Below, piece after piece: positions 1-64,000 of a DNA stretch of 64,000 nt. The first letter of the stretch is position 1; each line of letters opens with the position of its first letter. The notes under the pieces were generated by a model that saw only the letters and a program-made list of their open reading frames with translations, made no database searches and had not been told where the DNA came from. The translations under genes and the position numbers were made by a program. Source of the stretch: Hymenobacter sp. 15J16-1T3B (GTDB lineage: Bacteria > Bacteroidota > Bacteroidia > Cytophagales > Hymenobacteraceae). The stretch lies in contig NZ_JAJFAV010000012.1 of the NCBI RefSeq assembly GCF_020711235.1, positions 62,001 through 126,000 on the forward strand, read 5' to 3'.

Positions 1-675
1 CCCGAGCTGAGCGGCATCATCGCCGAGTTCAAGCGCCGCTCGCCCTCCAAAGGCTGGATCAACGAGTTTGCGCCGGTGGAGCGCACCACGCTGGGCTACA
101 TGCAGGCCGGCGCTGCCGCCTTGTCGGTGCTGACGGATACCGAGTTTTTCGGCGGCAAAAACGAGGACCTGACCACGGCCCGGCGCTTCAACCTATGCCC
201 GATTTTGCGCAAGGACTTCGTGGTGGACGCCTACCAACTGCTCGAAGCCCGCAGCATTGGTGCCGACGCGGTGCTGCTCATTGCCAGCGTACTCACGCCC
301 CAGCAAATCCGCGAGCTGGGCCTGCAGGCGCAGGGCCTGGGCCTGGAAGTGCTGCTGGAAGTGCACGACAAGGAAGAGCTGGACCGCACGCTCGACGTGG
401 CCCACGATGCCATCGACCTGGTGGGCGTAAACAACCGCGACCTGCGCGACTTCTCCGTGTCCTTGGAGCGCAGCCTGCAGCTGGTGGAGCACCTGCCGGC
501 CCAGTTAGGCAAGGTGGCCGAAAGCGGCCTGCGCACCGCCCAGGACATCGATACGCTGCGCCGGGCCAGTTTTGAGGGCTTCCTCATCGGTGAAACGTTT
601 ATGCGCCACAGCCGCCCCGATCGGGCCTGCGCCGCCTTGGTGCAGCAACTGCGCGAACTATCGGCCGCCCGCTAG
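1..675 (+). CDS. trpC: Indole-3-glycerol-phosphate synthase, 5' truncated by window
   Basis: The enzyme closes the indole ring (CdRP to indole-3-glycerol phosphate) in tryptophan synthesis in the cytoplasm. The reading frame is already open at base 1 and starts with the IGPS hallmark IIAEFKRRSPSKG, so the true start lies before the window; the internal ATG at 76 is not the start. The TIM-barrel motifs follow: a strand around ILRKDFVVD, the phosphate-binding GVNNRDLRDF segment, and AESGLRT near the end. It is followed by trpF after 13 bp and then trpB and trpA, so it is part of a trp operon whose upstream genes lie outside the window. Confidence 0.95.
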   Translation, partial: PELSGIIAEFKRRSPSKGWINEFAPVERTTLGYMQAGAAALSVLTDTEFFGGKNEDLTTARRFNLCPILRKDFVVDAYQLLEARSIGADAVLLIASVLTPQQIRELGLQAQGLGLEVLLEVHDKEELDRTLDVAHDAIDLVGVNNRDLRDFSVSLERSLQLVEHLPAQLGKVAESGLRTAQDIDTLRRASFEGFLIGETFMRHSRPDRACAALVQQLRELSAAR

Positions 676-688
676 CCTTATCAGCGCT

Positions 689-1363
689 ATGACCGTTTCC
701 GCTGCCACCCTCACGCCCGCGCTGCCCAGCCCGCACCCCGACCGGCCGCTGCTAAAAGTGTGCGGGCTGAAATACCCCGCCAACGTGGCCGCCGTGGCCG
801 CGCTGCCGGTGGACATGCTCGGCTTCATCTTCGCCCCAAAGTCGCCGCGCTACGCGCCCACGGCCCTGGACGCGGCCCAGCTGCGGGCCTTGCCGGTGGC
901 CAAGGTCGGCGTGTTCGTCGACGAGCAGCCGGCGGTCATTCGCCGCACGGCCCTGCACTTCGGCCTCACGGCCGTGCAGCTGCACGGGCAGGAGTCGCCG
1001 GCCGACTGCGCGGCGCTGGCCGCCGCCGGGCTGCCGGTGCTCAAGGCCGTTGGGGTGGGGGAGCAGCTCGACCTCGGCCGCCTGGAAGCCTACGCCCCGC
1101 ACTGCGCCTACTTCGTGTTCGACGCGGCCGGGCCGGCGGCGGGCGGCAACGGCACCACCTTCAACTGGGACCTGCTGCGCGACTACGACCTGCCCACGCC
1201 CTACCTACTGGCCGGGGGCCTCGGGCCCGACCACGCCGCCACGCTGCGGGCGCTGCAGCTGCCGGGCCTCGCGGGCTTCGACGTGAACAGCCGCTTCGAG
1301 CAAGGGCCCGGACTAAAAGACGCGGCGCGGCTGCGCACGTTTATCGACGAACTGCGCGGGTAG
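689..1363 (+). CDS. trpF: Phosphoribosylanthranilate isomerase
   Basis: It isomerises phosphoribosylanthranilate to CdRP, the step before TrpC. The start chosen is the ATG at 689, giving 224 residues; an in-frame start at 572 would overlap trpC heavily. The catalytic Cys is seen in LLKVCGL (Cys25 of this model) and the general-acid Asp in GFDVNSRFE near the C-terminus; LAGGLGPDH is the phosphate-binding loop. The first 20 residues are a loose Pro-rich extension compared with typical family members of about 205 residues. It follows trpC by 13 bp and is probably co-transcribed with it. Confidence 0.93.
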   Translation: MTVSAATLTPALPSPHPDRPLLKVCGLKYPANVAAVAALPVDMLGFIFAPKSPRYAPTALDAAQLRALPVAKVGVFVDEQPAVIRRTALHFGLTAVQLHGQESPADCAALAAAGLPVLKAVGVGEQLDLGRLEAYAPHCAYFVFDAAGPAAGGNGTTFNWDLLRDYDLPTPYLLAGGLGPDHAATLRALQLPGLAGFDVNSRFEQGPGLKDAARLRTFIDELRG

Positions 1364-1435
1364 CGCTGCCCGCGTGGCAAGCAAGTCAGCTGCGCTACCG
1401 GTTACCCGCCGCCCCAAACCACACCAGAACGAATC

Positions 1436-2623
1436 ATGAGCCACTACCAACCCTCCGCCCGCGGCTACTACGGCCAGTTCGGCGGCGCTTTTATCCCCGA
1501 AATGCTCTATCCCAACGTGGAGGAGCTGCGGGAGCAGTATCTGGACATTCTGGCCGATGAGAGCTTTCAGCGGGAGTACCAGCTGCTGCTGCGTGACTAC
1601 GTAGGCCGCCCCACGCCGCTGTTCAAGGCCGAGCGCCTAAGCCAGCATTTTGGAGCCACCATCTACCTCAAGCGCGAGGACCTCTGCCACACCGGCGCCC
1701 ACAAGGTCAACAACACCGTGGGGCAGATTCTGCTGGCCGAGCGCTTGGGCAAGAAGCGCATCATTGCCGAAACCGGGGCCGGGCAGCACGGCGTGGCCAC
1801 GGCCACCGTCTGCGCACTGCGCGGGCTGGAGTGCATCGTGTACATGGGCGCCGTAGACATGGAGCGGCAGAAGCCCAACGTAGCCCGCATGCGCATGCTG
1901 GGCGCCGAGGTGCGGGCGGCCGTCAGCGGCTCCCAAACGCTCAAGGACGCTACCAACGAGGCCATCCGCGACTGGATCAGCAACCCCACGGACACGCACT
2001 ACATCATCGGCTCGGTGGTGGGCCCGCACCCGTACCCCGACCTGGTGGCCCGGCTGCAGGCGGTTATCAGCGAGGAAATCCGCCGGCAGCTGCGGGAGAA
2101 AACCGGCTCGGAGCTGCCCGACTACGTGGTAGCCTGCGTGGGCGGGGGCTCCAACGCGGCCGGCGCCTTTTACCACTACCTCGACGAGCCGGCCGTGAAG
2201 CTGGTGGCCGTGGAAGCCGCGGGCCACGGCGTGGATACCGACAAGTCGGCCGCTACCTCGGTGCTGGGCCGGCCGGGCATCATCCACGGCAGCCGTACCC
2301 TGCTGATGCAGGACGAGCATGGGCAAATCACCGAGCCGCACTCCATCTCGGCCGGCCTCGACTACCCCGGCATCGGCCCGCTGCACGCTTTTCTGGCCGA
2401 CTCCAAGCGGGCGCAGTTCCTGAGCATCACCGACGCCGATGCCCTGCAGGCCGCTCAGCTCTGTAGCCGCCTCGAAGGCATCATCCCGGCCCTGGAATCG
2501 GCCCACGCCATTGCCGCGCTACAGGTCATGGACTTGAAACCCACCGACGTGGTCGTGCTAAACCTCTCCGGCCGCGGCGACAAGGACCTGGAAACCTACC
2601 TGCGCGAACTGCACCTGGCTTAA
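1436..2623 (+). CDS. trpB: Tryptophan synthase beta chain
   Basis: This PLP enzyme joins indole and serine to give tryptophan in the alpha2beta2 complex with TrpA. The 395-residue length is normal for TrpB1. The PLP lysine is Lys90 in GAHKVNN, the phosphate-binding glycine loop is GGGSNA, and the N-terminal YYGQFGGAF(I)PE signature is intact. It begins 72 bp after trpF. The spacer to trpA contains a long inverted repeat, described separately, which could change the relative expression of the two subunits. Confidence 0.97.
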
Positions 2624-2635
2624 TGCTAACCTGAC

Positions 2636-2737
2636 ACGTCCTGGCGAGACATCTCGCGGGCTGACGCTGGATAAGCTGCCCGTTCGACGGTAGAGCTACT
2701 ATCCGGCGAGATTCCCCGACTTCGCTCGGAATGACGT
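2636..2737. repeat. Long inverted repeat between trpB and trpA, family A copy 1
   Basis: The 143-bp trpB-trpA spacer contains an imperfect palindrome. The left part holds GCGAGACATCTCGCG and the right part GCGAGATTCC, CGACTTCGCTCGGAATGACGT. The same words recur in the gldA-gldF spacer (54191-54314), where the two arms pair over most of their length, so this is a dispersed element with a partly eroded left arm. Its right end supplies an in-frame ATG (2731) upstream of trpA. It could act as an mRNA hairpin; a REP-like or MITE-like origin is inferred. Confidence 0.8.
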
Positions 2738-2766
2738 TTCGACGTAACGCGACATCCTCTTTGCTC

Positions 2767-3579
2767 ATGCAAAACCGCTTTGCCGACCTGCTGGCCCGCA
2801 AGCCCCAGGGCCTGCTCAACCTCTACATCACCGCCGGCTACCCCGGCCGCCACGACACCGTGCCGCTGCTGCGGACGCTGGCCGAAGCCGGCGCCGACAT
2901 TCTGGAAATCGGCGTGCCCTTTTCCGATCCGCTGGCAGACGGCCCGGTTATTCAGCAAACCAGCGCAGTGGCCCTGCGCAACGGCATGACGCTGAAGGCG
3001 CTGCTGCAGGAGCTGCGGGGCGTGCGCGAGGTGCTGCCCGACACGCCGCTGCTGCTCATGGGCTACCTCAACCCGGTTATGCAGCTGGGCATGGAGGAAT
3101 TTTGCCGCCAGGCTTCCGCCGCCGGCATCGACGGCGTCATCCTGCCCGATTTGCCGGCTGAAGAGTACGCCGAATTCTACCAAGACACCTTCCGCCGTTA
3201 CAACCTGCGCCCGGTATTTCTCGTGACCCCGCAAACCTCCGAGGCCCGCATCCGCCGCCTCGACGAGCTAACCGACGCCTTCCTCTACCTCGTGTCGGGT
3301 CCGGGGCTGACCGGCGGCAACCAAACCGCCGACCAGGGCGCCCAGCAGGCCTACCTGCAGCGCGTGGCCGCCCTGAACTTGCGCAACCCCCGCCTCGTCG
3401 GCTTCGGCATTGCGGATAAAGCGTCGTTTGAGCAAGCCTGTCAGCACGCCCACGGCGCCATCATCGGCTCGGCCCTGCTGCGCGCCCTCGACGGCGCCGC
3501 CGACCCGCACGCAGCCGCCCGGCAGTTTGTGCAAGGCATTCGGACAACCCAGCCTGCCTCGACGCCGGCTACTTCCTGA
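2767..3579 (+). CDS. trpA: Tryptophan synthase alpha chain
   Basis: It cleaves indole-3-glycerol phosphate to indole, which is channelled to TrpB. The start at ATG 2767 (MQNRFADLL, 270 residues) matches the family; an upstream in-frame ATG at 2731 adds 12 residues that are encoded by the dispersed repeat and look non-homologous. Catalytic Glu47 (ILEIGVPFSDP) and Asp58 (LADGP) are both present, as is the phosphate loop GFGIA. C-terminal residues PASTPATS are a short disordered tail. It is the last trp gene before aroF. Confidence 0.95.
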   Translation: MQNRFADLLARKPQGLLNLYITAGYPGRHDTVPLLRTLAEAGADILEIGVPFSDPLADGPVIQQTSAVALRNGMTLKALLQELRGVREVLPDTPLLLMGYLNPVMQLGMEEFCRQASAAGIDGVILPDLPAEEYAEFYQDTFRRYNLRPVFLVTPQTSEARIRRLDELTDAFLYLVSGPGLTGGNQTADQGAQQAYLQRVAALNLRNPRLVGFGIADKASFEQACQHAHGAIIGSALLRALDGAADPHAAARQFVQGIRTTQPASTPATS

Positions 3580-3660
3580 TTTCCTCCAGCGTTTTCCCCG
3601 CTGTTCCCGGCCGGTGCTCTGCCGGAGTGCCGGCCCCTTTTCCTCGCTTTTCGCCGCCCC

Positions 3661-4689
3661 ATGATTATTCACCTCGCCCCCGATCTTACCGCCGCCGACC
3701 AGGACACGCTGGTAGCCCAGCTGCGCGAGCTGCGCTTTAAAGTCACCCCGGTGCGCACCCAGCGCGCCGCCTACCTCGTGGCCCTGGGTCCCAAGGACGT
3801 CGACATCCGCCGCATCGGGGCCCTGCCCGGCGTGCGCGACGTGCACCGCGTATCCGACGACTACAAGCTCGTCTCGCGCAAGTGGCGCGTGCGCCCCACC
3901 GTCCTCGACCTCGGCGACGGTATCCATTTGGGCGAAGGTTCGCTGAGCATCGTGGCTGGTCCCTGCAGCATCGAAAACGAGGCTCAGATGGAGGCCGTGA
4001 TGCAGCACCTGGTGCAAAGCGGCGTGCGGCTCATGCGCGGCGGCGTGTTCAAGCCCCGCTCGTCGCCGTACTCGTTCCGCGGCCTCGGGCTGGAGGGCCT
4101 GCGCGACTTTTACCGCCTGGCCCGGCAGCACGGCCTGCGCATCGTGACGGAGGTCATGCAGGTGTCGCAGGTGGAGGAAATGCTCGACTACGTGGATGTG
4201 TTCCAGGTAGGCGCCCGCAACACCCAGAACTTCAACCTGCTCGATGCCCTGGGCCAGGTCGACAAGCCGGTGCTGCTCAAGCGCGGCGTGTCGGGCACCA
4301 TCGAGGAGCTGCTGCACTCGGCCGAGTACATCTTCTCGGGCGGCAACGAGCACATCATCCTCTGCGAGCGGGGCATTCGCACTTTCGAAACGGCCTCGCG
4401 CAATACGCTGGATCTGAACGCGGTGCCGATTCTAAAGGAAAAAACTCACCTGCCTGTGTTCGTCGACCCTTCGCACGGCATCGGCATCCGGGAACACGTG
4501 GCCCCGCTGGCCCTGGCCGGCGTGATGGCCGGCGCCGACGGCATCCTCTACGAAACCGCCCCGGTGCCCGAGCGCGCCGCCTCCGACGGGCAGCAGACGC
4601 TGAACTTCGACGAGTCGGCCCGGCTGGTGGAGGCGCTGCGCCGCACCTACGCCCTGCGCCAGGAGCTGGCCGAGCTGGAGCTGGTGTAA
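3661..4689 (+). CDS. aroF: 3-deoxy-7-phosphoheptulonate synthase with N-terminal regulatory domain
   Basis: It catalyses PEP plus erythrose-4-phosphate to DAHP, the entry to aromatic amino acid synthesis. Residues 1-70 form the ferredoxin-like domain found in Thermotoga-type type-I-beta enzymes, and the TIM-barrel core follows. The metal-ligand Cys102 lies in AGPCSIE; KPRSSPYSFRG and DPSHGIG are the substrate and metal motifs. The N-terminal domain usually mediates Tyr/Phe feedback in this family. It lies 81 bp after trpA on the same strand, so it links precursor supply to the trp genes. Confidence 0.93.
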   Translation: MIIHLAPDLTAADQDTLVAQLRELRFKVTPVRTQRAAYLVALGPKDVDIRRIGALPGVRDVHRVSDDYKLVSRKWRVRPTVLDLGDGIHLGEGSLSIVAGPCSIENEAQMEAVMQHLVQSGVRLMRGGVFKPRSSPYSFRGLGLEGLRDFYRLARQHGLRIVTEVMQVSQVEEMLDYVDVFQVGARNTQNFNLLDALGQVDKPVLLKRGVSGTIEELLHSAEYIFSGGNEHIILCERGIRTFETASRNTLDLNAVPILKEKTHLPVFVDPSHGIGIREHVAPLALAGVMAGADGILYETAPVPERAASDGQQTLNFDESARLVEALRRTYALRQELAELELV

Positions 4690-4765
4690 GCGGCCGGTAA
4701 ACAGAACTTTGCGGCAAGGGCCGGGTTGAGGTTGTAAGTGGCCTTGCCCGGCCCTTTCTTCGCGT

Positions 4766-6013
4766 ATGTTGTTCCAGTTCGGCCCGTACAGCTCCCTGCT
4801 GCTGCCCTTTTTCGTGCAGGGCATCGTGTTCAGCGTGCTGCTGCTGGTGCGCAGCTGGCGCCGCAGTGAGCCCGCCGACCGGTGGCTGGCCGCGCTCATT
4901 CTGCTGCTCACGGCCAACGTAGCCCAGTGGATGCTGGGCTTCGCCGGCTGGTACGACGCGCACAACGCCTACTCAACCTTCATGTTTTACTTCCCGTTTC
5001 CGATGTACCTGGGAGCGGGGCCGCTGTTCTATTTCTACTTCCGCAGCCTCACCAATCCGGCGTTTCGGCTGCAGCCGCGGCAGCGCTGGCATTTCGCGCC
5101 CTTTTTCGCCTACCTGGGCTGGTTCGCCGTCTGCTTCGGGGTCGATGTGCTGCTGCGCCACGGGCTGCTGGGCCAGCCCCTGCCCGAGCACTTCGGCACC
5201 AAAGGCGCGTTGATCAGCCTTAGCGGGGTGCACACCGCGGCCGAGCTGCTCAACTACGTCTCGCTGGCCGGCTACGGCTACCTCGCGCTGCGCGAGTTTC
5301 GGCAGTACGCCCGCTACCTCGACGACAACTTTTCCGATACCGAGCGGCGCCGCTTCCGCTGGTTGCGCCACGTGCTGGTGGCCGTGTTGGCGGGCACCAT
5401 GGTGTCGGTGGCTTTTTCACTGGTGGGCTTGGGCGTGGAGCTGTCCTACGTGCAGTTTTGGTACAGCTACCTGTTTACCGGCGTGCTCCTCTATTACCTG
5501 AGCGTGGGCGGCTGGCAGGCCCAGCAGCAGTGGCGCGTACCGCTGCAGTTCGAGCCCGCTCCGCTGGGCGGCGACCCGGCCACTGCGCCGGCCGAAGTCC
5601 CGGTGGCCCCGGCGGATGCGGCAGCCGAAGCGCCGGCGGCCGAGCTGCTGCGCTGGACCGAGCGCCTGGAACAACTGATGCGCGCGGAACGGCCGTACCT
5701 GGAGCCCGATTTGTCCTTGGCTGAGCTGGCGGCGCGGCTGCGCACCAACCCTGTGGCCCTGTCCAAGGTCATCAACTCCGGGTTCGGGCAGAACTTCAAC
5801 GACTTCGTCAACGGCTACCGCGTGACCGAAGCCGAGCGGCTGCTGATCGACCCGCGCTATCAGCATTACACGTTGGTAGCCATTGCGTTGGAGTCGGGGT
5901 TCAACTCCAAGTCGACGTTCAACCGGGTGTTCAAGAAGCTCCGGGGCGAAACGCCCAGCGAGGCGGCACTACGGCTCAAATCACAACCTGAGCCGTCCCA
6001 AATCATAACCTAA
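4766..6013 (+). CDS. AraC-family regulator with N-terminal seven-helix membrane sensor
   Basis: This is a predicted membrane-anchored transcription factor. Residues 1-250 contain about seven hydrophobic segments (for example LLLPFFVQGIVFSVLLL and WYSYLFTGVLLYYLS). A Pro/Ala-rich linker at about 262-290 leads to a C-terminal HTH_18 domain (about 305-405) with the AraC core LAELAARLRTNPVALSKVIN and the second helix-turn-helix VAIALESGFNSKSTFNRVFKK. This architecture is frequent in Bacteroidota. Its ligand and targets are unknown; the downstream DoxX gene, starting 62 bp later, is the closest candidate. Confidence 0.88.
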   Translation: MLFQFGPYSSLLLPFFVQGIVFSVLLLVRSWRRSEPADRWLAALILLLTANVAQWMLGFAGWYDAHNAYSTFMFYFPFPMYLGAGPLFYFYFRSLTNPAFRLQPRQRWHFAPFFAYLGWFAVCFGVDVLLRHGLLGQPLPEHFGTKGALISLSGVHTAAELLNYVSLAGYGYLALREFRQYARYLDDNFSDTERRRFRWLRHVLVAVLAGTMVSVAFSLVGLGVELSYVQFWYSYLFTGVLLYYLSVGGWQAQQQWRVPLQFEPAPLGGDPATAPAEVPVAPADAAAEAPAAELLRWTERLEQLMRAERPYLEPDLSLAELAARLRTNPVALSKVINSGFGQNFNDFVNGYRVTEAERLLIDPRYQHYTLVAIALESGFNSKSTFNRVFKKLRGETPSEAALRLKSQPEPSQIIT

Positions 6014-6075
6014 AGCGCAAGGCGGCGCCGGGCGGAGCAGTTTTGGGTCGTTCAACCAACCCCCAGCCCCGACCC

Positions 6076-7440
6076 ATGAAAAAGCTGCTGTTTTCCGCCA
6101 CCGCCCTGCCCAGCCTCCCCACCGACGTGGCCTGGCTGCTGTTTCGCCTGCACCTAGGCCTTTCCATCGCGCTGGGTGCTGGCTGGTCCAAGCTCGTCAA
6201 CCTCAGCACCACCCGCGACCTGGACAAGCTGCTCGTCGACCCGGGGCAGCTCGGCACGCCCGACTGGTTTGTGCAGCAGGTGGCCGGCCTGGGCTTCACC
6301 TTTCCCTCGCCGTATTTCTGGGCGGCGGCAGCCGTGTGGGGCGAGTTTGTGGGCGGGCTGCTCATTGCCGCCGGGCTGCTCAGCCGCTGGAGCGCTCTGC
6401 AGCTGGCTGTGCAGTTTTTGGTCATTGCCTTTTTCTGGTACGAACACCCCGAGCCTCTCGTGGGCATGTACTACCAGCAGCTCTTGTTCTGGGCCTTCGT
6501 GGCGGTAGTGGCCGTCGGTCCCGGGCGGTATTCCCTGGATTACTGGCTCACGCAAGCCCGGCCGGAACGGGCAACTCCCGCCGGCTTGGCCGTGCGCGGA
6601 GCCGTGGCGGTGCTGGCGTTGGGGCTGCTGACTTCGGCTACCCGGGCCGGCGAAGTGCATTCCGATTTGCTGTTAGCCCCCGGTAAGGTGTTCGTGCTCG
6701 GCGGCGGGCAGGAAGCGGCTTTCCGGGTGGCGGCGCACAACGTTGGCCAAGCAGCCGTCGACGTGCAGGAACGGGGGGCCGACGGCCAGTTGGGTACCTC
6801 TTCCGTTCTGGCCCCCGGAGCGCGCACGATGCTGCGCTTTGCGGCGGGCTCGGCTGCCATCCTTACAAACGCCACCCCGGCGCAGGCCCGCTTGAGCCTG
6901 CGCATCAGCGGGGGCGCAGGCCTGGGCATGCGCTACGAAAGCGACGCGAACCGGCCCGCCACGTCTGTTTTCCCGACATCCGACCCGCAGGGGGCCGTCT
7001 TCCGCGCAGCTGATTTCCGCCCGCTGGTGGGCTATGATTGGCTGGGTACGCTCACCTATCGCGACTACCAAAGCCAGCGGCCAGTGACGCTGCGCACCCG
7101 GCTCAACGGCATGCAGGCGGGCCCGCAGGAACTGGTGCTCGATTACCAATACCAGGAACCGGAGGGCGGCATGGTCAAGGGCTTCGAGCGGCTGCGGCTG
7201 CGCCCCGACGGCCGGGGCGTGGAGTGGGACGGGCTGCCCATGCGCCTAGAGCTGCGCCAGCTCCTGCCCGACAGCACCGTGCAGCTGGTGCTGCTGGGGG
7301 AGGGGCAAGACGACAACCGCCCCGCGGCCATCCGGCGCACTGTGCTCTTGGCCCCGCGGCAGTGCAGCATCCGCAAGGACGTGCGCTTTGCCGGGCAAGC
7401 GGAGTGGCTGCAACGCCACGAGTACCGCTTCAGTCGCTAG
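6076..7440 (+). CDS. DoxX-like membrane protein with C-terminal ectodomain
   Basis: The start at ATG 6076 (MKKLLFSATALP) gives 454 residues. Residues 15-165 form a four-helix DoxX/TQO-small-subunit-like domain (WLLFRLHLGLSIALGAGWSKL, WAAAAVWGEFVGGLLIAAGLLSR). A further hydrophobic segment near 180-195 is followed by about 250 residues rich in beta-type sequence, predicted to lie outside the cytoplasm. DoxX proteins alone are about 140 residues, so this is a fusion; I do not recognise the C-terminal part. It probably follows the AraC regulator in one transcript. The function is unknown; redox or quinone-linked activity is only a family-level guess. Confidence 0.75.
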   Translation: MKKLLFSATALPSLPTDVAWLLFRLHLGLSIALGAGWSKLVNLSTTRDLDKLLVDPGQLGTPDWFVQQVAGLGFTFPSPYFWAAAAVWGEFVGGLLIAAGLLSRWSALQLAVQFLVIAFFWYEHPEPLVGMYYQQLLFWAFVAVVAVGPGRYSLDYWLTQARPERATPAGLAVRGAVAVLALGLLTSATRAGEVHSDLLLAPGKVFVLGGGQEAAFRVAAHNVGQAAVDVQERGADGQLGTSSVLAPGARTMLRFAAGSAAILTNATPAQARLSLRISGGAGLGMRYESDANRPATSVFPTSDPQGAVFRAADFRPLVGYDWLGTLTYRDYQSQRPVTLRTRLNGMQAGPQELVLDYQYQEPEGGMVKGFERLRLRPDGRGVEWDGLPMRLELRQLLPDSTVQLVLLGEGQDDNRPAAIRRTVLLAPRQCSIRKDVRFAGQAEWLQRHEYRFSR

Positions 7441-7480
7441 TACTAGTCGCTGAAAATTATTGGCTCGAACCCAGGTTGGG

Positions 7481-7510
7481 TTGTACACTTGCAAAATCTT
7501 GCTAATTTTG
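7481..7510 (+). promoter_or_regulatory. Bacteroidota promoter upstream of phhA leader
   Basis: TTG at 7481-7483, a 19-bp spacer and TAATTTTG at 7503-7510 match the Bacteroidota sigma-ABfr consensus TTG-N19-TAnnTTTG perfectly. Transcription would start near 7517, just before the ATG of the 30-residue leader ORF. It is the only plausible promoter I see for phhA. Confidence 0.75.
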
Positions 7511-7518
7511 CCTACATC

Positions 7519-7611
7519 ATGCTGCACCAGGCCATTAATCGCAACTTTACCATGTGCGTCCTGCCCGTCAAATGGGCCGGAGCCGTGCCGTTGCATACCG
7601 TCTGGAAATGA
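7519..7611 (+). CDS. Putative 30-residue leader peptide of phhA
   Basis: A short ORF of 30 codons (MLHQAINRNF...VPLHTVWK) starts within a few bases of the predicted transcript start, so it would be leaderless or nearly so. It contains one Phe, two Trp and two His codons. Its 3' half covers CGGAGCCG (7578-7585), which is exactly complementary to part of the terminator stem at 7654-7661. Ribosome position on this ORF could therefore affect terminator folding. No homologue is recognised; it may be only a non-translated leader RNA. Confidence 0.4.
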   Translation: MLHQAINRNFTMCVLPVKWAGAVPLHTVWK

Positions 7612-7648
7612 AGCCTCCGCAGCTAGTTTTTCCGACCTGAAATCAACC

Positions 7649-7685
7649 AAGCCCGGCTCCGTACCACGGAAGCCGGGCTTTTTTT
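7649..7685 (+). terminator. Intrinsic terminator / candidate attenuator in front of phhA
   Basis: A strong hairpin (AAGCCCGGCT-CCGT, loop ACC, ACGG-AAGCCGGGCTT, one bulge) is followed directly by a T run. It ends only about 14 bp before the phhA ATG, leaving no room for a separate promoter, so phhA transcription must read through it. An alternative pairing of 7578-7585 with 7654-7661 would break the stem. The arrangement suggests attenuation. Confidence 0.75.
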
Positions 7686-7699
7686 CTGCCTAGCGAGTT

Positions 7700-8476
7700 A
7701 TGAAAGCCCCGCACTTCACCGCCGAAGACCACCTCGTGTGGAAAGTTCTCTTCGACCGTCAGACCGCCCTGCTGCACCGCCGGGCCGCGGCGCCCTTTAT
7801 GGCCGGGGTGCAGCGTCTCGGCCTCAGCCGCGACGCTGCACCCGACCTCGACGCCCTGACCGAGCGCCTGCACCAGCTGACCGGCTGGGAGGTCGTGTCG
7901 GCACCCGGCCGCGTCGACGATAAAACGTTTCTGGCCTTGCTGGCCGAGCGGAAGTTCCCCGTTACGCACTGGGTCCGCTCGATGCAGTTCTTCGACTTCC
8001 TCGCGGGCCCCGACCTCTTTCACGACGCGTTCGGTCACTTACCGCTGCTCACCGACCCCGAGTGGGCGGCTTGGCTGGCGCACTTCGGCCAGATAGCCCG
8101 CCACCACCTCCACGACGAGCAAGCGGTGCAGCAGCTGGTGCGCTTGTTCTGGCACACCGCCGAGTTTGGCTTGGTGCAGGAGGGTGAGACCCTGCGCGTG
8201 TACGGCGCCGGGCTGCTGTCGTCGGCCGCAGAGCTGCACCACTGCCTTGCTGCCGAGGCGCCGCGGCAACCCTTGGAAGTCAGCGAAGCCCTGGCCACGC
8301 CCATCGTGCGCGACGGGTTTCAGCAGCAGTACTTCGTGCTGCCCGCCTGGGCCGAACTGGCTGATGCCACCGCCGAACTGGTGGTGCGACTGACTGCCGT
8401 GCCCGCTTCCGGTGCCCCCGAAGCGCCTCAATCCGCTAGCCGCACTGCCGCCGTGGTGCCGGGTTTGTCGTCCTAG
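7700..8476 (+). CDS. phhA: Phenylalanine 4-monooxygenase
   Basis: This is a non-haem iron, tetrahydropterin-dependent hydroxylase converting phenylalanine to tyrosine. At 258 residues it is of the short bacterial type without the regulatory domain. The iron ligands are visible as His108 and His113 (FHDAFGHLPLL) and Glu155 (HTAEFGL). The C-terminal 20 residues are a disordered tail. It is preceded by a promoter, a short ORF and a terminator, so its expression is probably controlled by transcription attenuation. The trp/aroF genes nearby suggest a local cluster for aromatic amino acids. Confidence 0.93.
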   Translation: MKAPHFTAEDHLVWKVLFDRQTALLHRRAAAPFMAGVQRLGLSRDAAPDLDALTERLHQLTGWEVVSAPGRVDDKTFLALLAERKFPVTHWVRSMQFFDFLAGPDLFHDAFGHLPLLTDPEWAAWLAHFGQIARHHLHDEQAVQQLVRLFWHTAEFGLVQEGETLRVYGAGLLSSAAELHHCLAAEAPRQPLEVSEALATPIVRDGFQQQYFVLPAWAELADATAELVVRLTAVPASGAPEAPQSASRTAAVVPGLSS

Positions 8477-8490
8477 CCTCTTATTAATTA

Positions 8491-8580
8491 GTTTGAGGGG
8501 CTGCGTGGCTCATGCCTGGGTTTGTGGCAACGCAGCTGGAAACCTTTACGCGCGTGATACCCGGCCAAGCCACGACAAAC
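8491..8580 (+). ncRNA. Candidate structured RNA in the phhA 3' region
   Basis: Between phhA and its terminator lie nested complementary segments: GTTTG (8491) with CAAAC (8576), CGTGGCT (8504) with AGCCACG (8568), and GCC-T-GGGT (8514) with ACCCGGC (8559). They enclose an inner loop containing GGCAACGCAG and GGAAACC. An alternative stem CTGCGT (8501)/ACGCAG (8530) overlaps. The shape resembles a compact structured RNA, but it matches no riboswitch class I know, and the strand is uncertain. It may be a 3'-UTR-derived small RNA. Confidence 0.35.
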
Positions 8581-8626
8581 TAAGACCTCGCAAACGTCTT
8601 CTTTCAAGCTACTTGCTCATACCCGA

Positions 8627-8663
8627 AAACAGAAAAGCCCGCTAGCAGCGGGCTTTTCTGTTT
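8627..8663. terminator. Bidirectional terminator between phhA and the PID-CTERM gene
   Basis: A perfect inverted repeat (arms AAACAGAAAAGCCCGCT and AGCGGGCTTTTCTGTTT, loop AGC) gives a GC stem flanked by A and T tracts on both sides. It separates the convergent phhA and the minus-strand gene ending at 8702. Confidence 0.9.
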
Positions 8664-8701
8664 GGTGGGGCTGCCGCAACGGGCAGCCAATAGGGAAAGG
8701 C

Positions 8702-8920
8702 CTACCGTTTGCGCAGGCGCTTAAGGGCGTAAGCGGCCCCGCCGGCAAGCAGCAGGGAGGCACCGCCGTCAAGGGGCACGGCGGTGGGGTCGGCGGCGGG
8801 CGTGCCAGGCGTGGGACCACCCGAGCCAGGCGTTTGAGCCTGAGCGGCGTGGACCAGAATAATCAGCAGCGAGGAGCACAAGAGCGTACCGAGGCGCAGA
8901 AGAGCAGAAGAGCGAAGCAT
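8702..8920 (-). CDS. Small secreted PID-CTERM sorting-signal protein
   Basis: This 72-residue protein starts at the minus-strand ATG at 8920 (MLRSSALLRLG). It has a signal peptide cut near AAQAQ, a Gly/Pro/Thr-rich linker, and a C-terminal tripartite tail: PLDGG, a hydrophobic stretch and KRLRKR. This tail matches the PID-CTERM sorting domain seen in Bacteroidota, in which a PIDGG-like motif precedes a membrane segment and a basic end. Many such proteins are tiny with little more than the signal. It lies 40 bp downstream of a T9SS cargo gene on the same strand. Confidence 0.75.
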   Translation of the reverse strand: MLRSSALLRLGTLLCSSLLIILVHAAQAQTPGSGGPTPGTPAADPTAVPLDGGASLLLAGGAAYALKRLRKR

Positions 8921-8960
8921 AGAATGGAATTGGAGCAGAAACGAAAGAGGTACGCGGTTC

Positions 8961-11900
8961 TTACTCAATGACCACGCGCTTGGTAACGGAGCCCTGGGGC
9001 AGGGCAACGCGCAGCGTGTAGACGCCGGGGGCAAACTGACCCACCTGCAGCGTTTGGGCGGCCGCGCCGCGGCCGGCGGGCAGGGTGCGGCGCAGCACTT
9101 CCTGGCCCAGGGCGTTGAGCAGCACCACGTCGGCCGGGTGCTGGTCGGCGGGCAGGCTCAGGAAGAGCTGCTGACGGGCCGGGTTGGGGTACACCGACAC
9201 CTGCGCGGCCAGGGCCGCCGCCGAGGCGGCCGTTACGCGGTTGTTGAAGATCAGCTCGAAGCGGGGCGTGCTCAGGGAGGCGTCGGCCGCGAACGAGTAG
9301 CTAGCCAGCGGGGCCAGCGGGGTGAGCGTGCCGGTGAGCAGGTCGCGCAGCTGCACGCCGGTGCCGGCGGGCAGGTTCGCCAGCTCATCTACGCGCAGCG
9401 AGTACGTGCCGCTCTGGGCCACGCGCACCAGCACCGGCACTGTCACGGGCGTCGTGCCCAGCGCGGGTCGGCCGTCGATGGCCAGCAGCGCGCCGGCCGC
9501 GTCCAGGCCCAGCAGCACGTTGTGGCCGGCCGTGAGCTTGGGCGCGTCGAAGGCCGCGTCGAAGCCGGCGGTGGCGCCGGTCTGGAAGTAGAGGGCAACT
9601 TGGTCGCTGGCACTCTGCCCGCTCAGGCTCAGCTGCAGCTGCGGGCGGGTGTCGGCGGCGCTGCGCTGCAGCGCGGCGTCGGTGTAGGTCGTGCGGCGGG
9701 CGGCGTTCGAAAGCGAAAGAGTCGCGGAGGCGCCGGGCGCGCTGGTGTGCACGAAGAAGGCTTGGCCCAGCGGGATGATATTGCTGCCGCCGTTCACGCC
9801 CACGCCGTTGACGTAGCTGGCGTAGGTGCCCGCGTACTGCCCGCTCGACTTGTACACGTGCACGGCATTGTCGAGGCCCGTCGCGCCGGTGAAGGCTTGG
9901 GTCCAATCCAGCGGCGCCGGGTAGGGGTTGCCCAGCAGGTGCCAGCCTGACTGCGTTTGCGTGCCGCGGCTCAGGCCGGTGATGGCCACGCTGCCGTTGC
10001 CGAGTGTGCCGACGAAGTCGACGGTCTGGCCCGCGGCCAGGTTGACCGTGTAGCCCCGGCCCGGCACCATCGCCTCACCCGTGCTGGCCGGCGACACCCA
10101 GCCTTGGTCGAAGTCCGCCACGGCCCCGCTGGTCGAGGCGTTGACGCGGCTCTGGTCGTAGGCAAATACCGTCGGGAAGGGCGTTACGCCGCCCGGGTTG
10201 GCAGCCGAGTTGTAGGCCGCGTTGACCCGCGGCGTAAAGGCGCTGGTGGCCAGGTCGCTCAGCGTGGTGTTGGCGACGGGGGCGGCCAGGTGGCGGTAGC
10301 CCAGGCCCGAGTTCAGGCCGCCGTCCAGGTAGCGCTGCACGGTGGCGGTGCCAGTAACCGTGGCCGCGCCGGCGTTGACGACCATGGCCGTGCCGGTCGA
10401 CGACGAGAGCAGGGTGAGGTTGCCGCCCGAGGCCAGGGTGCCGTTGAGCGTGAGCAGGCGCGCCACCGAAAGCGGCGCAGTTAGCTGCGCCCCGGCCGCG
10501 CCCACCGTCACGTTAGCCAGCTGCACGGCGTTGCCGCCGCCCAGCGTTTGCAGCGCGTTGCCCGTCGTGACGAGCGTGCCCGCGCCGCTGAGTGTGCCGT
10601 TGTTGGTCAGGTTCCCGGCCAAGGAGAGGGTGCCGCCGCTGGCAATCTGCAGCGTGGCCCCGCTGACCACGTTGAGCGAGGCCGAAGCCCCGGCGGTGCC
10701 CAGGATGGGCATGCGCGGCGCGCTAGCGGGGATGAATACGTCGGTGGTGCTGGTGGGCAGCACATTGTTGGTCCAGTTGCCGGCCGTAGCCCAGTCCGTG
10801 CTGACTGCCCCCGTCCAAGTACCATTGGCGGCGGGTGGGTTCACGATGACCTGCAGGTCAAAGGTAGTCTGGGCCGGGAGGGGCAGGCCGTTGTCGGTGG
10901 CAATGAAGCTGACCGTATTGGTGCCCACGTTGCAGGGGCTGCCGGTCACGGTAAACACCGTGGTCGGGTTGCTGGTGTTGTTGCCGGTGGTGGTGATGGA
11001 GGCGTTGCAGAGGCCCCGCAGCGCCGAGCTCACGTCAACCGTTTGCGAAACCTCCGGCCCCGAAAACTGCATGGTGATGGTCTGGGTTTCGCCCTGGTTC
11101 AGCGTGATGGTGCTGCCGGCCGGCAAGCCGGCCACGGCCGGCGGAATGTTGCTGCTGCCGCCGCCGCTGCTCGCGCCGCGCACTTGGTAGCCCAGGCACT
11201 GCGCGTCCAGCCAGCTCACGCCGCCCGGTTCGCCCACGGTGGGCTGGTTGGGCGCTTGGTTGCTGTCCAGGTTGAAACGCCCGGTCTGGATGTAGTCGAT
11301 ACCGTTGCCGCTGTTGGCGCCAACGGTGGCCGGTACGCCGCCAAAGCCCCCGGAGCCCTGCGAGGCGCTGCCGGTGGTCCACTGCATGTCATCGTAGGAG
11401 ATGAGCACGTCGTTGCCGGTGAAGCCGGGCGCCGTGTTGGCCTTGATGACGAGCTGAAAGGTGTTTTTCTTGTCGGCCTGGGTGCCGTAGTACCCGACTT
11501 TGTTCCAGACAACTACCAGGCGGTCGGGGAAAACTTTAAACCACACCGAGCCGCTGGCGGGGTTGCGCGTGTCCACGTCGGCCCAAAAAGCCGCCACCAT
11601 GGGCGTGGAGATGGGAAAGCCCGACGAGCTGTAGGTCCCCAACCCCGCGTTGAAGGTGATGTTGCCGTTGGTGTTGACGTACACCGAGTTGTACGTATTG
11701 CCGAACAGGGAAAAATCCCAGCCCAGGGATACCGGGCCGTAGTAGTTGTCGTCGGCGCGCGGAACCTGCGTCCAACCGCCGGCGGCCGTCGTATCGAAGG
11801 GCTCAAAGCAGGCCGGACGGGCCACTACCGGGCCGGCGGGCCGCACGGCCGCGGGCCGATGGGCTGCCGTGGGCGACTGGTTGGCCAGCCGTTGCTTGCG

Positions 11901-12038
11901 CAGGGAGTAGTTCGGGTCGGTGTCGGCCGGGTCCCAGTTGCGGGGCGGGCCGGTTTGCTGGGCGAAGGCAGCGCTGCCGAGCAGCAGTGCCATCATCGCC
12001 GTGCCGAAAAGACGGCGTAATCGGGTAACGGTGGGCAT
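8961..12038 (-). CDS. T9SS cargo protein with NIDO-like domain and type A sorting domain
   Basis: The start at MPTVTRLRRLFGT (12038) gives 1025 residues with a signal peptide ending near AFAQQ. Residues of roughly 70-270 resemble a nidogen-type (NIDO) domain (VYVNTNGNITF, MVAAFWADVDTR, VVWNKVGYY, FQLVIK). Ig-like and beta-helix-like repeats follow. The last 80 residues (VSVYPNPARQQLFLSLP ... GVYTLRV ... KRVVIE) are a T9SS type A sorting domain, predicting export and surface attachment or release. The ligand is unknown. It is the largest exported protein in the window and precedes the PID-CTERM gene. Confidence 0.88.
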   Translation of the reverse strand: MPTVTRLRRLFGTAMMALLLGSAAFAQQTGPPRNWDPADTDPNYSLRKQRLANQSPTAAHRPAAVRPAGPVVARPACFEPFDTTAAGGWTQVPRADDNYYGPVSLGWDFSLFGNTYNSVYVNTNGNITFNAGLGTYSSSGFPISTPMVAAFWADVDTRNPASGSVWFKVFPDRLVVVWNKVGYYGTQADKKNTFQLVIKANTAPGFTGNDVLISYDDMQWTTGSASQGSGGFGGVPATVGANSGNGIDYIQTGRFNLDSNQAPNQPTVGEPGGVSWLDAQCLGYQVRGASSGGGSSNIPPAVAGLPAGSTITLNQGETQTITMQFSGPEVSQTVDVSSALRGLCNASITTTGNNTSNPTTVFTVTGSPCNVGTNTVSFIATDNGLPLPAQTTFDLQVIVNPPAANGTWTGAVSTDWATAGNWTNNVLPTSTTDVFIPASAPRMPILGTAGASASLNVVSGATLQIASGGTLSLAGNLTNNGTLSGAGTLVTTGNALQTLGGGNAVQLANVTVGAAGAQLTAPLSVARLLTLNGTLASGGNLTLLSSSTGTAMVVNAGAATVTGTATVQRYLDGGLNSGLGYRHLAAPVANTTLSDLATSAFTPRVNAAYNSAANPGGVTPFPTVFAYDQSRVNASTSGAVADFDQGWVSPASTGEAMVPGRGYTVNLAAGQTVDFVGTLGNGSVAITGLSRGTQTQSGWHLLGNPYPAPLDWTQAFTGATGLDNAVHVYKSSGQYAGTYASYVNGVGVNGGSNIIPLGQAFFVHTSAPGASATLSLSNAARRTTYTDAALQRSAADTRPQLQLSLSGQSASDQVALYFQTGATAGFDAAFDAPKLTAGHNVLLGLDAAGALLAIDGRPALGTTPVTVPVLVRVAQSGTYSLRVDELANLPAGTGVQLRDLLTGTLTPLAPLASYSFAADASLSTPRFELIFNNRVTAASAAALAAQVSVYPNPARQQLFLSLPADQHPADVVLLNALGQEVLRRTLPAGRGAAAQTLQVGQFAPGVYTLRVALPQGSVTKRVVIE

Positions 12039-12151
12039 AGAGTAAGAAGATGAAGTGGACAAAAAACTTGGACGAAACCGGCTTGCGGCCACGAATGACC
12101 CGACCAGCGGCAATAGTCAGAGCGAAAGTAACAGGTGTAGATATGGAAACA

Positions 12152-12176
12152 ACCCCCAAATCCAGGATTTGGGGGT
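12152..12176 (-). terminator. Hairpin downstream of the dienelactone hydrolase gene
   Basis: ACCCCCAAAT, loop CCAGG, ATTTGGGGGT forms a 10-bp perfect stem 100 bp after the minus-strand hydrolase gene and before the T9SS cargo gene. The downstream T run is weak on either strand. Confidence 0.6.
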
Positions 12177-12272
12177 CTTTATTCTAAGCAATATACCAGC
12201 CGGGGTCAGGGGTAGGCCCGCGCAAGCAGGCAATAGACCAATGAGCGGGAAGCGCCGACCCAGCGCCAGCGC

Positions 12273-13139
12273 CTACGCTTTGAGCTTGAATTTCTTTAGT
12301 AAGTAGTTCAGCGCGATGGTGTTGGCCTGGGTGGCCGCCTTGGCGTCGTACTTGGGGTTCGACGGATTGGCAAAGGCGTGCACGGCGTCAAAGCTGTGTA
12401 CCGTGAGTTGCTTGCCGGCCTTTTTCATATCGGCTTGAAATTGTTTCACCACCGCCGGGCTGATGCCCTGGTCCTGGGTGGCAAAGAGACCCAGCACATC
12501 GGTGTTAAGGGTTTTGAGCTTGGCTACGTCTTTTTCGGGCATGCCGTAGTACATCACGCAGCCCACGGCCTGCTTGCCGGCCAGCAGAGCTGCCTGCAAC
12601 GACCAGCCCCCGCCGAAGCACCAGCCCAGCGAGGCTACTTGCGCCTTGGGCCCGGCGTGCAGCAACGCGCCGCGCAGAATGTTTTTGGCTCTGTTGTTAT
12701 CCACGGCCTGCACCAGGCGGCTGGCTTCTTCGGCGGTGGTGGCCAGCTTGCCGTCGTAGAGGTCCACGGCCAGCACCGTTACGCCGGGCAGGGAAGCGGC
12801 GAGGCGGTCGGTTTCGCGCTTGATGTAGTCGTTCAGGCCCCACCATTCGTGAATCACCAGCAGGTACTTGCCGTCCTTGGTGCCCGGGCCGACTTGGTAG
12901 GCGTGGGCCGTGCTGCTGTCGGGCGTGGAGTAGGTAATGATTTTCCCGGCCTGCTGCGGGGTATAGTCCAGGGGCAGCGGCGAGTCGTGCCCGCTCATGA
13001 AGGCCGGGTCGGCGGCCAAGCTGGCGAAGGCCACCAGGGCATCGGGCGCGGGTTTGACGCAGCAAGAAGGAGCTGCTTTTTGGGCAAAACCGGTGGCAGC
13101 CAGCAGCCAAGCGGCCAGCACAAGGACGAGGTGTTTCAT
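12273..13139 (-). CDS. Exported dienelactone hydrolase family protein
   Basis: This alpha/beta hydrolase has 288 residues, starting at MKHLVLVLAAWLLAATG with a signal peptide or lipoprotein-like leader (a CC pair occurs at about residue 26). The nucleophile is the family Cys in LGWCFGGG; IHEWWGL carries the conserved Glu-Trp-Trp-Gly segment and VHAFAN the catalytic His. Family members hydrolyse dienelactones or related esters and lactones, but substrate specificity cannot be read here. Periplasmic location is inferred. An alternative upstream start at 13184 would hide the signal peptide. Confidence 0.85.
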   Translation of the reverse strand: MKHLVLVLAAWLLAATGFAQKAAPSCCVKPAPDALVAFASLAADPAFMSGHDSPLPLDYTPQQAGKIITYSTPDSSTAHAYQVGPGTKDGKYLLVIHEWWGLNDYIKRETDRLAASLPGVTVLAVDLYDGKLATTAEEASRLVQAVDNNRAKNILRGALLHAGPKAQVASLGWCFGGGWSLQAALLAGKQAVGCVMYYGMPEKDVAKLKTLNTDVLGLFATQDQGISPAVVKQFQADMKKAGKQLTVHSFDAVHAFANPSNPKYDAKAATQANTIALNYLLKKFKLKA

Positions 13140-13209
13140 GGAATAAGGCTTGGGAGTGGGTTTGGTCCCTGAATCGAAAACCAAGGCAATATGTTTCGCT
13201 CCGAGGTTC

Positions 13210-14574
13210 TCAGGCCGGGGCTCCGGTGCGCACGTCAGCCTTAAGTTCGGTGAGCAGGGCGTAGAGCCCGACGTACGTGCGGTTCAGGTAAATGAAGTGC
13301 TCCGAACCGCGCGGTTCCCGCTGCCGGCGCAGCTCGGGCTGCTGCAGCAGGTCGTCGCCGAGGGCGTAGAGCGCCTGCATAAATGCTGGGTCGCCAAAGT
13401 CGAAATGGGGCTGGCGGAAAGGCCGGCCTACCAGGGTCAGCGAATCGTGCAGGGTGCGCAGGTACAGCTCGCGCAGGGCGGGCGCGTCGGCAGGGCGCAG
13501 CACGCCGGCTTCGGTGAGCAGGGCGGCCAAGCGGCCTTCGTCGGCTAGGGTTTCCGGAGCCAGCAGGGCCGTGAATAACCGGTGTACCTCGGCCGGAATG
13601 GTCTTTACGCAGCCGAAATCGAGGACGCCGACCGTGCCGCCGTGCTCCGCTCGCAGCAGGAAGTTGCCGGGGTGCGGGTCGGCATGCACCTGCCGCAGCG
13701 TGTGCAGCTGGTGCATGTAAAAGTCCCAGAGCGCCTGCCCGAGTTGGTTGCGCACGGCCTGCGGGGGCTCAGTGGCCAGAAACTCGCGCAAATGCTGGCC
13801 GGGCAACCAGTCCATCGTCAGGATGCGGGCCGCCGACAGCTCGGGGTAGTAGCCCGGAAACTCCAGGTGCGGCAGCTGCGCCGAGGCCTGGGCAATCTGC
13901 TGGCCGCGGCGCAGCTCCAAGGCGTAATCGGTTTCCTCCAGCAGGCGCGTTTCCACTTCCTCCAAGTACGGGCGCACGGTGGCTTCGTCGAGCCCGAGCA
14001 CCCGTAGGGCAATGGGCTTGACCAAGCGGATGTCGGAGCGGATGCTGGCCGCCACGCCGGGGTACTGCACCTTCACGGCCAGGGGGCAGCCGTTTTTGCG
14101 CGCGAAATGCACCTGCCCGATGCTGGCCGCCTGCCGGGCCTGCGGCTCAAACTCGTCGAATAGCTCGTAGGGCGACTTGCCGAATGTGTCGCGGAAGACC
14201 TTGATAACCAAGGGCGCCGACAACGGCGGGGTTTGGTACTGGGCTTGGGCAAACTGCTCGGCGTAGGCCGCAGGCAGGATGTTTTTTTCCATGGCCAACA
14301 TCTGCGCCACTTTCAGCACCGAGCCCTTCATTTCGCTCAGGGCGCCGTAGAGTTCGGCCGCGTTGGCCGCGTGCAGGTCCTCGGGCCGCACCTCGGCCCC
14401 GGCGGCGCGCTTGGCGTAGTGCTTCACGTAGTTGGCCCCCACTTTCAGGCCGGTTTTGGCGAAGCGGGTAGCCCGAGCCACTTTGCTGGTCGGCAGCGAG
14501 GCCAAAGACCCGGCGTCCGGCTCGCCGGCCGGCCGCGGGGCGTCGGCAGCCGGGTCGTGCGTGGGCTCGCTCAT
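13210..14574 (-). CDS. AarF/UbiB (ABC1) family kinase-like protein
   Basis: At 454 residues this is an ABC1 atypical kinase. The N-terminal KxGQ-like region is present in modified form (GSVLKVAQMLAMEKNILP), and the nucleotide-binding Lys lies in LAVKVQYPG. HADPHPGNFLL supplies the catalytic loop and VLDFGCVK the metal-binding DFG-like Asp. Family members act on isoprenoid quinone or lipid metabolism. Its ATG overlaps the stop of the upstream TetR-like gene (ATGA), so the two are translationally coupled and probably function together. Confidence 0.88.
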   Translation of the reverse strand: MSEPTHDPAADAPRPAGEPDAGSLASLPTSKVARATRFAKTGLKVGANYVKHYAKRAAGAEVRPEDLHAANAAELYGALSEMKGSVLKVAQMLAMEKNILPAAYAEQFAQAQYQTPPLSAPLVIKVFRDTFGKSPYELFDEFEPQARQAASIGQVHFARKNGCPLAVKVQYPGVAASIRSDIRLVKPIALRVLGLDEATVRPYLEEVETRLLEETDYALELRRGQQIAQASAQLPHLEFPGYYPELSAARILTMDWLPGQHLREFLATEPPQAVRNQLGQALWDFYMHQLHTLRQVHADPHPGNFLLRAEHGGTVGVLDFGCVKTIPAEVHRLFTALLAPETLADEGRLAALLTEAGVLRPADAPALRELYLRTLHDSLTLVGRPFRQPHFDFGDPAFMQALYALGDDLLQQPELRRQREPRGSEHFIYLNRTYVGLYALLTELKADVRTGAPA

Positions 14575-15212
14575 GCCCGCCGGGCCGATTGGATCAGGAA
14601 ACGCGCCAGGTCCAAGGCCGAGTCAAACGTGTTGCGGCCGACTAGGTCGAAGCTGAGCGTCACGGCTTTTTCCACCGCCGCGTCGCTGCGCTCAAAGTTC
14701 AAGGACTCGTCCTTCGCGAAAAAGCCGAGCACAAACAGCGCCTGCTGCCAGAAGGCGCGCGGGTACTGCTCTTGCAGCAGCGGGCGGGCCGCCACTTCCT
14801 CGCTCAGCCGGCCTTCGCGCAGCAAATCGGCCACGAAGGTTTCGAAGTCTTGGCGGAAGTCGTCGAGCACGCGGGGCGTGAAGCCGGGCACTGCGGGCAT
14901 AGAACGGCGCAAGGACTGCAGGGCGTAGCTGCGGTTCTGCTTCAGGATTTCGAGCAGCGTGAAATAAAACGCCAGCAGCTTTTCCCGCGCCCCGTAGTCG
15001 GCCCACACCGGCTCTTGCGCGGCCCGGGTGCGGGCATTCCGGCCAAAGTCGGCCCACAACTCCCGGTCGATGGCCGCGAAGGTGGGGTAGTAGCGGTAAA
15101 ACTCAGCTTCCGGCAAATCCAACTGCTGCGTGAGCTGGTACACCGATGCCGGGGGCTGGTTGTGCCGGAGCACGTAGTCGAGGTATGCCTGCTTGATGCG
15201 GTCCTTTTCCAT
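14571..15212 (-). CDS. TetR-like transcriptional regulator
   Basis: The protein has 213 residues from MEKDRIKQAYLDYVL (alternative start 15224). Residues 5-55 form a helix-turn-helix with TetR character (PASVYQLTQQLDLPEAEFYRYYPTFAAID), where FYRYYP matches the usual FYxYF pattern. The all-helical C-terminal part (DFVADLLREGRLSEE..., FWQQALFVLGFFAKDES) resembles TetR C-terminal domains. The stop codon overlaps the start of the AarF kinase gene, a pairing that suggests it controls or senses the same lipid or quinone process. Confidence 0.8.
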   Translation of the reverse strand: MEKDRIKQAYLDYVLRHNQPPASVYQLTQQLDLPEAEFYRYYPTFAAIDRELWADFGRNARTRAAQEPVWADYGAREKLLAFYFTLLEILKQNRSYALQSLRRSMPAVPGFTPRVLDDFRQDFETFVADLLREGRLSEEVAARPLLQEQYPRAFWQQALFVLGFFAKDESLNFERSDAAVEKAVTLSFDLVGRNTFDSALDLARFLIQSARRA

Positions 15213-15308
15213 AGCACTTATCAACCACGGAAGGCCGCTAATGGTTGGGATTCAAAATTGAAAATGAGCGCAGTATTATGCATTAAAATAATATTTTATT
15301 GAACATAG

Positions 15309-15338
15309 TTGGTGTTTTATCCAAGGGTAGTACTTTTG
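15309..15338 (+). promoter_or_regulatory. Promoter of the OmpA-like gene
   Basis: TTG at 15309-15311, a 19-bp spacer and TACTTTTG at 15331-15338 match the Bacteroidota consensus exactly. An A/T-rich stretch (AAAATAATATTTTATTG) lies just upstream. The predicted start is near 15345, about 22 bp before the ATG at 15367. Confidence 0.8.
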
Positions 15339-15366
15339 ACCAACTCGGTATTATGCCGCTAACCCC

Positions 15367-16452
15367 ATGGATTATCTTATTTCCTTTCGAGTAGCACTGT
15401 GCTGGGGAGGCCTGTTGCTTACGGGCCCCACAGCCTTTGCGCAATCAATCGGCCCTAGTATTGCCGGCAGTGTGCAGTCAATTGAAAGCCAAGGTGTAAG
15501 CAAGGCGTTGGTAACGGTGGTGCACGTGCCCTCCGGCGCTAAAAAGGCCACCACCACCGACGGCAGCGGCAAGTTTGTGTTGGCGAACCTGACCGCCGGC
15601 GGACCCTACGTGGTGCAGGTCAGCCAGCCGGGGTTCCAGTCGCGGGTGGCCGATAACGTGTTTCTGACCACGGACCAGCCCACCAAGCTGACGTTCACGC
15701 TGACGCGGCCTGGTGACAAATCCGCTGCCCGCGCATCGGCTTCGACTGCAACGCCGCGCGAAGCTACCGCACCGGCTCCGGTGGCCGCACCGCTGCCGGC
15801 GCCTCAGCTCACCGCCCAGGTTGCGGCGCCGGCGTCCGGCGCCAGTGCGGGCGAGCCGGCCCGCACCTACGCCTACAAGCCTCGGGCCGCCTACACTCCG
15901 CGCAAGCCCGCGCCCGTGGTGAAGCCCGCCACCAGCGGCCACTACGACGCCAAGTCTGGCAACTACATCTACGAAACCGGCGCCCCCGTTACCCTCAAGC
16001 TCGCCGGCGGCAGCCAGCTCAGCGGCGTGGGGCAGATGTCGACCGAAAGCCTGCTGTACCGGTTCATCACCGACCCGGCCGCGCAGGTGGATACCGTGGA
16101 CCTGACCAGGGGCTGGGTGAACTTCGACCGGGTGTTCTTCGAGCCCGGCAAGGCCACGCTCACGCCCGATTCGCGGGTGCAGCTCGGCCACATTGCCCAG
16201 TTGCTGCGGGCCTACCCGAACGTGCGCATCAAGCTCGGCGGCTACACCGACAGCACCGGGGCCTACAAAGTCAACCGCCTGCTCAGCGAAGCCCGCGCCC
16301 AAGCGGCCTGGGCTACTCTGGTGGAAATGGGCGTGGGCGCCAGCCGCATGGATGCCCGCGGCTACGGCCCGCGCTACGCCATTGCGCCGAACACCAGCGA
16401 GGAAGGCCGCGCCATGAACCGCCGGCTGAGCATCAAGGTGCTGCAGAAGTAA
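15367..16452 (+). CDS. OmpA-family protein with carboxypeptidase-regulatory-like domain
   Basis: The 361-residue protein has a signal peptide ending near AFAQ. Residues about 30-115 form a CarboxypepD_reg-like beta-sandwich (VSKALVTVVHVPSGAKKATTT). A Pro/Ala-rich linker covers about 118-185, and the C-terminal 105 residues are an OmpA peptidoglycan-binding domain (FFEPGKATLTPDSRVQLGHIA, GGYTDSTGAYKVNRLLSEARA, NRRLSIKVL). It is predicted to sit in the periplasm or outer membrane bound to the cell wall. A consensus promoter lies directly upstream, so it is likely monocistronic. Confidence 0.87.
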   Translation: MDYLISFRVALCWGGLLLTGPTAFAQSIGPSIAGSVQSIESQGVSKALVTVVHVPSGAKKATTTDGSGKFVLANLTAGGPYVVQVSQPGFQSRVADNVFLTTDQPTKLTFTLTRPGDKSAARASASTATPREATAPAPVAAPLPAPQLTAQVAAPASGASAGEPARTYAYKPRAAYTPRKPAPVVKPATSGHYDAKSGNYIYETGAPVTLKLAGGSQLSGVGQMSTESLLYRFITDPAAQVDTVDLTRGWVNFDRVFFEPGKATLTPDSRVQLGHIAQLLRAYPNVRIKLGGYTDSTGAYKVNRLLSEARAQAAWATLVEMGVGASRMDARGYGPRYAIAPNTSEEGRAMNRRLSIKVLQK

Positions 16453-16466
16453 CAGCTGGTTTTGCC

Positions 16467-16524
16467 CTGCAACCCGCCCGCGCCCGGCTTCCACCTCTGG
16501 TAGCTGGGCGCGGGCGGGTTGCAG
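16467..16524. terminator. Inverted repeat between ompA-like gene and photolyase
   Basis: Perfect 19-bp arms (CTGCAACCCGCCCGCGCCC and its complement) surround a 20-base loop in the convergent spacer. There is no long T tract, but the very stable stem probably stops transcription from both sides. Confidence 0.7.
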
Positions 16525-16531
16525 GAGCGTC

Positions 16532-17854
16532 TCAGCCGGCCGAGGCGGCCTGGTACGCGGCCCGGTAGGTGCTGATGGCCCGCTCCCGCGCAAATTTGTG
16601 GTCTATCAGGGGCGCGGGGTACGCGGGCGTGCCGAACTCGGGCACCCAGCGGCGCACGTACTCGCGCGTGGGGTCGAACTTGTCGAGCTGCGAATCGGGG
16701 CTGAACACCCGGAACCAGGGCGCGGCCACCACGCCGGTGCCCGCCACCCACTGCCAGTTGCCCACGTTCAGGGCCAGGTCGTAGTCGAGCAGCTTGTCGC
16801 CGAAGTACCGCTCGCCCCAGCGCCAATCGATGAGCAGGTGCTTGACCAGGAAGCTGGCCGCCGCAATGCGGGCCCGGTTGGGCAGGTAGCCGGTTTGGTT
16901 CAGCTCCCGCATGCCCGCGTCGATGAGCGGGTAGCCGGTGCGGCCCTCGCACCACCGCTGAAAGTCCGCCTCGGCGTGGCGAAACGGCACGCCGCGCAGC
17001 CGCGGCTCGAAGCTTTGCTCGGGCAGCTGCGGGTAGTGCCAGAGCAGCATCATGAAATAGTCGCGCCAGATCAGCTCGGCCAGCAGCTTGGGATTCAGCG
17101 CCTGGGCCTGCCGCATCAGTTCCCGCACGCTCAGCGTGCCGAAGCGCAGGTGCACCGAGCGCCGCGTGCTGCTCTCGACAAGGCGCAGTTGGTCGCGGGT
17201 GCCGTGGTAGCCGCGCACCAGCTGCTCGCCGGGCAGCTCCGCGGCGGCCACGAACTGCTCGTAGGGCGCAAACCCCATCTGAGCCAACGTGGGGCGGGGC
17301 GGCACGGCGGGCAGCAGCTGCAGCCGGCCCGGCAACAACTCGGCCGAAGGGTAGGGCTGCAGCTGTTCGGGGCGCAGGGCGGCCAGCCAGGCGTCGCGGT
17401 AGGGGCCGAAGCTGCGGTGCGGGGTGCCGGTTTTGGTCAGCACTTCGCGTTGGTGAAAAATCACCTGGTCTTTCCGGGTCTCGAAACCGATGCCGCGCTC
17501 CTGGCACAGCTGCGCCACGGCCGCGTCGCGGGCGGTGGCGTAAGGCTCGTAGTCGGTGTTGGTGTACACGGCGGCTACGTCCAGCTGATCGAACAGCTGC
17601 CGGAAAACCTCTGCCGGGCGGCCGTAGTACGCCAGAAACGTGCCGCCGGCCGCGGCCGTCTGCTCCGCCAGCCGCTCCACCTGATCGTAGATAAAGGTGA
17701 CCCGGGCATCCTGCGGGCGCGGGACGTGGTCGAGAATGTCGGTGTCGTAGATAAACAAGGGCACGACGGGCAGGCCACTCTGCAGGGCGGCCGCGAGGCC
17801 CGCGTTGTCGTGCAGGCGCAGGTCGCGCCGGTGCCAGAACAGGGCTATGGGCAT
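16532..17854 (-). CDS. phrB: Deoxyribodipyrimidine photolyase
   Basis: This flavoenzyme repairs cyclobutane pyrimidine dimers in blue light. The start at MPIALFWHRRDLRLHDN gives 440 residues; a TTG two codons upstream is the only alternative. The N-terminal Rossmann photolyase domain binds the antenna cofactor, and the C-terminal FAD domain carries LIWRDYFMMLLWHYP, EGRTGYPLIDAGMREL and LNVGNWQWVAGTG, all diagnostic. It follows an SDR gene on the same strand after a spacer holding a 17-bp inverted repeat. With the BLUF and CarH-like proteins elsewhere in the window it suggests adaptation to light. Confidence 0.93.
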   Translation of the reverse strand: MPIALFWHRRDLRLHDNAGLAAALQSGLPVVPLFIYDTDILDHVPRPQDARVTFIYDQVERLAEQTAAAGGTFLAYYGRPAEVFRQLFDQLDVAAVYTNTDYEPYATARDAAVAQLCQERGIGFETRKDQVIFHQREVLTKTGTPHRSFGPYRDAWLAALRPEQLQPYPSAELLPGRLQLLPAVPPRPTLAQMGFAPYEQFVAAAELPGEQLVRGYHGTRDQLRLVESSTRRSVHLRFGTLSVRELMRQAQALNPKLLAELIWRDYFMMLLWHYPQLPEQSFEPRLRGVPFRHAEADFQRWCEGRTGYPLIDAGMRELNQTGYLPNRARIAAASFLVKHLLIDWRWGERYFGDKLLDYDLALNVGNWQWVAGTGVVAAPWFRVFSPDSQLDKFDPTREYVRRWVPEFGTPAYPAPLIDHKFARERAISTYRAAYQAASAG

Positions 17855-17874
17855 AAGCAAGAGGGGAGGAGAGC

Positions 17875-17928
17875 GAGGGCAGGCGTGTAAGAGTTACCGC
17901 GCTGAATAACGCTTACACGCCTGCCCTC
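17875..17928. repeat. Perfect 17-bp inverted repeat between SDR and photolyase genes
   Basis: GAGGGCAGGCGTGTAAG at 17875-17891 is exactly complementary to 17912-17928, with a 20-base loop. The spacer separates two co-directional minus-strand genes. It may be a terminator for the SDR gene or a dispersed hairpin unit; a loosely similar GTGTAG-rich unit lies at 51441-51497. Confidence 0.7.
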
Positions 17929-17941
17929 CCAAACGCATACC

Positions 17942-18655
17942 TTATTTCAGCGTGGAGTAGCCCCCGTCGACGCGGATGATTTGCCCGGTGATGAAGCCGG
18001 CCGCGTCGGACAGCAGGAAGGCGGCCGTTTCGGCCAGGTCCTGGGGCTGGCCCACGCGCTGCAGCGGGTGGCGCTTGGCGCCGGCCTCCTGCTTTTCGGG
18101 GGTGTTGAGCAGGGCCGCGGCCAGGGGCGTGTCGGTAAGCGAAGGCGCCAGGGCATTCACGCGCACGCCGCTGCCGGCGTATTCGGCGGCCAGGGAGCGG
18201 GTAAGACCTTCCAGGGCGGCTTTGGCAGCCGCAATGCTGGCGTGAAAGGGCATGCCGTTGTAGGCCGCCACCGTGCTGAACAGCACCACCGAGGCGCCGC
18301 CGGCTTTTTTCAGCCGCTTCAGCACAGCCTGCAGCACTTGCACGGCCCCCACCACGTTCAGCTCAAAATCCTGCCGAAACTGCTCAGCACCCAGCCGTTC
18401 GAAGGGCCGCAGCAGGATGGAGCCGGGGCAGTACACCACGCCGTGCAGCACCTCGGGCAGCGCCTCCAGCGCCGCGGCGTCGAACTGCGTTACGTCTAGC
18501 GTTAGGTGCTGCGTGTTGAGGGCCGCCAGCTCGGCGGAGCGGTGGCGCGAAGCCGTAATCAGGGTGGTGCCGGCCGCGTGCAGGCGCTGGGCGGTGGCCA
18601 AGCCGATGCCCGAAGAGGCGCCGACGATGAGAATGGTTTTGCCGGTAAAATCCAT
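17942..18655 (-). CDS. SDR-family protein lacking the catalytic Tyr
   Basis: The Rossmann fold begins MDFTGKTILIVGASSGIGLATA (start 18655; an upstream start at 18688 is possible). The 237-residue length is typical of classical short-chain dehydrogenases, with VLFSTVAAY carrying the Ser. At the YxxxK position the sequence is SIAAAK, with Ile where the catalytic Tyr should be, although the Lys is retained. Either the chemistry is altered or another residue substitutes. The substrate is unknown. It is upstream of the photolyase on the same strand. Confidence 0.8.
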   Translation of the reverse strand: MDFTGKTILIVGASSGIGLATAQRLHAAGTTLITASRHRSAELAALNTQHLTLDVTQFDAAALEALPEVLHGVVYCPGSILLRPFERLGAEQFRQDFELNVVGAVQVLQAVLKRLKKAGGASVVLFSTVAAYNGMPFHASIAAAKAALEGLTRSLAAEYAGSGVRVNALAPSLTDTPLAAALLNTPEKQEAGAKRHPLQRVGQPQDLAETAAFLLSDAAGFITGQIIRVDGGYSTLK

Positions 18656-18718
18656 GCGGTGGGAGTGGTTGCGGAACTGAGCCATCAACCCGCCCGCCGC
18701 CCGAAGGTTTGCGCGCCG

Positions 18719-19321
18719 TCAATAACGCGTCAGCGCGAAAAACCACCCGTCGGATACCACGCGCCGCTGCCCGCTGCCGCCATCGAGCAACACCAGCTCA
18801 AACGTGCCGCGCACCTCCCGGCGGTCCGGCGTCCATTCCGTGACGGTCAGGCGCTGCGGCGCGCCCGGAGCGGCCAGCAGCTCGGGGCCCGACTGCCACT
18901 GCTGCCGGGCGTCGCGACGCTGCTCTGCAAAGCTGGCCTCGAAGCTGGTATACGTCCCCACACCGTGAAACCCGGGCACGCGCAGCACCAAGTCGTGGCG
19001 CACCTGCTGCGGGGTGGGCTGGCTCTCTTCGGTGGGCCGCTGCGCGTCGATGGCCGCCAGCACCAAGGTGCTGTCCTCCCACACCGTGGCCTCGACGGGA
19101 AACTTGCGGTTGAGCAGCGGCACGGCCAGCAGAAAAATGTCGCCCAGGTTGGAGTAATTATTAGCCACCACGGGCTGGCCATCGAGCCGGTACGAGACGG
19201 TGGCCTGGCCCGAAACCGGCTCCTGGGGCGGGGTGGGCTCCACGTCTGTTGAGGTGAGCGTGCAGGCCGTCAGCGTGGCGGCCAAAGCGGGGGCGCAGAG
19301 GAGGAGAGGCAGGAGCTTCAT
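18719..19321 (-). CDS. Hypothetical lipoprotein
   Basis: The 200-residue protein has a lipoprotein signal peptide with lipobox LTAC (Cys at about residue 20). After a short Pro-rich linker comes a compact beta-rich region (ATVSYRLDGQPVVANNYSNLG, TSFEASFAEQ, FELVLLDGG) resembling DUF6252-like lipoproteins of Bacteroidota; that assignment is tentative. Its ATG overlaps by one base the stop codon of the upstream gene, so the two form an operon and probably act together in the envelope. Confidence 0.7.
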   Translation of the reverse strand: MKLLPLLLCAPALAATLTACTLTSTDVEPTPPQEPVSGQATVSYRLDGQPVVANNYSNLGDIFLLAVPLLNRKFPVEATVWEDSTLVLAAIDAQRPTEESQPTPQQVRHDLVLRVPGFHGVGTYTSFEASFAEQRRDARQQWQSGPELLAAPGAPQRLTVTEWTPDRREVRGTFELVLLDGGSGQRRVVSDGWFFALTRY

Positions 19322-19911
19322 CAGCGTGGATCGGCGAGGGGAATGGCAAACGCGAGGGTGGCCAGCAGCGTCAGGTCGCGGTGCTGCGGGTTGAGGTTGC
19401 CCTGGGCCGTGAGGCCCAGGCGCGTCACGCCCAGCTCGTCCAGCTGCACTTGCCAGCCCAGCTCCAGCGGCAACCCGAGGGCGGTATAGCGCTGGTAGGC
19501 AAAATAATCGGTGCTCGGGCTGCTGAACAGGCCGCTGCGGCGCAGGGTGTAGCGGTAGTCGCCCAGGTTGCGCCCGGCTAGGAAAGCCACCCCGGCGGCG
19601 GCGTGGAAGCGGTGCGCGCCCGCGGTCAGGGCCCGGCCCAGCAGCAGGGCCGCTTCGGCCTGCCGCGAGCGGGAGTTCAGGCGGCTGAACACCGGATTCA
19701 GGTCAATTTCGCGGGGAATCCACCACTTGTAACGGGTGCGGGCCAGCAGCAGCCAGGGCCCCCGCTCGTACGCCGCGCCGGCCCCCAGGCCGTTGCCCAC
19801 GCCGGCGCTCAGCGTAAGCCGCGACTCGGCGCGCTGCGCCCGGGCGCCGGGGGCGGCAAGAACAACGCCACCGACCGCCAAGACGGCGGCCCCAATTCGA
19901 AGGTTAAGCAT
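19321..19911 (-). CDS. Hypothetical outer-membrane beta-barrel-like protein
   Basis: The start at MLNLRIGAAVLAVGG (19911) gives 196 residues with a signal peptide cut near ARAQ. The rest alternates polar and hydrophobic residues in about 8-10 short strands (LTLSAGVGNGLGAGAAYERG, LGLPLELGWQVQLDELG, LGLTAQGNLNPQHRDLTLLATLAFAIPL), as in a small outer-membrane barrel. I recognise no family. The open frame extends upstream to 20082, but that part lacks a signal sequence and is considered untranslated. It is coupled to the lipoprotein gene downstream. Confidence 0.65.
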   Translation of the reverse strand: MLNLRIGAAVLAVGGVVLAAPGARAQRAESRLTLSAGVGNGLGAGAAYERGPWLLLARTRYKWWIPREIDLNPVFSRLNSRSRQAEAALLLGRALTAGAHRFHAAAGVAFLAGRNLGDYRYTLRRSGLFSSPSTDYFAYQRYTALGLPLELGWQVQLDELGVTRLGLTAQGNLNPQHRDLTLLATLAFAIPLADPR

Positions 19912-20238
19912 AAAGCGTCGGCAATAACGGGTTAGCTGCTCAGGCAAGAGGAGGCGAGGCGGCCCGGGGTTGCATGACACGACCAGAATAGAATCCTGGG
20001 GCCGTATGCGGGCTGCCCGGGCCGAAGGCCGTTCTGCCTGCGGCGCAGCGCCGGTGGAATAGCGTGGGGTAGAAATATTCAAGTGTAACTAACTATCTTT
20101 TAGTCAACAGCCTCTTGCCGGGTGAATATAAATTAACGACGCAAAAATACTCGGCATGCCGAGTATATAGCCAGCGGAAGCAGCTCGTTTTGCGTAGCTT
20201 CACCACTCCCCATTCCCCAACCCCACAACCTCACTTTC
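19912..20238. other. Divergent regulatory region upstream of pyc
   Basis: This 327-bp gene-free stretch separates the minus-strand barrel gene and pyc. It contains a perfect 20-bp palindrome (20147-20166, listed separately). On the minus strand TTG-N17-TACACTTG near 20075-20105 resembles a promoter for the barrel gene. On the plus strand only TCGTTTTG (20185-20192) resembles a -7 box, without a TTG at the proper distance. Confidence 0.45.
20147..20166. promoter_or_regulatory. Perfect 20-bp palindrome, likely operator upstream of pyc
   Basis: ATACTCGGCATGCCGAGTAT is self-complementary over all 20 bases. It lies 73 bp upstream of the pyc ATG and just upstream of a weak -7-like element. A symmetrical unspaced site of this length suits a dimeric regulator; no regulator gene is adjacent, so a trans-acting factor is inferred. 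Confidence 0.6.
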
Positions 20239-23200
20239 ATGAACATCCGCAAGCTGCTCGTCGCCAACCGCGGCGAAATTGCGATTCGCGTACTGCGCGC
20301 CGCCACCGAGCTCGGCATTCAGACGGTGGCCATTTACACCTACGAGGACCGCTACTCGCTGCACCGCTACAAGGCCGACGAAGCCTACCAAGTGGGCCGC
20401 GACGAGGACCCCTTGAAGCCCTACCTCGACATCGAGGAAATCCTGCGGGTGGCCAAGCAGAACGGCGTCGACGCGATTCACCCCGGCTACGGCTTCCTCT
20501 CCGAAAACGCCGTGTTTGCCCGGCGCTGCGGCGAGGAGGGCATCACCTTCGTGGGTCCCCGCCCGGAGGTGATGGAGGCCCTCGGCGACAAGGTGCGCGC
20601 CAAGCAGGTGGCCGTGAGCTGCCAGGTGCCCATCATCGAGAGCAGCCAACAGGACCTGACTTCGTTTGAGGTGGCCCGGCAGGAAGCCCAGCGCATCGGC
20701 TACCCGGTGATGCTGAAGGCCGCTTCGGGCGGCGGCGGGCGCGGCATGCGCGTCATCCGCGACGACGAGCAACTGGAAAAAGGCTTCTTCGAGGCCCGTA
20801 ACGAAGCCCTCAAGGCCTTCGGCGACGACACGGTGTTCCTGGAGAAGTTCGTCGAGCGGCCCAAGCACATCGAGGTGCAGCTGGTGGCCGACAACCACGG
20901 CAACATCATGCACCTCTACGAGCGGGACTGCTCGGTGCAGCGCCGCTACCAGAAAGTGGTGGAAGTGGCACCCTCGCTGAACCTGCCCGACCACATGCGC
21001 CACCTCTTGTACGAGTACTCGCTGCGCCTGGGCCGGGCCGTGGGCTACAACAACGTGGGCACCGTTGAATTCCTCGTCAACCCCGAGCTGGACCGCATTT
21101 ACTTCATCGAGGTGAACCCGCGCATTCAGGTGGAGCACACGGTGACGGAGATGATTACCGGCGTCGACCTGATCAAAACCCAACTGCACATTGCCGACGG
21201 CCGCCACCTCTCGGACCCCGAAATCGGGCTGGGCGAGCAGAAGCCGCTGAAAATCGGCTACGCCATTCAGTGCCGCATCACCACCGAAGACCCCGAAAAC
21301 GACTTCAAGCCCGACTACGGCACCATCGTGGCCTACCGCTCGGCCGGCGGCTTCGGCATCCGCCTCGACCAGGGCTCGGTGTACCAGGGCGTCAAGATTT
21401 CCCCCTTCTTCGATTCGCTGCTGGTGAAAGTGTCGGCGCACGCGCCCACGCTGGAAGGCGCGGCGCAGAAGATGCAGCGCACCCTGGACGAATTTCGCGT
21501 GCGGGGGGTGCGCACCAACATTCAGTTCCTGCAAAACATCATTCAGCACCCGGTTTTCGTGGCCGGGCAGGCCAACGTGGACTTTATCAAGGACCACGCG
21601 GAGCTGTTTAAGTTCAAGCTGCGCCTCGACCGCGGCACCCGCCTGCTGGAGTTTCTGGGGGACTTGATTGTCAACGGCAACCCGGACGTGAAGGGCCACG
21701 TGGACCCGAAGCGGGAGCTGCCCAAGCCCACCTTGCCGCACTGCGAGCCGGGCCTGCAGGTACCGGCCGGCACCAAGCAGAAGCTCACCGAGCTGGGCCC
21801 CGAGGGCTTTGCCCAGTGGCTGCGCGAGGACCCGCTGATTCACTACACCGACACCACCTTCCGCGACGCGCACCAGAGCCTGCTGGCCACGCGCATGCGC
21901 TCCTTCGACATGCTGAAAGTGGCCGACCGCTACGCCCGCCTGCACCCGCAGACGTTCAGCATGGAAGTGTGGGGCGGCGCCACCTTCGACGTGGCCCTGC
22001 GCTTCTTGCACGAGGACCCCTGGGACCGGCTGGCCAAGCTGCGCGAAGCCGTGCCCAACGTGCTGCTGCAGATGCTCATCCGCGGGGCCAACGGTGTGGG
22101 CTACAAGGCCTACCCCGACAACCTCACGGAGCGTTTCGTGCAGCAAGCTTGGGAAACCGGCGTCGACGTGTTCCGCATCTTCGACTCCCTGAACTGGATG
22201 AAGGGCATGGAAGCCTGCATCGGCTTTGTGCGCAATAAAACCCAGGGCCTGGCCGAGGCCGCCATCTGCTACACCGGCGACATTCTGGATGTGCGGCGCA
22301 ACCAGAAGTACAACCTCGACTACTACCTGCGCCTCGCCAAGCAAATCGAGGACGCCGGCGCCCACATCCTCTGCATCAAAGACATGGCCGGGCTGCTCAA
22401 GCCCTATGCCGCCACCGAGCTGGTGACGGCCCTGCGCAGCACCGTGAAGCTGCCCATTCACCTGCACACCCACGACACCTCGTCCTTGCAGGCGGCCACC
22501 TACCTCAAGGCCGTCGAAGCCGGCGTCGACGTCATCGACGTGGCCCTGGGCTCCTTGTCGGGCCTGACCTCGCAGCCCAACTTCAACTCGGTGGTGGAAA
22601 TGCTGCGCGGCACGCCGCGGCACCGCGAGTTCGACCAGCTGAGCCTGAACGAGTTTTCGAACTACTTCGAGACGGTGCGCGACTATTACTACCCCTTCGA
22701 GTCGGGGCTGAAGGCGGGCACCTCGGAGGTGTTCCAGCACGAAATTCCCGGCGGGCAGTACTCCAACCTGCGCCCCCAGGCCGCCGCGCTCGGCCTGCTC
22801 GACAAGTTTGAGCTGATCAAGAAAACCTTCGCCGACGTGAACCAGCTGTTCGGCGACATCGTGAAGGTGACGCCCTCGTCGAAGGTGGTGGGCGACATGG
22901 CCCTGTTCCTGGTGTCGAACAACCTCACCACCGAGGACGTGCTGACCAAGGGGGACAGCATCGACTTCCCGGAGTCGGTGCGCGAACTGTTCCGCGGCGA
23001 CATCGGGCAACCCGAGGGCGGCTGGCCCAAGAAGCTGCAGAAAGTGATTCTCAAGGACGAAAAGCCCTTCAAGGACCGGCCCAACGAGCACCTGCAGCCC
23101 ATCGACTTCGAGCGGGAATGGACGAAGTTTCAGGAGAAATTCGGCCCGGGTGCGCGCTTCACCGACCTGTTGTCCTGGCTGTTGTACCCGAAGGTATTCG

Positions 23201-23685
23201 AGCAGTACTGGTCGCACCTGCAGCAGTACGGCGACGTGTCGGTGGTGCCCACGCGGGTGTTCTTCTACGGGCTGCGGCCGGGCGAGGAAACCATCATCGA
23301 CATTGCCCGCGGCAAGAGCATCATCGTGCGCCTGCAGTCGGTGGGGCAGGTCAACGACGACGGCTGCCGCACCATTTTCTTCACCCTGAACGGGCAGACG
23401 CGCAATCTGGAAATCCGCGACCGGTCGGTGGAAGTCAAGACCGTGGCCAACCCCAAGGTGGACAAGAGCAAAACCGGGCAGATCGGGGCACCGCTGCAGG
23501 GCTTGCTCTCGAAGGTGCTGGTGGAAAACGGGCAGAAGGTGAAGCGCAACGCCCCGCTGTTCATCATCGAGGCCATGAAGATGGAAACCACCATCACCGC
23601 CCCGGCCGACGCGCTGGTGCAGGCCGTGAACCTGAGCGAAGGCACCTTGGTGAATGCCGATGACCTGGTGCTGACCTTGAACTAA
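20239..23685 (+). CDS. pyc: Pyruvate carboxylase
   Basis: This biotin enzyme carboxylates pyruvate to oxaloacetate and so refills the TCA cycle. The 1148 residues carry all parts in one chain: biotin carboxylase (about 1-455, with MLKAASGGGGRGMR and EVNPRIQVEHTVTE), carboxyltransferase barrel (about 530-800, with TDTTFRDAHQSLLATR and HTHDTS), a tetramerisation region, and the biotinyl domain at 1075-1148 with biotin attached to Lys1114 in EAMKMET. The single-chain alpha4 type is intact. A 20-bp palindrome upstream may be its operator, and a terminator follows. Confidence 0.97.
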   Translation: MNIRKLLVANRGEIAIRVLRAATELGIQTVAIYTYEDRYSLHRYKADEAYQVGRDEDPLKPYLDIEEILRVAKQNGVDAIHPGYGFLSENAVFARRCGEEGITFVGPRPEVMEALGDKVRAKQVAVSCQVPIIESSQQDLTSFEVARQEAQRIGYPVMLKAASGGGGRGMRVIRDDEQLEKGFFEARNEALKAFGDDTVFLEKFVERPKHIEVQLVADNHGNIMHLYERDCSVQRRYQKVVEVAPSLNLPDHMRHLLYEYSLRLGRAVGYNNVGTVEFLVNPELDRIYFIEVNPRIQVEHTVTEMITGVDLIKTQLHIADGRHLSDPEIGLGEQKPLKIGYAIQCRITTEDPENDFKPDYGTIVAYRSAGGFGIRLDQGSVYQGVKISPFFDSLLVKVSAHAPTLEGAAQKMQRTLDEFRVRGVRTNIQFLQNIIQHPVFVAGQANVDFIKDHAELFKFKLRLDRGTRLLEFLGDLIVNGNPDVKGHVDPKRELPKPTLPHCEPGLQVPAGTKQKLTELGPEGFAQWLREDPLIHYTDTTFRDAHQSLLATRMRSFDMLKVADRYARLHPQTFSMEVWGGATFDVALRFLHEDPWDRLAKLREAVPNVLLQMLIRGANGVGYKAYPDNLTERFVQQAWETGVDVFRIFDSLNWMKGMEACIGFVRNKTQGLAEAAICYTGDILDVRRNQKYNLDYYLRLAKQIEDAGAHILCIKDMAGLLKPYAATELVTALRSTVKLPIHLHTHDTSSLQAATYLKAVEAGVDVIDVALGSLSGLTSQPNFNSVVEMLRGTPRHREFDQLSLNEFSNYFETVRDYYYPFESGLKAGTSEVFQHEIPGGQYSNLRPQAAALGLLDKFELIKKTFADVNQLFGDIVKVTPSSKVVGDMALFLVSNNLTTEDVLTKGDSIDFPESVRELFRGDIGQPEGGWPKKLQKVILKDEKPFKDRPNEHLQPIDFEREWTKFQEKFGPGARFTDLLSWLLYPKVFEQYWSHLQQYGDVSVVPTRVFFYGLRPGEETIIDIARGKSIIVRLQSVGQVNDDGCRTIFFTLNGQTRNLEIRDRSVEVKTVANPKVDKSKTGQIGAPLQGLLSKVLVENGQKVKRNAPLFIIEAMKMETTITAPADALVQAVNLSEGTLVNADDLVLTLN

Positions 23686-23700
23686 GCCCGCAGGGCAAGC

Positions 23701-23752
23701 AAAACCGGCCGGTGAGCGGTGCCCGCGGGCGCCCCGCCGGCCGTTTTTTTTG
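23701..23752 (+). terminator. Intrinsic terminator of pyc
   Basis: AAAACCGGCCGG pairs with CCGGCCGTTTT across an inner hairpin GGTGCCCG-CGGGCGCC, and a run of eight T follows. It begins 16 bp after the pyc stop. Confidence 0.9.
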
Positions 23753-23798
23753 GCAGAATATTGGCTAAGTTGCGACGGTTTATTCCCATTCTACTCCC

Positions 23799-24542
23799 AT
23801 GAAATCCACGTTTCAACACCGCTTAGGCCTCCTTCTGTTAGTGACCGGCAGCCTCGCTGCCACCCCGGCCCTGGCCCAGCAGACGCCCGCCGGCTCCCAG
23901 CCCGCTAATTACAACAAGACCAACATTACCCCCGGCGAATTTCAGGCCTACAACACCTTCGACTACCGCTACGAGGGCCTAGTGGGCACCCCCTACCTGC
24001 AAAAGGGCTGGACCCAGGCCAAGGTCACCCTGGCCGACAAGCGGCAACTGACGGGCGCCCCGGCCCGCTACGACGTGTACCGCCGGGTGCTGGTGGTGCA
24101 GCCCTACGCCAACAAAAAGGATTCCGTGTGGCTCGACGCCAGCCGCATGCACGAATTCACGCTGTTGTCTCCGTTGCCGGGCCAGCCCGAGCGGCATTTC
24201 GTGCCCTTCGCCGAAGCCCCCGAGGCCGAAAAGCGCACGGCGTTTGTGGAAGAGCTGTACCGCGGCCCCAGCGGCTACGCCCTGCTGAAGCTGCCGCGCA
24301 AAGTAATGGTGAAGGCCAATTATCAGGGCGCCTACGCCGCCGACCGCCGCTTCGACGAGCTGGTGGACCGTACCGAATACTACCTGCGCCGCCCCGACGG
24401 CTCGGCGGTGGAAGTGAAGCTCACCCAAAAATCCATTGCCGGCGCCGCGCCGGCCCTCACCGCGCTTGGGCAGAGCAAGCGCAACGTCAAAACCGAGCAG
24501 GACGCCGTGGAGCTGCTGCGCTCAGCCGATGCAGCGAAGTAA
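23799..24542 (+). CDS. Exported protein of unknown function
   Basis: The 247-residue protein has a signal peptide cleaved near ALAQQ. The mature part contains TQAKVTLADKRQLTGAPARYDVYRRVLVVQPY and FVEELYRGPSGYALLKLPRKVMVKANYQGAY, a pattern of paired beta strands seen in uncharacterised Bacteroidota secreted proteins. No catalytic motif or sorting domain is visible. It stands alone between the pyc terminator and a convergent hairpin at 24564. Confidence 0.7.
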   Translation: MKSTFQHRLGLLLLVTGSLAATPALAQQTPAGSQPANYNKTNITPGEFQAYNTFDYRYEGLVGTPYLQKGWTQAKVTLADKRQLTGAPARYDVYRRVLVVQPYANKKDSVWLDASRMHEFTLLSPLPGQPERHFVPFAEAPEAEKRTAFVEELYRGPSGYALLKLPRKVMVKANYQGAYAADRRFDELVDRTEYYLRRPDGSAVEVKLTQKSIAGAAPALTALGQSKRNVKTEQDAVELLRSADAAK

Positions 24543-24563
24543 AGTCTTTGAGTGTCTAAATGC

Positions 24564-24595
24564 GACGGCCGCCCCCGGTTTCGGGGGCGGCCGTC
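24564..24595. terminator. Bidirectional terminator
   Basis: Perfect 14-bp arms GACGGCCGCCCCCG / CGGGGGCGGCCGTC enclose a GTTT loop between the convergent genes ending at 24542 and 24599. Confidence 0.8.
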
Positions 24596-24598
24596 GTG

Positions 24599-25060
24599 CT
24601 ATTGGGTGTAGACGGCTTCGAGCCGCAGCAGGGGCGCAGTGTCGGCCGGGGGCCCGGGGTAGAGGCGCAGCGTGTCGCCGCTGATGCGAAAATAGGTGGC
24701 TTGGCCGAGCGCGGCGACGTAGCGGGTTTCGACGTCGAGGACGGGGCAGGCCATGCGGGTGGTGAGCAGCTTGCCGAAGCGCACCTGCTCGGGCGTGGGT
24801 TGTTCGTAGGTGCCGGAAAAGCGGTTGCAGCCGGCGTTGCCCTGCACCCGGCCTTCGTCAGTGCGCAGCAGCAAGTCGATTTCGCGGCTGTCGGCGGGCA
24901 GGCGCACGGGCTCGTTGCCGAGCTGCCGCAGCACCCAACGGGTGTTGCGCAAAGGGGCGGGCGGCGTGGCGGGGGTGGTGCTGAGGCGGGCCGGGCCGGC
25001 CGTTTGGCAAGCGGTGAGCAGGAGCCCGAGGCCCAGCAGGCGCAGGTAAGCAGCAATCAT
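24599..25060 (-). CDS. META (HslJ-like) domain lipoprotein
   Basis: The 153-residue protein has a lipobox LLTAC (Cys at about residue 18). The META domain spans about 38-150: NTRWVLRQLGNEPV, EGRVQGNAGCNRFSGTYE and MACPVLDVETRYVAALGQATYFRISGDTLRLY match the HslJ/META pattern, including the conserved GCNxFxGxY. Such proteins are small envelope stress-related lipoproteins of unclear biochemical role. No neighbouring gene is evidently functionally linked. Confidence 0.87.
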   Translation of the reverse strand: MIAAYLRLLGLGLLLTACQTAGPARLSTTPATPPAPLRNTRWVLRQLGNEPVRLPADSREIDLLLRTDEGRVQGNAGCNRFSGTYEQPTPEQVRFGKLLTTRMACPVLDVETRYVAALGQATYFRISGDTLRLYPGPPADTAPLLRLEAVYTQ

Positions 25061-25197
25061 AGCGGCAGGAGTAGAAAAAGGCGCGTGAATGGGCCTTTCT
25101 TAACGCGGCCGGGCCGGTGGAGTTGGGAGCAGCTAGGCAAAGGCCTGTGATTGTTGGGCTTAATTGCCGGAACGAAGCCGACGCGGTGCGTTTCCGC

Positions 25198-25248
25198 TAA
25201 AAAAACGCGCCCCGGCGGCCCTGCGCAGAGCAAGGCCACCGGGGCGCG
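25198..25248 (-). terminator. Terminator of the 25268-25594 gene
   Basis: On the minus strand CGCGCCCCGGTGGCC pairs with GGCCGCCGGGGCGCG around a 13-base loop and is followed by seven T. It lies 20 bp downstream of the minus-strand gene ending at 25268. Confidence 0.85.
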
Positions 25249-25267
25249 GAAAAGCGGGCTGAAGCCG

Positions 25268-25594
25268 TTAGTAGTTGCTCGCAGCCACCGGCGCGGGGCG
25301 CGCAGTTCGGGTGCGGCCGGCCGGGGCCTGCAGGCGCTCCAGCTGCTGCAGCTGGGCGCTTTGGGCGTTGTAGCGGGCCACCAGCTGGTCGTAGGCCTGC
25401 AGCAGGGTTTGCAGCTGCGTTTTCAGCTCCGTCACCTCGGTTGCTTGGGCGTAGCGCGGGTCCATGGGCTCCGGGTCGCCGAGGCCGGTGACGGTGGCCG
25501 ACGGGCGCTCCTCCAGCGTTTGGGCGTGGGCAGAGGCGTAACCGAGCAGCAGCAACGCGAAAAGAAGCAGGAAACGAACGAGCGTGGCGGGCAT
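25268..25594 (-). CDS. Small exported coiled-coil protein
   Basis: The start at MPATLVRFLLLFALLLLG (25594) gives 108 residues with a signal peptide cut near AHAQ. Residues about 50-90 (TEVTELKTQLQTLLQAYDQLVARYNAQSAQLQQLERL, quoted only in outline here) form a heptad-like coiled coil, and the end is Pro/Ala/Arg-rich. No family is recognised. It is a probable periplasmic or membrane-associated oligomeric small protein, monocistronic with its own terminator. Confidence 0.6.
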   Translation of the reverse strand: MPATLVRFLLLFALLLLGYASAHAQTLEERPSATVTGLGDPEPMDPRYAQATEVTELKTQLQTLLQAYDQLVARYNAQSAQLQQLERLQAPAGRTRTARPAPVAASNY

Positions 25595-25704
25595 GTTGGG
25601 TTGTATGAAGCGTGGTTTGGATGTGACAAAACTAGGTTGTCTGCATTCCGCCCACAATCACACGAAGATGTGAGCCACGCAACCTGCCGCCCGTGCGGCC
25701 CTAC

Positions 25705-26520
25705 TTAGTGCGGCAGGCGCACGCTCAGGCCGCCGCTGAGCACCGTGCCGCGCTGGCCCGTAACGGACCGGCCGGCGCTGACGTCGAGGCGCAGGCCGGG
25801 CAGCGGACGCCAGTTCAGGCCCAGGGTGCCGCCGTGAGTAAAGCTCTGCCGGCCAAAGCCGTAGGCCTCGGTGAAGAAGCCGAATTTGCCCGTCAGCGGC
25901 CCGTTTAGCGCCAACGTGTAGAGAAACTGTCCCTGCTTGGTGTCGGCGGCCCGGAAGCCGCTCTGACTAAAGCCCAGGTTGGTTTCGACGCCGAAGCGCT
26001 GCCCGATCTGCTGCGACACCAGCGCGCGGGCCGAGGCCAGGGGCTTGGCCAGGTGCATGGTTTGGTCGCCGGTTTTGGGCAGGGTCAACTCGGTCAGGAA
26101 CACCACCTGCGAGCGGGCGTCCTGGTGGGTCGAAGCCAGCCACTTGGCGCCTACCGTAAGCGGGGCCAAACCGAAGGCCGGGCGGCTGACGTCGGCGCCG
26201 AGCAGCGGCGGCCCGGCGTGCAAATAGCCCTGCGTAAGGCGCAACTCCATGTGATTGAAGAACCCCACGCGCAGCAGGCCCGACGAGAGCGTGCGGGCCG
26301 AGCCCGTGGCCGGCAACTGCCGCTGGGTGCCTAGCTCCACCTGAAACTGGCCGGGGCGCAGCATGCTGGTGGTGACGGTCTGGCCCGGCCGATCCGGGCG
26401 AATGTTGCGCACGAAGGGCGCGTCTTCGTTGTAGGTCGGATCGGTGGCGGGGGACTGGGCCAAGGTGCGGCCGGTGGCAGCCGCAACGAGGGCGCCGGTC
26501 AGCAGGATGGTCTTGCGCAT
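25705..26520 (-). CDS. Outer-membrane transporter-like protein
   Basis: The 271-residue protein has a signal peptide (MRKTILLTGALVAAATG...LAQS). Then come RNIRPDRPGQTVTTSMLRPGQFQVELG and a regular series of amphipathic strands ending in LSVRLPH, the pattern of the phenol-degradation MetA-like / YaiO-like transporter barrels of Bacteroidota, where RPDxP opens the barrel. The substrate is unknown. It is divergent from the DUF3078 gene, sharing a 183-bp AT-rich intergenic region. Confidence 0.7.
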   Translation of the reverse strand: MRKTILLTGALVAAATGRTLAQSPATDPTYNEDAPFVRNIRPDRPGQTVTTSMLRPGQFQVELGTQRQLPATGSARTLSSGLLRVGFFNHMELRLTQGYLHAGPPLLGADVSRPAFGLAPLTVGAKWLASTHQDARSQVVFLTELTLPKTGDQTMHLAKPLASARALVSQQIGQRFGVETNLGFSQSGFRAADTKQGQFLYTLALNGPLTGKFGFFTEAYGFGRQSFTHGGTLGLNWRPLPGLRLDVSAGRSVTGQRGTVLSGGLSVRLPH

Positions 26521-26703
26521 GCCCTATCGACACGCGGAAACAGGCTTGTCGTTCATTAATTGTCTGCCGGAGAGAATTAACTTTAAAATCAAGGCAAGAA
26601 GATGGTTTTAAATTGTTCTTTTCGAAGAATATAGCAAAAAACGTAACCTTTGCCGGGTGGCCCTGCTGGTCTTCGTCAACCACCAATTCCTCACCTTCAC
26701 GCC

Positions 26704-27627
26704 ATGAAACACGCTTACCTGACCCTGCTACTGACGAGCCTCGCGCCGCTGGCCTACGCCCAAACCCCCGCTCTGGCCCCGGCCGACACCGTCTCGCCGT
26801 GGAAAACCAAATTCAAAGGCTCCGTCAACGTGAGCGAAGCCCTGCTCTCGGACAACTGGAAGGGCGGGGGCGTGAGCTTTCTGGGCCTGAACGCGCTACT
26901 CAATACCCAAGCCAACTACCGCCGCGACAAGCACAGCTGGGACAACCAGGCCGATCTGCTGTTTGCTTTTGCCCAGAACAAGGGCCAGGGCTACCGCAAA
27001 AACCTCGACCGCCTGTTCCTCGACACCAAGTACGGCTACAGCATCAGCGGCGACTGGGATATGTTTCTCTCGTTGAACCTGCTCTCGCAGTTTGCCCGCG
27101 GCTACGAGTACGGCAAGGACGCCAACGGCAACGAGCAGGCCCGGCTGGTGTCGTCGTGGTTTGCGCCGGCTTTCCTGACGGCGGCTTACGGTTTCGAATA
27201 CCACCCCACCACCTACTTCAAGGTACGGCTGGCCCCGTTTTCGCCGCGTTTCACCTTCGTCAACCGGCCGGAGCGTTTCCTCGCGAGCGTGGGCGCCGAG
27301 CCTTACGGGGTGCGGCCCCCGCGCGAGGTGCGCCGCGAATGGCTGGCGGCGCAGGTGTTGTCGGAGTTCGACAAGGACATTATGCAGAACGTGAACCTGA
27401 AGGCCCGCTACTTGCTCTTCGCCAACTACCAGGAACTGCGCTGGCGCACCATCGACCACCGCCTGGAGCTGGCCGTGACGGCCAAAGTCAACCGCTACAT
27501 CAACGTGGCCCTGACCGGCATTGCCCTTTACGACCGCGACCAGGACGCGCACGTGCAAGCCAGCCAAGCCCTGTCGCTGGGCTTTCTGTACACCTTCCAG
27601 AACTACGTGGACAAGAAGCAGCCGTAG
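26704..27627 (+). CDS. DUF3078 outer-membrane protein
   Basis: The start at MKHAYLTLLLTSLAPLAYAQ (26704) gives 307 residues with a clear signal peptide. WKTKFKGSVNVSEALLSDNWKGGG and NALLNTQANYRR near the N-terminus and repeated strands up to LSLGFLYTFQNYVDKKQP are characteristic of DUF3078, a Bacteroidota barrel family of unknown function. The preceding intergenic region is AT-rich and contains TAACCTTTG (about 26645) as a poor -7 match. The stop codon lies inside a terminator hairpin. Confidence 0.85.
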   Translation: MKHAYLTLLLTSLAPLAYAQTPALAPADTVSPWKTKFKGSVNVSEALLSDNWKGGGVSFLGLNALLNTQANYRRDKHSWDNQADLLFAFAQNKGQGYRKNLDRLFLDTKYGYSISGDWDMFLSLNLLSQFARGYEYGKDANGNEQARLVSSWFAPAFLTAAYGFEYHPTTYFKVRLAPFSPRFTFVNRPERFLASVGAEPYGVRPPREVRREWLAAQVLSEFDKDIMQNVNLKARYLLFANYQELRWRTIDHRLELAVTAKVNRYINVALTGIALYDRDQDAHVQASQALSLGFLYTFQNYVDKKQP

Positions 27628-27654
27628 CGGCCGAGACGCCTTGGCCGCTACGGC
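27621..27654. terminator. Hairpin overlapping the DUF3078 stop codon
   Basis: GCCGTAGCGGCC (27621-27632) and GGCCGCTACGGC (27643-27654) form a perfect 12-bp stem with a 10-base loop between convergent genes. The TAG stop of the DUF3078 gene lies in the left arm. Confidence 0.75.
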
Positions 27655-27669
27655 AAAGCTCCGTCAGAC

Positions 27670-27882
27670 TTAGTCCATCGAGTGCGTTTCCGTCTTGGTG
27701 GCGAAGCGGCGCAGGATGAACTCGGCGTCGTCGGCAAGGCCGGTGCGCAGGCGCTGCACGGCGGTGTCTTGCCAGTGGCGAAGCTGTTCGGGGTCCTGGC
27801 GACGGTTGCGCAGGCGGTCGGGGTGCGCGTCGAGCCAGTGCTGGACGAAGGTGCGGGCCTGCTGGTCGGTCATGGGGTCCAT
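27670..27882 (-). CDS. Small hypothetical protein
   Basis: The 70-residue protein (MDPMTDQQARTFVQHWLDAHPDRLRNR...) is predicted to be almost all helical, with an acidic end (TETHSMD). A second in-frame ATG at 27873 would shorten it by three residues. It has no signal peptide and no recognised family; the WLDAHPDRLR segment looks like a folded helical hairpin. It sits convergent to the DUF3078 gene. Moderate confidence that it is real, based on codon use and the absence of another gene here. Confidence 0.55.
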   Translation of the reverse strand: MDPMTDQQARTFVQHWLDAHPDRLRNRRQDPEQLRHWQDTAVQRLRTGLADDAEFILRRFATKTETHSMD

Positions 27883-27991
27883 AAGGGTAGGAGTTGGAGT
27901 TGCCGATACCCATAAGATACACCCACTGAGCGCCGATGCGGCTGCGCGCCGGGCTGATTTTTGTCAGCGTTTGGCGCCGGGCGTTACAGCT

Positions 27992-28027
27992 CACGGCCCG
28001 TCACAACTGCAGTTGTGACGGGCCGTG
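27992..28027. repeat. Perfect 36-bp palindrome without spacer
   Basis: CACGGCCCGTCACAACTG is followed immediately by its exact reverse complement. The site lies between two minus-strand genes (stop at 28052 and start at 27882). It could be the terminator of the Arg/Asp-rich protein gene although no T run follows, or a cruciform or protein-binding site. Confidence 0.8.
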
Positions 28028-28051
28028 GGGTAGGGGACATTCCGCCCGGGG

Positions 28052-28882
28052 TTAGCGGCGGGGCTGATTGTCGAGGTCCGGCGTGTCAGACCAGCGGCGG
28101 CCGCGGTCGGCTTGCCCCCGGCCCCGGTCACGGTCTTCGTCGTCGCGGCGGCGGAAGGCGCTGTTGCGGCTGTTCGGGTCGTAGAGCGAGCTGCTGTAGT
28201 CGTCGCCGTAGCCGTAATCGGAACGGGCACCGTCGCGGTTGCTGCCGTCGTAGCGGGAGCGGCGCTCGTCCTGGCCTTGGTCGCGGCGGCCGTCGTAGTG
28301 GCCCGCGTCGTCGCGGCGCTCGGGGCGGCGGGTGTAGTCGTCGCGGTAGTCTTGGGAGGAGCGGTTGGCGCCGCGGTCGAAGTCGCCGCGTGCAGGCAGG
28401 TTGCGGGCGTCGTCGTACCCCCGGCGGCGCGAGTCGTCGCGGTCGTCGGAGCGGCGGTCTTGGAGGTAGCCCGAAGTTCCTTCGGGGCGGTAGCCGCGGC
28501 TGTGCTGGTCGCGGGTCTGGCGGCGGTTGTCGTCGTTGTCGTAGCCGCGGGCGTAGTCGGCCCCCCCGGTTTCCATGCGGCCGGGGCCGTAGCCGCGGCC
28601 GCGGTCGGAGCCGGCGTAGTCGCCGTAGGTGCGGAAGCCGCGGCGGCGGTCGTCGTCCTCCTGGTGGCGGCGGCGGTCATCGGCTTCGTTGCGCTGGGGC
28701 TGCTCGTCGCGGCGCTGGAAGCGGCCGTATTCGTCGCGAGGCTCGTCGCGCCAGTTCTCGTTCGAGCGGCGCGAATCGTAGTTGTCGCCGAAGCGGTCCT
28801 GGCCGCGGCGGTCGTCGTGGTGGGGGTGCTGGCTGCGGCGGTCGTCGAAGTCGTCGGAGCGGCGGATGTGGTGCTGGGCCAT
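28052..28882 (-). CDS. Arg/Asp-rich intrinsically disordered protein
   Basis: The 276 residues (MAQHHIRRSDDFDDRRS...) consist mainly of Arg, Asp, Gly, Tyr, Gln and Asn, with very few hydrophobic residues. Short RRDD, DDRR, RGYG and DYRDDYTRR motifs recur throughout. There is no signal peptide. Such a mixed-charge RG/RY-rich chain should be disordered and may bind nucleic acid or form condensates; this is inference. Long ORFs in other frames over the same DNA are Ala/Val-only, Thr/Ala-only or Gly/Arg/Ser-only and look like shadows. No family is recognised. Confidence 0.6.
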   Translation of the reverse strand: MAQHHIRRSDDFDDRRSQHPHHDDRRGQDRFGDNYDSRRSNENWRDEPRDEYGRFQRRDEQPQRNEADDRRRHQEDDDRRRGFRTYGDYAGSDRGRGYGPGRMETGGADYARGYDNDDNRRQTRDQHSRGYRPEGTSGYLQDRRSDDRDDSRRRGYDDARNLPARGDFDRGANRSSQDYRDDYTRRPERRDDAGHYDGRRDQGQDERRSRYDGSNRDGARSDYGYGDDYSSSLYDPNSRNSAFRRRDDEDRDRGRGQADRGRRWSDTPDLDNQPRR

Positions 28883-29327
28883 GGGAGCGGGTAGGGTTGG
28901 TTGAGCCTTAGTTTACCCGCTCCGCGGGCTGCGGGTTGCCTTTTGGCGCCCCCTGCCCTCGTGGCCGGAGAAGCCCGGTGCCAGTGTTACCGGTGCTGCG
29001 CGCCACCCCCAAGCTCTATTCTACCTGCCAAGGGCTAAGCGGCGCACCCGCCCATGTGCAACCATGCGCCGCGACTACGCCGCTAGGTGCACTTCGACTG
29101 GCAATTCGCCGCCTCATTCCTGCGCAAAGGGCGCATTACCCCAGGCCGGGGCGCCCCGCATTTTGCCGGCTGGCGGCGCATCGTCCTGGCTCCAGCACCA
29201 GGCGCGGGGGGAAGAGCCCGGGCGGGAGCCGGTGCCCAGCGCGGCCGGTTGACAGCAACAAAAAGCCCCCGGCACGGGGCCGGGGGCTTTTTGTTGGCAC
29301 TTGAATACCACAGACGGCAGTCCGTGC
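28883..29327. other. Gene-poor stretch of 445 bp
   Basis: I see no convincing gene here. Immediately upstream of the Arg/Asp-rich gene is a short inverted repeat GGAGCGGGTA / TACCCGCTCC (about 28884-28926). ORFs such as 28936-29304 on the plus strand are Pro/Arg-rich with no start context and run into the terminator, so I reject them. The far end holds the terminator at 29256-29296. Confidence 0.5.
29256..29296. terminator. Bidirectional terminator at the end of the metal-efflux operon
   Basis: Perfect 18-bp arms CAACAAAAAGCCCCCGGC / GCCGGGGGCTTTTTGTTG enclose an ACGGG loop, with A and T tracts on both sides. It lies 31 bp after the stop of the last minus-strand RND gene. Confidence 0.92.
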
Positions 29328-32300
29328 TTAAGCCGTGGCGAGCTGCAGCGGGGCGGGCGCGGCCGGTTCGTCCTGGTGCAGGGAAGCGTAGGCCCAGCGG
29401 AATACCAGCGGGAAAATCAGCAGCGTGAGCACCGTGGCCGACACCAAGCCGCCGATAACCACGATGGCCAGCGGCTTCTGCGTTTCGGAGCCGATGCCGG
29501 TGCTCAGCGCGGCCGGGAACAGTCCGATCATGGCCATCAGGGCGGTCATCACCACCGGGCGCACCCGCGAGGCCACGCCCTGGCGCAAGGACTCGTCGAG
29601 GGAGAGCTTCTTGCGCAGGTTCTGCTTGAACACGGAGATGAGAATGACCCCGTTCTGGATGCAGATACCGAACAAGGCGATGAAGCCGATGCCCGCCGAA
29701 ATCGAGAAGTTGGTGTGCGTGACGTGCAGGGCTGCAATGCCGCCGATGAGGGCGAAGGGCACGTTCACCAGCACCAGCCCGGCGTCCTTGGCGTTGCCGA
29801 AGGTGATAAAGAGCAGAATGAAGATGATGACCAGCGACACCGGCACCACCTGGGTGAGGCGGTGGGTGGCGCGCACCTGGTTTTCAAACTCCCCGGCCCA
29901 GGCAATGCTGTAGCCCTTGGGCAGGTGAATCTGCTTGTCGACTTTCTTCTGCGCCTCGGCAATGGTGGAGCCCATGTCCCGGTCGCGGATGCTGAACTTG
30001 ACGGCAATGAAGCGCTGCCCGTTGTCGTGGTACACGAAGGCTGGGCCGGTGATGGTGCGCACATCGGCAATTTCCTTCAGGGCCACCTTGCCGCCGCCGA
30101 TGGTGGGCACGCGCAGCTCCCGGATCTGCTCCTCGGTGCTGCGGTACTGCTCGGGGTAGCGGATGCGCACGTCGAACTTCCGCTCGCCCTCGAAGAGCTG
30201 GGTGGCCGCCTTGCCGCCGATGGCCATTTCCACCACCGTTTGCGCGTCGGCGGTGCGCACCCCGTACACGGCCATGCGGCCCTCGTCGAGCAGCACGCTC
30301 ATTTCGGGCTGGCCCAGGTTGCGCATGATGCCCAGGTCCTTCACCCCGCGCACCGTCTTGAGGATGGCCGCCACCGAGTCGGCTTTGTCGTCGATGGTCT
30401 GCAGGTCGTTGCCGAAGATTTTCACGGCCAGCGAGGCGTTGATGCCGGCCACGGCCTCGGCCACGTTGTCGATGATGGGCTGGGAGTAGTTGTAGATGAC
30501 GCCCGGGTACTGGCGCAGCTTGTGGTCCATCTCGTCGATGAGCTGCTCCTTGCTAATCTTGCGCGTCCATTCCTCCTTGGGCTTCAGGTTCACCTGGCAC
30601 TGCACGTAGTACATCCCGCTGGGGTCGGTGCCGTCGTTGGAGCGGCCGGTCTGGCTCAGCACGCCGTTGACTTCGGGAAAGGAGCCCAGAATTTTCCGGA
30701 ATTCGGCCACTTTCTTGGTCGTCTCGGTCAAGGACGAGGACATGGGCAGCTTGGCTTCCACCCACAGCGCGCCCTCGTTCAGCTCGGGCAAAAACTCCGA
30801 GCCCAGAAACTTAAACGAGTACAGCGCCCCGGCCATGATGGCAAAGCTCACCAGCAGGCTCACGCGGCGGTGGGCCGAGGTGAAAGCGAAGCCGCGCGTG
30901 ACGATGCGGTCGAAGAAGTTGACGATGGGGTTGTTCTTCTCTCGCACGTTCTTGTTGAGCAGGATGCTGGCCATGACCGGCACAAACGTCAGCGTCAGAA
31001 TCAGCGCGCCGAGCAGGGCGAAGCCCAGCGTCCAGGCCAGCGGTGAGAACATCTTGCCCTCGACTTTCTCGAAGGCGAAAATGGGCAGCAGGCAGGTCAG
31101 GATGATGAGCTTGGAAAAGAAGATGGCCTTGCCCAGCTCCTTGCCGGTTTTCTTGATCAGGCCCAGCTTGGCCAGCTTGTTGTAGGTCGGCATGCCCACC
31201 TGGTGGGCCTTGTGGTCGAGCACTACGAACAGGCCCTCCACCATCACCACTGCCCCGTCGATGATGATGCCGAAGTCGATGGCGCCCATCGACAAGAGGT
31301 TCGCCGACATGCCCTTCAGGCGCAGGCAGATAAAGGCGAAGAGTAGGGACAGCGGAATGATAATGCTCACGATGAGCGTGGTGCGCCAGTCGGCCATGAA
31401 CAGGAACACGATGAGCGTCACGAGCAGAATACCCTCCACCAGGTTGTGAATGACCGTGTGGGTGCAGAATTCCATGAGCCGGTCCCGGTCGTAGAAGGTT
31501 ACCAGCTTCACGTCGGCGGGCAGCACCTTGGTGTTCAGCTCCTCGATTTTGGCCTTGACGCGCCCGAGCACCTCGGCCGGGTTTTCGCCCTTGCGCATGA
31601 TGACAATGCCCTCCACCACGTCGTCGTTGCCGTCGAGGCCGGCCTGGCCCACGCGCGGGGCGTGACTTTCGGCCACCTGGGCCACGTTGCGCACCAAAAT
31701 GGGCGTGTTGTGGATGTCGGCCACGATGATGTTGCCGATGTCCTCGGGCTTGTTCAAGAGGCCGATGCCGCGCACCACGTAGGCCTGCCCGTTCTTTTCA
31801 ATCACGTCGCCGCCCACGTTGAGGTTGCTTTTCTGCACGGCCTCGTACACGTCGGTCGGGGTGAGGTTGTACTTCTGCAGCTGGGCCGGGTCCACGCTGA
31901 TTTCGTAGATTTTCTTCGTGCCGCCGAAGGCCGCAATGTCGGCCACGCCCGGCACCGACTTCAGCGCCCGCTCCACCGTCCAGTCCTGGATGGCCAGCAA
32001 ATCGTTGGTCGAGCGCCCGGCCTTGCTCTGCACCGTATAGCGGAAGATTTCGCCGGTGGGGCCGTAGGGCGGCTGCACGTGGTTTTCGCAGCCCTCGGGG
32101 AAGTTCACGCCGGCCAGCAGGTTGTTCACCTGCTGCCGGGCGAAGAAGTCCTCTACGTCATCGTCGAAGTTGATTTTGATAACCGACAGCCCGAACATGC
32201 TGATAGAGCGCATGTTCGATTTCTTCTGCACCGAGTTCATGGCCACCTCGATGGGCACCGACACGAAGCGCTCCACTTCCTGCGCCGAGCGGCCCGGCCA

Positions 32301-32465
32301 CTGGCTCACGATGATGATCTGGGTGTTGGTGACGTCCGGAAACGCCTCAATGGGCGTGTGCAGGTAGCTGAAGATGCCGCCGACCACCAGCAGGGCCGTG
32401 AGGAAGAACACGAAAAAGCGGTTCTTCAGCGAGAAGGATATGATGCCCTGAATGAATTTATTCAT
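29328..32465 (-). CDS. Heavy-metal efflux RND transporter, second copy
   Basis: This inner-membrane proton antiporter exports metal ions through a tripartite envelope complex. The start at MNKFIQGIISFSLKNRFF (32465) gives 1045 residues, normal for CzcA/CusA. Signature segments are DFGIIIDGAVVMVEG in helix 4 and ANLLSMGAIDFG before it; the DFG...DGA...VE pattern is that of divalent-cation (Zn/Co/Ni/Cd) HME pumps rather than the Cu/Ag group, by family knowledge. It is closely related to the RND gene at 33378 and separated from it by the ion-channel gene. Its own adaptor is absent, so it may share the upstream one. Confidence 0.92.
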   Translation of the reverse strand: MNKFIQGIISFSLKNRFFVFFLTALLVVGGIFSYLHTPIEAFPDVTNTQIIIVSQWPGRSAQEVERFVSVPIEVAMNSVQKKSNMRSISMFGLSVIKINFDDDVEDFFARQQVNNLLAGVNFPEGCENHVQPPYGPTGEIFRYTVQSKAGRSTNDLLAIQDWTVERALKSVPGVADIAAFGGTKKIYEISVDPAQLQKYNLTPTDVYEAVQKSNLNVGGDVIEKNGQAYVVRGIGLLNKPEDIGNIIVADIHNTPILVRNVAQVAESHAPRVGQAGLDGNDDVVEGIVIMRKGENPAEVLGRVKAKIEELNTKVLPADVKLVTFYDRDRLMEFCTHTVIHNLVEGILLVTLIVFLFMADWRTTLIVSIIIPLSLLFAFICLRLKGMSANLLSMGAIDFGIIIDGAVVMVEGLFVVLDHKAHQVGMPTYNKLAKLGLIKKTGKELGKAIFFSKLIILTCLLPIFAFEKVEGKMFSPLAWTLGFALLGALILTLTFVPVMASILLNKNVREKNNPIVNFFDRIVTRGFAFTSAHRRVSLLVSFAIMAGALYSFKFLGSEFLPELNEGALWVEAKLPMSSSLTETTKKVAEFRKILGSFPEVNGVLSQTGRSNDGTDPSGMYYVQCQVNLKPKEEWTRKISKEQLIDEMDHKLRQYPGVIYNYSQPIIDNVAEAVAGINASLAVKIFGNDLQTIDDKADSVAAILKTVRGVKDLGIMRNLGQPEMSVLLDEGRMAVYGVRTADAQTVVEMAIGGKAATQLFEGERKFDVRIRYPEQYRSTEEQIRELRVPTIGGGKVALKEIADVRTITGPAFVYHDNGQRFIAVKFSIRDRDMGSTIAEAQKKVDKQIHLPKGYSIAWAGEFENQVRATHRLTQVVPVSLVIIFILLFITFGNAKDAGLVLVNVPFALIGGIAALHVTHTNFSISAGIGFIALFGICIQNGVILISVFKQNLRKKLSLDESLRQGVASRVRPVVMTALMAMIGLFPAALSTGIGSETQKPLAIVVIGGLVSATVLTLLIFPLVFRWAYASLHQDEPAAPAPLQLATA

Positions 32466-32703
32466 CGGGATGCGCCGGGCGGGCCGGCCGGTAAAAGGTT
32501 GGTGAGGGGTGAGGCAAGCAGGCAAAGGGCGAAACGCCGCGCAGCCGCCGGCCCAGCGGGGCGGCGGTAGCGGCCGGGGCGCAGAGGCCCGGGGCAGGGT
32601 TGGGCGGTAAGAATCAGCTGGCCATGACGCGAGTAGGCTGGGAGCGGACTGAGAAAAGCGGGTTTGGTAGAAAACCCGCCGTGAAACACGACGGGCTTTT
32701 CTC

Positions 32704-33330
32704 TCACCAAACCTTGAAGGGAAGTCGGGAAAAGGATTCGGCGGGACCGGCCGCGGCCAGGGCCGCGGGCTGTTCCTGCCGCCCGCGCCGCTCGGGCCGG
32801 TACGCCGCGCGGAACAGGTGGCGCAGGTGCGCCAGGTTGGCCACCACCAGCACCGTGGTGGCGTAGCCGATGAGCATTTCGCTGGTCACGTACAGCTGCC
32901 CGAGCAGGGTGGTGGGGTACACCTCGTTGCTGCCGGCGGTGGTGAAGGTGCCCGCGCTCAGGTAGAAAAAGGTGAGCAGCTGGCCCAGCGGGTCCCGCTC
33001 GCCGAAGGGCAGCCGGAACGCCCCCGGGTAGATGCGGTGCAGGCAGTAGTAATCGAGGGCGTAGGAGGTGATGATGAGCAGCACCGTCAGGGCAATGAAG
33101 GTGGTCAGGTGCCGCAGGTGCTCGGCCGAGTCCACCGTGCGCCGAATCCAGCCGAGCACGGCCCGGGCGCAGTACCACAGCTTGCCGGCCGTGACGAGCA
33201 GCAGCAGCCCCGCCACCAGCGCCGGCCGGGCCAGCATGTACCAGTCGACCACGAAAAGCGCCGCGCCCAGCCCGATGAGGCCGGCAAAGAGCAGCAGCGC
33301 GTGCAGCACGGAAGCGGGGAGGCGAAGCAT
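32704..33330 (-). CDS. Two-pore-helix ion channel-like protein
   Basis: The 208-residue protein has four or five membrane segments (LLLFAGLIGLGAALFVV, ALVAGLLLLVTAGKLWY, FIALTVLLIITSYALDYY, then a pore segment and VTSEMLIGYATTVLVVANL). FFYLSAGTFTTAGSNEVYPTT has the position of a K+ channel pore loop, but the filter reads TTAGSNEV instead of TVGYGD, so potassium selectivity is doubtful. It lies between two RND pump genes on the same strand, with short gaps of 47 and 238 bp. A role in charge balance during metal efflux is a guess. Confidence 0.75.
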   Translation of the reverse strand: MLRLPASVLHALLLFAGLIGLGAALFVVDWYMLARPALVAGLLLLVTAGKLWYCARAVLGWIRRTVDSAEHLRHLTTFIALTVLLIITSYALDYYCLHRIYPGAFRLPFGERDPLGQLLTFFYLSAGTFTTAGSNEVYPTTLLGQLYVTSEMLIGYATTVLVVANLAHLRHLFRAAYRPERRGRQEQPAALAAAGPAESFSRLPFKVW

Positions 33331-33377
33331 GGCGGAGGTGGTGAAAGTGGTGGTGGGGGTGCCGGAGGGGCGGGTGG

Positions 33378-36300
33378 TTAGTGCACGAGCACGGCTTTGG
33401 TGTCGGGGTGCAGCTCCGCGTCGGTGTGCGGGCCGTACTTGCTGTGCTCGGCGCGGTAAGCGCGCTCGAAAATCAAGGGGAAGATGAACAGCGTCAGCAG
33501 GGTGCCGGTGATGAGGCCGCCGATGACCACGATGGCCAGGGGCTTGGAGGTTTCGGAGCCGATACCGGTGCTGATGGCGGCCGGCATCAGGCCGATGGTG
33601 GCCATCAGGGCGGTCATCACCACCGGGCGCACGCGGCTGGTCACGCCCTCGTAGATGCTCTTGTCCAGGCTCATCTTGCGCAGCATGTTCTGCTTGAACA
33701 CCGAGATGAGAATCACCCCGTTCTGAATGCAGATGCCGAACAGCGCGATAAAGCCGATACCCGCCGAGATGCTGAAGTTGGTGTGCGTGAGCAGGAGGGA
33801 GGCAATGCCGCCGATGATGGCAAACGGCACGTTCAGCAGCACCAGGCCGGCGTCCTTGAGGTTGCCGAAGAGAATGAAGAGGATGAAGAAGATCAGCCCG
33901 AGCGAGATGGGCACCACCTGGGTGAGGCGCTGGGTAGCGCGGCGCTGGTTTTCAAAGTCGCCGGTCCACTTCATGGTGTAGCCCTTGGGCAGGTGCACCG
34001 CCGCGTCCACTTTCTTCTGGGCCTCTTCGATGGTGGAGCCCATGTCGCGGCCGCGGATGCTGAACTTCACGGCGGCAAAGCGCTTGTTGTCGTCGCGGTA
34101 GATGAGCGAAGGGCCGTTGACCGGGCCGATGGTGGCTATTTCTGAAATCGGGATGGTCTTGCCCGCCTGCGTGGGCACCATCAGCTGGCTGATTTCGGCC
34201 GGCGTCGAGCGGTACTGCGGCTCGTAGCGGACGCGGATGGGGAATTTCCGCTCACCCTCGTAGAGCTGGGTGGCCTGCTTACCGCCCACAGCCATTTCCA
34301 GCACTGCGTTGGCGTCGGCCTTGTCCACGCCGTAGCTGGCCATCTTGTTCTCGTCCAGCTCCACGTGCAGCTCCGGCTGGCCGATGTTGCGCAGGGCGCC
34401 CAGGTCGTCGATGCCCTTGATATTCTTAAGGATGGCGTAGACCTCGCGGCCCTTTTCCTCCATCAGCTTGAGGTCGGTACCGTAGATTTTGACGGCAATG
34501 GAGCCTTTCACGCCCGAGGCGGCTTCCTCCACGTTGTCCATGATGGGCTGCGAGAAGTTGAAATCCACGCCGGGGAAGCGGCCGAGTTTGGCTTTCATGT
34601 GGTCGATGAGCTGGGCGCGGTAGGCGGCCGACTTCATCTTGTTCTGCACGTCCTTGGTGTGCTTGATCTGCACCAGGAACTCGTTGTTGTAGAAGCCCGT
34701 CGGGTCGGTGCCGTCGTTGGGGCGGCCGGTCTGGCTCACCACGTCCGACACCTCGGGGAAGGAGAGGAACACCCGGCGCATCTCGTTGCAGAGCTTGTTG
34801 GACTCGTCCAGCCCGATGCTCAGGGGCAGCTGGGCTCGCACGTAAATCGAGCCTTCGTTCAGTTCCGGCAGGAATTCCGAGCCCAGAAACTTGAAGGCGC
34901 CGAGGCCGCCGGCCACCACCAGGGCGGCAATGAGCAGGCTGATGTTTTTGCGGGCGTAGGTGAAGCGGAAGAAGCGCTGGGCCCCGCGGTTGATGGCGCG
35001 CACGAAGAAGTTGTCCTTCTCCTTCACGTCCTTCTTCAGCAGGATGCTCGTGAGCACCGGCACCAGCGTCAGGGTGAAAATCAGCGCGCCGAGCAGGGCG
35101 AAGCCGAGCGTCCAGGCCAGCGGGCTGAACATCTTGCCCTCCACTTTCTCGAAGGAGAAAATGGGGAGCAGGGCGGTGATGATGATGGCCTTGGAGAAGA
35201 AGATGGCCTTGCCCATGTCGCGGCCGGTTTTTTTGATCAGCCCGAGCTTGGCCAGGCTGTTGAACCGCGCCATGCCTTTCTCGTGCGCCTTGTGGTCGAG
35301 GGCCACAAAGAGCCCTTCCACCATCACCACCGCCCCGTCGATGATGATGCCGAAGTCGATGGCGCCCATCGACAAGAGGTTCGCCGACATGCCCTTCAGC
35401 CGCAGACAGATGAAGGCGAAGAGCAGGGCCAGCGGGATAATCACCGACACGATGACGGTGGTGCGCCAGTCGGCCATGAAGAGGAACACGATAACCGTGA
35501 CGAGCACGATGCCTTCGAGCAGGTTGTGAATCACCGTCTCGGTGCTGAAGTCGATGAGCTGCTGCCGGTCGTAGAAGGTCTTGATCTGCACGTCCCGGGG
35601 CAGAATCTTCTCGTTCAGCTCCTGCACCTTGTCCTGCAGGCGGGCAATGACTTCCGAGGGGTTTTCGCCCTTGCGCATCACCACGATGCCCTCCACCTTG
35701 TCGTCTTCGAGCCCGCGGCCCACTTTACCGAGGCGCGGCAGCGCCGATTCCTGCACCGACGCCACGTTCTTGATCAGAATCGGGGCGCCGTTCACGTTCT
35801 TGATGACCGTGTTGTTGATGTCGCCGATGTTGTTCAGCAGCCCGATGCCGCGCACCACGAAGTTCTGCTGGCCCTCGTTGATGACGTCGCCGCCCACGTT
35901 GATGTTGCTGCGCTGCACGGCGTTGTACACGTCGAGCGGGGTGATGCCGAAGGTCTGCAGCTTGGTCGGGTCCACGCTGATTTCGTAGTCCTTCACCTCG
36001 CCGCCGAAGCTGTTCACGTCGGCCACGCCGGGCACGGCCTTCAGGTTGCGCTCAATCACCCAGTCCTGGATAGTTTTCAGCTCGCGCACCGTCTTATCCT
36101 TGCTCTCGATGGTGTAGCGGTAGATTTCGCCGGTGGGGCCGTAGGGCGGCTGCACCTCCGGGTCGATGCCGTCGGGCAAATCCACATCGGCCAGCAGGTT
36201 ATTCACCTGCTGCCGGGCGAAAAAGTCCTCCACGCCGTCGTCGAAAATCACCTTCACCACCGACAGGCCGAAGAGCGAGGTGCTGCGCACCGAAGTCTTC

Positions 36301-36542
36301 TTCTGCACCGGGTTCAGCGCAATTTCGATGGGCGCCGTCACGAACTTCTCAATCTCCTCGGCCGAGCGGCCCGGCCACTGGGTGATGATGGTAATTTCGG
36401 TGTTGGTGACGTCCGGAAACGCTTCGATGGGCGTGTTGCGGTAGCTCACCACCCCGGCCACGATGGCCACCGCCGTCATCAGGAAGACGAAGCCGCGGTT
36501 TTTTAGCGAGAAGGCAATGATGCCTTGGATGAACTTGTTCAT
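33378..36542 (-). CDS. Heavy-metal efflux RND transporter, first copy
   Basis: The 1054-residue inner-membrane pump begins MNKFIQGIIAFSLKNRGF and carries the same DFGIIIDGAVVMVEG helix-4 motif as its neighbour copy, again pointing to divalent metals. Porter and docking domains are full length, and FSKAIIITALLPIFSFEKVEGKMFSPLAW is typical for CzcA-type proteins. It follows the adaptor gene by 143 bp. With TolC and the adaptor it forms a complete tripartite efflux system; control by the ATTAG box array upstream of tolC is inferred. Confidence 0.94.
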   Translation of the reverse strand: MNKFIQGIIAFSLKNRGFVFLMTAVAIVAGVVSYRNTPIEAFPDVTNTEITIITQWPGRSAEEIEKFVTAPIEIALNPVQKKTSVRSTSLFGLSVVKVIFDDGVEDFFARQQVNNLLADVDLPDGIDPEVQPPYGPTGEIYRYTIESKDKTVRELKTIQDWVIERNLKAVPGVADVNSFGGEVKDYEISVDPTKLQTFGITPLDVYNAVQRSNINVGGDVINEGQQNFVVRGIGLLNNIGDINNTVIKNVNGAPILIKNVASVQESALPRLGKVGRGLEDDKVEGIVVMRKGENPSEVIARLQDKVQELNEKILPRDVQIKTFYDRQQLIDFSTETVIHNLLEGIVLVTVIVFLFMADWRTTVIVSVIIPLALLFAFICLRLKGMSANLLSMGAIDFGIIIDGAVVMVEGLFVALDHKAHEKGMARFNSLAKLGLIKKTGRDMGKAIFFSKAIIITALLPIFSFEKVEGKMFSPLAWTLGFALLGALIFTLTLVPVLTSILLKKDVKEKDNFFVRAINRGAQRFFRFTYARKNISLLIAALVVAGGLGAFKFLGSEFLPELNEGSIYVRAQLPLSIGLDESNKLCNEMRRVFLSFPEVSDVVSQTGRPNDGTDPTGFYNNEFLVQIKHTKDVQNKMKSAAYRAQLIDHMKAKLGRFPGVDFNFSQPIMDNVEEAASGVKGSIAVKIYGTDLKLMEEKGREVYAILKNIKGIDDLGALRNIGQPELHVELDENKMASYGVDKADANAVLEMAVGGKQATQLYEGERKFPIRVRYEPQYRSTPAEISQLMVPTQAGKTIPISEIATIGPVNGPSLIYRDDNKRFAAVKFSIRGRDMGSTIEEAQKKVDAAVHLPKGYTMKWTGDFENQRRATQRLTQVVPISLGLIFFILFILFGNLKDAGLVLLNVPFAIIGGIASLLLTHTNFSISAGIGFIALFGICIQNGVILISVFKQNMLRKMSLDKSIYEGVTSRVRPVVMTALMATIGLMPAAISTGIGSETSKPLAIVVIGGLITGTLLTLFIFPLIFERAYRAEHSKYGPHTDAELHPDTKAVLVH

Positions 36543-36685
36543 GGTTGCTTGCGAAGAAGCGGGTGGTCAGGAGCTGGGGAGGCTGTAGCAGCAGGTCGAA
36601 AGCCGTTCGGCAACGGCAAGGGAATGGCCGTCGGCGTACTTTGCGCCGACCTCGGGGGCCTCGTGGGGCTGGCTCCTGACGGAGG

Positions 36686-37792
36686 CTAGTCGTTCAGCTC
36701 GTCGTAGACGAGCAGCTGGTTTTTGGCGATGATGACGTCACCGTCCTTAAGGCCGGAGGCCACGTAGCTCACGTCGCCCACGGTCTTGTCGAGTTTCACC
36801 TCGCGGGTGTCCACGTGCTTCCGGTCGCGGTAGACCATCACGTAGTTGCGGTCCTTGTCGAAGATGACGGCCTCGGAGGGCACGGCCAGCATCTTGGTGG
36901 CCTCGGTGTTGAGCACGTTGATGCGGGCGTACATTTCGGGCTTGAGCAGGTAGCCGGGGTTGGCGAGGCGCACGCGCACCTTCATCACCTTCGCGTCGGG
37001 GTCGAGCACGTTGAACACCTTGTCGATGCGGCCCTCAAAGTGCTTGTCGGGGTAGGCCAGCGTCGTCACGTCGGCCTGGTAGCCCTCCTTCACTTTCGCA
37101 ATGTCCGACTCGAACACGTTGGCCATAATCCACACGTCGTCGAGGTTCGACACGGTGAAGAGGTTCTGCACGTTGTCGGCGTTGAACTGCATGTGGTCGG
37201 TCACGTTCTTCTCCGTGATAAAGCCCGAAATCGGGGCCCGCAGCGTGTAGGTGCCGTCGGCCGACACGCCGTACACGCTCAGCTGCTTGCGCGACTTGCC
37301 CACGTTGCTCTGGGCTTTCTGCAGCTCCTTGCGGGCCAGCACCACGTCGCGCTCCGAGGCCAAGCCCGACTGAAACTGGTCTTCGGCCACCGCCAGGTTC
37401 TTGCGGGCAATGTCGAGGTCGGTGCCGGCCGTGGCGCTCTGGTTTTGCAGGTCGGCAATTTCGCCCGAGCGGATGACGGCCAGCACTTGGCCCTTCTCCA
37501 CATGGTCGCCCAGCTCCACGTTGAGCTGCTCCACCACGCCGCCCACCAGCGGAAACACCTGCACGGTTTTGTCGCCGTTGGTGGCAATCTGGCCCGAGAG
37601 GGTCAGCTCGTTGCGCACCGGCTCGGCGTGCACCGTGTCGAGCTTGATTTCCTTCATCATTGTGTCGGAGAGCATGAAGGGCTGGGTTTCTTCGGCGGCC
37701 GGGTTGGCGTCGGAATCGGTGCAGCTGCTCAGCAGGCCCGCGGCGGCAATCGGAAAGAGCAGGGCGGTGAGGGAGCGGGAAACGCGAAGCAT
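36686..37792 (-). CDS. Efflux RND periplasmic adaptor lipoprotein
   Basis: The 368-residue membrane-fusion protein has a lipobox LLSSC (Cys at about 24). The barrel-sandwich lipoyl half-motifs (GGVVEQLNVELGDHVEKGQVLAVI and APISGFITEKNVTDHMQF), the alpha-helical hairpin between them (ATAGTDLDIARKNLAVAEDQF...) and the C-terminal beta-barrel (VWIMANVFESDIAKVKEG) are in the usual order. It links the RND pump to TolC in the periplasm. It is 50 bp downstream of tolC and is surely co-transcribed. No N-terminal metal-binding His/Met cluster is seen. Confidence 0.93.
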   Translation of the reverse strand: MLRVSRSLTALLFPIAAAGLLSSCTDSDANPAAEETQPFMLSDTMMKEIKLDTVHAEPVRNELTLSGQIATNGDKTVQVFPLVGGVVEQLNVELGDHVEKGQVLAVIRSGEIADLQNQSATAGTDLDIARKNLAVAEDQFQSGLASERDVVLARKELQKAQSNVGKSRKQLSVYGVSADGTYTLRAPISGFITEKNVTDHMQFNADNVQNLFTVSNLDDVWIMANVFESDIAKVKEGYQADVTTLAYPDKHFEGRIDKVFNVLDPDAKVMKVRVRLANPGYLLKPEMYARINVLNTEATKMLAVPSEAVIFDKDRNYVMVYRDRKHVDTREVKLDKTVGDVSYVASGLKDGDVIIAKNQLLVYDELND

Positions 37793-37842
37793 GGCGGTAG
37801 GCGGTGAGGTGCGCCGCGGCGGGGCGCGGGCGGGTGAAAGAC

Positions 37843-39150
37843 TTAGTTGGCGGGCGTCAGCACCGGGCGGCCGACGGCGTAGTTGAGCTGCTCGTAGGCG
37901 CGGATGCGGTTGTTGCTCCGCTCGTTGCGCTGCAGCAGGTTTTCCTTGTAGCTCTCGTAGAAGTCGAGGAATTCCACGATGGTGATGTTGCGCTGGGCGT
38001 AGCTGCGCTCGATGCCGTCGATGAGCTTGTCGAAGTCGGCGGTGTTGCGGTCGGTGTTGGCCGACAGCTGCTCGGCCTGCTGGGCCAGCGCGTAGGCCTG
38101 GTACACCTCCTGGCGCACCTGCAGCTGCTGCTGCGAGAGTTGGGCCTGGCTGCCCTCCATCTGCGCCCGGGCCGTGCGGATGTTGCCCTGGTTGCGGTTG
38201 AAGACGGGCACGGCAATGCCCAGCGTCACCGCGTTGTAGTTCTGGATGTAGTTGCCGGCGCGGTCGTACACGTAGCCCACGGCCAGGTCAGGAGCGGCCA
38301 GGGCGTGTTGCAGGCGCAGGTTGGCCTGCTGCTGCTGCACCTGGGCCATGCGGGCTTTCACGTCGGCGCGCACGTTCTGGGCCGAGTCGGCCAGGGCGGT
38401 TTCGCCCGGGGCCTGGCTGAGCGAAAGGGCCCGAATGGCGGCCAGCGACACCTGCGGCACCAGGTACGAGGGAGTTTCGTCGCGCAGCAGCACGTGCAGG
38501 TCGGCCTGGTCCTGGGCCATGTCGCGCAGCAGGGTCTGCCGCTCGGTTTCCAGGTCAAACAGGAAGGCCTTGAGGCGCACCACGTCCTTCAGGGCGATGT
38601 TGCCCTTCTGCAGCTGCTGCTCGTAAAGGCCGATGGTGCGGCGGAATTCGCTGATCTGCCGGTCGTACACGCTCAGGGAGCGTTGCTTGAAGTACAGGTC
38701 GTAGAAGGTGGTGCGCAGCTGGTAGCGCAGGGTGCGCAGCAGATCCTGCAGGTTATACTGCTCCACCAGGGTGTTTTGCTGGGCCACCGCGGCCGCGGCT
38801 TTGCGGCGGCCGGCAATGGCGAACAGTTGCTGCACCTGCACGGCCGTGTTGCCGGTGCGCGTCACGTCCAGCGTCTTGCGCGTAAACTGGTTGTAGGCGT
38901 TCTGCTCGACGCTGATGGTGGGGTTGTCCCACAAACGAGCCTGCAGAATCTGGGCCTCGGCGGCCGAGACGTTGAAGCGCTGGGCCAGCAGGGCGAAGTT
39001 GTTGTCGACGAACTGCTGCTCGGCCTGCGGCAGGGCGAGGCGGACGGTATCGGTAGCGGCAGCCTGGACGGGCGCTTCGGCGCGGGCGGCCGCGGCCGTC
39101 AGCAGCAGGCCGGCGGCCAGGGAAAGTAAGCGAAAGGGGGCGCGGAACAT
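37843..39150 (-). CDS. TolC-family outer-membrane efflux protein
   Basis: The start at MFRAPFRLLSLAAGLL (39150) gives 435 residues with a signal peptide cut near ARAEA. Two long-helix repeats of the OEP family are evident (LPQAEQQFVDNNFALLAQRFNVSAAEAQIL and LAQQAEQLSANTDRNTADFDKLIDGIERSYAQRNI, in outline). It forms the outer-membrane channel of the efflux system. It is the first gene of the operon, with a Bacteroidota-like promoter and four 11-bp-spaced ATTAG boxes directly upstream. Confidence 0.92.
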   Translation of the reverse strand: MFRAPFRLLSLAAGLLLTAAAARAEAPVQAAATDTVRLALPQAEQQFVDNNFALLAQRFNVSAAEAQILQARLWDNPTISVEQNAYNQFTRKTLDVTRTGNTAVQVQQLFAIAGRRKAAAAVAQQNTLVEQYNLQDLLRTLRYQLRTTFYDLYFKQRSLSVYDRQISEFRRTIGLYEQQLQKGNIALKDVVRLKAFLFDLETERQTLLRDMAQDQADLHVLLRDETPSYLVPQVSLAAIRALSLSQAPGETALADSAQNVRADVKARMAQVQQQQANLRLQHALAAPDLAVGYVYDRAGNYIQNYNAVTLGIAVPVFNRNQGNIRTARAQMEGSQAQLSQQQLQVRQEVYQAYALAQQAEQLSANTDRNTADFDKLIDGIERSYAQRNITIVEFLDFYESYKENLLQRNERSNNRIRAYEQLNYAVGRPVLTPAN

Positions 39151-39173
39151 TGTCGTCTGGTGAGTTGACAATG

Positions 39174-39201
39174 CAAGTGTACCGCGGGGGTATTAGGCGA
39201 A
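39174..39201 (-). promoter_or_regulatory. Promoter of the metal-efflux operon
   Basis: On the minus strand TTC (39199-39201), a 17-bp spacer and TACACTTG (39174-39181) form a near-consensus promoter, with start near 39167 and the tolC ATG at 39150. The poor -33 element suits an activator-dependent promoter, with the ATTAG boxes overlapping and preceding it. Confidence 0.55.
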
Positions 39202-39229
39202 TATTAGAGGTGCATTAGAAACAGATTAG
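39192..39229. promoter_or_regulatory. Four ATTAG direct repeats at 11-bp spacing, response-regulator operator
   Basis: ATTAG occurs at 39192, 39203, 39214 and 39225, exactly 11 bp apart. Tandem direct repeats with an 11-bp step are the binding geometry of OmpR/PhoB-family response regulators. The nearest regulator gene is the OmpR-family one at 42248-42928 in the same locus. The proximal repeat falls in the promoter spacer and the others lie upstream, as expected for an activator. Confidence 0.7.
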
Positions 39230-39416
39230 AATCGTAATATTTTCTGAAAAATGCCATTTGCAGGTGTTTAAGGCGTTTTTTGTTAGTGAATATTTTTGAT
39301 AAATGTGGTCATGAGTAGCTCCAGCTGGCGGGGCGGGGCTCTGTTAAGATATTCAGCCGGCGCAATTTTTGCCGCGTCACGCCGCATTCATTGTTCGTTC
39401 TTTTTACGTCGACTTT

Positions 39417-40769
39417 ATGGCTCTTTCTACTCCTCGTTTCTTGGCGCTTGGTTTCTTGGTAGGTCTTGTGTCTACCCGAGCCGCGCAGGCCCAGCAGGCA
39501 CCGCGCTACGTGTTTCCCAACACGCCCCAGGGCAAGGTGCTGGCCCTACCGGGCGGCCAAATACTGCTCGCCAGCAACGTCACCGGCAGCCGGGCCCTGC
39601 GGCTGCACTGGCTCAACGCCCAGGGCGACACCGTGCGCAGCCGCCGCATTACGTTGCCCGGCACGGCCGGCATCGGGCTGCGCAGCGTCGCGCCCAACCC
39701 GCACACGGGCACCGCGCTGATCGAATGCGGCGGGCGGACCGTGCTGCTCTCGGCGCAGGGCGACACGCTCTGGACGCGCCGGCTCAACGTTCCCGCGTTA
39801 GCCACTGGCACCCCCGACGGCGGCTTTGTGGCTTTGGGCGAAGGCTACGCCCCCGGCGCGAGTCAGTTCGGCCCTTACTGGGTTAAAATAGCCGCGACCG
39901 GGCAGCAAGTCGGCCAAACCTATTTGCCGCTGCCGGCCGGTATCAATTACCGGTATCCCGTGGGCGTAGTGCCGGCCGCCAGCGGTAGCTGGCTGGTGGT
40001 GCAGGAAGATCTGGCCACCAGTCCGTACGCCGCCTACCGTGCCATTCAGGTCAGCGACGCCGGCGTGATGGGCGCGCAGCTCGTGCTGCCGGTGAGCGGG
40101 TACGGGCTGGGTTCCATCGCCGCCCTGCCCAACCCCGCCGACGGTTACCTGGCCCTGATCGGCAGCCGGGTGCAGCGGTTTTCGCCGTCGTGGGTCGCGC
40201 AGTGGCCCGCGCCGGCCCCGGGCTACGACGGCATGCGCGTGGCGCCCGACGGCAACGCCCTGGTGTTCATGGCCGGGCCCTACGCCCGCATTCCGGAGGC
40301 GCCCTTGGGCTTTCCCATCGGCGTCGGGCAGGTGACGCCGCAGGGCCAGCAGCTCTACGCGGCCCTCATCGATGAGCAGATGGGGGCCATCGGGGTGGGG
40401 CTGGACATTGCCAAGAACACGACCGGCTCGTTGCTCGTCCACACCGCCGTCCGCCAGACCTCCGCTTCCAGCCCCACCTTGCTGGTGTACACGCTGCCCG
40501 CCGTAGCGCTGGCTGCCAACAAGGCCGCCGCGAACGAACTGGCTGTGTACCCGCAGCCCGCTACCGAAGCTGTGACCATCCGCACCGCCGGCTTGCAGGG
40601 GCAGCTGACCTTGCTCGACGGCCTCGGCCGCGTGATGCGGGAGTTGCCGCTTGCGGCTGGCCAGACCGAACAGCAGCTGCCTTTGCAGGGCCTAACCGCC
40701 GGCGTGTACGTGCTGCGCGCCACCGACAAGCACGGTCGAGCCCTGAGCACCCGCTTGAGCAAGCAGTAA
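39417..40769 (+). CDS. T9SS type A sorting domain protein
   Basis: The start at MALSTPRFLALGFLVGL (39417) gives 450 residues with a signal peptide cut near AQAQQ. The body has repeats of beta-propeller character (for example GQILLASNVTGSRALRLHWLNAQGD and the later TPDGGFVALGEGYA). The last 75 residues (ELAVYPQPATEAVTIRT ... GLTAGVYVLRATDKHG) are a type A sorting domain. It is predicted to be secreted through T9SS and bound to or released from the cell surface. AATTTTTG at 39364-39371 is a one-mismatch -7 box. It lies between the efflux operon and its two-component genes on the opposite strand. Confidence 0.83.
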   Translation: MALSTPRFLALGFLVGLVSTRAAQAQQAPRYVFPNTPQGKVLALPGGQILLASNVTGSRALRLHWLNAQGDTVRSRRITLPGTAGIGLRSVAPNPHTGTALIECGGRTVLLSAQGDTLWTRRLNVPALATGTPDGGFVALGEGYAPGASQFGPYWVKIAATGQQVGQTYLPLPAGINYRYPVGVVPAASGSWLVVQEDLATSPYAAYRAIQVSDAGVMGAQLVLPVSGYGLGSIAALPNPADGYLALIGSRVQRFSPSWVAQWPAPAPGYDGMRVAPDGNALVFMAGPYARIPEAPLGFPIGVGQVTPQGQQLYAALIDEQMGAIGVGLDIAKNTTGSLLVHTAVRQTSASSPTLLVYTLPAVALAANKAAANELAVYPQPATEAVTIRTAGLQGQLTLLDGLGRVMRELPLAAGQTEQQLPLQGLTAGVYVLRATDKHGRALSTRLSKQ

Positions 40770-40773
40770 AACG

Positions 40774-42150
40774 CTAGGCGTCGGGGTGGTCAAACACTAC
40801 CTCGGCCATAGTGCCGCCCCCGTGCCGGGCCCGCAGCGCCAGCTGCCCGCCGTGCCGCCCGATGATGTTCCGGGCCAGCGGCAGCCCCACGCCGTGCCCC
40901 ACGACGTGGCGCGAGTTGTCGCCGCGGAAAAAGGGCTGGAACAGCCGGGCGTAGTCCTTGTCGGCAATACCGATGCCGCGGTCGAGCACGCGCAGGCGCA
41001 GGGTGTGCGGGGCTTCGTAATCGAGGCGCAGCTCCACGGGCTGCTCGGCGGGGGAGTACTTTAGGGCGTTTTCCACCAGGTTGCTCAGCGCCCGCAGCAG
41101 CAGGGCCCGGCTGCCGCGCACTACCAGCCGCTCGGCGTCGTCGGGCAGCGCGCCGAGCTGCACCTGCACGCGGCGGCGCTGCTCGGTGGGCAGGCCGTTG
41201 CGCACTTCCCACACCAGCTCGTCGAGGCGGATTTCCTCGGTCTTGGGCAGGTCCACCGAGTCGGTTTGGGCTAGCTCCAGCAGGTTGTTCACCAGCAGAC
41301 GAAACTGCAGCAGCTCGGCCAGCACCGAGCCCAGGGCCTCGCGGTAGGCGGGGGCGTCCCGTTCGCGGGCCATCAGCACCTGCAGCTCCCCGATGGTGGA
41401 CGTGAGCGGGGTGCGCAGCTCATGCGAGGCGTTGCGTACGAAGGTGCCCTGGCTTTCGAAAGAGTCTTCCAGGCGCTCCAGCATGCGGTTGAAGGTGCGG
41501 GCCAAGCGCGAAATTTCGTCGGGTTCCTCGGTTTTGCCCTCGTCGAGGCGCAGGTGCAGGTCGCGGGCCGTGATGCGGTCCACCTGGTCGTTGATGTCGG
41601 CAATGGGCCGCAGGGCCCGGCCCGCAAACAGCCGCCCGGCCACGTAAATCAGCACGAGGCTGCCCACGAACACGGCCACCATGATGCCGGCCAGGTAGCG
41701 CAGCCGGGCCTTGCCGAAGCTGTTTTCGGCCGCCGCCACGATGACGTAGTCGCCCTGGTTGTCGTGGTAAAACACGCCCACGGCCTGCCGCGGCCCGATG
41801 TCAAAGAACACCTCCCGCTCGCTCACGATGCGGGCCAGCAGGTGCTCCGAAAGCTGAATCCGCTCGTCTTCTTCCAGAAAGCGGGGCTGCAGCTGGCTGT
41901 TGTACACCTGCAGCACTTCGTTGGGCAGGGTTTGCAGGTAGCGGCGCTCAAACTCGCGGAAGGCATTGGCGCGCATCTCGTCGCGCTCCAGAAAGATATA
42001 GCCCGTCACCTCGGCCCGGTCGCGCAGGCGGCGGTGAAACTCCTCGTGGGTGTAGCGTTCCTGCAGGATAAACGACACCGACAGCGCCGCCAGCATAATG
42101 ACGGCCACCATGCCCAGAAACAGCCAGGTCAGCCGGTCGCGGATAGTCAT
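40774..42150 (-). CDS. Sensor histidine kinase, CusS/CzcS-like
   Basis: The 458-residue inner-membrane kinase has a first transmembrane helix at about 8-30, a periplasmic sensor region of about 130 residues and a second helix at about 160-185. A HAMP domain (RALRPIADINDQVDRITARDLHLRL) and HisKA with phospho-His in NASHELRTPLTS follow, then the ATPase motifs N (LSNLVENALKYS), G1 (DRGIGI) and G2 (VGHGVGLPLARNII). Upstream and 97 bp away is its cognate response regulator. Proximity to the metal-efflux operon suggests metal sensing. Confidence 0.93.
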   Translation of the reverse strand: MTIRDRLTWLFLGMVAVIMLAALSVSFILQERYTHEEFHRRLRDRAEVTGYIFLERDEMRANAFREFERRYLQTLPNEVLQVYNSQLQPRFLEEDERIQLSEHLLARIVSEREVFFDIGPRQAVGVFYHDNQGDYVIVAAAENSFGKARLRYLAGIMVAVFVGSLVLIYVAGRLFAGRALRPIADINDQVDRITARDLHLRLDEGKTEEPDEISRLARTFNRMLERLEDSFESQGTFVRNASHELRTPLTSTIGELQVLMARERDAPAYREALGSVLAELLQFRLLVNNLLELAQTDSVDLPKTEEIRLDELVWEVRNGLPTEQRRRVQVQLGALPDDAERLVVRGSRALLLRALSNLVENALKYSPAEQPVELRLDYEAPHTLRLRVLDRGIGIADKDYARLFQPFFRGDNSRHVVGHGVGLPLARNIIGRHGGQLALRARHGGGTMAEVVFDHPDA

Positions 42151-42156
42151 GGGGTC

Positions 42157-42252
42157 AAGTGGTGAATTTGTGAACTTGTGAACTTGTGACCGGGCGTTCG
42201 TGAAGCGGGCAGAGTAGCCGCATTCACAAATTCACCACTTCACAAGTTCACC
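42157..42252. repeat. Long inverted repeat between the response regulator and kinase genes, family C copy 1
   Basis: AAGTGGTGAATTTGTGAA at 42157-42174 is exactly complementary to 42223-42240; additional GTGAACTTGTG words flank both arms. A related palindrome with the same GGTGAAATTGTGAA vocabulary sits between mlaE and mlaF (49819-49903). It fills the whole spacer between two cotranscribed genes, so the mRNA would carry a long hairpin. Confidence 0.8.
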
Positions 42253-42928
42253 TTTCTTCTTCCCGCATCACGTAGCCCATGCCCACCACGGTGTGGATGA
42301 GCTTGCTGGGGAAGGGCTTGTCGACTTTGTTGCGCAGGTAGTTCACGTACACGTCGATGACGTTGGAGCCCGCGTCGAAGGAGTCTTCCCAGCTGTGCTC
42401 GGCAATTTCGGCCCGGCTGAGCACCCGGCCCTTGTTGCGCAGCAGCAGCTCCAGCAGGGCAAATTCGCGGGCGGTGAGCTTGAGCGGCTGCCCGGCGCGG
42501 GTGACGGTCTTGGCGGCCGTGTCCAGCGTGAGGTCGGCCAGGGCGAGGGTGGCGCCTTTCACTACGTGGCCGCGGCGGCGGGTGAGGGCGCGCACCCGGG
42601 CCAGCAGCTCCGGAAAGTCGAAGGGCTTGACGAGGTAGTCGTCGGCGCCGGCGTCGAAGCCCTCCAGCTTGTCGGCGGTGGTGCCCAGGGCCGTGAGCAT
42701 AAGCACGGGCACGTCCTGGTCGCGCTGCCGGATGGCTTTGAGCACCTCGAAGCCGCTCATGCCGGGCAGAATCACGTCCAGAATAACCAAATCGAAGGAG
42801 TGGGCCAGGGCCAAGCGCGCCCCGAAGGTGCCGTCGTAGGCCACTTCCACGTCGAAATGCTCCTCCTCCAAGCCCTTGCGGATAAAGGCCGATACCTTCG
42901 GCTCGTCTTCCACCAGCAGTACTTTCAT
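42248..42928 (-). CDS. OmpR-family response regulator, CusR/CzcR-like
   Basis: The start at MKVLLVEDEPKVSAF (42928) gives 226 residues. The receiver domain has phospho-acceptor Asp51 (VILDVILPGMSG), the acidic pair in VEDEP, and Lys101 in DYLVKPFDF. The C-terminal winged helix (about 130-224) includes LTAREFALLELLLRNKGRVLSRAEI and NVIDVYVNYLRNKVDK, typical for OmpR/PhoB. It is the first gene of the minus-strand pair with the kinase and the likely ligand of the ATTAG box array near 39200. Confidence 0.94.
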   Translation of the reverse strand: MKVLLVEDEPKVSAFIRKGLEEEHFDVEVAYDGTFGARLALAHSFDLVILDVILPGMSGFEVLKAIRQRDQDVPVLMLTALGTTADKLEGFDAGADDYLVKPFDFPELLARVRALTRRRGHVVKGATLALADLTLDTAAKTVTRAGQPLKLTAREFALLELLLRNKGRVLSRAEIAEHSWEDSFDAGSNVIDVYVNYLRNKVDKPFPSKLIHTVVGMGYVMREEER

Positions 42929-43104
42929 AGCTGCAAGATTACGCAACCGCGGCGCAAGGGAACCAGGCCGTAATCCAATTTGCTTGTAGATTAGCACTGT
43001 TGCCCAGCACTTACTCCTGCGCCGGGCCGGTTTTGCGGCGCATCGGCGGCTTCACCCAGGCTGCTGATTATCAGGTCCGCAGCCCGGCTTGGCTTCCGCC
43101 ACCT

Positions 43105-44178
43105 ATGCCGCAAACCACCGTCAGTCAGCGCGAGCAAGTCACCCAGCTGCTCTACGAGAAAGCCGAGGAGCTGAGCGCCGCCGCCTACCAGCACTACGCC
43201 CAGCAGGGCGGGGAGGTAGACGACGAAAGCCGCCTGCGCGCCCAGCTGCGCAGCCACCTGCAGCCCCTGGCCGACGCCGTGCTCATGAGCAGCCCGGCCC
43301 TGTTCGACTCGCACCTGCAGCAGCTGCGCCAGCGCGGCGCGGCCGCCGAAGCCCAGCTGGCCCGCCAGCTCACCGCCTTGCGCCAGACCTTGCTGCTGCG
43401 CCTGCCCATCGGCGAGTACGTGCTCATGGCGTCGCTGCTGAGCGCCGGCATTGCTCAGCTCGACGAGCCCGCGCCCGCCCCGCTGGCCGAGGAAGAACCG
43501 GCCGACGCGGCCGCCGCCTACCAAGGCATGGCGGCCGAGTACCTGCGCCGCCTGCTCGTGCCCGACCGCCCCGGGGCCTGCCGGCTCATCCTCGACGCGG
43601 CCCGCGGCGGCACCGACGTGCGCGAACTGTACCTGCAGGTGCTGCAGCCTGCCCAGCGCGAAGTGGGCCGGCGCTGGCACCGCGGCGAGGTCAACGTGGC
43701 CGAGGAGCATTTCTGCACCGCTACCACCCAGCTTATCATGGCCCAGCTGCAACCCTACCTGCACGGCACCCCGCGCAACGGCCGCCGCCTGCTGGCCGCC
43801 TGCGTGGCCGGCGACCTGCACGCGCTGGGCCTGCAAATGGTGGTCGACTTCCTGGAGCACGACGGCTGGGACGTGTATTACCTCGGCGCCAGCGCCCCGG
43901 CCGATTCCGTGCTCAAAACCGTAGCCGATTTGCAAGTCGACCTGGTGCTGACCGCCGCCTCCATGCCCCACCACGTGCCGCTGGTCACTGAGTTCATCAG
44001 TGAGCTGCGGCGCAACCCCGAAACCAACCTGACCCGCGTCCTCGTCGGCGGCCGGCCCTTCAACTACGACGCGACGCTGTGGCAGCGGGTGGGGGCCGAC
44101 GCCTGGGCCCCCAGCGCCGACCAAGCCGTGCAGGCGGTGCGGCAGCTCTTCGGCGAGTCGACGGCCAGCCCGGCGTAG
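43105..44178 (+). CDS. CarH/LitR-like cobalamin-binding protein without DNA-binding domain
   Basis: The start at MPQTTVSQREQ (43105) gives 357 residues; an upstream start at 43000 is less likely. The N-terminal 130 residues are helical and unlike a MerR helix-turn-helix. A four-helix B12-capping domain carries Trp191, Glu201 and His202 in WHRGEVNVAEEHF, the same W-x9-E-H spacing as the CarH photoreceptor. The Rossmann B12 domain has GDLHALG (His239 as lower ligand). Family knowledge suggests light sensing through adenosylcobalamin; a partner regulator would be needed. A terminator follows directly. Confidence 0.8.
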   Translation: MPQTTVSQREQVTQLLYEKAEELSAAAYQHYAQQGGEVDDESRLRAQLRSHLQPLADAVLMSSPALFDSHLQQLRQRGAAAEAQLARQLTALRQTLLLRLPIGEYVLMASLLSAGIAQLDEPAPAPLAEEEPADAAAAYQGMAAEYLRRLLVPDRPGACRLILDAARGGTDVRELYLQVLQPAQREVGRRWHRGEVNVAEEHFCTATTQLIMAQLQPYLHGTPRNGRRLLAACVAGDLHALGLQMVVDFLEHDGWDVYYLGASAPADSVLKTVADLQVDLVLTAASMPHHVPLVTEFISELRRNPETNLTRVLVGGRPFNYDATLWQRVGADAWAPSADQAVQAVRQLFGESTASPA

Positions 44179-44197
44179 TGTCAGGCAAGCGCCTGCT

Positions 44198-44235
44198 AAA
44201 AAGGCCGGACCGCCGCGGGGCAGTCCGGCCTTTTT
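44198..44235. terminator. Bidirectional terminator
   Basis: AAAAAGGCCGGAC / GTCCGGCCTTTTT (13-bp perfect arms, 12-base loop) with A and T tracts lies 20 bp after the B12-binding protein gene and before the convergent TPR gene. Confidence 0.92.
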
Positions 44236-44275
44236 GTCGGGGTGGCCGAAAAATGTTAGGCGTGCCGAATAAATT

Positions 44276-44617
44276 TTAGTCGTCCTCGTAGTCCAGTCCG
44301 AGCACGTTATTGAGGGCGCCTTGCAGCTCGGCGGCGGCGTGCATTTGCCCGGCTTTGCGGGCTACGGTAAGGCCCGTACGCAGGATGTTTTCGGCTTCGC
44401 CGAGGTGCCCTTGTTCCTGCCGAAGCTTGCCTGCGTGGTAGTAAGTACCCACATAATCAGGGTGTTCCGCGAGGAGCTTCTGGTAGTAGAGCCAAGCCGT
44501 GTCCAGGTCGCCAGCCGAGCGGTATTCGGTGGCCAACGCGTACACGGTAAAGGCGTCGGTGGGGTCTTCCTTATAGAAGGTGAGCAGTTGCTCCAGGCGG
44601 CTCGGTGAGGTTTCCAT
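44276..44617 (-). CDS. Small TPR protein
   Basis: The 113-residue cytoplasmic protein has about three tetratricopeptide repeats (DAFTVYALATEYRSAGDLDTAWLYYQKLLAEHP, YVGTYYHAGKLRQEQGHLGEAENIL), described here in outline. Short TPR proteins act as adaptors; no partner can be named. It is divergent from etfB, sharing a 73-bp region, and an acidic DYEDD tail ends the chain. Confidence 0.8.
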   Translation of the reverse strand: METSPSRLEQLLTFYKEDPTDAFTVYALATEYRSAGDLDTAWLYYQKLLAEHPDYVGTYYHAGKLRQEQGHLGEAENILRTGLTVARKAGQMHAAAELQGALNNVLGLDYEDD

Positions 44618-44690
44618 CGGTGGGATTTTCCAGTATCTTCGGCCCGAAATTAGGGCATAGCCCGCATCTTCTGACCCTTAAGTCGACCTG

Positions 44691-45431
44691 ATGAAGTTTC
44701 TCGTTTGCATTAGCAACGTCCCGGACACGACGACCAAAATCACGTTCACCCCGGATAATAAGGAGTTTAACAAGGCGGGCGTGCAGTTCGTCATCAACCC
44801 GTGGGATGAGTATGCACTCACTCGCGCCATTGAGTTGAAGGAAGCCCAGGGCAGCGGCACCGTGACGGTGCTCAACGTGGGCGAAGCCGATACCGAGCCT
44901 AATATCCGCAAGGCCCTGGCCATCGGGGCCGACGACGCCATCCGCGTCAACGCCGCGCCGAAGGACGCGTGGTTTGTGGCCCAGCAGATTGCCCACTACG
45001 CTAAGGAAGGCGGCTACGACGTCATCCTGATGGGCAAGGAAAGCATCGATTACAACGGCTTCCAGGTGCACGGCATGGTGGGCGAGCTGCTCGGCATTCC
45101 GACGGTGGCCCCGGCCATGAAGCTGGACATGAGCGGCAACACCGCCACGCTGGAGCGCGAAATCGAGGGCGGCAAGGAAATCGTGGAGGTGAACACCCCC
45201 TTCGTGGCCTCCTGCCAGCAGCCGATGTGCGAGCCGCGCATCCCGAACATGCGCGGCATCATGACGGCCCGCACCAAGCCGCTGAAAGTGGTGGAGCCCG
45301 TAGGCGAAGGCGCCGCTACCGCGGTGGCCGAATACGCGCTGCCGCCCAAAAAGCAAGGCGTGAAGCTCATCCCCGCCGAGCAGGCTGGCGAGCTGATCAA
45401 GTTGCTGCGCAACGAAGCCAAAGTCATCTAA
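44691..45431 (+). CDS. etfB: Electron transfer flavoprotein beta subunit
   Basis: The 246-residue protein binds AMP and pairs with EtfA to pass electrons from acyl-CoA dehydrogenases to the quinone pool. MKFLVCISNVPDTTTKI, INPWDEYALTRAIELKE and VILMGKESIDYNGFQVHGMVGELLGIPTV are characteristic of EtfB. The gene is followed by etfA after 116 bp, a spacer occupied by an imperfect palindrome. Fatty-acid or branched-chain degradation is the likely source of electrons. Confidence 0.95.
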   Translation: MKFLVCISNVPDTTTKITFTPDNKEFNKAGVQFVINPWDEYALTRAIELKEAQGSGTVTVLNVGEADTEPNIRKALAIGADDAIRVNAAPKDAWFVAQQIAHYAKEGGYDVILMGKESIDYNGFQVHGMVGELLGIPTVAPAMKLDMSGNTATLEREIEGGKEIVEVNTPFVASCQQPMCEPRIPNMRGIMTARTKPLKVVEPVGEGAATAVAEYALPPKKQGVKLIPAEQAGELIKLLRNEAKVI

Positions 45432-45436
45432 TCCAG

Positions 45437-45545
45437 AACTGAGATTGTAGAGCGTAGAACTTAACATTTCGATGTTAGTTCTTGATGGTGAATGGCTTAT
45501 CCATGGCTGTTCATAGTCCTAAGCTCTAGCTTCTAACCTCTCTGA
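45437..45545. repeat. Imperfect palindrome in the etfB-etfA spacer
   Basis: An inner hairpin AGAACTTAACAT-TTCG-ATGTTAGTTCT (45457-45483) with a UUCG tetraloop is flanked by weaker complementary words (TAGAGC left, GCTCTA right). The whole 116-bp spacer between the two subunit genes appears to be this element. It may affect the ratio of EtfB to EtfA. Confidence 0.6.
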
Positions 45546-45547
45546 AA

Positions 45548-46525
45548 ATGTCAGTACTCGTAGTAGTAGAATGCGATAAGGGCGAAGTGAAAAAGTCTTC
45601 GCTGGAAGTAGCGTCGTACGGCGCGCAGGTGGCCCAGGCCCTGGGCACCACGGCCACGGCCGTGGCCGTGGGCGAAGCCACCGAAGCCAACTTGGCCAAG
45701 CTCGGCGAACAGGGCATCTCGAAGGTGCTGTTCGACAACGAGCCGCGCCTAAAGGATTTCGTCAACGGCGCTTACACCAAGCTCATTGCCGCCGCCGCTG
45801 ATAAGGAGCAAGCCAAAGTCATCGTGCTGGCCAACTCCAACATTGGGGCCTCGGTCGGTTCGCGCCTGGCGGTGCGCCTGAAGGCTTCCTTGGCCACCAA
45901 CGTGGTGGAGCTGCCCAAAATCGACGGCGGCCAGTTCACGGTGAAGCGCGGCGCCTTCTCGGGCAAGGCCTTCGCCGACGTGGTGCTGTCGGGCGAGCGG
46001 AAAATCATTGCCGTGAAGAAAAACAGCATTGAAGCCCTGCACAACGGCGGCCAGACGGCTCAGGTGGAAAGCTTCTCGGCCCAGCTTTCGGACGCCGACT
46101 TCGCGGACGCCCCCAAGCAGGTAATCATGCAAGACCAGGCCGGCGGCATCCTGCTGCCCGAGGCCGACAAAGTGGTATCGGGTGGCCGCGGCATGAAAGG
46201 CCCGGAAAACTGGCACCTCATCGAGGACCTGGCGAAGGCGCTGGGGGCGGCTACGGCCTGCTCCAAGCCGGTGTCGGACGTGGACTGGCGCCCCCACCAC
46301 GAGCACGTGGGGCAGACGGGCATTACCGTTTCGCCGAACTTGTATATTGCCTGCGGCATCTCGGGCGCCATCCAGCACCTGGCCGGCGTTAACTCGTCGA
46401 AGGTTATCGTGGTCATCAACAAGGACCCCGAGGCCCCCTTCTTCAAGGCTGCCGACTACGGCATCGTGGGCGACGTGTTTGAGGTGCTGCCCAAGCTGAC
46501 CCAGGCCGTGAAAGAACTGGGCTAG
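45548..46525 (+). CDS. etfA: Electron transfer flavoprotein alpha subunit
   Basis: The 325-residue partner of EtfB carries FAD. The FAD-binding C-terminal domain has VSGGRGMKGPENW, PVSDVDWRPHHEHVGQTG, YIACGISGAIQHLAG and INKDPEAPFFKAADYGIVGD, all canonical. The N-terminal domain is shorter in conservation (MSVLVVVECDKGEVKKSSLE) but complete. The Arg residue that stacks on FAD in many EtfA proteins appears in SGGRG. A weak hairpin terminator follows at 46544. Confidence 0.95.
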   Translation: MSVLVVVECDKGEVKKSSLEVASYGAQVAQALGTTATAVAVGEATEANLAKLGEQGISKVLFDNEPRLKDFVNGAYTKLIAAAADKEQAKVIVLANSNIGASVGSRLAVRLKASLATNVVELPKIDGGQFTVKRGAFSGKAFADVVLSGERKIIAVKKNSIEALHNGGQTAQVESFSAQLSDADFADAPKQVIMQDQAGGILLPEADKVVSGGRGMKGPENWHLIEDLAKALGAATACSKPVSDVDWRPHHEHVGQTGITVSPNLYIACGISGAIQHLAGVNSSKVIVVINKDPEAPFFKAADYGIVGDVFEVLPKLTQAVKELG

Positions 46526-46543
46526 CCCCGGTGACTGCGCAGA

Positions 46544-46589
46544 GTGCGGGCGGGAAAAAAATGCGCTAACATTTTCCTCTCGCCCGCAT
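46544..46589 (+). terminator. Possible terminator after etfA
   Basis: GTGCGGGCGGGAAAA pairs imperfectly with TTTTCCtctCGCCCGCAT across a 13-base loop. The T run after the stem is weak. Confidence 0.4.
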
Positions 46590-46647
46590 TCTTGCGTTAG
46601 AAGCAATTCAGTCACCCGTTCACCTTCCGCACAACTACTTCCCCCTC

Positions 46648-47286
46648 GTGAAGAAAATTCAGCTCGAAATTCTGGGCTTGTCCTCCAGCCAGTCGCAATC
46701 GGGGTCGTTTGCCCTGATCCTGGGCGAAAAGCACGGCAACCGCCGCTTGCCCATCATCATCGGCATGTTTGAGGCGCAGAGCATTGCCATCCAGATCGAG
46801 AAAATCAACCCCAACCGCCCGCTTACCCACGACCTGTTCAAGTCGTTTGCCGAGCAGGTGCACGTGACCATCCTCGAAGTGCTGATTTCGGACCTCAAGG
46901 AAGGCGTGTTCTACTCCAAAATCGTGTGCTCCGACGGGGCTACCACGTTTGAGCTGGACTCGCGCCCCTCCGACGCCATTGCCATCGGCCTGCGCTTCGG
47001 CGTGCCGATTTACACGGTGGAAAGCGTGATGAGCGAAGCCGGCATCATCCTCTCCGACCTCGACGAAGGTGCCGACACCGACGACGAGGACGATGACGAC
47101 GAGGACGACGACACCCCGAGCACCCGCAGCGAGGTGGCCGAGCACAAGGAGCCTTCCGGGCAGGTGTCGCAGGAAGAGCTGACCAAAATGCTGGCCCAGG
47201 CGCTGGAGCGCGAAGACTACGAGAAAGCGGCCAAAATCCGCGACGAGCTCAACAAGCGCGGCGACAAGGACAAAGACAAAGAATAG
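46648..47286 (+). CDS. Bifunctional nuclease domain protein with UVR motif
   Basis: The gene starts with GTG (46648; MKKIQLEILGLSSSQS) and encodes 212 residues. Residues 1-130 form a BFN/DUF151 domain (LPIIIGMFEAQSIAIQIEK, RPSDAIAIGLRFGVPIYT), found in bacterial and plant proteins with reported nuclease activity. A highly acidic linker (Asp/Glu run at about 140-155) leads to a C-terminal UvrB/C-type UVR helix pair (ELTKMLAQALEREDYEKAAKIRDELNK). The UVR motif mediates contact with Uvr-like or Clp partners. It lies downstream of etfA with no close partner. Confidence 0.88.
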   Translation: MKKIQLEILGLSSSQSQSGSFALILGEKHGNRRLPIIIGMFEAQSIAIQIEKINPNRPLTHDLFKSFAEQVHVTILEVLISDLKEGVFYSKIVCSDGATTFELDSRPSDAIAIGLRFGVPIYTVESVMSEAGIILSDLDEGADTDDEDDDDEDDDTPSTRSEVAEHKEPSGQVSQEELTKMLAQALEREDYEKAAKIRDELNKRGDKDKDKE

Positions 47287-47292
47287 CCGGCC

Positions 47293-48057
47293 TCAGCGGC
47301 CCGGCCACAGGGCAGCGGCCCGCGTCTCCCCGGACGCGGGCCGTTTGCGTTCAGTAGGTTGCAAGTGAACAGGCACGGCCGGGGAGGGGTGCACTGCCGG
47401 CGCCGCGGCCACGTGGTGGTGGTCGAAAAAGTCGCCCAGCCCTAGCGTGAACAGCAGCAGGCCGTAAAGCGTGTGCTCCAGCCAAACCAGGCGCAGGGAG
47501 CGGGTGCGGGCGTAGGTCTGGGCGAAAAACCAGCCACCGACAAACGTCAGGCCCACGGCAAGCCAGTTCTGGTACACGATGTGTAGTAGGGCAAACACGA
47601 CGGCGCTGACCCACACGCGCAGCTGCTTGCCGGGAAACAGGCGGCGGTAGCGGCGGAAAAAGAAGGCCCGATATATCAGTTCCTGCGGGTACACCGACAG
47701 CACGGGATAGAGCACCAACAGCAGCACCCAGACCAGCGGCTGCCGACGCGGCAGTGCCAGCCACTGCTCGGGGTAGTGCCAGAGCACCAGGCCGGCCAGC
47801 AGCAACAGGCAGGGCAGCAACCGCCGCAGCAGACGGCGCAGCTGGCTGGGCTCCCGGCGCGCGTTTGGGGCCCGCCAGAAAGCCTGCTGCCCGAACTTGC
47901 GGTGCTGCCCCAGCCACCACGCCGTGCTGCCGCTCACCAGAATCAGGAGCGCGGCCAGCACGGCCGGTTGCCACCAGAAATACAGCAGGAGCGGGGCTAG
48001 CACGAACAGCGCGGCCCATTCGAGCCAGAGGTACAGGGTGCGGGCAAAGCGGGGCAT
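47293..48057 (-). CDS. CPBP-family intramembrane metalloprotease
   Basis: The start at MPRFARTLYLWLEWAALF (48057) gives 254 residues with six or more hydrophobic segments. The CPBP (Abi/CAAX-like) signature is complete: PQELIYRAFFFRRY (Glu-x-x-x-Arg), FALLHIVYQNW (conserved His) and LVWLEHTLYG (second His region). It is predicted to cleave substrates inside the membrane; no substrate is known. The cytoplasmic C-terminal tail is Pro- and His-rich. It is convergent with the bifunctional nuclease gene, and its 3' end contains a terminator hairpin. Confidence 0.85.
   Translation of the reverse strand: MPRFARTLYLWLEWAALFVLAPLLLYFWWQPAVLAALLILVSGSTAWWLGQHRKFGQQAFWRAPNARREPSQLRRLLRRLLPCLLLLAGLVLWHYPEQWLALPRRQPLVWVLLLVLYPVLSVYPQELIYRAFFFRRYRRLFPGKQLRVWVSAVVFALLHIVYQNWLAVGLTFVGGWFFAQTYARTRSLRLVWLEHTLYGLLLFTLGLGDFFDHHHVAAAPAVHPSPAVPVHLQPTERKRPASGETRAAALWPGR
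47316..47343. terminator. Hairpin at the nuclease / CPBP protease convergence
   Basis: CGGCCCGCGTC and GACGCGGGCCG form an 11-bp perfect stem with a 6-base loop, inside the last codons of the CPBP gene and 30 bp after the nuclease gene. TTTG follows on the plus strand. Confidence 0.65.
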
Positions 48058-48160
48058 ACCAAGCGGCGGCGGACACAACGGCCACGCCCGGCAGGTGCCG
48101 CACGTGGCCGCAATTGAGTAGACTTGCACCTTCGCTTACGCAAGCCACTTCCCCGCGTTT

Positions 48161-48736
48161 ATGTCTACCCCCGAAACCCACCCTGCCGCCGAGCAGGACC
48201 TGCGCTACCCCATCGGCCATTACCAGCTGCCCGAGCAGCCGCTCACGCAGGAGGAGCGCCACGGCTACATTCAGCAGCTGATGGCTCTGCCCACCGAGCT
48301 GCGCATGGCTCTCGACGGGCTCAGCGGTGAGCAGTTCGACACGCCTTACCGCCCGGGCGGCTGGACGGTGCGCCAAGTGCTGCACCACCTGCCCGATTCG
48401 CACGTGAACAGCTACACGCGCTTCCGCCTGGCCCTGACCGAAGACAACCCCACCATCCGGCCCTACGACGAGTCGGCCTGGGCCCAACTGCCCGACGTGA
48501 GCATCGTGCCGCCCGATGTGTCGCTCATCTTGCTCGATGCCCTGCACGCCCGCTGGGTGGTGCTGCTGAGTCAGCTCACCGACGAGCAGTGGCTGCGCAC
48601 CTGGTACCACCCCGAGGCCCAGCAGACCATTCGTTTGGATGAGGCCCTGGTGATGTACGCCTGGCACGGCCGGCACCACACGGCCCATATCACCAGCCTG
48701 CGCAAACGCATGGGCTGGGGCAACTTCCAGCAGTAG
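48161..48736 (+). CDS. Bacillithiol transferase-like DinB/YfiT protein
   Basis: The 191-residue protein belongs to the DinB four-helix metalloenzyme superfamily, YfiT (BstA) branch. The start motif YPIGHYQLPEQPLTQEERHGYI and RPGGWTVRQVLHHLPDSHVNSYTRFRLALTED are typical, and His residues in VLHHLPDSH and YAWHGRHHTAHI supply the metal site. YfiT proteins use bacillithiol, which many Bacteroidota make. It is likely a detoxification enzyme. TAGACTTG at 48119-48126 is a one-mismatch -7 box. Confidence 0.87.
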   Translation: MSTPETHPAAEQDLRYPIGHYQLPEQPLTQEERHGYIQQLMALPTELRMALDGLSGEQFDTPYRPGGWTVRQVLHHLPDSHVNSYTRFRLALTEDNPTIRPYDESAWAQLPDVSIVPPDVSLILLDALHARWVVLLSQLTDEQWLRTWYHPEAQQTIRLDEALVMYAWHGRHHTAHITSLRKRMGWGNFQQ

Positions 48737-48858
48737 AATATTGGGTGCGGTGGCACCGGCTGTTTATCGGAGGCTACACCCCGGCACTTCCGGCCGTCAT
48801 GGCTAGGCCCAGCCGAAGTAACCTTGCCACTCGCGGCACGACGCCGCTGGCTTAAGCC

Positions 48859-48912
48859 AACAACGCCACCGCCCGGAACTCCAGACGCGGAGTTTCGGGC
48901 GGTGGCGTTGTT
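48859..48912. terminator. Large bidirectional terminator
   Basis: AACAACGCCACCGCCCG pairs perfectly with CGGGCGGTGGCGTTGTT (17 bp) and the stem extends inward through AACTCC/GGAGTT. It lies in the 271-bp spacer between the convergent bacillithiol transferase and mlaF genes. The rest of that spacer shows no gene. Confidence 0.85.
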
Positions 48913-49007
48913 AGTCGGCGGGTATTGTGTTGGCGGTGCTCCTGGAGGAAGGATTGCTGCGCTTCGCTCGCACTAACAGTGGCTACCACCGTCGGACGGC
49001 GCAAACG

Positions 49008-49814
49008 CTAAATGTCCTTCGACGGCTCCTGACGGATTTCTTCGAGGCTGCCGCCTTCCATTTCGATGCGTTTGGCGGCGCGCACCAAGCTGCTGCTGAA
49101 GATAAACTCTTTCAGCTCGGGCACTTGCGCATTAAGAATTTCGTCCTTGGTGCCGTCCCAGAGCTTCTGGCCCTTGTGCAGGTACACGATATGGTCGCCG
49201 ATTTCCACCACCGAGTTCATGTCGTGGGTGATGATGACGGTGGTGATGCCGTACTCGTGGGTGATTTCGTAGATCAGCTCGTCGATCTTGATGCTGGTGA
49301 GCGGGTCCAGGCCGGAGTTGGGCTCGTCGCAGAAGAGGTAAGTACAGTTCGGGGCAATGGCGCGGGCAATGCCCACGCGCTTTTTCATGCCGCCCGACAG
49401 CTCCGAGGGCATCTTGTTGCCGGCCGCTTCGAGGCCCACCCGCTTCAAGCAAAACTCCACCCGGTCGCGCCGCTCGCCCTTGCTCATGTCGGGCGTGAGC
49501 ATGCGCAGCGGGAATTCCACGTTCTCGAACACGTTCATGGAATCGAACAGGGCCGAGGCCTGGAACAGCATGCCGATCTGCTTACGGATTTCCTGGCGGA
49601 TTTCGATTTTGTTGTTCGTGAAGACCGTCCCGTCGAAGGTGATGGAGCCGATGTCGGGTTTGAGCAAGCCCACAATGCACTTGAGCAGCACCGATTTGCC
49701 GGTGCCCGAGCCGCCAAGCACTAGGTTGCACTTGCCCGTCTCGAAGGTGCAGGTAACGCCCTTCAGAATGGGGGCGTCGCCGAAGGATTTATGAACGTTG
49801 TGGATTTCAATCAT
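49008..49814 (-). CDS. mlaF: ABC transporter ATP-binding protein, MlaF-like
   Basis: The 268-residue ATPase has Walker A GGSGTGKSV, signature ELSGGMKKRVGIARAI, Walker B YLFCDEPNSGLDP and the switch His in ITHDM. The GM-KKR form of the signature is typical of the MlaF/TrgD3 group that moves lipids between membranes together with an MlaE permease. The permease gene lies directly upstream (90 bp). No MCE-domain (MlaD-like) gene is in the immediate neighbourhood downstream. Confidence 0.9.
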   Translation of the reverse strand: MIEIHNVHKSFGDAPILKGVTCTFETGKCNLVLGGSGTGKSVLLKCIVGLLKPDIGSITFDGTVFTNNKIEIRQEIRKQIGMLFQASALFDSMNVFENVEFPLRMLTPDMSKGERRDRVEFCLKRVGLEAAGNKMPSELSGGMKKRVGIARAIAPNCTYLFCDEPNSGLDPLTSIKIDELIYEITHEYGITTVIITHDMNSVVEIGDHIVYLHKGQKLWDGTKDEILNAQVPELKEFIFSSSLVRAAKRIEMEGGSLEEIRQEPSKDI

Positions 49815-49818
49815 CTGT

Positions 49819-49903
49819 CAAGTGGTGAAATTGCGAACTTGTGAGGTGGTGAAATCGGCAGGAGTGCCTGCGGTTCACAAATCCACCACTTCACAATTTC
49901 ACC
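49819..49903. repeat. Inverted repeat between mlaE and mlaF, family C copy 2
   Basis: The left arm (AAGTGGTGAAATTGCGAA) and right arm (TTCACAAATCCACCACTT, then TTCACAATTTCACC) are imperfectly complementary. The words are shared with the palindrome at 42157-42252. Again it fills a spacer inside a cotranscribed pair. Confidence 0.75.
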
Positions 49904-49904
49904 T

Positions 49905-50636
49905 TTAGAGGAGCGTCTGCGCCAGCACGTAGTCGGCCAGCAGGATGGCAATAATGGAGTGCGTGACGGCGGTGGTGCTGCTGGCACCTACTTCCAGGGC
50001 GCCGCCCTCGGTGTAGAAGCCGCGGTAAGCCGAAATGGCCGACACCAGGAAGGCAAATACCACCGACTTGATCAGGGCAAACGCAATGTTGTAGGGAATA
50101 AACGTGTCGCGGATACCTTCCACGTACTCCTGAGCGGTCATGGCGCCCGAGAGCGTGCCGGCGAGGTAGCCGCCCAAAATCGACAGCACCATGGCCAGAA
50201 TTACCAGCAGCGGGAAGGTGATGATGGCGCCCAGAATGCGCGGCAGCACCAAATAATTGCTGGCGTTGATGCCCATGACTTCCAGCGCGTCGATTTGCTC
50301 GGTGATGCGCATGGTGCCCAGGCCGCCGGCAATGCTGCTGCCCACCTTGCCCGCCAGCACGATGCTGGTGATGGTGGGGGCCAGCTCCAGGATGGTCATT
50401 TCGCGCACCATGTAGCCGATGGTCGACTTCGGAATGAGCGGGTTGGTCAGGTTGTAGGCAATCTGCACGCAGGTTACGGCGCCGATAAACGCGGATACAA
50501 TGCTGACAATGAACACCGAATCGATGCCGATGAGCACGGCTTCGTCGAGGGTGCGGTTCCAGAGCACTTTCACGCGCTCGGAACGGATAAACATACTCTG
50601 CAGGAAAAGCAGAAATTGGCCGAAAACTTTGACCAT
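49905..50636 (-). CDS. mlaE: ABC transporter permease, MlaE-like
   Basis: The 243-residue membrane protein has five or six hydrophobic segments and the MlaE hallmark REMTILELAPTITSIVLAGKVGSSIAGGLGTMRITEQIDALEVMG (outline), with the conserved GxxxA-xLGTM-x-T-EQIDAL stretch. It forms the transmembrane part of the lipid-trafficking ABC transporter with MlaF. In this operon permease comes before ATPase. Divergent from the SDR gene at 50721. Confidence 0.92.
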   Translation of the reverse strand: MVKVFGQFLLFLQSMFIRSERVKVLWNRTLDEAVLIGIDSVFIVSIVSAFIGAVTCVQIAYNLTNPLIPKSTIGYMVREMTILELAPTITSIVLAGKVGSSIAGGLGTMRITEQIDALEVMGINASNYLVLPRILGAIITFPLLVILAMVLSILGGYLAGTLSGAMTAQEYVEGIRDTFIPYNIAFALIKSVVFAFLVSAISAYRGFYTEGGALEVGASSTTAVTHSIIAILLADYVLAQTLL

Positions 50637-50720
50637 AGCGTAGGCTGGCGAGAAAAAAATGGAACCGCCGGGGCGGTGCTGGTCTACATACGTACAAACC
50701 GCGAAACAATCTTACGCGAT

Positions 50721-51434
50721 ATGCAGAAAACAATTGTGGTGACGGGCGGCAGCAAGGGCATTGGCCGCGCCATTCTGGAGCGTTTTGCCCGCGCCGGCTG
50801 GCGCCTCGTCACCTGCGCCCGCTCGGCCGAGGACCTCGACGCCTTGCGCGCCGACTTGGAGCAACAGTTCCCGGATGCGGAGGTTCAGGCCCTGCCCGCC
50901 GACCTGAGCAAGCCCAACGAAGCCCGCCGCTTCGTGGACTTTGTGCTCGGCCTGGGCGGCCCGGTCGATGTGCTCGTCAACAACGCCGGCTCATTCATCC
51001 CTGGCCGTTTGCAGGACGACGCCGCCGACGGCTCCACCCTGCGCGACATGCTGGCCGTGAACCTGCTCTCGGCCTACGACGTGACGCGCGGCCTGCTGCC
51101 GCAGCTGCTCCAACAGGAAGCGGCCCACATCTTCACCATTTGCTCCACCGCCAGCCTGATTCCCTACCCCAACGGCGGCTCCTACGGCGTGGCCAAGTTT
51201 GCCCTCTACGGCATGACCAAGAACCTCCGCGAGGAGTTAAAGCTCACGCCCATCCGCGTGACGGCCGTGCTGCCCGGCGCCACTTACACCGCCAGCTGGG
51301 AAGGCGCCGGCCTGCCCCCGGAGCGGTTTATCAAAGCCGAAGACGTGGCTGACGCCGTGTTTGGCACCTGGAGCCTCTCGCCGCAGGCCGTGGTGGAGGA
51401 GCTGCTCATCCGCCCGCAGCTGGGAGACATTTAG
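50721..51434 (+). CDS. SDR-family oxidoreductase
   Basis: The 237-residue protein begins MQKTIVVTGGSKGIGRAIL (the long upstream open frame over mlaE is a shadow). The dinucleotide loop TGGSKGIG, the NNAG motif, the catalytic Ser in ICSTASL and Tyr-x-x-x-Lys in SYGVAKFALYG are all present, so this is an active classical SDR. The substrate is unknown. It is divergent from mlaE with 84 bp between. Confidence 0.88.
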   Translation: MQKTIVVTGGSKGIGRAILERFARAGWRLVTCARSAEDLDALRADLEQQFPDAEVQALPADLSKPNEARRFVDFVLGLGGPVDVLVNNAGSFIPGRLQDDAADGSTLRDMLAVNLLSAYDVTRGLLPQLLQQEAAHIFTICSTASLIPYPNGGSYGVAKFALYGMTKNLREELKLTPIRVTAVLPGATYTASWEGAGLPPERFIKAEDVADAVFGTWSLSPQAVVEELLIRPQLGDI

Positions 51435-51440
51435 GGCATG

Positions 51441-51497
51441 AGGGTGTGAGGGGAGGAGTGTAGAAATTCTGGTTCCGTCAACTCCTACACTCTTACC
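51441..51497. repeat. Short inverted repeat between convergent SDR and GIN genes
   Basis: GAGTGTAG (51456-51463) and CTACACTC (51485-51492) form the core stem and AGGGTGTGAG / CTTACCCT words extend it imperfectly. It may act as terminator for both convergent genes. Confidence 0.5.
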
Positions 51498-52280
51498 CTA
51501 CTGTGCCACCGCGCGGCCCTTGCCGGTCACGCTGATTTCCTTCTGCCGGGCCGAGCCGTTGTAGTACAGGCTGCCGTTGCCGGCCACGCTGGCGCGCAGG
51601 TAGTCGGTGGCCTGTACGTGGGCGTCGCCGTCGCCGAGCTTGTCCAGGTCGAGGTAGGCGCGGTGGGCGCGCAGGTCTTGGGCGTAGAGGCTGCCCAGGT
51701 CGCCGACGGTGGCCAGCAGCTCGTCGGTCTGCCCGCTGAGGCGCATGTCGCCCAGCTCGTAGAGGTCGACGAAGAGGCGCTGGCAATTCACGTCGAATTC
51801 GATGTCGCCGGCGCGGGAGAGGTGCAGAAAGAGCGTGTCCTGGCGAAAGGTGCCCTGGGTGCGCAAGGTTTTTTCGCCGATGTGAAACACGTCGGTGAGG
51901 CGCGGGGTGTGCAGGGTGACTTGCCGGGGCACGTCGTAGCGGCGCATCCAGTTGCAGCGGCTGGTGTTGTGGATGGTGAGCGTGCCGTCCTGCTCGGTCA
52001 GCTGCAGGTCTTCCTGCAAGTTCTGACCGGTGCGCACGGTAGCGTAGGTTTCGGCGTCTTGCACCACGGTCACTTCCACGTTGTCGTAGAGGCGCAGCAC
52101 GTGGAAGGGCGCCAGCTCGCGCCGCTCTTCCGTGACCTTGCCGCTGCTTTTGAGACAGTCGCCCTCGTGGTCTTTGCCGCAGCCGCCGAGCAGCAGCGCC
52201 GCCAACAGCAGGGCCGGGGCTGCGTATGCCCCTAGCCGGGGGCGCGTACTAACTTGCGCGCCCGTTTTGCACCGGTTCAT
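51498..52280 (-). CDS. GIN-domain (DUF2807) lipoprotein
   Basis: The 260-residue protein starts at MNRCKTGAQV (52280) and has a lipobox LLGGC (Cys at about 34). The rest is a GIN/head domain: ELAPFHVLRLYDNVEVTVVQD, ATVRTGQNLQEDLQLTEQDGTLTIHN and a series of short beta-helix turns (DLYELGDMRLSG, TVGDLGSLYAQDL, DKLGDGDAHVQA). Family members are envelope proteins of Bacteroidota with unknown function. It is divergent from the SDR at 52307 with a 26-bp gap. Confidence 0.85.
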   Translation of the reverse strand: MNRCKTGAQVSTRPRLGAYAAPALLLAALLLGGCGKDHEGDCLKSSGKVTEERRELAPFHVLRLYDNVEVTVVQDAETYATVRTGQNLQEDLQLTEQDGTLTIHNTSRCNWMRRYDVPRQVTLHTPRLTDVFHIGEKTLRTQGTFRQDTLFLHLSRAGDIEFDVNCQRLFVDLYELGDMRLSGQTDELLATVGDLGSLYAQDLRAHRAYLDLDKLGDGDAHVQATDYLRASVAGNGSLYYNGSARQKEISVTGKGRAVAQ

Positions 52281-52306
52281 CAACACTTCTTCCAACCTAA
52301 CAACGT

Positions 52307-53005
52307 ATGGATCTGAACGGCAAGGTAGCCATTGTCACCGGCGTCAGCAAAGGCATCGGCTTGGCCACGGCCCAGCTGCTGCTGCTGCGCGGGGCCGTGG
52401 TGGCCGGCTGGGGCCGCCGCCGGCCCGCCGAGCTGCAGCACGAGCGGTTTTCGTTTTTTGAGTGCGACGTGCGCGACGAAGTGCAGGTGCAGGAGGCCTT
52501 CACCAACACGCAGCGGGAGCTGGGCCAGCAGGTGCACGTGCTCGTCAACAACGCCGGCCTGGGCCTGGCAGGCCCCGTCGACGGCTTTGATTCCCAGCAG
52601 TGGCACCGCATGTTCGACACCAACGTGCACGGGCTGTTCTACTGCACCAAGGCCGTGCTGCCGCAGATGAAACGCCAGCAGCTGGGCCACATCGTCAACA
52701 TCTCGTCCATTGCCGGCCTCAACGGCATCGAGAACATGGCCGGCTACTGCGCCACGAAGTATGCGGTGCGGGGTTTTTCGCATTCTTTATTCAAGGAAGT
52801 GCGCCCGGACGGCATCAAGGTGACCTGCCTGTACCCGGGCTCGACGCAGACCAATTTCTTCGACGACATTCCCGGCACCACCGCCCACGAGCACATGATG
52901 CAGCCCGCGGACATTGCCGGCTGCATCGTCTACGCGCTGGAAACGCCGTTCAACTTCCACGTGGTCGACGTGGAAATGCGGCCGCTGCAGCCCAAAGGCC
53001 GCTGA
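52307..53005 (+). CDS. SDR-family oxidoreductase
   Basis: The 232-residue protein has the cofactor loop TGVSKGIG (a variant of TGxxxGIG), NNAGLG, catalytic Ser in ISSIAG and Tyr-x-x-x-Lys in GYCATKYAVRG. The pattern, with FSHSLFKEVRPDGIKVTCLYPG, resembles ketoreductases that act on 3-oxoacyl or related substrates. Substrate unknown. It is followed after 2 bp by a small membrane protein gene, so the two form an operon. Confidence 0.88.
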   Translation: MDLNGKVAIVTGVSKGIGLATAQLLLLRGAVVAGWGRRRPAELQHERFSFFECDVRDEVQVQEAFTNTQRELGQQVHVLVNNAGLGLAGPVDGFDSQQWHRMFDTNVHGLFYCTKAVLPQMKRQQLGHIVNISSIAGLNGIENMAGYCATKYAVRGFSHSLFKEVRPDGIKVTCLYPGSTQTNFFDDIPGTTAHEHMMQPADIAGCIVYALETPFNFHVVDVEMRPLQPKGR

Positions 53006-53007
53006 CC

Positions 53008-53205
53008 ATGCTGCTGATTTGGGCGGGCTCGGCGCTGCTGCTCTGGTACACCCTGCGCCAGTACCGCCGGGCCCGGCCGCAACGCAGACCCGCGCAGCGC
53101 TGGTTTGTTTTCCTGGCGCTGGCCTGGCTGGTGCTGCTCGGCATCTGGGTGGTGCTGCCGCTGGTGGCCTCCTGGATCGGGGAGTACCTGCTGAAGAAAC
53201 CCTGA
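53008..53205 (+). CDS. Small two-helix membrane protein
   Basis: The 65-residue protein starts at ATG 53008 (MLLIWAGSALLLWYTLRQYRR) only 2 bp after the SDR stop. It has two hydrophobic segments (about 2-15 and 33-56) separated by a strongly basic loop (RRARPQRRPAQR). There is no recognised family. Tight coupling with the SDR and ABC genes suggests expression in the same transcript, but its role is unknown. Confidence 0.6.
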   Translation: MLLIWAGSALLLWYTLRQYRRARPQRRPAQRWFVFLALAWLVLLGIWVVLPLVASWIGEYLLKKP

Positions 53206-53248
53206 ACCGGCGGCAATGCGCCCGCTGCGCCGTACTTTCGCCCTCCTT

Positions 53249-54172
53249 ATGGTTGAAATCCAACATTTGACCAAGCTCTTTGGCCCCCAGGCCGCCGTCA
53301 ACGACATTTCGTTCACGGCCGGCCGCGGCGAAATCCTGGGCTTCCTGGGTCCGAACGGGGCCGGCAAAAGCACCACCATGAAAATTGCCACCGGCTACCT
53401 GCCGCCCAGCAGCGGCACGGTGCGCGTGGCCGATTTCGACGTGGTGGAGCAGCCCTTGGAAGTGCGCCGCCGCGTGGGCTACCTGCCCGAGCACAACCCG
53501 CTCTACCTCGACATGTACGTGCACGAGTACCTCGACTTCATCGGGCGCGTGCACGGGCTGGGCGGCAGCACCCTGCGCAACCGCGTGCGGGAGCTGGTCG
53601 GCCGCGTGGGCCTCACGCGTGAGCAGAATAAGCAAATCGGTGCCCTCTCGAAGGGCTACCGGCAGCGCGTGGGCCTGGCCCAGGCCCTGGTGCACGACCC
53701 GCAGGTGCTCATCCTCGACGAGCCCACCACCGGCCTCGACCCCAACCAAATCGGCGAAATCCGCACCCTGATCCGCGAGCTGGGCCAGGACAAAACGGTC
53801 ATTTTTAGTACCCACATCCTGCCCGAAGTGCAAGCCCTCTGCGACCGGGTGGTCATCATCAGCCGCGGGCAGCTGGTGGCCGACGCGCCGGTGCGCGAGC
53901 TGAGCGGCCTCACCAAGGGCGGCACCGTCATCCGCGCCGAGTTCGAGGGGCAAATCGACCCGGCCCCGCTCTGGCAACTGCCCGGCGTGAAGGGGGTGGA
54001 GCAGGGGCAGAATGGCGCCTGGATTATCCGCACCGAGGGCCAGGGGGACCAGCGCCGCGCCATTTCGCAGCTGGCCGCCCAGCAGGGCTGGCTGCTGCTG
54101 GGCCTTCGCCAGGAAGAACAGTCCTTGGAGCAGGTGTTCCAGGAGCTGACGACCTCGCAACCAAAGAAATAA
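53249..54172 (+). CDS. gldA: Gliding-motility ABC transporter ATP-binding protein
   Basis: The start at MVEIQHLTKLFGPQAAVND (53249) gives 307 residues. Walker A is GPNGAGKST, the signature is LSKGYRQRVGLAQAL and Walker B is VLILDEPTTGLDP, with H-loop FSTHIL. The LSKGYRQR form is typical for GldA and NosF-like ATPases. The C-terminal domain is normal in length. It is followed by gldF and gldG on the same strand, the ABC transporter first found through Flavobacterium gliding mutants. A 125-bp repeat element separates it from gldF. Confidence 0.88.
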   Translation: MVEIQHLTKLFGPQAAVNDISFTAGRGEILGFLGPNGAGKSTTMKIATGYLPPSSGTVRVADFDVVEQPLEVRRRVGYLPEHNPLYLDMYVHEYLDFIGRVHGLGGSTLRNRVRELVGRVGLTREQNKQIGALSKGYRQRVGLAQALVHDPQVLILDEPTTGLDPNQIGEIRTLIRELGQDKTVIFSTHILPEVQALCDRVVIISRGQLVADAPVRELSGLTKGGTVIRAEFEGQIDPAPLWQLPGVKGVEQGQNGAWIIRTEGQGDQRRAISQLAAQQGWLLLGLRQEEQSLEQVFQELTTSQPKK

Positions 54173-54190
54173 GAGCTACTAGAAAATAAG

Positions 54191-54314
54191 AACGTCATGT
54201 CGAGCTTGTCGAGACATCTCGCGTGCTGACGTCCGGGAGTAATCTGCCAGGTGAAAGGATGTTACTATCCGACATCAGCACGCGAGATTCCTCGACTTCG
54301 CTCGGAATGACGTT
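54191..54314. repeat. Long inverted repeat between gldA and gldF, family A copy 2
   Basis: The left arm contains AACGTCAT, CGAGACATCTCGCGTGCTGA; the right arm TCAGCACGCGAGATTCC, CGACTTCGCTCGGAATGACGTT. The arms are complementary over about 40 bases with few mismatches. The right arm is nearly the same as that of the trpB-trpA element at 2636-2737. An extra TACTATCCG word is shared too. It is a second copy of the dispersed family. Confidence 0.85.
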
Positions 54315-54379
54315 CTAAGTTGAGTCGTTCGACCAGACGAATCAGCGAAATCAACTAACTCAGCGCCAATCAACGGTTC

Positions 54380-55105
54380 ATGTTCGCCGTCCTTCGCAAA
54401 GAATTCAACGCCTTCCTCAACTCCCCGGTGGCCTACGTGGTGCTCGGGGTGTTTTTGGTGGCCACCGGCCTGTTCGTGTGGGTCTTCCCCGATAGCTCAG
54501 TGCTCGACTACGGCTTTGCCGACCTGCAGACGCTGTTCAACCTGGCCCCCTGGATTTTTCTGTTCCTGATTCCGGCCATTACCATGCGCACCTTCGCCGA
54601 GGAAAAGAAGGCCGGCACCATCGAGCTGCTGCTCACCCGCCCGCTCACCGACGGGCAGCTGGTAGGAGGGAAGTACCTGGCCTGCCTGCTGCTGGCCCTG
54701 CTGGCCCTGGTGCCCACGCTGCTCTACTACTACTCGGTGGTGAAGCTGGGCGCCCCCGAAGGCAACATCGATTCGGCCGCTTTTGCCGGCTCGCTCATCG
54801 GTCTGGCGCTGCTGGCGGCCGTCTTCGCCGCCATCGGCGTGCTGGCTTCGGCTCTGACGCGCGACCAGATCATTGCCTTTCTGGTGGCCGTGGTGGGCTG
54901 CTTCCTGGTGTATTCGGGCTTCGATTCGCTGGCCTCGCTCTTCGAGGGCAGCTCGGCCTACTACATCGGCCAACTCGGCATTGCGGCCCACTACCGCGAC
55001 CTGAGCAAGGGCTTGGTCGACTCGCGCGACCTGCTGTATTTCTTCTCGGTGGTGGCGGCCATGCTGCTGGCCACACGTCTCGTGCTTCGCAGCCGCAACT
55101 GGTAA
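54380..55105 (+). CDS. gldF: Gliding-motility ABC transporter permease
   Basis: The 241-residue inner-membrane protein starts MFAVLRKEFNAFLNSPVAYV and has six hydrophobic segments. MRTFAEEKKAGTIELLLTRPLTD, the cytoplasmic loop before helix 3, is conserved in GldF and in other ABC-2 type permeases. GldF with GldG and GldA is required for gliding in Flavobacterium johnsoniae, although the exact role has been disputed. gldG follows after 17 bp. Confidence 0.9.
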   Translation: MFAVLRKEFNAFLNSPVAYVVLGVFLVATGLFVWVFPDSSVLDYGFADLQTLFNLAPWIFLFLIPAITMRTFAEEKKAGTIELLLTRPLTDGQLVGGKYLACLLLALLALVPTLLYYYSVVKLGAPEGNIDSAAFAGSLIGLALLAAVFAAIGVLASALTRDQIIAFLVAVVGCFLVYSGFDSLASLFEGSSAYYIGQLGIAAHYRDLSKGLVDSRDLLYFFSVVAAMLLATRLVLRSRNW

Positions 55106-55122
55106 TCCGGACCTTCTGACGC

Positions 55123-56862
55123 ATGGAAACCACTCCCGCCGCCACTACGCCCGCTCCTGTTGCGCCCGCCCCGTCGCGCAAGCAGCGCGACCTGCTCCGA
55201 TTCGGCCTGATCATCCTGGCCTTGGTGGTGCTCAATTTCGTCGCCCAGCAGTTTTTCTTCCGCCTCGATTTGACGGAGGACAAGCGCTACAGCATGGCCC
55301 CCGCAACCAAGCAGCTGCTCGAAACCGCGCCCGAGCCCATTACCGTGACGGTGTACCTGGCCGGCGACTTTCCGCCCGCCTTCCGCCGCCTCGCCCAGGC
55401 CACTCGCGAAACCCTCGACGAAATGCAGATTCACGCCGGCTCCAAGCTGCGCTACGTCTTCGTCGACCCCTCGGCCGCTTCCTCCGAAGCCGACCGCAAC
55501 AAAACCTACGGGCAGCTCATCCAGAAAGGCTTGCGCCCGACCAACCTCGGCGCCAACGAAAACGGCAAGCGCGTCGAGAAAATCATCTTCCCCTGGGCCA
55601 CCGTGACGGTGGGCAACCGCGAGGAAAACGTGCTGCTGCTGCGCGGCAACCAAGCCGCCCCGCCCGACGTGCGCCTCAACCAGAGCATCGAAGGCCTCGA
55701 ATACGAGCTAGCCTCCGCCGTGCGCCGTTTGGAGCCAGGCAAGCGCCAGCTCATCGGCATCGTGGAGGGCCATGGCGAGCCCGACAACGAGCACGTGGCC
55801 GACCTCATCGGTACGCTGCAGCGCGACTACAACGTGTACCGCATCGACCTGAATAAGGTGACCGAGCAGAACATGAAGGCCCTGTCAGCCGTCATCGTGG
55901 CCAAGCCCGAGCGCCCGTACACCGACCCCGAGAAGTACCAGCTCGACAAGTTCATCACCGAGGGCGGCCGGGCCCTGTTCTTCGTCGACGCCATGCGCGT
56001 GAACCTGGACAGCGCCAACCGCGGCGGCATGCTGTCCTTCCCGATGGAGCTGGGCCTGACGGATTTGCTGTTTACTTACGGCGCCCGCGTCAACGGGGAC
56101 CTGATTCTGGACGTGAATTGCGGGCTGATTCCGCTGGTAACGGGCATGTCGGGCAACAAGCCCCAGGTAGAGCCCATGCCCTGGCCGTTTTACCCGGTCG
56201 TGAACAACTTCAGCCCGCACCCCATCACCCGCAACCTCGACGCGGTGTACCTGAAGTTCGTCTCCTCCATCGACACGGTAAAGGCCCGCGGCATCCGCAA
56301 GACGCCCCTGATGTTCACTTCGCGCTACACCCGCGTGCTGCCCGCTCCGGTGCCCATCAACCTCAACGACGCCCGCCTGCCCCCGGACCCGAAGCTGTAC
56401 AAGAGCGGCCCCAAGCCCGTGGGCTACCTGCTCGAAGGCCAGTTCCGCTCCCTGTTTGCCAACCGCGCCAAGCCCGGCACTACGCAGTTTCAGCCCGCCC
56501 AAAGCCCCCAGGCCAAGCCCAGCAAAATCCTGCTCATCTCCGACGGCGACTTCGTGCGCAACGACGTGGACCCGAAAACCAAGCGCCCCCTGCGCCTGGG
56601 CTTCGACCGCCTCGCCACCACCGAGTTTGCCAACCGCGAGCTGACCCAGAACGCCGTCGACTACCTGCTCGATGAGTCGGGTCTGATCGGCGTGCGCGGC
56701 AAGCAAATCACCCTGCGCCCCCTGGACAAGGTGAAAATCAACGCCGAGCGGCGGCAGTGGCAACTGCTAAACCTGGGTGCCCCGCTGGCCTTGCTGGCCG
56801 TGTTCGGGTTGGTGCGGGCTTGGCTGCGCAAGCGCAAGTACGCCTCGTTTGGGGTGGAATAA
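55123..56862 (+). CDS. gldG: Gliding-motility ABC transporter substrate-binding protein
   Basis: The 579-residue protein has an N-terminal transmembrane helix (about 26-45), a large external domain and a C-terminal helix (about 545-565, LAVFGLVRAWLRKRKY). GldG-type motifs YSMAPATKQLLETAPEPITVTVYLAGDFPPAFRRLAQATRETLDEM and VEGHGEPDNEHVADLIG are clear. It is the third component of the GldAFG system. Its stop at 56862 is followed directly by the opposite-strand, AT-rich orphan gene (stop 4 bp away), so that gene lies at the end of this operon. Confidence 0.92.
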   Translation: METTPAATTPAPVAPAPSRKQRDLLRFGLIILALVVLNFVAQQFFFRLDLTEDKRYSMAPATKQLLETAPEPITVTVYLAGDFPPAFRRLAQATRETLDEMQIHAGSKLRYVFVDPSAASSEADRNKTYGQLIQKGLRPTNLGANENGKRVEKIIFPWATVTVGNREENVLLLRGNQAAPPDVRLNQSIEGLEYELASAVRRLEPGKRQLIGIVEGHGEPDNEHVADLIGTLQRDYNVYRIDLNKVTEQNMKALSAVIVAKPERPYTDPEKYQLDKFITEGGRALFFVDAMRVNLDSANRGGMLSFPMELGLTDLLFTYGARVNGDLILDVNCGLIPLVTGMSGNKPQVEPMPWPFYPVVNNFSPHPITRNLDAVYLKFVSSIDTVKARGIRKTPLMFTSRYTRVLPAPVPINLNDARLPPDPKLYKSGPKPVGYLLEGQFRSLFANRAKPGTTQFQPAQSPQAKPSKILLISDGDFVRNDVDPKTKRPLRLGFDRLATTEFANRELTQNAVDYLLDESGLIGVRGKQITLRPLDKVKINAERRQWQLLNLGAPLALLAVFGLVRAWLRKRKYASFGVE

Positions 56863-56865
56863 TGA

Positions 56866-57873
56866 CTAGAATTTGATAGAGGTGCGCAAATCTGTTAGGT
56901 ATGAGGTAGCAAGGCCAAGTAGCTCCTCAACCTTTTCTTTGGTTACGGGTTTGCCTGAATCATGTGATAATTCATTAGAAAGGCGTACGATTTGGTTTAG
57001 TGTGCTTCTCTCTTCTGCGCTCTTAACCTGCTTTAGCGTATTTATCAAGTCTCCTAAAGTTAAATCAGAGTAAGCATTGGGGAAGGAGAATAAACCGTTT
57101 CTTAGTCCTGATTGCCATATTAGGCTAAAATTCAATTGAGAATGATGGCAGCATTCAATCTTTAGTACGAATTCGAAAACTCTTCTAATGGAATTAGTTT
57201 TTTCACAAAGTTCATCTTCGTCAAGGTGGCCGTGTAAGGTGTTTTGTATTTTTTGTAAGCGAACTTCGCAGCTATAATAATTATATGTAAATAATAGTTT
57301 CTGCGATGTATCTGTCCCGAAACCGGCGTCTTTCGGAATAATTATGATTGAATAAATAGGTGTGTTATAACAGTAGCAGTTTTCTGCGTATTCGCCACGA
57401 TCTAATTCGTAATCTATGTAGAAGTTTTTTCTGTATTCATATGAATCCTTAACATCTGGATCAATGGTTTTTAAGTAAGATAAAATCTCTTTGTGTTTCA
57501 TGGCATAACCTCTTATGGTTATAAATGGCAAGTTTTTTAGCTCCACTAACTGCATGTCTTTGAAATGGAGTAAAATACTTGAGATATTTGGTTTGTATTT
57601 ATTTTCTTTGATAAAACTATTTATTCTATCGCCTTTATAGTAATGCCAGTTAAGGGTTAAATAATTTTTATCTTTATCAATTGAGTAGCTTCCGATGCAG
57701 TCCCAGCACCCGCTATCTAAGAAATCTACTATAACCCATCCTTCTGTCTCTTTAAGTAGTCTGTTGAGGAATTTATCTAACAAGTTAATATCATAAATTG
57801 ATTCTTTGCCGAAATCTTGAAAAATATTTGTGAATATTTTGGAGCCATCTGTAATTGGGTCGAGTTTTGACAT
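56866..57873 (-). CDS. AT-rich orphan gene of foreign composition
   Basis: The 335-residue predicted cytoplasmic protein (MSKLDPITDGSKIFTN...) is encoded by strikingly AT-rich DNA with codon use unlike all neighbours (many Lys, Asn, Ile, Tyr with A/T third positions). No signal peptide or membrane helix is seen. The N-terminal half contains an alpha/beta region with WVIVDFLDSGCWDCIGSY, and the C-terminal 70 residues are helical with RLSNELSH (Arg-x6-His), faintly like HEPN-type RNase motifs. I recognise no family. Base composition suggests recent horizontal transfer. A defence or toxin role is a hypothesis only. Confidence 0.75.
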   Translation of the reverse strand: MSKLDPITDGSKIFTNIFQDFGKESIYDINLLDKFLNRLLKETEGWVIVDFLDSGCWDCIGSYSIDKDKNYLTLNWHYYKGDRINSFIKENKYKPNISSILLHFKDMQLVELKNLPFITIRGYAMKHKEILSYLKTIDPDVKDSYEYRKNFYIDYELDRGEYAENCYCYNTPIYSIIIIPKDAGFGTDTSQKLLFTYNYYSCEVRLQKIQNTLHGHLDEDELCEKTNSIRRVFEFVLKIECCHHSQLNFSLIWQSGLRNGLFSFPNAYSDLTLGDLINTLKQVKSAEERSTLNQIVRLSNELSHDSGKPVTKEKVEELLGLATSYLTDLRTSIKF

Positions 57874-57935
57874 AAAAATTTGTCGAACGATTGAAGTGAT
57901 TTATGTACTCCGGTGTGAAGCTTATATTTTGTTAG

Positions 57936-58262
57936 TTACTTGCTACTGGGTTGCTCACGAAACCGCCGGTAATGCTCCAGTAACCCCCGAATATTCGCCG
58001 CGCCCACCGGATTGGCCGAATGCACGTTGAAGCGCTCCACCAGGAGACCTTGCTCCACCAGCCACTTGGCGCAGTCGTAGCCGCTGGGCAGTTCGCAGTT
58101 CCGCGCCTCGTCCCATCCCAGGTCGTGGTCAAAGGAAATTTCGGCGGGCACGCCCAGCCGCTCGATGGTGGCCACGAACTCGTCGAAGCTACGCACTACC
58201 ACCCAGCCCGCGGTGCGGGGCGTGCGCAGGTCGTCTAGGTAAAGCTTGTAGGGCGTAGGCAT
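57936..58262 (-). CDS. Cyclic-phosphate-processing receiver domain protein
   Basis: The 108-residue protein matches the cREC family: YKLYLDDLRTPRTAGWVVVRSFDEFVATI followed by ISFDHDLGWDEA, a receiver-like fold with Asp-rich active site (DD and DHD). In the literature such single-domain receiver-like proteins are linked by comparative genomics to RNA repair or conflict systems that process 2',3'-cyclic phosphates. The fold would bind a metal through the Asp cluster. It is immediately upstream of the AT-rich orphan gene, 62 bp apart on the same strand. Confidence 0.7.
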   Translation of the reverse strand: MPTPYKLYLDDLRTPRTAGWVVVRSFDEFVATIERLGVPAEISFDHDLGWDEARNCELPSGYDCAKWLVEQGLLVERFNVHSANPVGAANIRGLLEHYRRFREQPSSK

Positions 58263-58397
58263 CGGCGAGGGAAAAGTAGGACCGTTGCAGCAACTTTCGC
58301 AGCGGCAAGACGCAGCTAGGAGGTGCTATACGCCCAGGTCGCCGGGGCTGCGCACGGCCGGGTGAGGATTGCCCGTCAACCAGCACGTCGTGCCGGG

Positions 58398-58841
58398 TTA
58401 AAGCCGCGCCACGTCTTTATGCACAAATTCGCTTAGCAGTTCGTGCAAGGATGCTGCGTCGCGGTCGGTGTCTTTGACCAGGGCTTCGGCTTCTTCCAAG
58501 GGCCGGAAGCCGCTCAGGTGCCGGTAATCCGCCGGCGTCACTACCCCAAAGCCCATGGACCAGTCAGCGAAGTTGCGCTGCGCAATGGGCCCATCGGCTA
58601 GCTTGGTGACGCCCCGGTGGCGGTAGTCCCGCTCGATGCGGGCAAAAATGCCCAGCACCTCGTCGGTCGGGCCCTCCAACACCTGCAGGATGTCGCCCTC
58701 GCAATAAAGCAGCACGCCGGTCAGGTCGTGCGCTTCGTTCCAGGCCCGTGACTGCCGCAGCAGGGCCTGCAACTCGGCTTCGCTAAACGGGGCGGTGGCC
58801 GAGCTCTGGTAAACTAAATGGTGCAGGGTAGGGGCGGGCAT
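58398..58841 (-). CDS. BLUF photoreceptor protein
   Basis: The 147-residue protein is a stand-alone BLUF domain that senses blue light with FAD. Key residues have the same spacing as in AppA: Tyr11 (LVYQS), Asn35 (WNEAHDLTG), Gln53 (DILQVLEG), Trp94 and Met96 (ADWSMGF). The 50 C-terminal residues are the usual helical cap (EEAEALVKDTDRDAAS). It has no output domain, so it must signal through a partner. Light-related genes elsewhere in the window are phrB and the CarH-like protein. Confidence 0.93.
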   Translation of the reverse strand: MPAPTLHHLVYQSSATAPFSEAELQALLRQSRAWNEAHDLTGVLLYCEGDILQVLEGPTDEVLGIFARIERDYRHRGVTKLADGPIAQRNFADWSMGFGVVTPADYRHLSGFRPLEEAEALVKDTDRDAASLHELLSEFVHKDVARL

Positions 58842-59028
58842 GCGCAGATGAGGGGGCTAATGGAAACCAGGGCGCGGCAGCCTGAACCTACGAAGAAAGC
58901 CCGAAACTAGCGGGTCGGCGGCGGCGGCGCCCCGGCCCGCTGCGAGAACGGGGCCAGCGGCCCGTTTTGGCGGTCCATTGCCCCCAACGCGCCGCCCGCA
59001 AGCCGCTAGAAACTCCCGCCCGGCTTCC

Positions 59029-59036
59029 TATCTTTG
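59029..59036 (+). promoter_or_regulatory. Minus-7 element upstream of dnaN
   Basis: TATCTTTG matches the TAnnTTTG consensus exactly and lies 36 bp before the dnaN ATG, so transcription would start near 59043. No TTG is found at the -33 position. Confidence 0.45.
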
Positions 59037-59071
59037 TTCTCCCAAAACCGCAACCCTTCCCAAAGCCCTAT

Positions 59072-60196
59072 ATGAAGTTCATCGTCTCGTCCTCGGCGCT
59101 CCTCAAGCAGCTCCAGAGCATCAACGGCGTCGTCACGAGCAACCCCGTGGTACCCATCCTGGAGAACTTCCTCTTTGAAATCGAGAACGGCAAGCTCACC
59201 ATCACGGCCTCTGATCTGGAGACCAGCATGATGACCGAGCTGCCCGTCGAAGCCCGCGAAAGCGGCCGCATCGCCGCCCCGGCCCGCATCCTGCTCGACA
59301 CGCTCAAAAACCTGCCCGACCAGCCCGTGACCTTCACGCTGGACGAGGAAACCTACGGCATCGAAATAGCCTCGGCCAACGGCCGCTACAAGCTCGCCGG
59401 CGAAAACGCCACCGACTTTCCCCGCGTGCCGGTGGTGAAAGGCTCGGCCCCGGTCGAAATTCCGTCCAGCTCCCTGCTGCGCGCCATCACCAAGACCATC
59501 TTCGCCGTCAGCACCGACGAACTGCGCCCGGCCATGACCGGCATCCTCGTGCAGCTGGCCGACAACCAGGCCACCTTCGTCGCTACCGACGGGCACCGCC
59601 TGCTGCGCTACCGCCGCCAGGACGTGGCCGCCGGCCAGACGGCCAACCTCATCATTCCGCGCAAGGCCTTCAACCTGCTGAAGGGCGCCCTGCCCTCCGA
59701 GGCCACCCCGGTGCGCATGGAGTTCAACCAGTCGAATGCCTTCTTCTCGTTCAACCAGATGCGCCTCGTGTGCCGCCTCATCGACGAGCGGTACCCCGAC
59801 TACGAGAATGTCATCCCGGTGGCCAACCCCAACAAGCTCATCATCGACCGCGGCCAGCTGCTGAACTCGGTGAAGCGCATTGCCATCTACTCGAACAAGA
59901 CCACCCACCAAGTGCGCCTGCGCCTGGCCGGTTCCGAGCTGACCATTTCGGCCGAAGACCTGGACTTCTCGAACGAGGCCAACGAAAAGCTGCCCTGCCA
60001 GTACGACGGCGAAGACATGGAAATTGGCTTCAACGCCCGCTTCCTGATCGAAATGCTCTCCAACATCGACTCCGAGGAAATTACCCTGGAGCTGAGCACG
60101 CCCAACCGCGCCGGTCTGCTGATGCCCACGTTGGCGGAAGACAACGAAAGCATCCTGATGCTGGTGATGCCGGTGATGCTGAACAACTACGTGTAA
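59072..60196 (+). CDS. dnaN: DNA polymerase III beta sliding clamp
   Basis: The 374-residue clamp encircles DNA and tethers DNA polymerase III. The start at MKFIVSSSALLKQLQSINGVV (59072) follows from comparison with the family; an open frame upstream to 58967 is not used. Three clamp repeats and the C-terminal LVMPVMLNNYV, close to the clamp-loader/polymerase-binding pocket residues (MPM-type), are present. No dnaA or recF is adjacent, so this is not the classical origin cluster. gldC follows after a 30-bp-arm palindrome. Confidence 0.96.
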   Translation: MKFIVSSSALLKQLQSINGVVTSNPVVPILENFLFEIENGKLTITASDLETSMMTELPVEARESGRIAAPARILLDTLKNLPDQPVTFTLDEETYGIEIASANGRYKLAGENATDFPRVPVVKGSAPVEIPSSSLLRAITKTIFAVSTDELRPAMTGILVQLADNQATFVATDGHRLLRYRRQDVAAGQTANLIIPRKAFNLLKGALPSEATPVRMEFNQSNAFFSFNQMRLVCRLIDERYPDYENVIPVANPNKLIIDRGQLLNSVKRIAIYSNKTTHQVRLRLAGSELTISAEDLDFSNEANEKLPCQYDGEDMEIGFNARFLIEMLSNIDSEEITLELSTPNRAGLLMPTLAEDNESILMLVMPVMLNNYV

Positions 60197-60216
60197 CCGC
60201 TGTTGCCCCCTTGCGC

Positions 60217-60321
60217 CTGTCATCCTGAGCGCAGCGAAGGACCTTACCCCGTCCGATAGTTACTTATCTGACGCCTGCCGTTCAACCGGCATAAGGTCCT
60301 TCGCTGCGCTCAGGATGACAG
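60217..60321. repeat. Perfect 30-bp-arm inverted repeat between dnaN and gldC, family B copy 1
   Basis: The arm CTGTCATCCTGAGCGCAGCG... (60217-60246) is exactly complementary to 60292-60321, with a 45-base loop. The GTCATCCTGAGC word recurs degenerately at 61424 and 61599. The perfect match between arms implies recent origin or active selection. It occupies most of the dnaN-gldC spacer. Confidence 0.9.
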
Positions 60322-60355
60322 TTCTTTTAACCGCTTTCCTCGAATCTTACTTCGC

Positions 60356-60697
60356 ATGAAAAAATCCGAAATCCGCTTCAGTATTGCCCTCGACGAGCAG
60401 AAAATCCCCGAGGCCATCAGCTGGAGCGCCACCGACGCCGGCGCCGACATCCACTTCGCCAAAGCCATGAACATCTCGATCTGGGACCGGGAAGAGCGCG
60501 GCACCATGAAGATTGACCTGTGGACCAAGGACATGCCCGTCGACGAGATGAAGCGCTTCTACGTGGACATGATTGGCTCCCTGGCCGAAAGCATCGTGGC
60601 CGCCACCAACGACGAGTTCATGGGCGCCAAGCTGCGGGCCGTGGGCAAAGAACTCGCCCAGCACGTGGAGCAGGAGGAGCGCGGCCAGCGCCAGTAA
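60356..60697 (+). CDS. gldC: Gliding motility protein GldC
   Basis: The 113-residue cytoplasmic protein is a complete GldC: MKKSEIRFSIALDEQKIPEAISWSATDAG, KAMNISIWDREERGTMKIDLWTKDMPVDEMKRFYVDMIGSLAESI (outline). GldC is associated with the T9SS/gliding machinery in Flavobacteria but its biochemical role is unknown. It is adjacent to dnaN rather than to gldAFG, from which it is 3.5 kb away. A strong terminator follows. Confidence 0.93.
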   Translation: MKKSEIRFSIALDEQKIPEAISWSATDAGADIHFAKAMNISIWDREERGTMKIDLWTKDMPVDEMKRFYVDMIGSLAESIVAATNDEFMGAKLRAVGKELAQHVEQEERGQRQ

Positions 60698-60732
60698 CTA
60701 TTCAGCGCGGCGTTTCACCACGTAACGGCACA

Positions 60733-60769
60733 AAAAAGCCCGCCCGGCAAGCTGCCGGGCGGGCTTTTT
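60733..60769. terminator. Bidirectional terminator after gldC
   Basis: AAAAAGCCCGCCCGGCA / TGCCGGGCGGGCTTTTT with an AGC loop, 17-bp perfect stem, between convergent gldC and the 60791 gene. Confidence 0.95.
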
Positions 60770-60790
60770 ATTCGCTATGTCGAAGCCGCG

Positions 60791-61273
60791 TTAACGCGTG
60801 CGCGAAGCGGCCGGCTTGCTGTCCTCGCGCGACTGGCTGAGGGTAGCACCCCGGGCGCTGGCCGGCAGCGGGTTCTGCACCGATTTCACGAGCATGATGT
60901 CCGAAGCCTGGGCGGCGTAGTCTTTGTCGTACTTGTAGTAGGCCGAGCGGTTGCTGAAGTAATTGCTGTACTGCTCGGTCGTCAAGAAGGAGCGCAGCTC
61001 CCGGTCGCGTTCCTGGCACACGCCCTGGCACTGCTGGTCGATGAGCTGCGTGTTGCCGGCGTGCTTGGTTTCGATGGCGGCCATCTTGGCCACTTTGTCC
61101 TCGTTGATGGCGCGCAGCTTGGTGGTCTGGTAGTTATTCAGGCGCAGTTCGCGGGCCATCTGGTTGGAGAGGTGTTCGGCGCGCTGCTGCACAACCGGAG
61201 CTTTTTTCGCTTGGGCCTGGGCCCCGAGAGCTACGCCCGTTGCCAGCACAGCCGTTGCTAGGATCTTCTTCAT
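60791..61273 (-). CDS. Exported helical protein, Spy/LTXXQ-like
   Basis: The protein starts at MKKILATAVLATGVALGAQAQ (61273; 61279 is an alternative) and has 160 residues with a signal peptide cut near AQAQ. The mature part is helical: HLSNQMARELRLNNYQTTKLRAINEDKVAKM is like the Spy/CpxP-type helical repeats with LTxxQ-like elements (LTTEQYSNY). Such proteins are periplasmic chaperones or metal-responsive factors; the assignment is tentative. It has two Cys near each other (QQCQGVCQ). It is minus-strand, upstream of a terminator region. Confidence 0.6.
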   Translation of the reverse strand: MKKILATAVLATGVALGAQAQAKKAPVVQQRAEHLSNQMARELRLNNYQTTKLRAINEDKVAKMAAIETKHAGNTQLIDQQCQGVCQERDRELRSFLTTEQYSNYFSNRSAYYKYDKDYAAQASDIMLVKSVQNPLPASARGATLSQSREDSKPAASRTR

Positions 61274-61423
61274 CGTCATGGCAAGTTGTATCGTTAACGG
61301 GCCGAAGCCGCGGAGACTGAATTTCAGGCTGCCGAAGCAACCAACGTGTCTTTCTAACGAAAAAGTGTGCCAAGCGGTTCAGGGCCGCAATAACTGAAGC
61401 TGGTTAGAGGCCGAAAAAGCACG

Positions 61424-61612
61424 GTCATTCTGAGCAAAGCGACGGATCTGGCTCACGCCGCATCAACTAAAAAGCGCCGCTACTAACATCCAGTTAGTAG
61501 CGGCGCTTTTCAGTTCTGGCTGCTCAAGCAGCGTGCTGCTATCAGGGGCGGTGCGGGGCTAGAGGGAGGGACCTTCGTTCTTGCTGGCCGCGCAACGTGC
61601 TCAGGATGAATG
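61424..61612. repeat. Degenerate family B repeat with an internal terminator
   Basis: The left end GTCATTCTGAGCAAAGCGA and right end GGACCTTCG...GTGCTCAGGATGAATG resemble the two arms of the perfect palindrome at 60217-60321. About 160 bases, including the terminator hairpin, lie between them. It looks like an eroded copy. Confidence 0.55.
61470..61510. terminator. Terminator downstream of dcd
   Basis: AAAAGCGCCGCTACTAAC / GTTAGTAGCGGCGCTTTT is a perfect 18-bp stem with an ATCCA loop. It lies 133 bp after the minus-strand dcd stop. Confidence 0.9.
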
Positions 61613-61642
61613 TGCTTTTCGGCTCACGCACCCGGCCTCGCA

Positions 61643-62179
61643 TCAAAACTTGTTCATCCACATCATCGACTCCACGGGGCGGTCGGTGCGCTGGTTGTAC
61701 TTGGCGTTGGGCTTGCGGTTGTAGTAGTTCTGGATGGCGCCCTCCACGGTGAAGTAGATGAGCTGGCCGATGGGCATGCCGCGGTAGATGCGCACGGGCT
61801 GCGTCACGCTGATTTCCAGCGTCCAGGTGTTGGAAAAGCCCACGTCGCCCTTACCGGCGGTGGCGTGGATGTCGATGCCGAGGCGGCCCACCGAGCTTTT
61901 GCCCTCCAGAAACGGCACGTGGGCGTGGGTTTCGGTGTATTCCTCGGTTACGCCGAGGTAGAGGGTATTTTGTTCGAGTACGAAGCCCTCCACCGGGATT
62001 TCAAATACTTCGATTTCGTTGTGCTTGCGGGCATCGAGCACCCGGTCGCGGTAGGTGGCCAGGTAGCGGCCCAGGTGCACGTCGTAGGAGTTGGTGCCGA
62101 GGCAGGCGCGGTCGTAGGGTTCGATTACGATGGTGCCGCGCTCCATCTCGGCCAGAATTTGCTCGTCGGTGAGAATCAT
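61643..62179 (-). CDS. dcd: dCTP deaminase
   Basis: The 178-residue enzyme converts dCTP to dUTP in pyrimidine nucleotide synthesis. MILTDEQILAEMERGTIVI, LGTNSYDVHLG, the nucleotide-binding FLEGKSSVGRLGI, and catalytic Glu in TWTLEISVTQPVRI are canonical. QPVRIYRGMPIGQLIYF follows the family pattern. The gene shares its orientation with the 62235 membrane gene 55 bp upstream, so the two may be co-transcribed. Confidence 0.95.
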   Translation of the reverse strand: MILTDEQILAEMERGTIVIEPYDRACLGTNSYDVHLGRYLATYRDRVLDARKHNEIEVFEIPVEGFVLEQNTLYLGVTEEYTETHAHVPFLEGKSSVGRLGIDIHATAGKGDVGFSNTWTLEISVTQPVRIYRGMPIGQLIYFTVEGAIQNYYNRKPNAKYNQRTDRPVESMMWMNKF

Positions 62180-62234
62180 TGAAAAAAGGTGAGGGCCGCC
62201 ATACCGGCGGCCCGTGTTGGGTGCTTGTCGGAAA

Positions 62235-63113
62235 TTACGCCTCGTCGTCTTCGTAGCGGTCCTCGGGCAGCACGGCGGCGGGGCGGCGGGCGGGAGCTGG
62301 GGCGTCTTCGTCCTCCAGCGGCTCGGGCTCGGCGGTGAGGCTGTTGAGCTGGGCGCGCATGCCCGGAATGACCGCTAGGCTCAGGTATAACAGCAGCGCG
62401 AGCGACGCCACGGAGCAGAGCAGGGTGGTGTAGTCGAGCCAGTCGTGGCGCGCGGCGCCGTACTCGCCCAGGGGCCGGGCCCGGGCCACGGCGGGCTCTT
62501 CGACGGGGGCATCGGCTTCGGCGGCGGGTGCAGCGTCTTCCAGCGGCTTGGTTAGGGGGGCTTCGGCGTCGGCGTCCACGTCGGCCGGGGGCACGTTGGC
62601 GGCGTCCACGAGCAGCTCTTCGGGGGCAGGGTCTTCGCTGGCGTTAAACTGCGCGCTGGCCTGTTTGATGTACCGCTGCAGGCCGTGAATGAGGCCGGCC
62701 CGTTCGTCGCGGGGCAGACCGCGGATGAAGAACTCGAAGTTGGAATCGATCAGGATGCCGTTGAGCTGCTTTTCAAATTCCACCAAGTCGGTGCGCCCTT
62801 TGCCGAAGCGGTTCTTGAACCGCTCGGCCACGCCGTTGTAATTGTGAAACAGCGTCTTCAGGTCGTCGCGGCCGGGAAAGTCATCGAATTCGCGGCGGGC
62901 TTTGGCCGTGCGCAGCGTCACCGGAAACTTGCGGCGGGTGAAGGCTTTGTCGTAGACGGCCTCCATGGTGCGGAAGTTCATCTCGTCGACGGCGCGGTCG
63001 TAGAGCTGTTTGTTTTGCGCGGCCGTTTTCTCGGTTTGGGCGCGCAGCCCCAACGGCACCACCAACAGCACAAGCAGCAAGCTCCAAAACCCCAAACGGT
63101 AGCGGTAAGGCAT
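62235..63113 (-). CDS. Hypothetical single-pass membrane protein
   Basis: The start at MPYRYRLGFWSLLLVLLVVPLGLRAQ (63113) gives 292 residues with a signal peptide. The external region of about 130 residues (QTEKTAAQNKQLYDRAVDEMNFRTMEAVYDKAF ... YIKQASAQFNA, outline) is helical, followed by an acidic Ala/Pro/Glu-rich linker. A C-terminal transmembrane helix (TTLLCSVASLALLLYLSLAVIPG) precedes an acidic cytoplasmic tail (EDEDAPAPARRP...DDEA). I recognise no family. Upstream open frame to 63290 is considered untranslated. Confidence 0.65.
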   Translation of the reverse strand: MPYRYRLGFWSLLLVLLVVPLGLRAQTEKTAAQNKQLYDRAVDEMNFRTMEAVYDKAFTRRKFPVTLRTAKARREFDDFPGRDDLKTLFHNYNGVAERFKNRFGKGRTDLVEFEKQLNGILIDSNFEFFIRGLPRDERAGLIHGLQRYIKQASAQFNASEDPAPEELLVDAANVPPADVDADAEAPLTKPLEDAAPAAEADAPVEEPAVARARPLGEYGAARHDWLDYTTLLCSVASLALLLYLSLAVIPGMRAQLNSLTAEPEPLEDEDAPAPARRPAAVLPEDRYEDDEA

Positions 63114-63256
63114 AACGGGCAGACAAACGGTTTTCGGGGCAAAGATAGCCGGCCGCACGGGTATGCAGCACGGGGGCAGGGCGCCAAAATGGCGCGGTAT
63201 TGGCGGAAAGCAACTTCTGGGGGCCGCCCGAGCTCCTATCCGTGATTTTCTTTCCC

Positions 63257-63278
63257 GCCCTGGCCGTCCGGCCAGGGC
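63257..63278. promoter_or_regulatory. Inverted repeat in the divergent region upstream of the SBBP gene
   Basis: GCCCTGGCC, GTCC, GGCCAGGGC is a 9-bp perfect inverted repeat 27 bp before the plus-strand ATG. T-rich sequence (TTTCATCCATTTTTTAC) follows. It could be an operator or a leader terminator; the flanking genes diverge, so it does not end a gene. Confidence 0.4.
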
Positions 63279-63304
63279 TATTTCATCCATTTTTTACTTT
63301 TTCT

Positions 63305-64000
63305 ATGCGGAATGTTTTACATCTCGTGCGGTGGGTATTTGTGTTGATAATCAGTTGCGTGGCGGGGCGCCGGGCGCAGGCGCAGGCCCCGAGCTGGCAA
63401 CTGGCCCTGCCGGTACGCGCCACCGTGGCGGCCGCCGTTACCGATGCGAACGGCAACGTGTACCTGACCGGGAGTTTTCGGGGAAGCGCGACGTTCGGCT
63501 CCATTGGGCTGTCGGCCAACAGCTCGAGCAACACCGATATGTTCGTGGCCAAATGGAGCCCGGCACTCGGTGCCTTCGCGTGGGCCGTGCGGGGCGGTGG
63601 CATGGGTGTCGACGCGGGCCAGGGCATTGCCGTGGGCGGGAGCAACGTGTACGTCAGCGGCAGCTTCCAGAGCTCCACGGCTACGTTTGGCAGCGTGGCC
63701 CTGACCAATGCCGATGCCAGCGCCGCCACCACCGACGTGTACGTGAGCAAGCTGAACGCCGAAACCGGTGCCTACCAGTGGGCGCAGCGCGCCGGCGGCC
63801 CGGGCAGCGACACGGCCCCGGGCCTGGTTGCGACGAGCAGCGGCCTGTACGTAGGCGGGGTGTTTGGCGGCACGACGGCCGCGTTTGGCGCGACCACGCT
63901 GAGCATCCGCTTTCCGGGCAGCACGGGCAGCGCCTACCTGGCCCGCCTGACCGATGCCGGCACCACGGCCGCTTTCGCCTGGGCGCTGGCGGGCGGGGCC
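63305..64000 (+). CDS. SBBP-repeat exported protein, 3' truncated by window
   Basis: The frame opens at ATG 63305 (MRNVLHLVRWVFVLIISCVAGRRAQAQ) with a signal peptide and stays open to the end of the window, so at least 232 residues are present and the C-terminus is missing. The sequence repeats units such as VTDANGNVYLTGSFRGSATFGS, GGSNVYVSGSFQSSTATFGS and SSGLYVGGVFGGTTAAFGA, the pattern of SBBP beta-propeller repeats. In Bacteroidota such proteins usually end in a T9SS sorting domain. Surface or secreted location is inferred. Confidence 0.8.
   Translation, partial: MRNVLHLVRWVFVLIISCVAGRRAQAQAPSWQLALPVRATVAAAVTDANGNVYLTGSFRGSATFGSIGLSANSSSNTDMFVAKWSPALGAFAWAVRGGGMGVDAGQGIAVGGSNVYVSGSFQSSTATFGSVALTNADASAATTDVYVSKLNAETGAYQWAQRAGGPGSDTAPGLVATSSGLYVGGVFGGTTAAFGATTLSIRFPGSTGSAYLARLTDAGTTAAFAWALAGGA

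Follow-up and report, generated by a model that had tools for sequence, protein, structure and literature searches.

Ribosome-mediated transcription attenuators of the trp, his and phe type are exemplified by trpL, hisL and pheL of E. coli, in which a short leader ORF and the competing hairpins 1:2, 2:3 and 3:4 precede a gene of amino acid metabolism, with an intrinsic terminator right before the structural gene. The usual hallmark of a trp-type leader is a run of control codons. Strong clues of leader-peptide attenuation have been described upstream of amino acid biosynthesis operons in Flavobacterium psychrophilum (PMC9723704), and short ORFs reminiscent of leader peptides have been described in long 5' UTRs of Bacteroides thetaiotaomicron (PMC7366714).

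Here we describe a unit upstream of phhA in Hymenobacter, which is very probably a ribosome-mediated (trp-type) transcription attenuator acting in cis on this gene. It has in common with trpL, hisL and pheL the leader ORF, a predicted set of competing hairpins, the position of the terminator and a target gene of amino acid metabolism, and differs from them in that it has no run of codons for a single amino acid and has phhA as its target, in that region 2 lies within the ORF, with the stop codon 20 nt past it, and in that its translation would start nearly leaderless. With the F. psychrophilum cases it shares the phylum and the location upstream of genes for amino acid biosynthesis; neither a phhA nor a Tyr leader is mentioned in the passages of PMC9723704 considered here. 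The open-licence literature, subscription papers lying outside its scope, yielded no report of phhA attenuation or of Tyr-run leaders.

Attenuation seems to be ordinary in this genome, because trpE, hisG and pheA (all identified by gene family) have leader peptides: WWW before trpE, HHHHH before hisG and Phe/Tyr (FF/YY) before pheA. The Trp leader MTLASTTPLLLWWWPNRSAGRDLTIACIA (MTLASTTPLLLWWWPNRS) is followed by a terminator-like hairpin, recognized by eye, before trpE (L215:8286-8490 on G000:C3, upstream of the window), and the His leader on the minus strand of G000:C1 (L219) ends in GHHHHHSSPGEE before hisG. On the minus strand of G000:C11 (L218), two tandem Phe/Tyr-rich leader ORFs, MLTSQAQYFFSYYFYYAHA and MLRTARFFYGFYYFFYRKKRGPVCAV, lie 5' of the prephenate dehydratase domain of pheA, and each is followed by a terminator-like hairpin (by eye) and a T run; this is apparently a double attenuator for Phe and Tyr. 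Thus, the view taken in an earlier note on this DNA, that the phylum has seldom provided descriptions of such attenuation, should be qualified, given the clues in PMC9723704 and the trp, his and phe leaders of the genome itself. The oddity of phhA paralogue B is a well-kept attenuator without a codon run.

The phhA locus and its promoter

The window, i.e. the whole stretch of 64,000 nucleotides that was analysed, belongs to a 6.3-Mb genome. Its phhA gene encodes a protein of 258 aa with a Biopterin_H domain (PF00351, 126.6 bits), in which His108, His113 and Glu155, which we take to be the iron-binding residues, sit in motifs common to the solved bacterial PhhA structures. PhhA converts phenylalanine to tyrosine. 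All parts of the attenuation unit proposed in the earlier note could be located upstream of this gene, its function being predicted from them, and they are listed below.

7481-7483, + strand: -33-like TTG of the promoter, from the sequence
7503-7510, + strand: -7 box TAATTTTG (TAnnTTTG), from the sequence, 6/6 fixed bases
7515, + strand: predicted transcription start, with the box at -12 to -5 by the rule given in PMC9723704
7519-7611, + strand: leader ORF, 30 codons and TGA, MLHQAINRNFTMCVLPVKWAGAVPLHTVWK, from the sequence and from in-frame gaps in alignment A2
7558-7582, + strand: hairpin 1:2 (GTCCTGCCC / GGGCCGGAG), predicted competitor of the antiterminator, better than each of 100 shuffles
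7578-7588, + strand: region 2 inside the ORF, CGGAGCCGTGC, predicted 5' strand of the antiterminator, duplex p 0.025 here
7651-7661, + strand: region 3, GCCCGGCTCCG, common to antiterminator and terminator, from pairing in the alignment
7649-7685, + strand: predicted intrinsic terminator, stem-loop 7649-7680 and T run 7679-7685
7700-8476, + strand: phhA paralogue B (PF00351), aromatic amino acid hydroxylase, the putatively regulated gene

The Bacteroidota promoter that had been proposed here is borne out by the box TAATTTTG, which matches TAnnTTTG at all six fixed bases. Among 83 distinct elements from relatives, all six are present in 63 and at least five in 81, where the finder had demanded at least four. 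The TTG lies 19 nt from the -7 box, as read directly in the sequence, and is weakly conserved, because only 23 of the 83 distinct elements carry a TTG at equal spacing. A generic sigma-70/terminator scan, whose promoter pattern differs from that of Bacteroidota, reported neither promoter nor terminator on the + strand and picked up this hairpin on the - strand. In F. psychrophilum the -7 box spans positions -12 to -5, according to PMC9723704, which would place +1 near 7515 and therefore the leader ATG about 4 nt inside the transcript. Of the earlier proposal of a 30-codon ORF beginning at +1, the ORF stands, while its start would be off by about 4 nt if the box indeed occupies -12 to -5.

The terminator with its T run was likewise found where it had been described, with the stem at 7649-7680, the T run at 7679-7685 and the phhA ATG at 7700, 14 nt from the end of the T run. 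This gap amounts to 10-17 nt in eight of nine elements of the genus, and to 25 nt in the ninth (L006), where the distance is measured to the beginning of the protein match. Upstream of the promoter, a block like TTGGCTCGAACCCAG (7460-7475 of the window) lies immediately 5' of the -33 TTG. Similar blocks recur in the genus loci L001-L007, and less clearly in L008, even where the upstream gene looks different; the block is possibly a candidate regulator site.

Conservation of the leader and of its competing RNA structures

Genes for phhA were collected by protein search from 58 genomes and from 204 genomes of the family, plus one further locus, and upstream DNA was retrieved for part of the genes found. 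Twenty-eight regions already seen to have Tyr-rich leaders were set aside, and the remaining 99 were scanned with a finder requiring a -7 box with at least 4/6 fixed bases, 3-9 nt, an ATG, 20-36 codons and a T run. The class labels used below were thus assigned from the leader type (class A, Tyr-rich; class B, the scanned paralogue that is not Tyr-rich). The unit is present in 88 of the 99 regions, with at least 5/6 box bases in 86 and 6/6 in 68, and these sequences, like all related sequences compared here, are not independent of each other. Of the 11 misses, eight belong to phhA genes from other families of the order, one (L080) can be seen to possess the element, with a T run that is interrupted, and in the last two (L120 and L126) the element was not seen. 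By chance the finder reports 49 of 1760 dinucleotide shuffles (8 at >=5/6) and one of 612 other tiles of the window. With a stricter rule (-7 box of at least 5/6, 3-9 nt, ATG, ORF of 10-45 codons, T run) applied to both strands of the 64 kb, this site alone had a T run, and seven other sites were reported without one.

A covariance model of the element was searched against 38 genomes and gave one full-length match of at least 63 bits in each of the 11 genomes of genera g1 and g5 among them, all 11 matches lying upstream of phhA paralogue B, with no further match above 37 bits among the matches listed. Other full-length matches score at most 32 bits; of the eight inspected, most resemble gene ends with a terminator, one is a His leader and one is ambiguous. 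This His leader, MKGTLAHKHHHPARSNSFGADCLWIC (L230, G014:C17, minus strand), is a weak match of the phhA model, and the longest ORF found downstream of it, 759 nt on, resembles a histidine biosynthesis gene by eye. Rfam gave no match at gathering score over the window (the best local match has 18.2 bits against a cut-off of 41), and a known RNA family, riboswitch or T-box was accordingly rejected as a candidate. No similar DNA was found in plasmid records.

The 30 codons of the leader ORF occupy positions 7519-7608, with the ATG at 7519-7521, 8 nt after the -7 box, and the TGA at 7609-7611; in 76 of the 88 elements the ORF has 28-31 codons. In a nucleotide alignment built blind to reading frames (A2; 51 of the 88 elements, picked to thin near copies, with the most divergent ones omitted), every one of the 149 gap runs between the beginning of the ORF and region 2 has a length divisible by three (145 of length 3, 4 of length 6), in total contrast to 30 of 189 between the stop codon and the terminator, although these runs are not independent events, since related rows have gaps in common. 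Stops in codons 5-16 of the 83 distinct leaders are absent from frame 0 and occur in 76% for frame +1 and in 48% for frame +2, the openness of frame 0 being built in as a requirement of the finder. The conserved ATG, stop and frame support the view that the leader ORF is translated. Its residues are another matter: in 36 pairs in which no leader was used twice, dN/dS is 0.84 in the N part, 1.05 in the hairpin part and 0.60 in the C part, and the substitutions in the N part are spread evenly over the three codon positions (50, 41 and 44). Therefore, the leaders firmly keep their frame, but no single amino acid and no peptide motif. Rare codons were considered as a special feature of the leader and dropped, as its adaptiveness (0.54, compared with a gene mean of 0.68) is matched by 18% of gene windows.

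Within the ORF, the segment that had been reported as complementary to the terminator stem was located as the core CGGAGCCG (7578-7585; extended, CGGAGCCGTGC at 7578-7588), complementary to GCCCGGCTCCG at 7651-7661. This pairing of regions 2 and 3 is found in 92.6% of cells in the 51 aligned elements and falls to 42-47% when the partner is shifted by one column, while for the terminator 85.9% of cells are paired in the same 51 elements, with a mean energy of -17.1 kcal/mol over all 88. The covariance check proposed earlier for 7578-7585 and 7654-7661 came out with the pairing kept and compensatory changes: the column pair 74-155 of the antiterminator is UA in 38 rows, CG in 6, GC in 3, UG in 3 and unpaired in 1 of 51. 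Column 155 is paired with the ORF in 50 of the 51 rows, and its identity is explained by the antiterminator, because the terminator (region 4) leaves it unpaired in 33 of the 51. Cells with both sides changed number 13, compared with 2.3 in shuffles; the column pairs of this kind (3) are not exceptional, as 66 of 500 shuffles reach that count. Taken element by element, 77 of the 88 antiterminator duplexes are better than shuffles at p<=0.05 and 54 of them at p<=0.01, and 11 miss 0.05. Hairpin 1:2 reaches p<=0.05 individually in 44 of the 88, that of the Hymenobacter window included (median p 0.055), and its stem persists while its sequence differs by lineage, e.g. CGTCC/GGACG, TCTGC/GCAGA and TTCGC/GCGAA. 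As a whole, the RNA 7517-7690 folds 3.6 sd below its own shuffles.

These comparisons support the alternative pairing as a real feature of the predicted RNA, mutually exclusive with the terminator through the shared region 3. Hence, the comparison with relatives suggested in the earlier note did not refute the unit: the relatives preserve the reading frame of the ORF and, with compensatory changes, the alternative pairing.

Leader codons and the tyrosine-run leaders of other phhA genes

In class B, Tyr in codons 5-15 is absent from 61, single in 21 and double in one of the 83 distinct leaders (out of 88), and Phe is absent from 30, single in 52 and double in one. The longest run of the same residue in the control window does not exceed three in any of the 83, so that a control-codon run is absent; the lack of a Tyr run follows in part from the prior sorting by leader, which is itself borne out by the protein tree for the 21 g1 and g5 rows included. 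The unit of paralogue B thus fails the hallmark of the trp-type leader and, judged from its structures, would be a divergent member that works like one. The earlier suspicion that the signal may be unusual agrees with the lack of a Tyr run, the 0-2 Tyr in codons 5-15 and the dN/dS of 0.84 in the N part.

Of the eight residues examined, only Asn is present in codons 5-17 of every one of the 83 leaders, followed by Ile (79), Cys (73) and Leu (73). Asn, Cys, Met, Lys, Ala and Val each exceed the maximum of a codon-position shuffle, in which, as columns are shuffled, shifts in the alignment and common ancestry are confounding factors. We do not claim Asn as the sensed amino acid, as five other residues also exceed the shuffle and Leu is equally universal in a somewhat wider stretch of the alignment.

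The second phhA gene of the genome (G000:C8), whose product is 45% identical, has the Tyr-run leader MLTRFSSRYYYRSCQPTGFGSGRVCATAPEQTT, containing MLTRFSSRYYYRSCQP, and shares with paralogue B the gene family, a -7-like box a short distance before the ATG (4 nt at this second gene) and a terminator before the gene. Elsewhere too, the control stretch at phhA is rich in Tyr codons (YYYYY, YYYY, YYAYAYY), and 15 such leaders have 3-6 Tyr in codons 5-15, in contrast to the 0-2 of paralogue B. A Tyr sensor before phhA makes sense, because PhhA makes tyrosine from phenylalanine. In a scan for short ORFs only, irrespective of promoter and terminator, a Tyr-rich ORF (at least 4 Tyr in 8 codons) was found in 14 of 52 phhA upstream regions and in 6 of 1040 shuffles, at least four of the 52 genes duplicating other locus numbers. 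This count is far above chance, yet most of the 52 phhA genes of the order and class are without one. The 52 regions come from 54 loci, L168 and L189 being below the minimum length (L168 is short of downstream DNA only, and L189 has 361 nt upstream). The antiterminator duplex reaches p<=0.05 in only 4 of 26 Tyr-run elements (of 28 class A regions, without L021 and L025, which have long leaders); with 22 of the 26 missing it, a like working of the Tyr-run elements is argued from codons and terminator only. The leaders of trpE, pheA and class A phhA share a Cys close to their C-terminus, as well as RNA resembling TTGCGTGC or TGTGCGAC (TIACIA, PVCAV, RVCATA).

The unit of paralogue B is probably related to the Tyr-run leader of the other phhA. 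In a 6.5-kb tandem stretch of G130, the Tyr-run element of the second phhA matches the class B model over its full length, with 23.4 bits. In this genome (L217, G130:C1) and in other g5 genomes, tandem phhA paralogues have a leader each, and only that of the second contains a Tyr run. In the protein tree, the 21 class B proteins from genera g1 and g5 group together (support 96/100), separate from class A and the outgroup. The six class B proteins from genus g6 are placed away from them, at the end of a long branch, and class A does not form a single group. For these last two reasons the tree gives no more than a hint of the order in which duplication and loss took place. A loss of the Tyr run in class B is the simpler reading, short of proof, because Tyr runs occur in the opposite part of the tree as well as in other families.

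Mode of action and rival explanations

Comparison of sequences establishes the predicted promoter box, the translated frame, the terminator, the competing pairing and the absence of a control run. From these parts, a working scheme can be proposed. Transcription would start about 4 nt before the short ORF, which would be translated almost leaderless. A free-running ribosome would pass or occupy region 2, hairpin 1:2 would re-form behind it, region 3 would then pair with region 4, and RNA polymerase would stop before phhA. A ribosome stalled around codons 6-14 would mask the 5' arm of hairpin 1:2, so that region 2 could pair with region 3, block the terminator and let phhA be transcribed. Translation that does not occur at all would also result in termination. 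We infer the direction of the response accordingly, with a stall giving expression and free translation giving termination, and the stall would arise from shortage of one or several charged tRNAs.

The lack of a control run invites other explanations. An attenuator that has decayed, with its Tyr sensor gone and the remnant merely setting a constitutive level of read-through, would agree with the weakly constrained leader residues and with 83 distinct leaders without a Tyr run (in a set sorted by leader beforehand). A dead switch, however, would be expected to drop a pairing for which the terminator has no need, but at least two genera have retained the antiterminator pairing together with the frame and the promoter box, and we regard decay as unlikely. 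An arrest peptide of the TnaC type, whose nascent chain would bind Phe, Tyr or another small molecule and stall the ribosome, could do without control codons, and the narrow range of leader lengths (28-31 codons in 76 of 88) and the over-representation of certain residues in codons 5-16 speak in its favour. Such a motif would have to be held in the residues, but dN/dS reaches 0.84 in the N part, where the changes are even over codon positions (50, 41, 44), and 0.60 in the C part, and this makes the explanation improbable.

The remaining two explanations dispense with the leader peptide. The strong overall fold (z -3.6) and the nucleotide conservation within the genus could be taken to indicate a metabolite-binding riboswitch or another structured RNA in which the ORF is incidental, but the frame-preserving gaps and the retained start and stop favour translation, and local Rfam matches in the window lie far under the cut-offs, so this is very improbable. 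That promoter and terminator enclose a unit of about 170 nt would also suit a small RNA gene, with phhA transcribed from elsewhere; such a gene would hardly be expected only 14 nt before the phhA ATG, or to accompany phhA paralogue B in 88 of 99 regions with no other match above 37 bits among those listed in 38 genomes, and there is scarcely any chance that this is the case.

Thus, we favour the trp-type attenuator, and the question becomes what it senses. Possibly, though with somewhat less than an even chance, the run was lost following duplication of a Tyr-sensing phhA attenuator, while the whole RNA switch was kept through the radiation of two genera, and now senses general translation speed or a different charged tRNA via mixed codons. 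These codons would tentatively be Asn, Ile, Cys, Lys, Met and Thr among codons 5-16, a set we put forward with similar reserve. If true, the attenuator of paralogue B would read something other than the amino acid made by its own gene.

With Tyr-rich leaders before phhA in several families, phenylalanine hydroxylase joins the genes that are apparently regulated by attenuation. Within one cell, the two paralogous phhA genes of this genome provide a natural pair of leader units, only one of which has a Tyr run, and this makes it testable how the signal of an attenuator is altered or lost.
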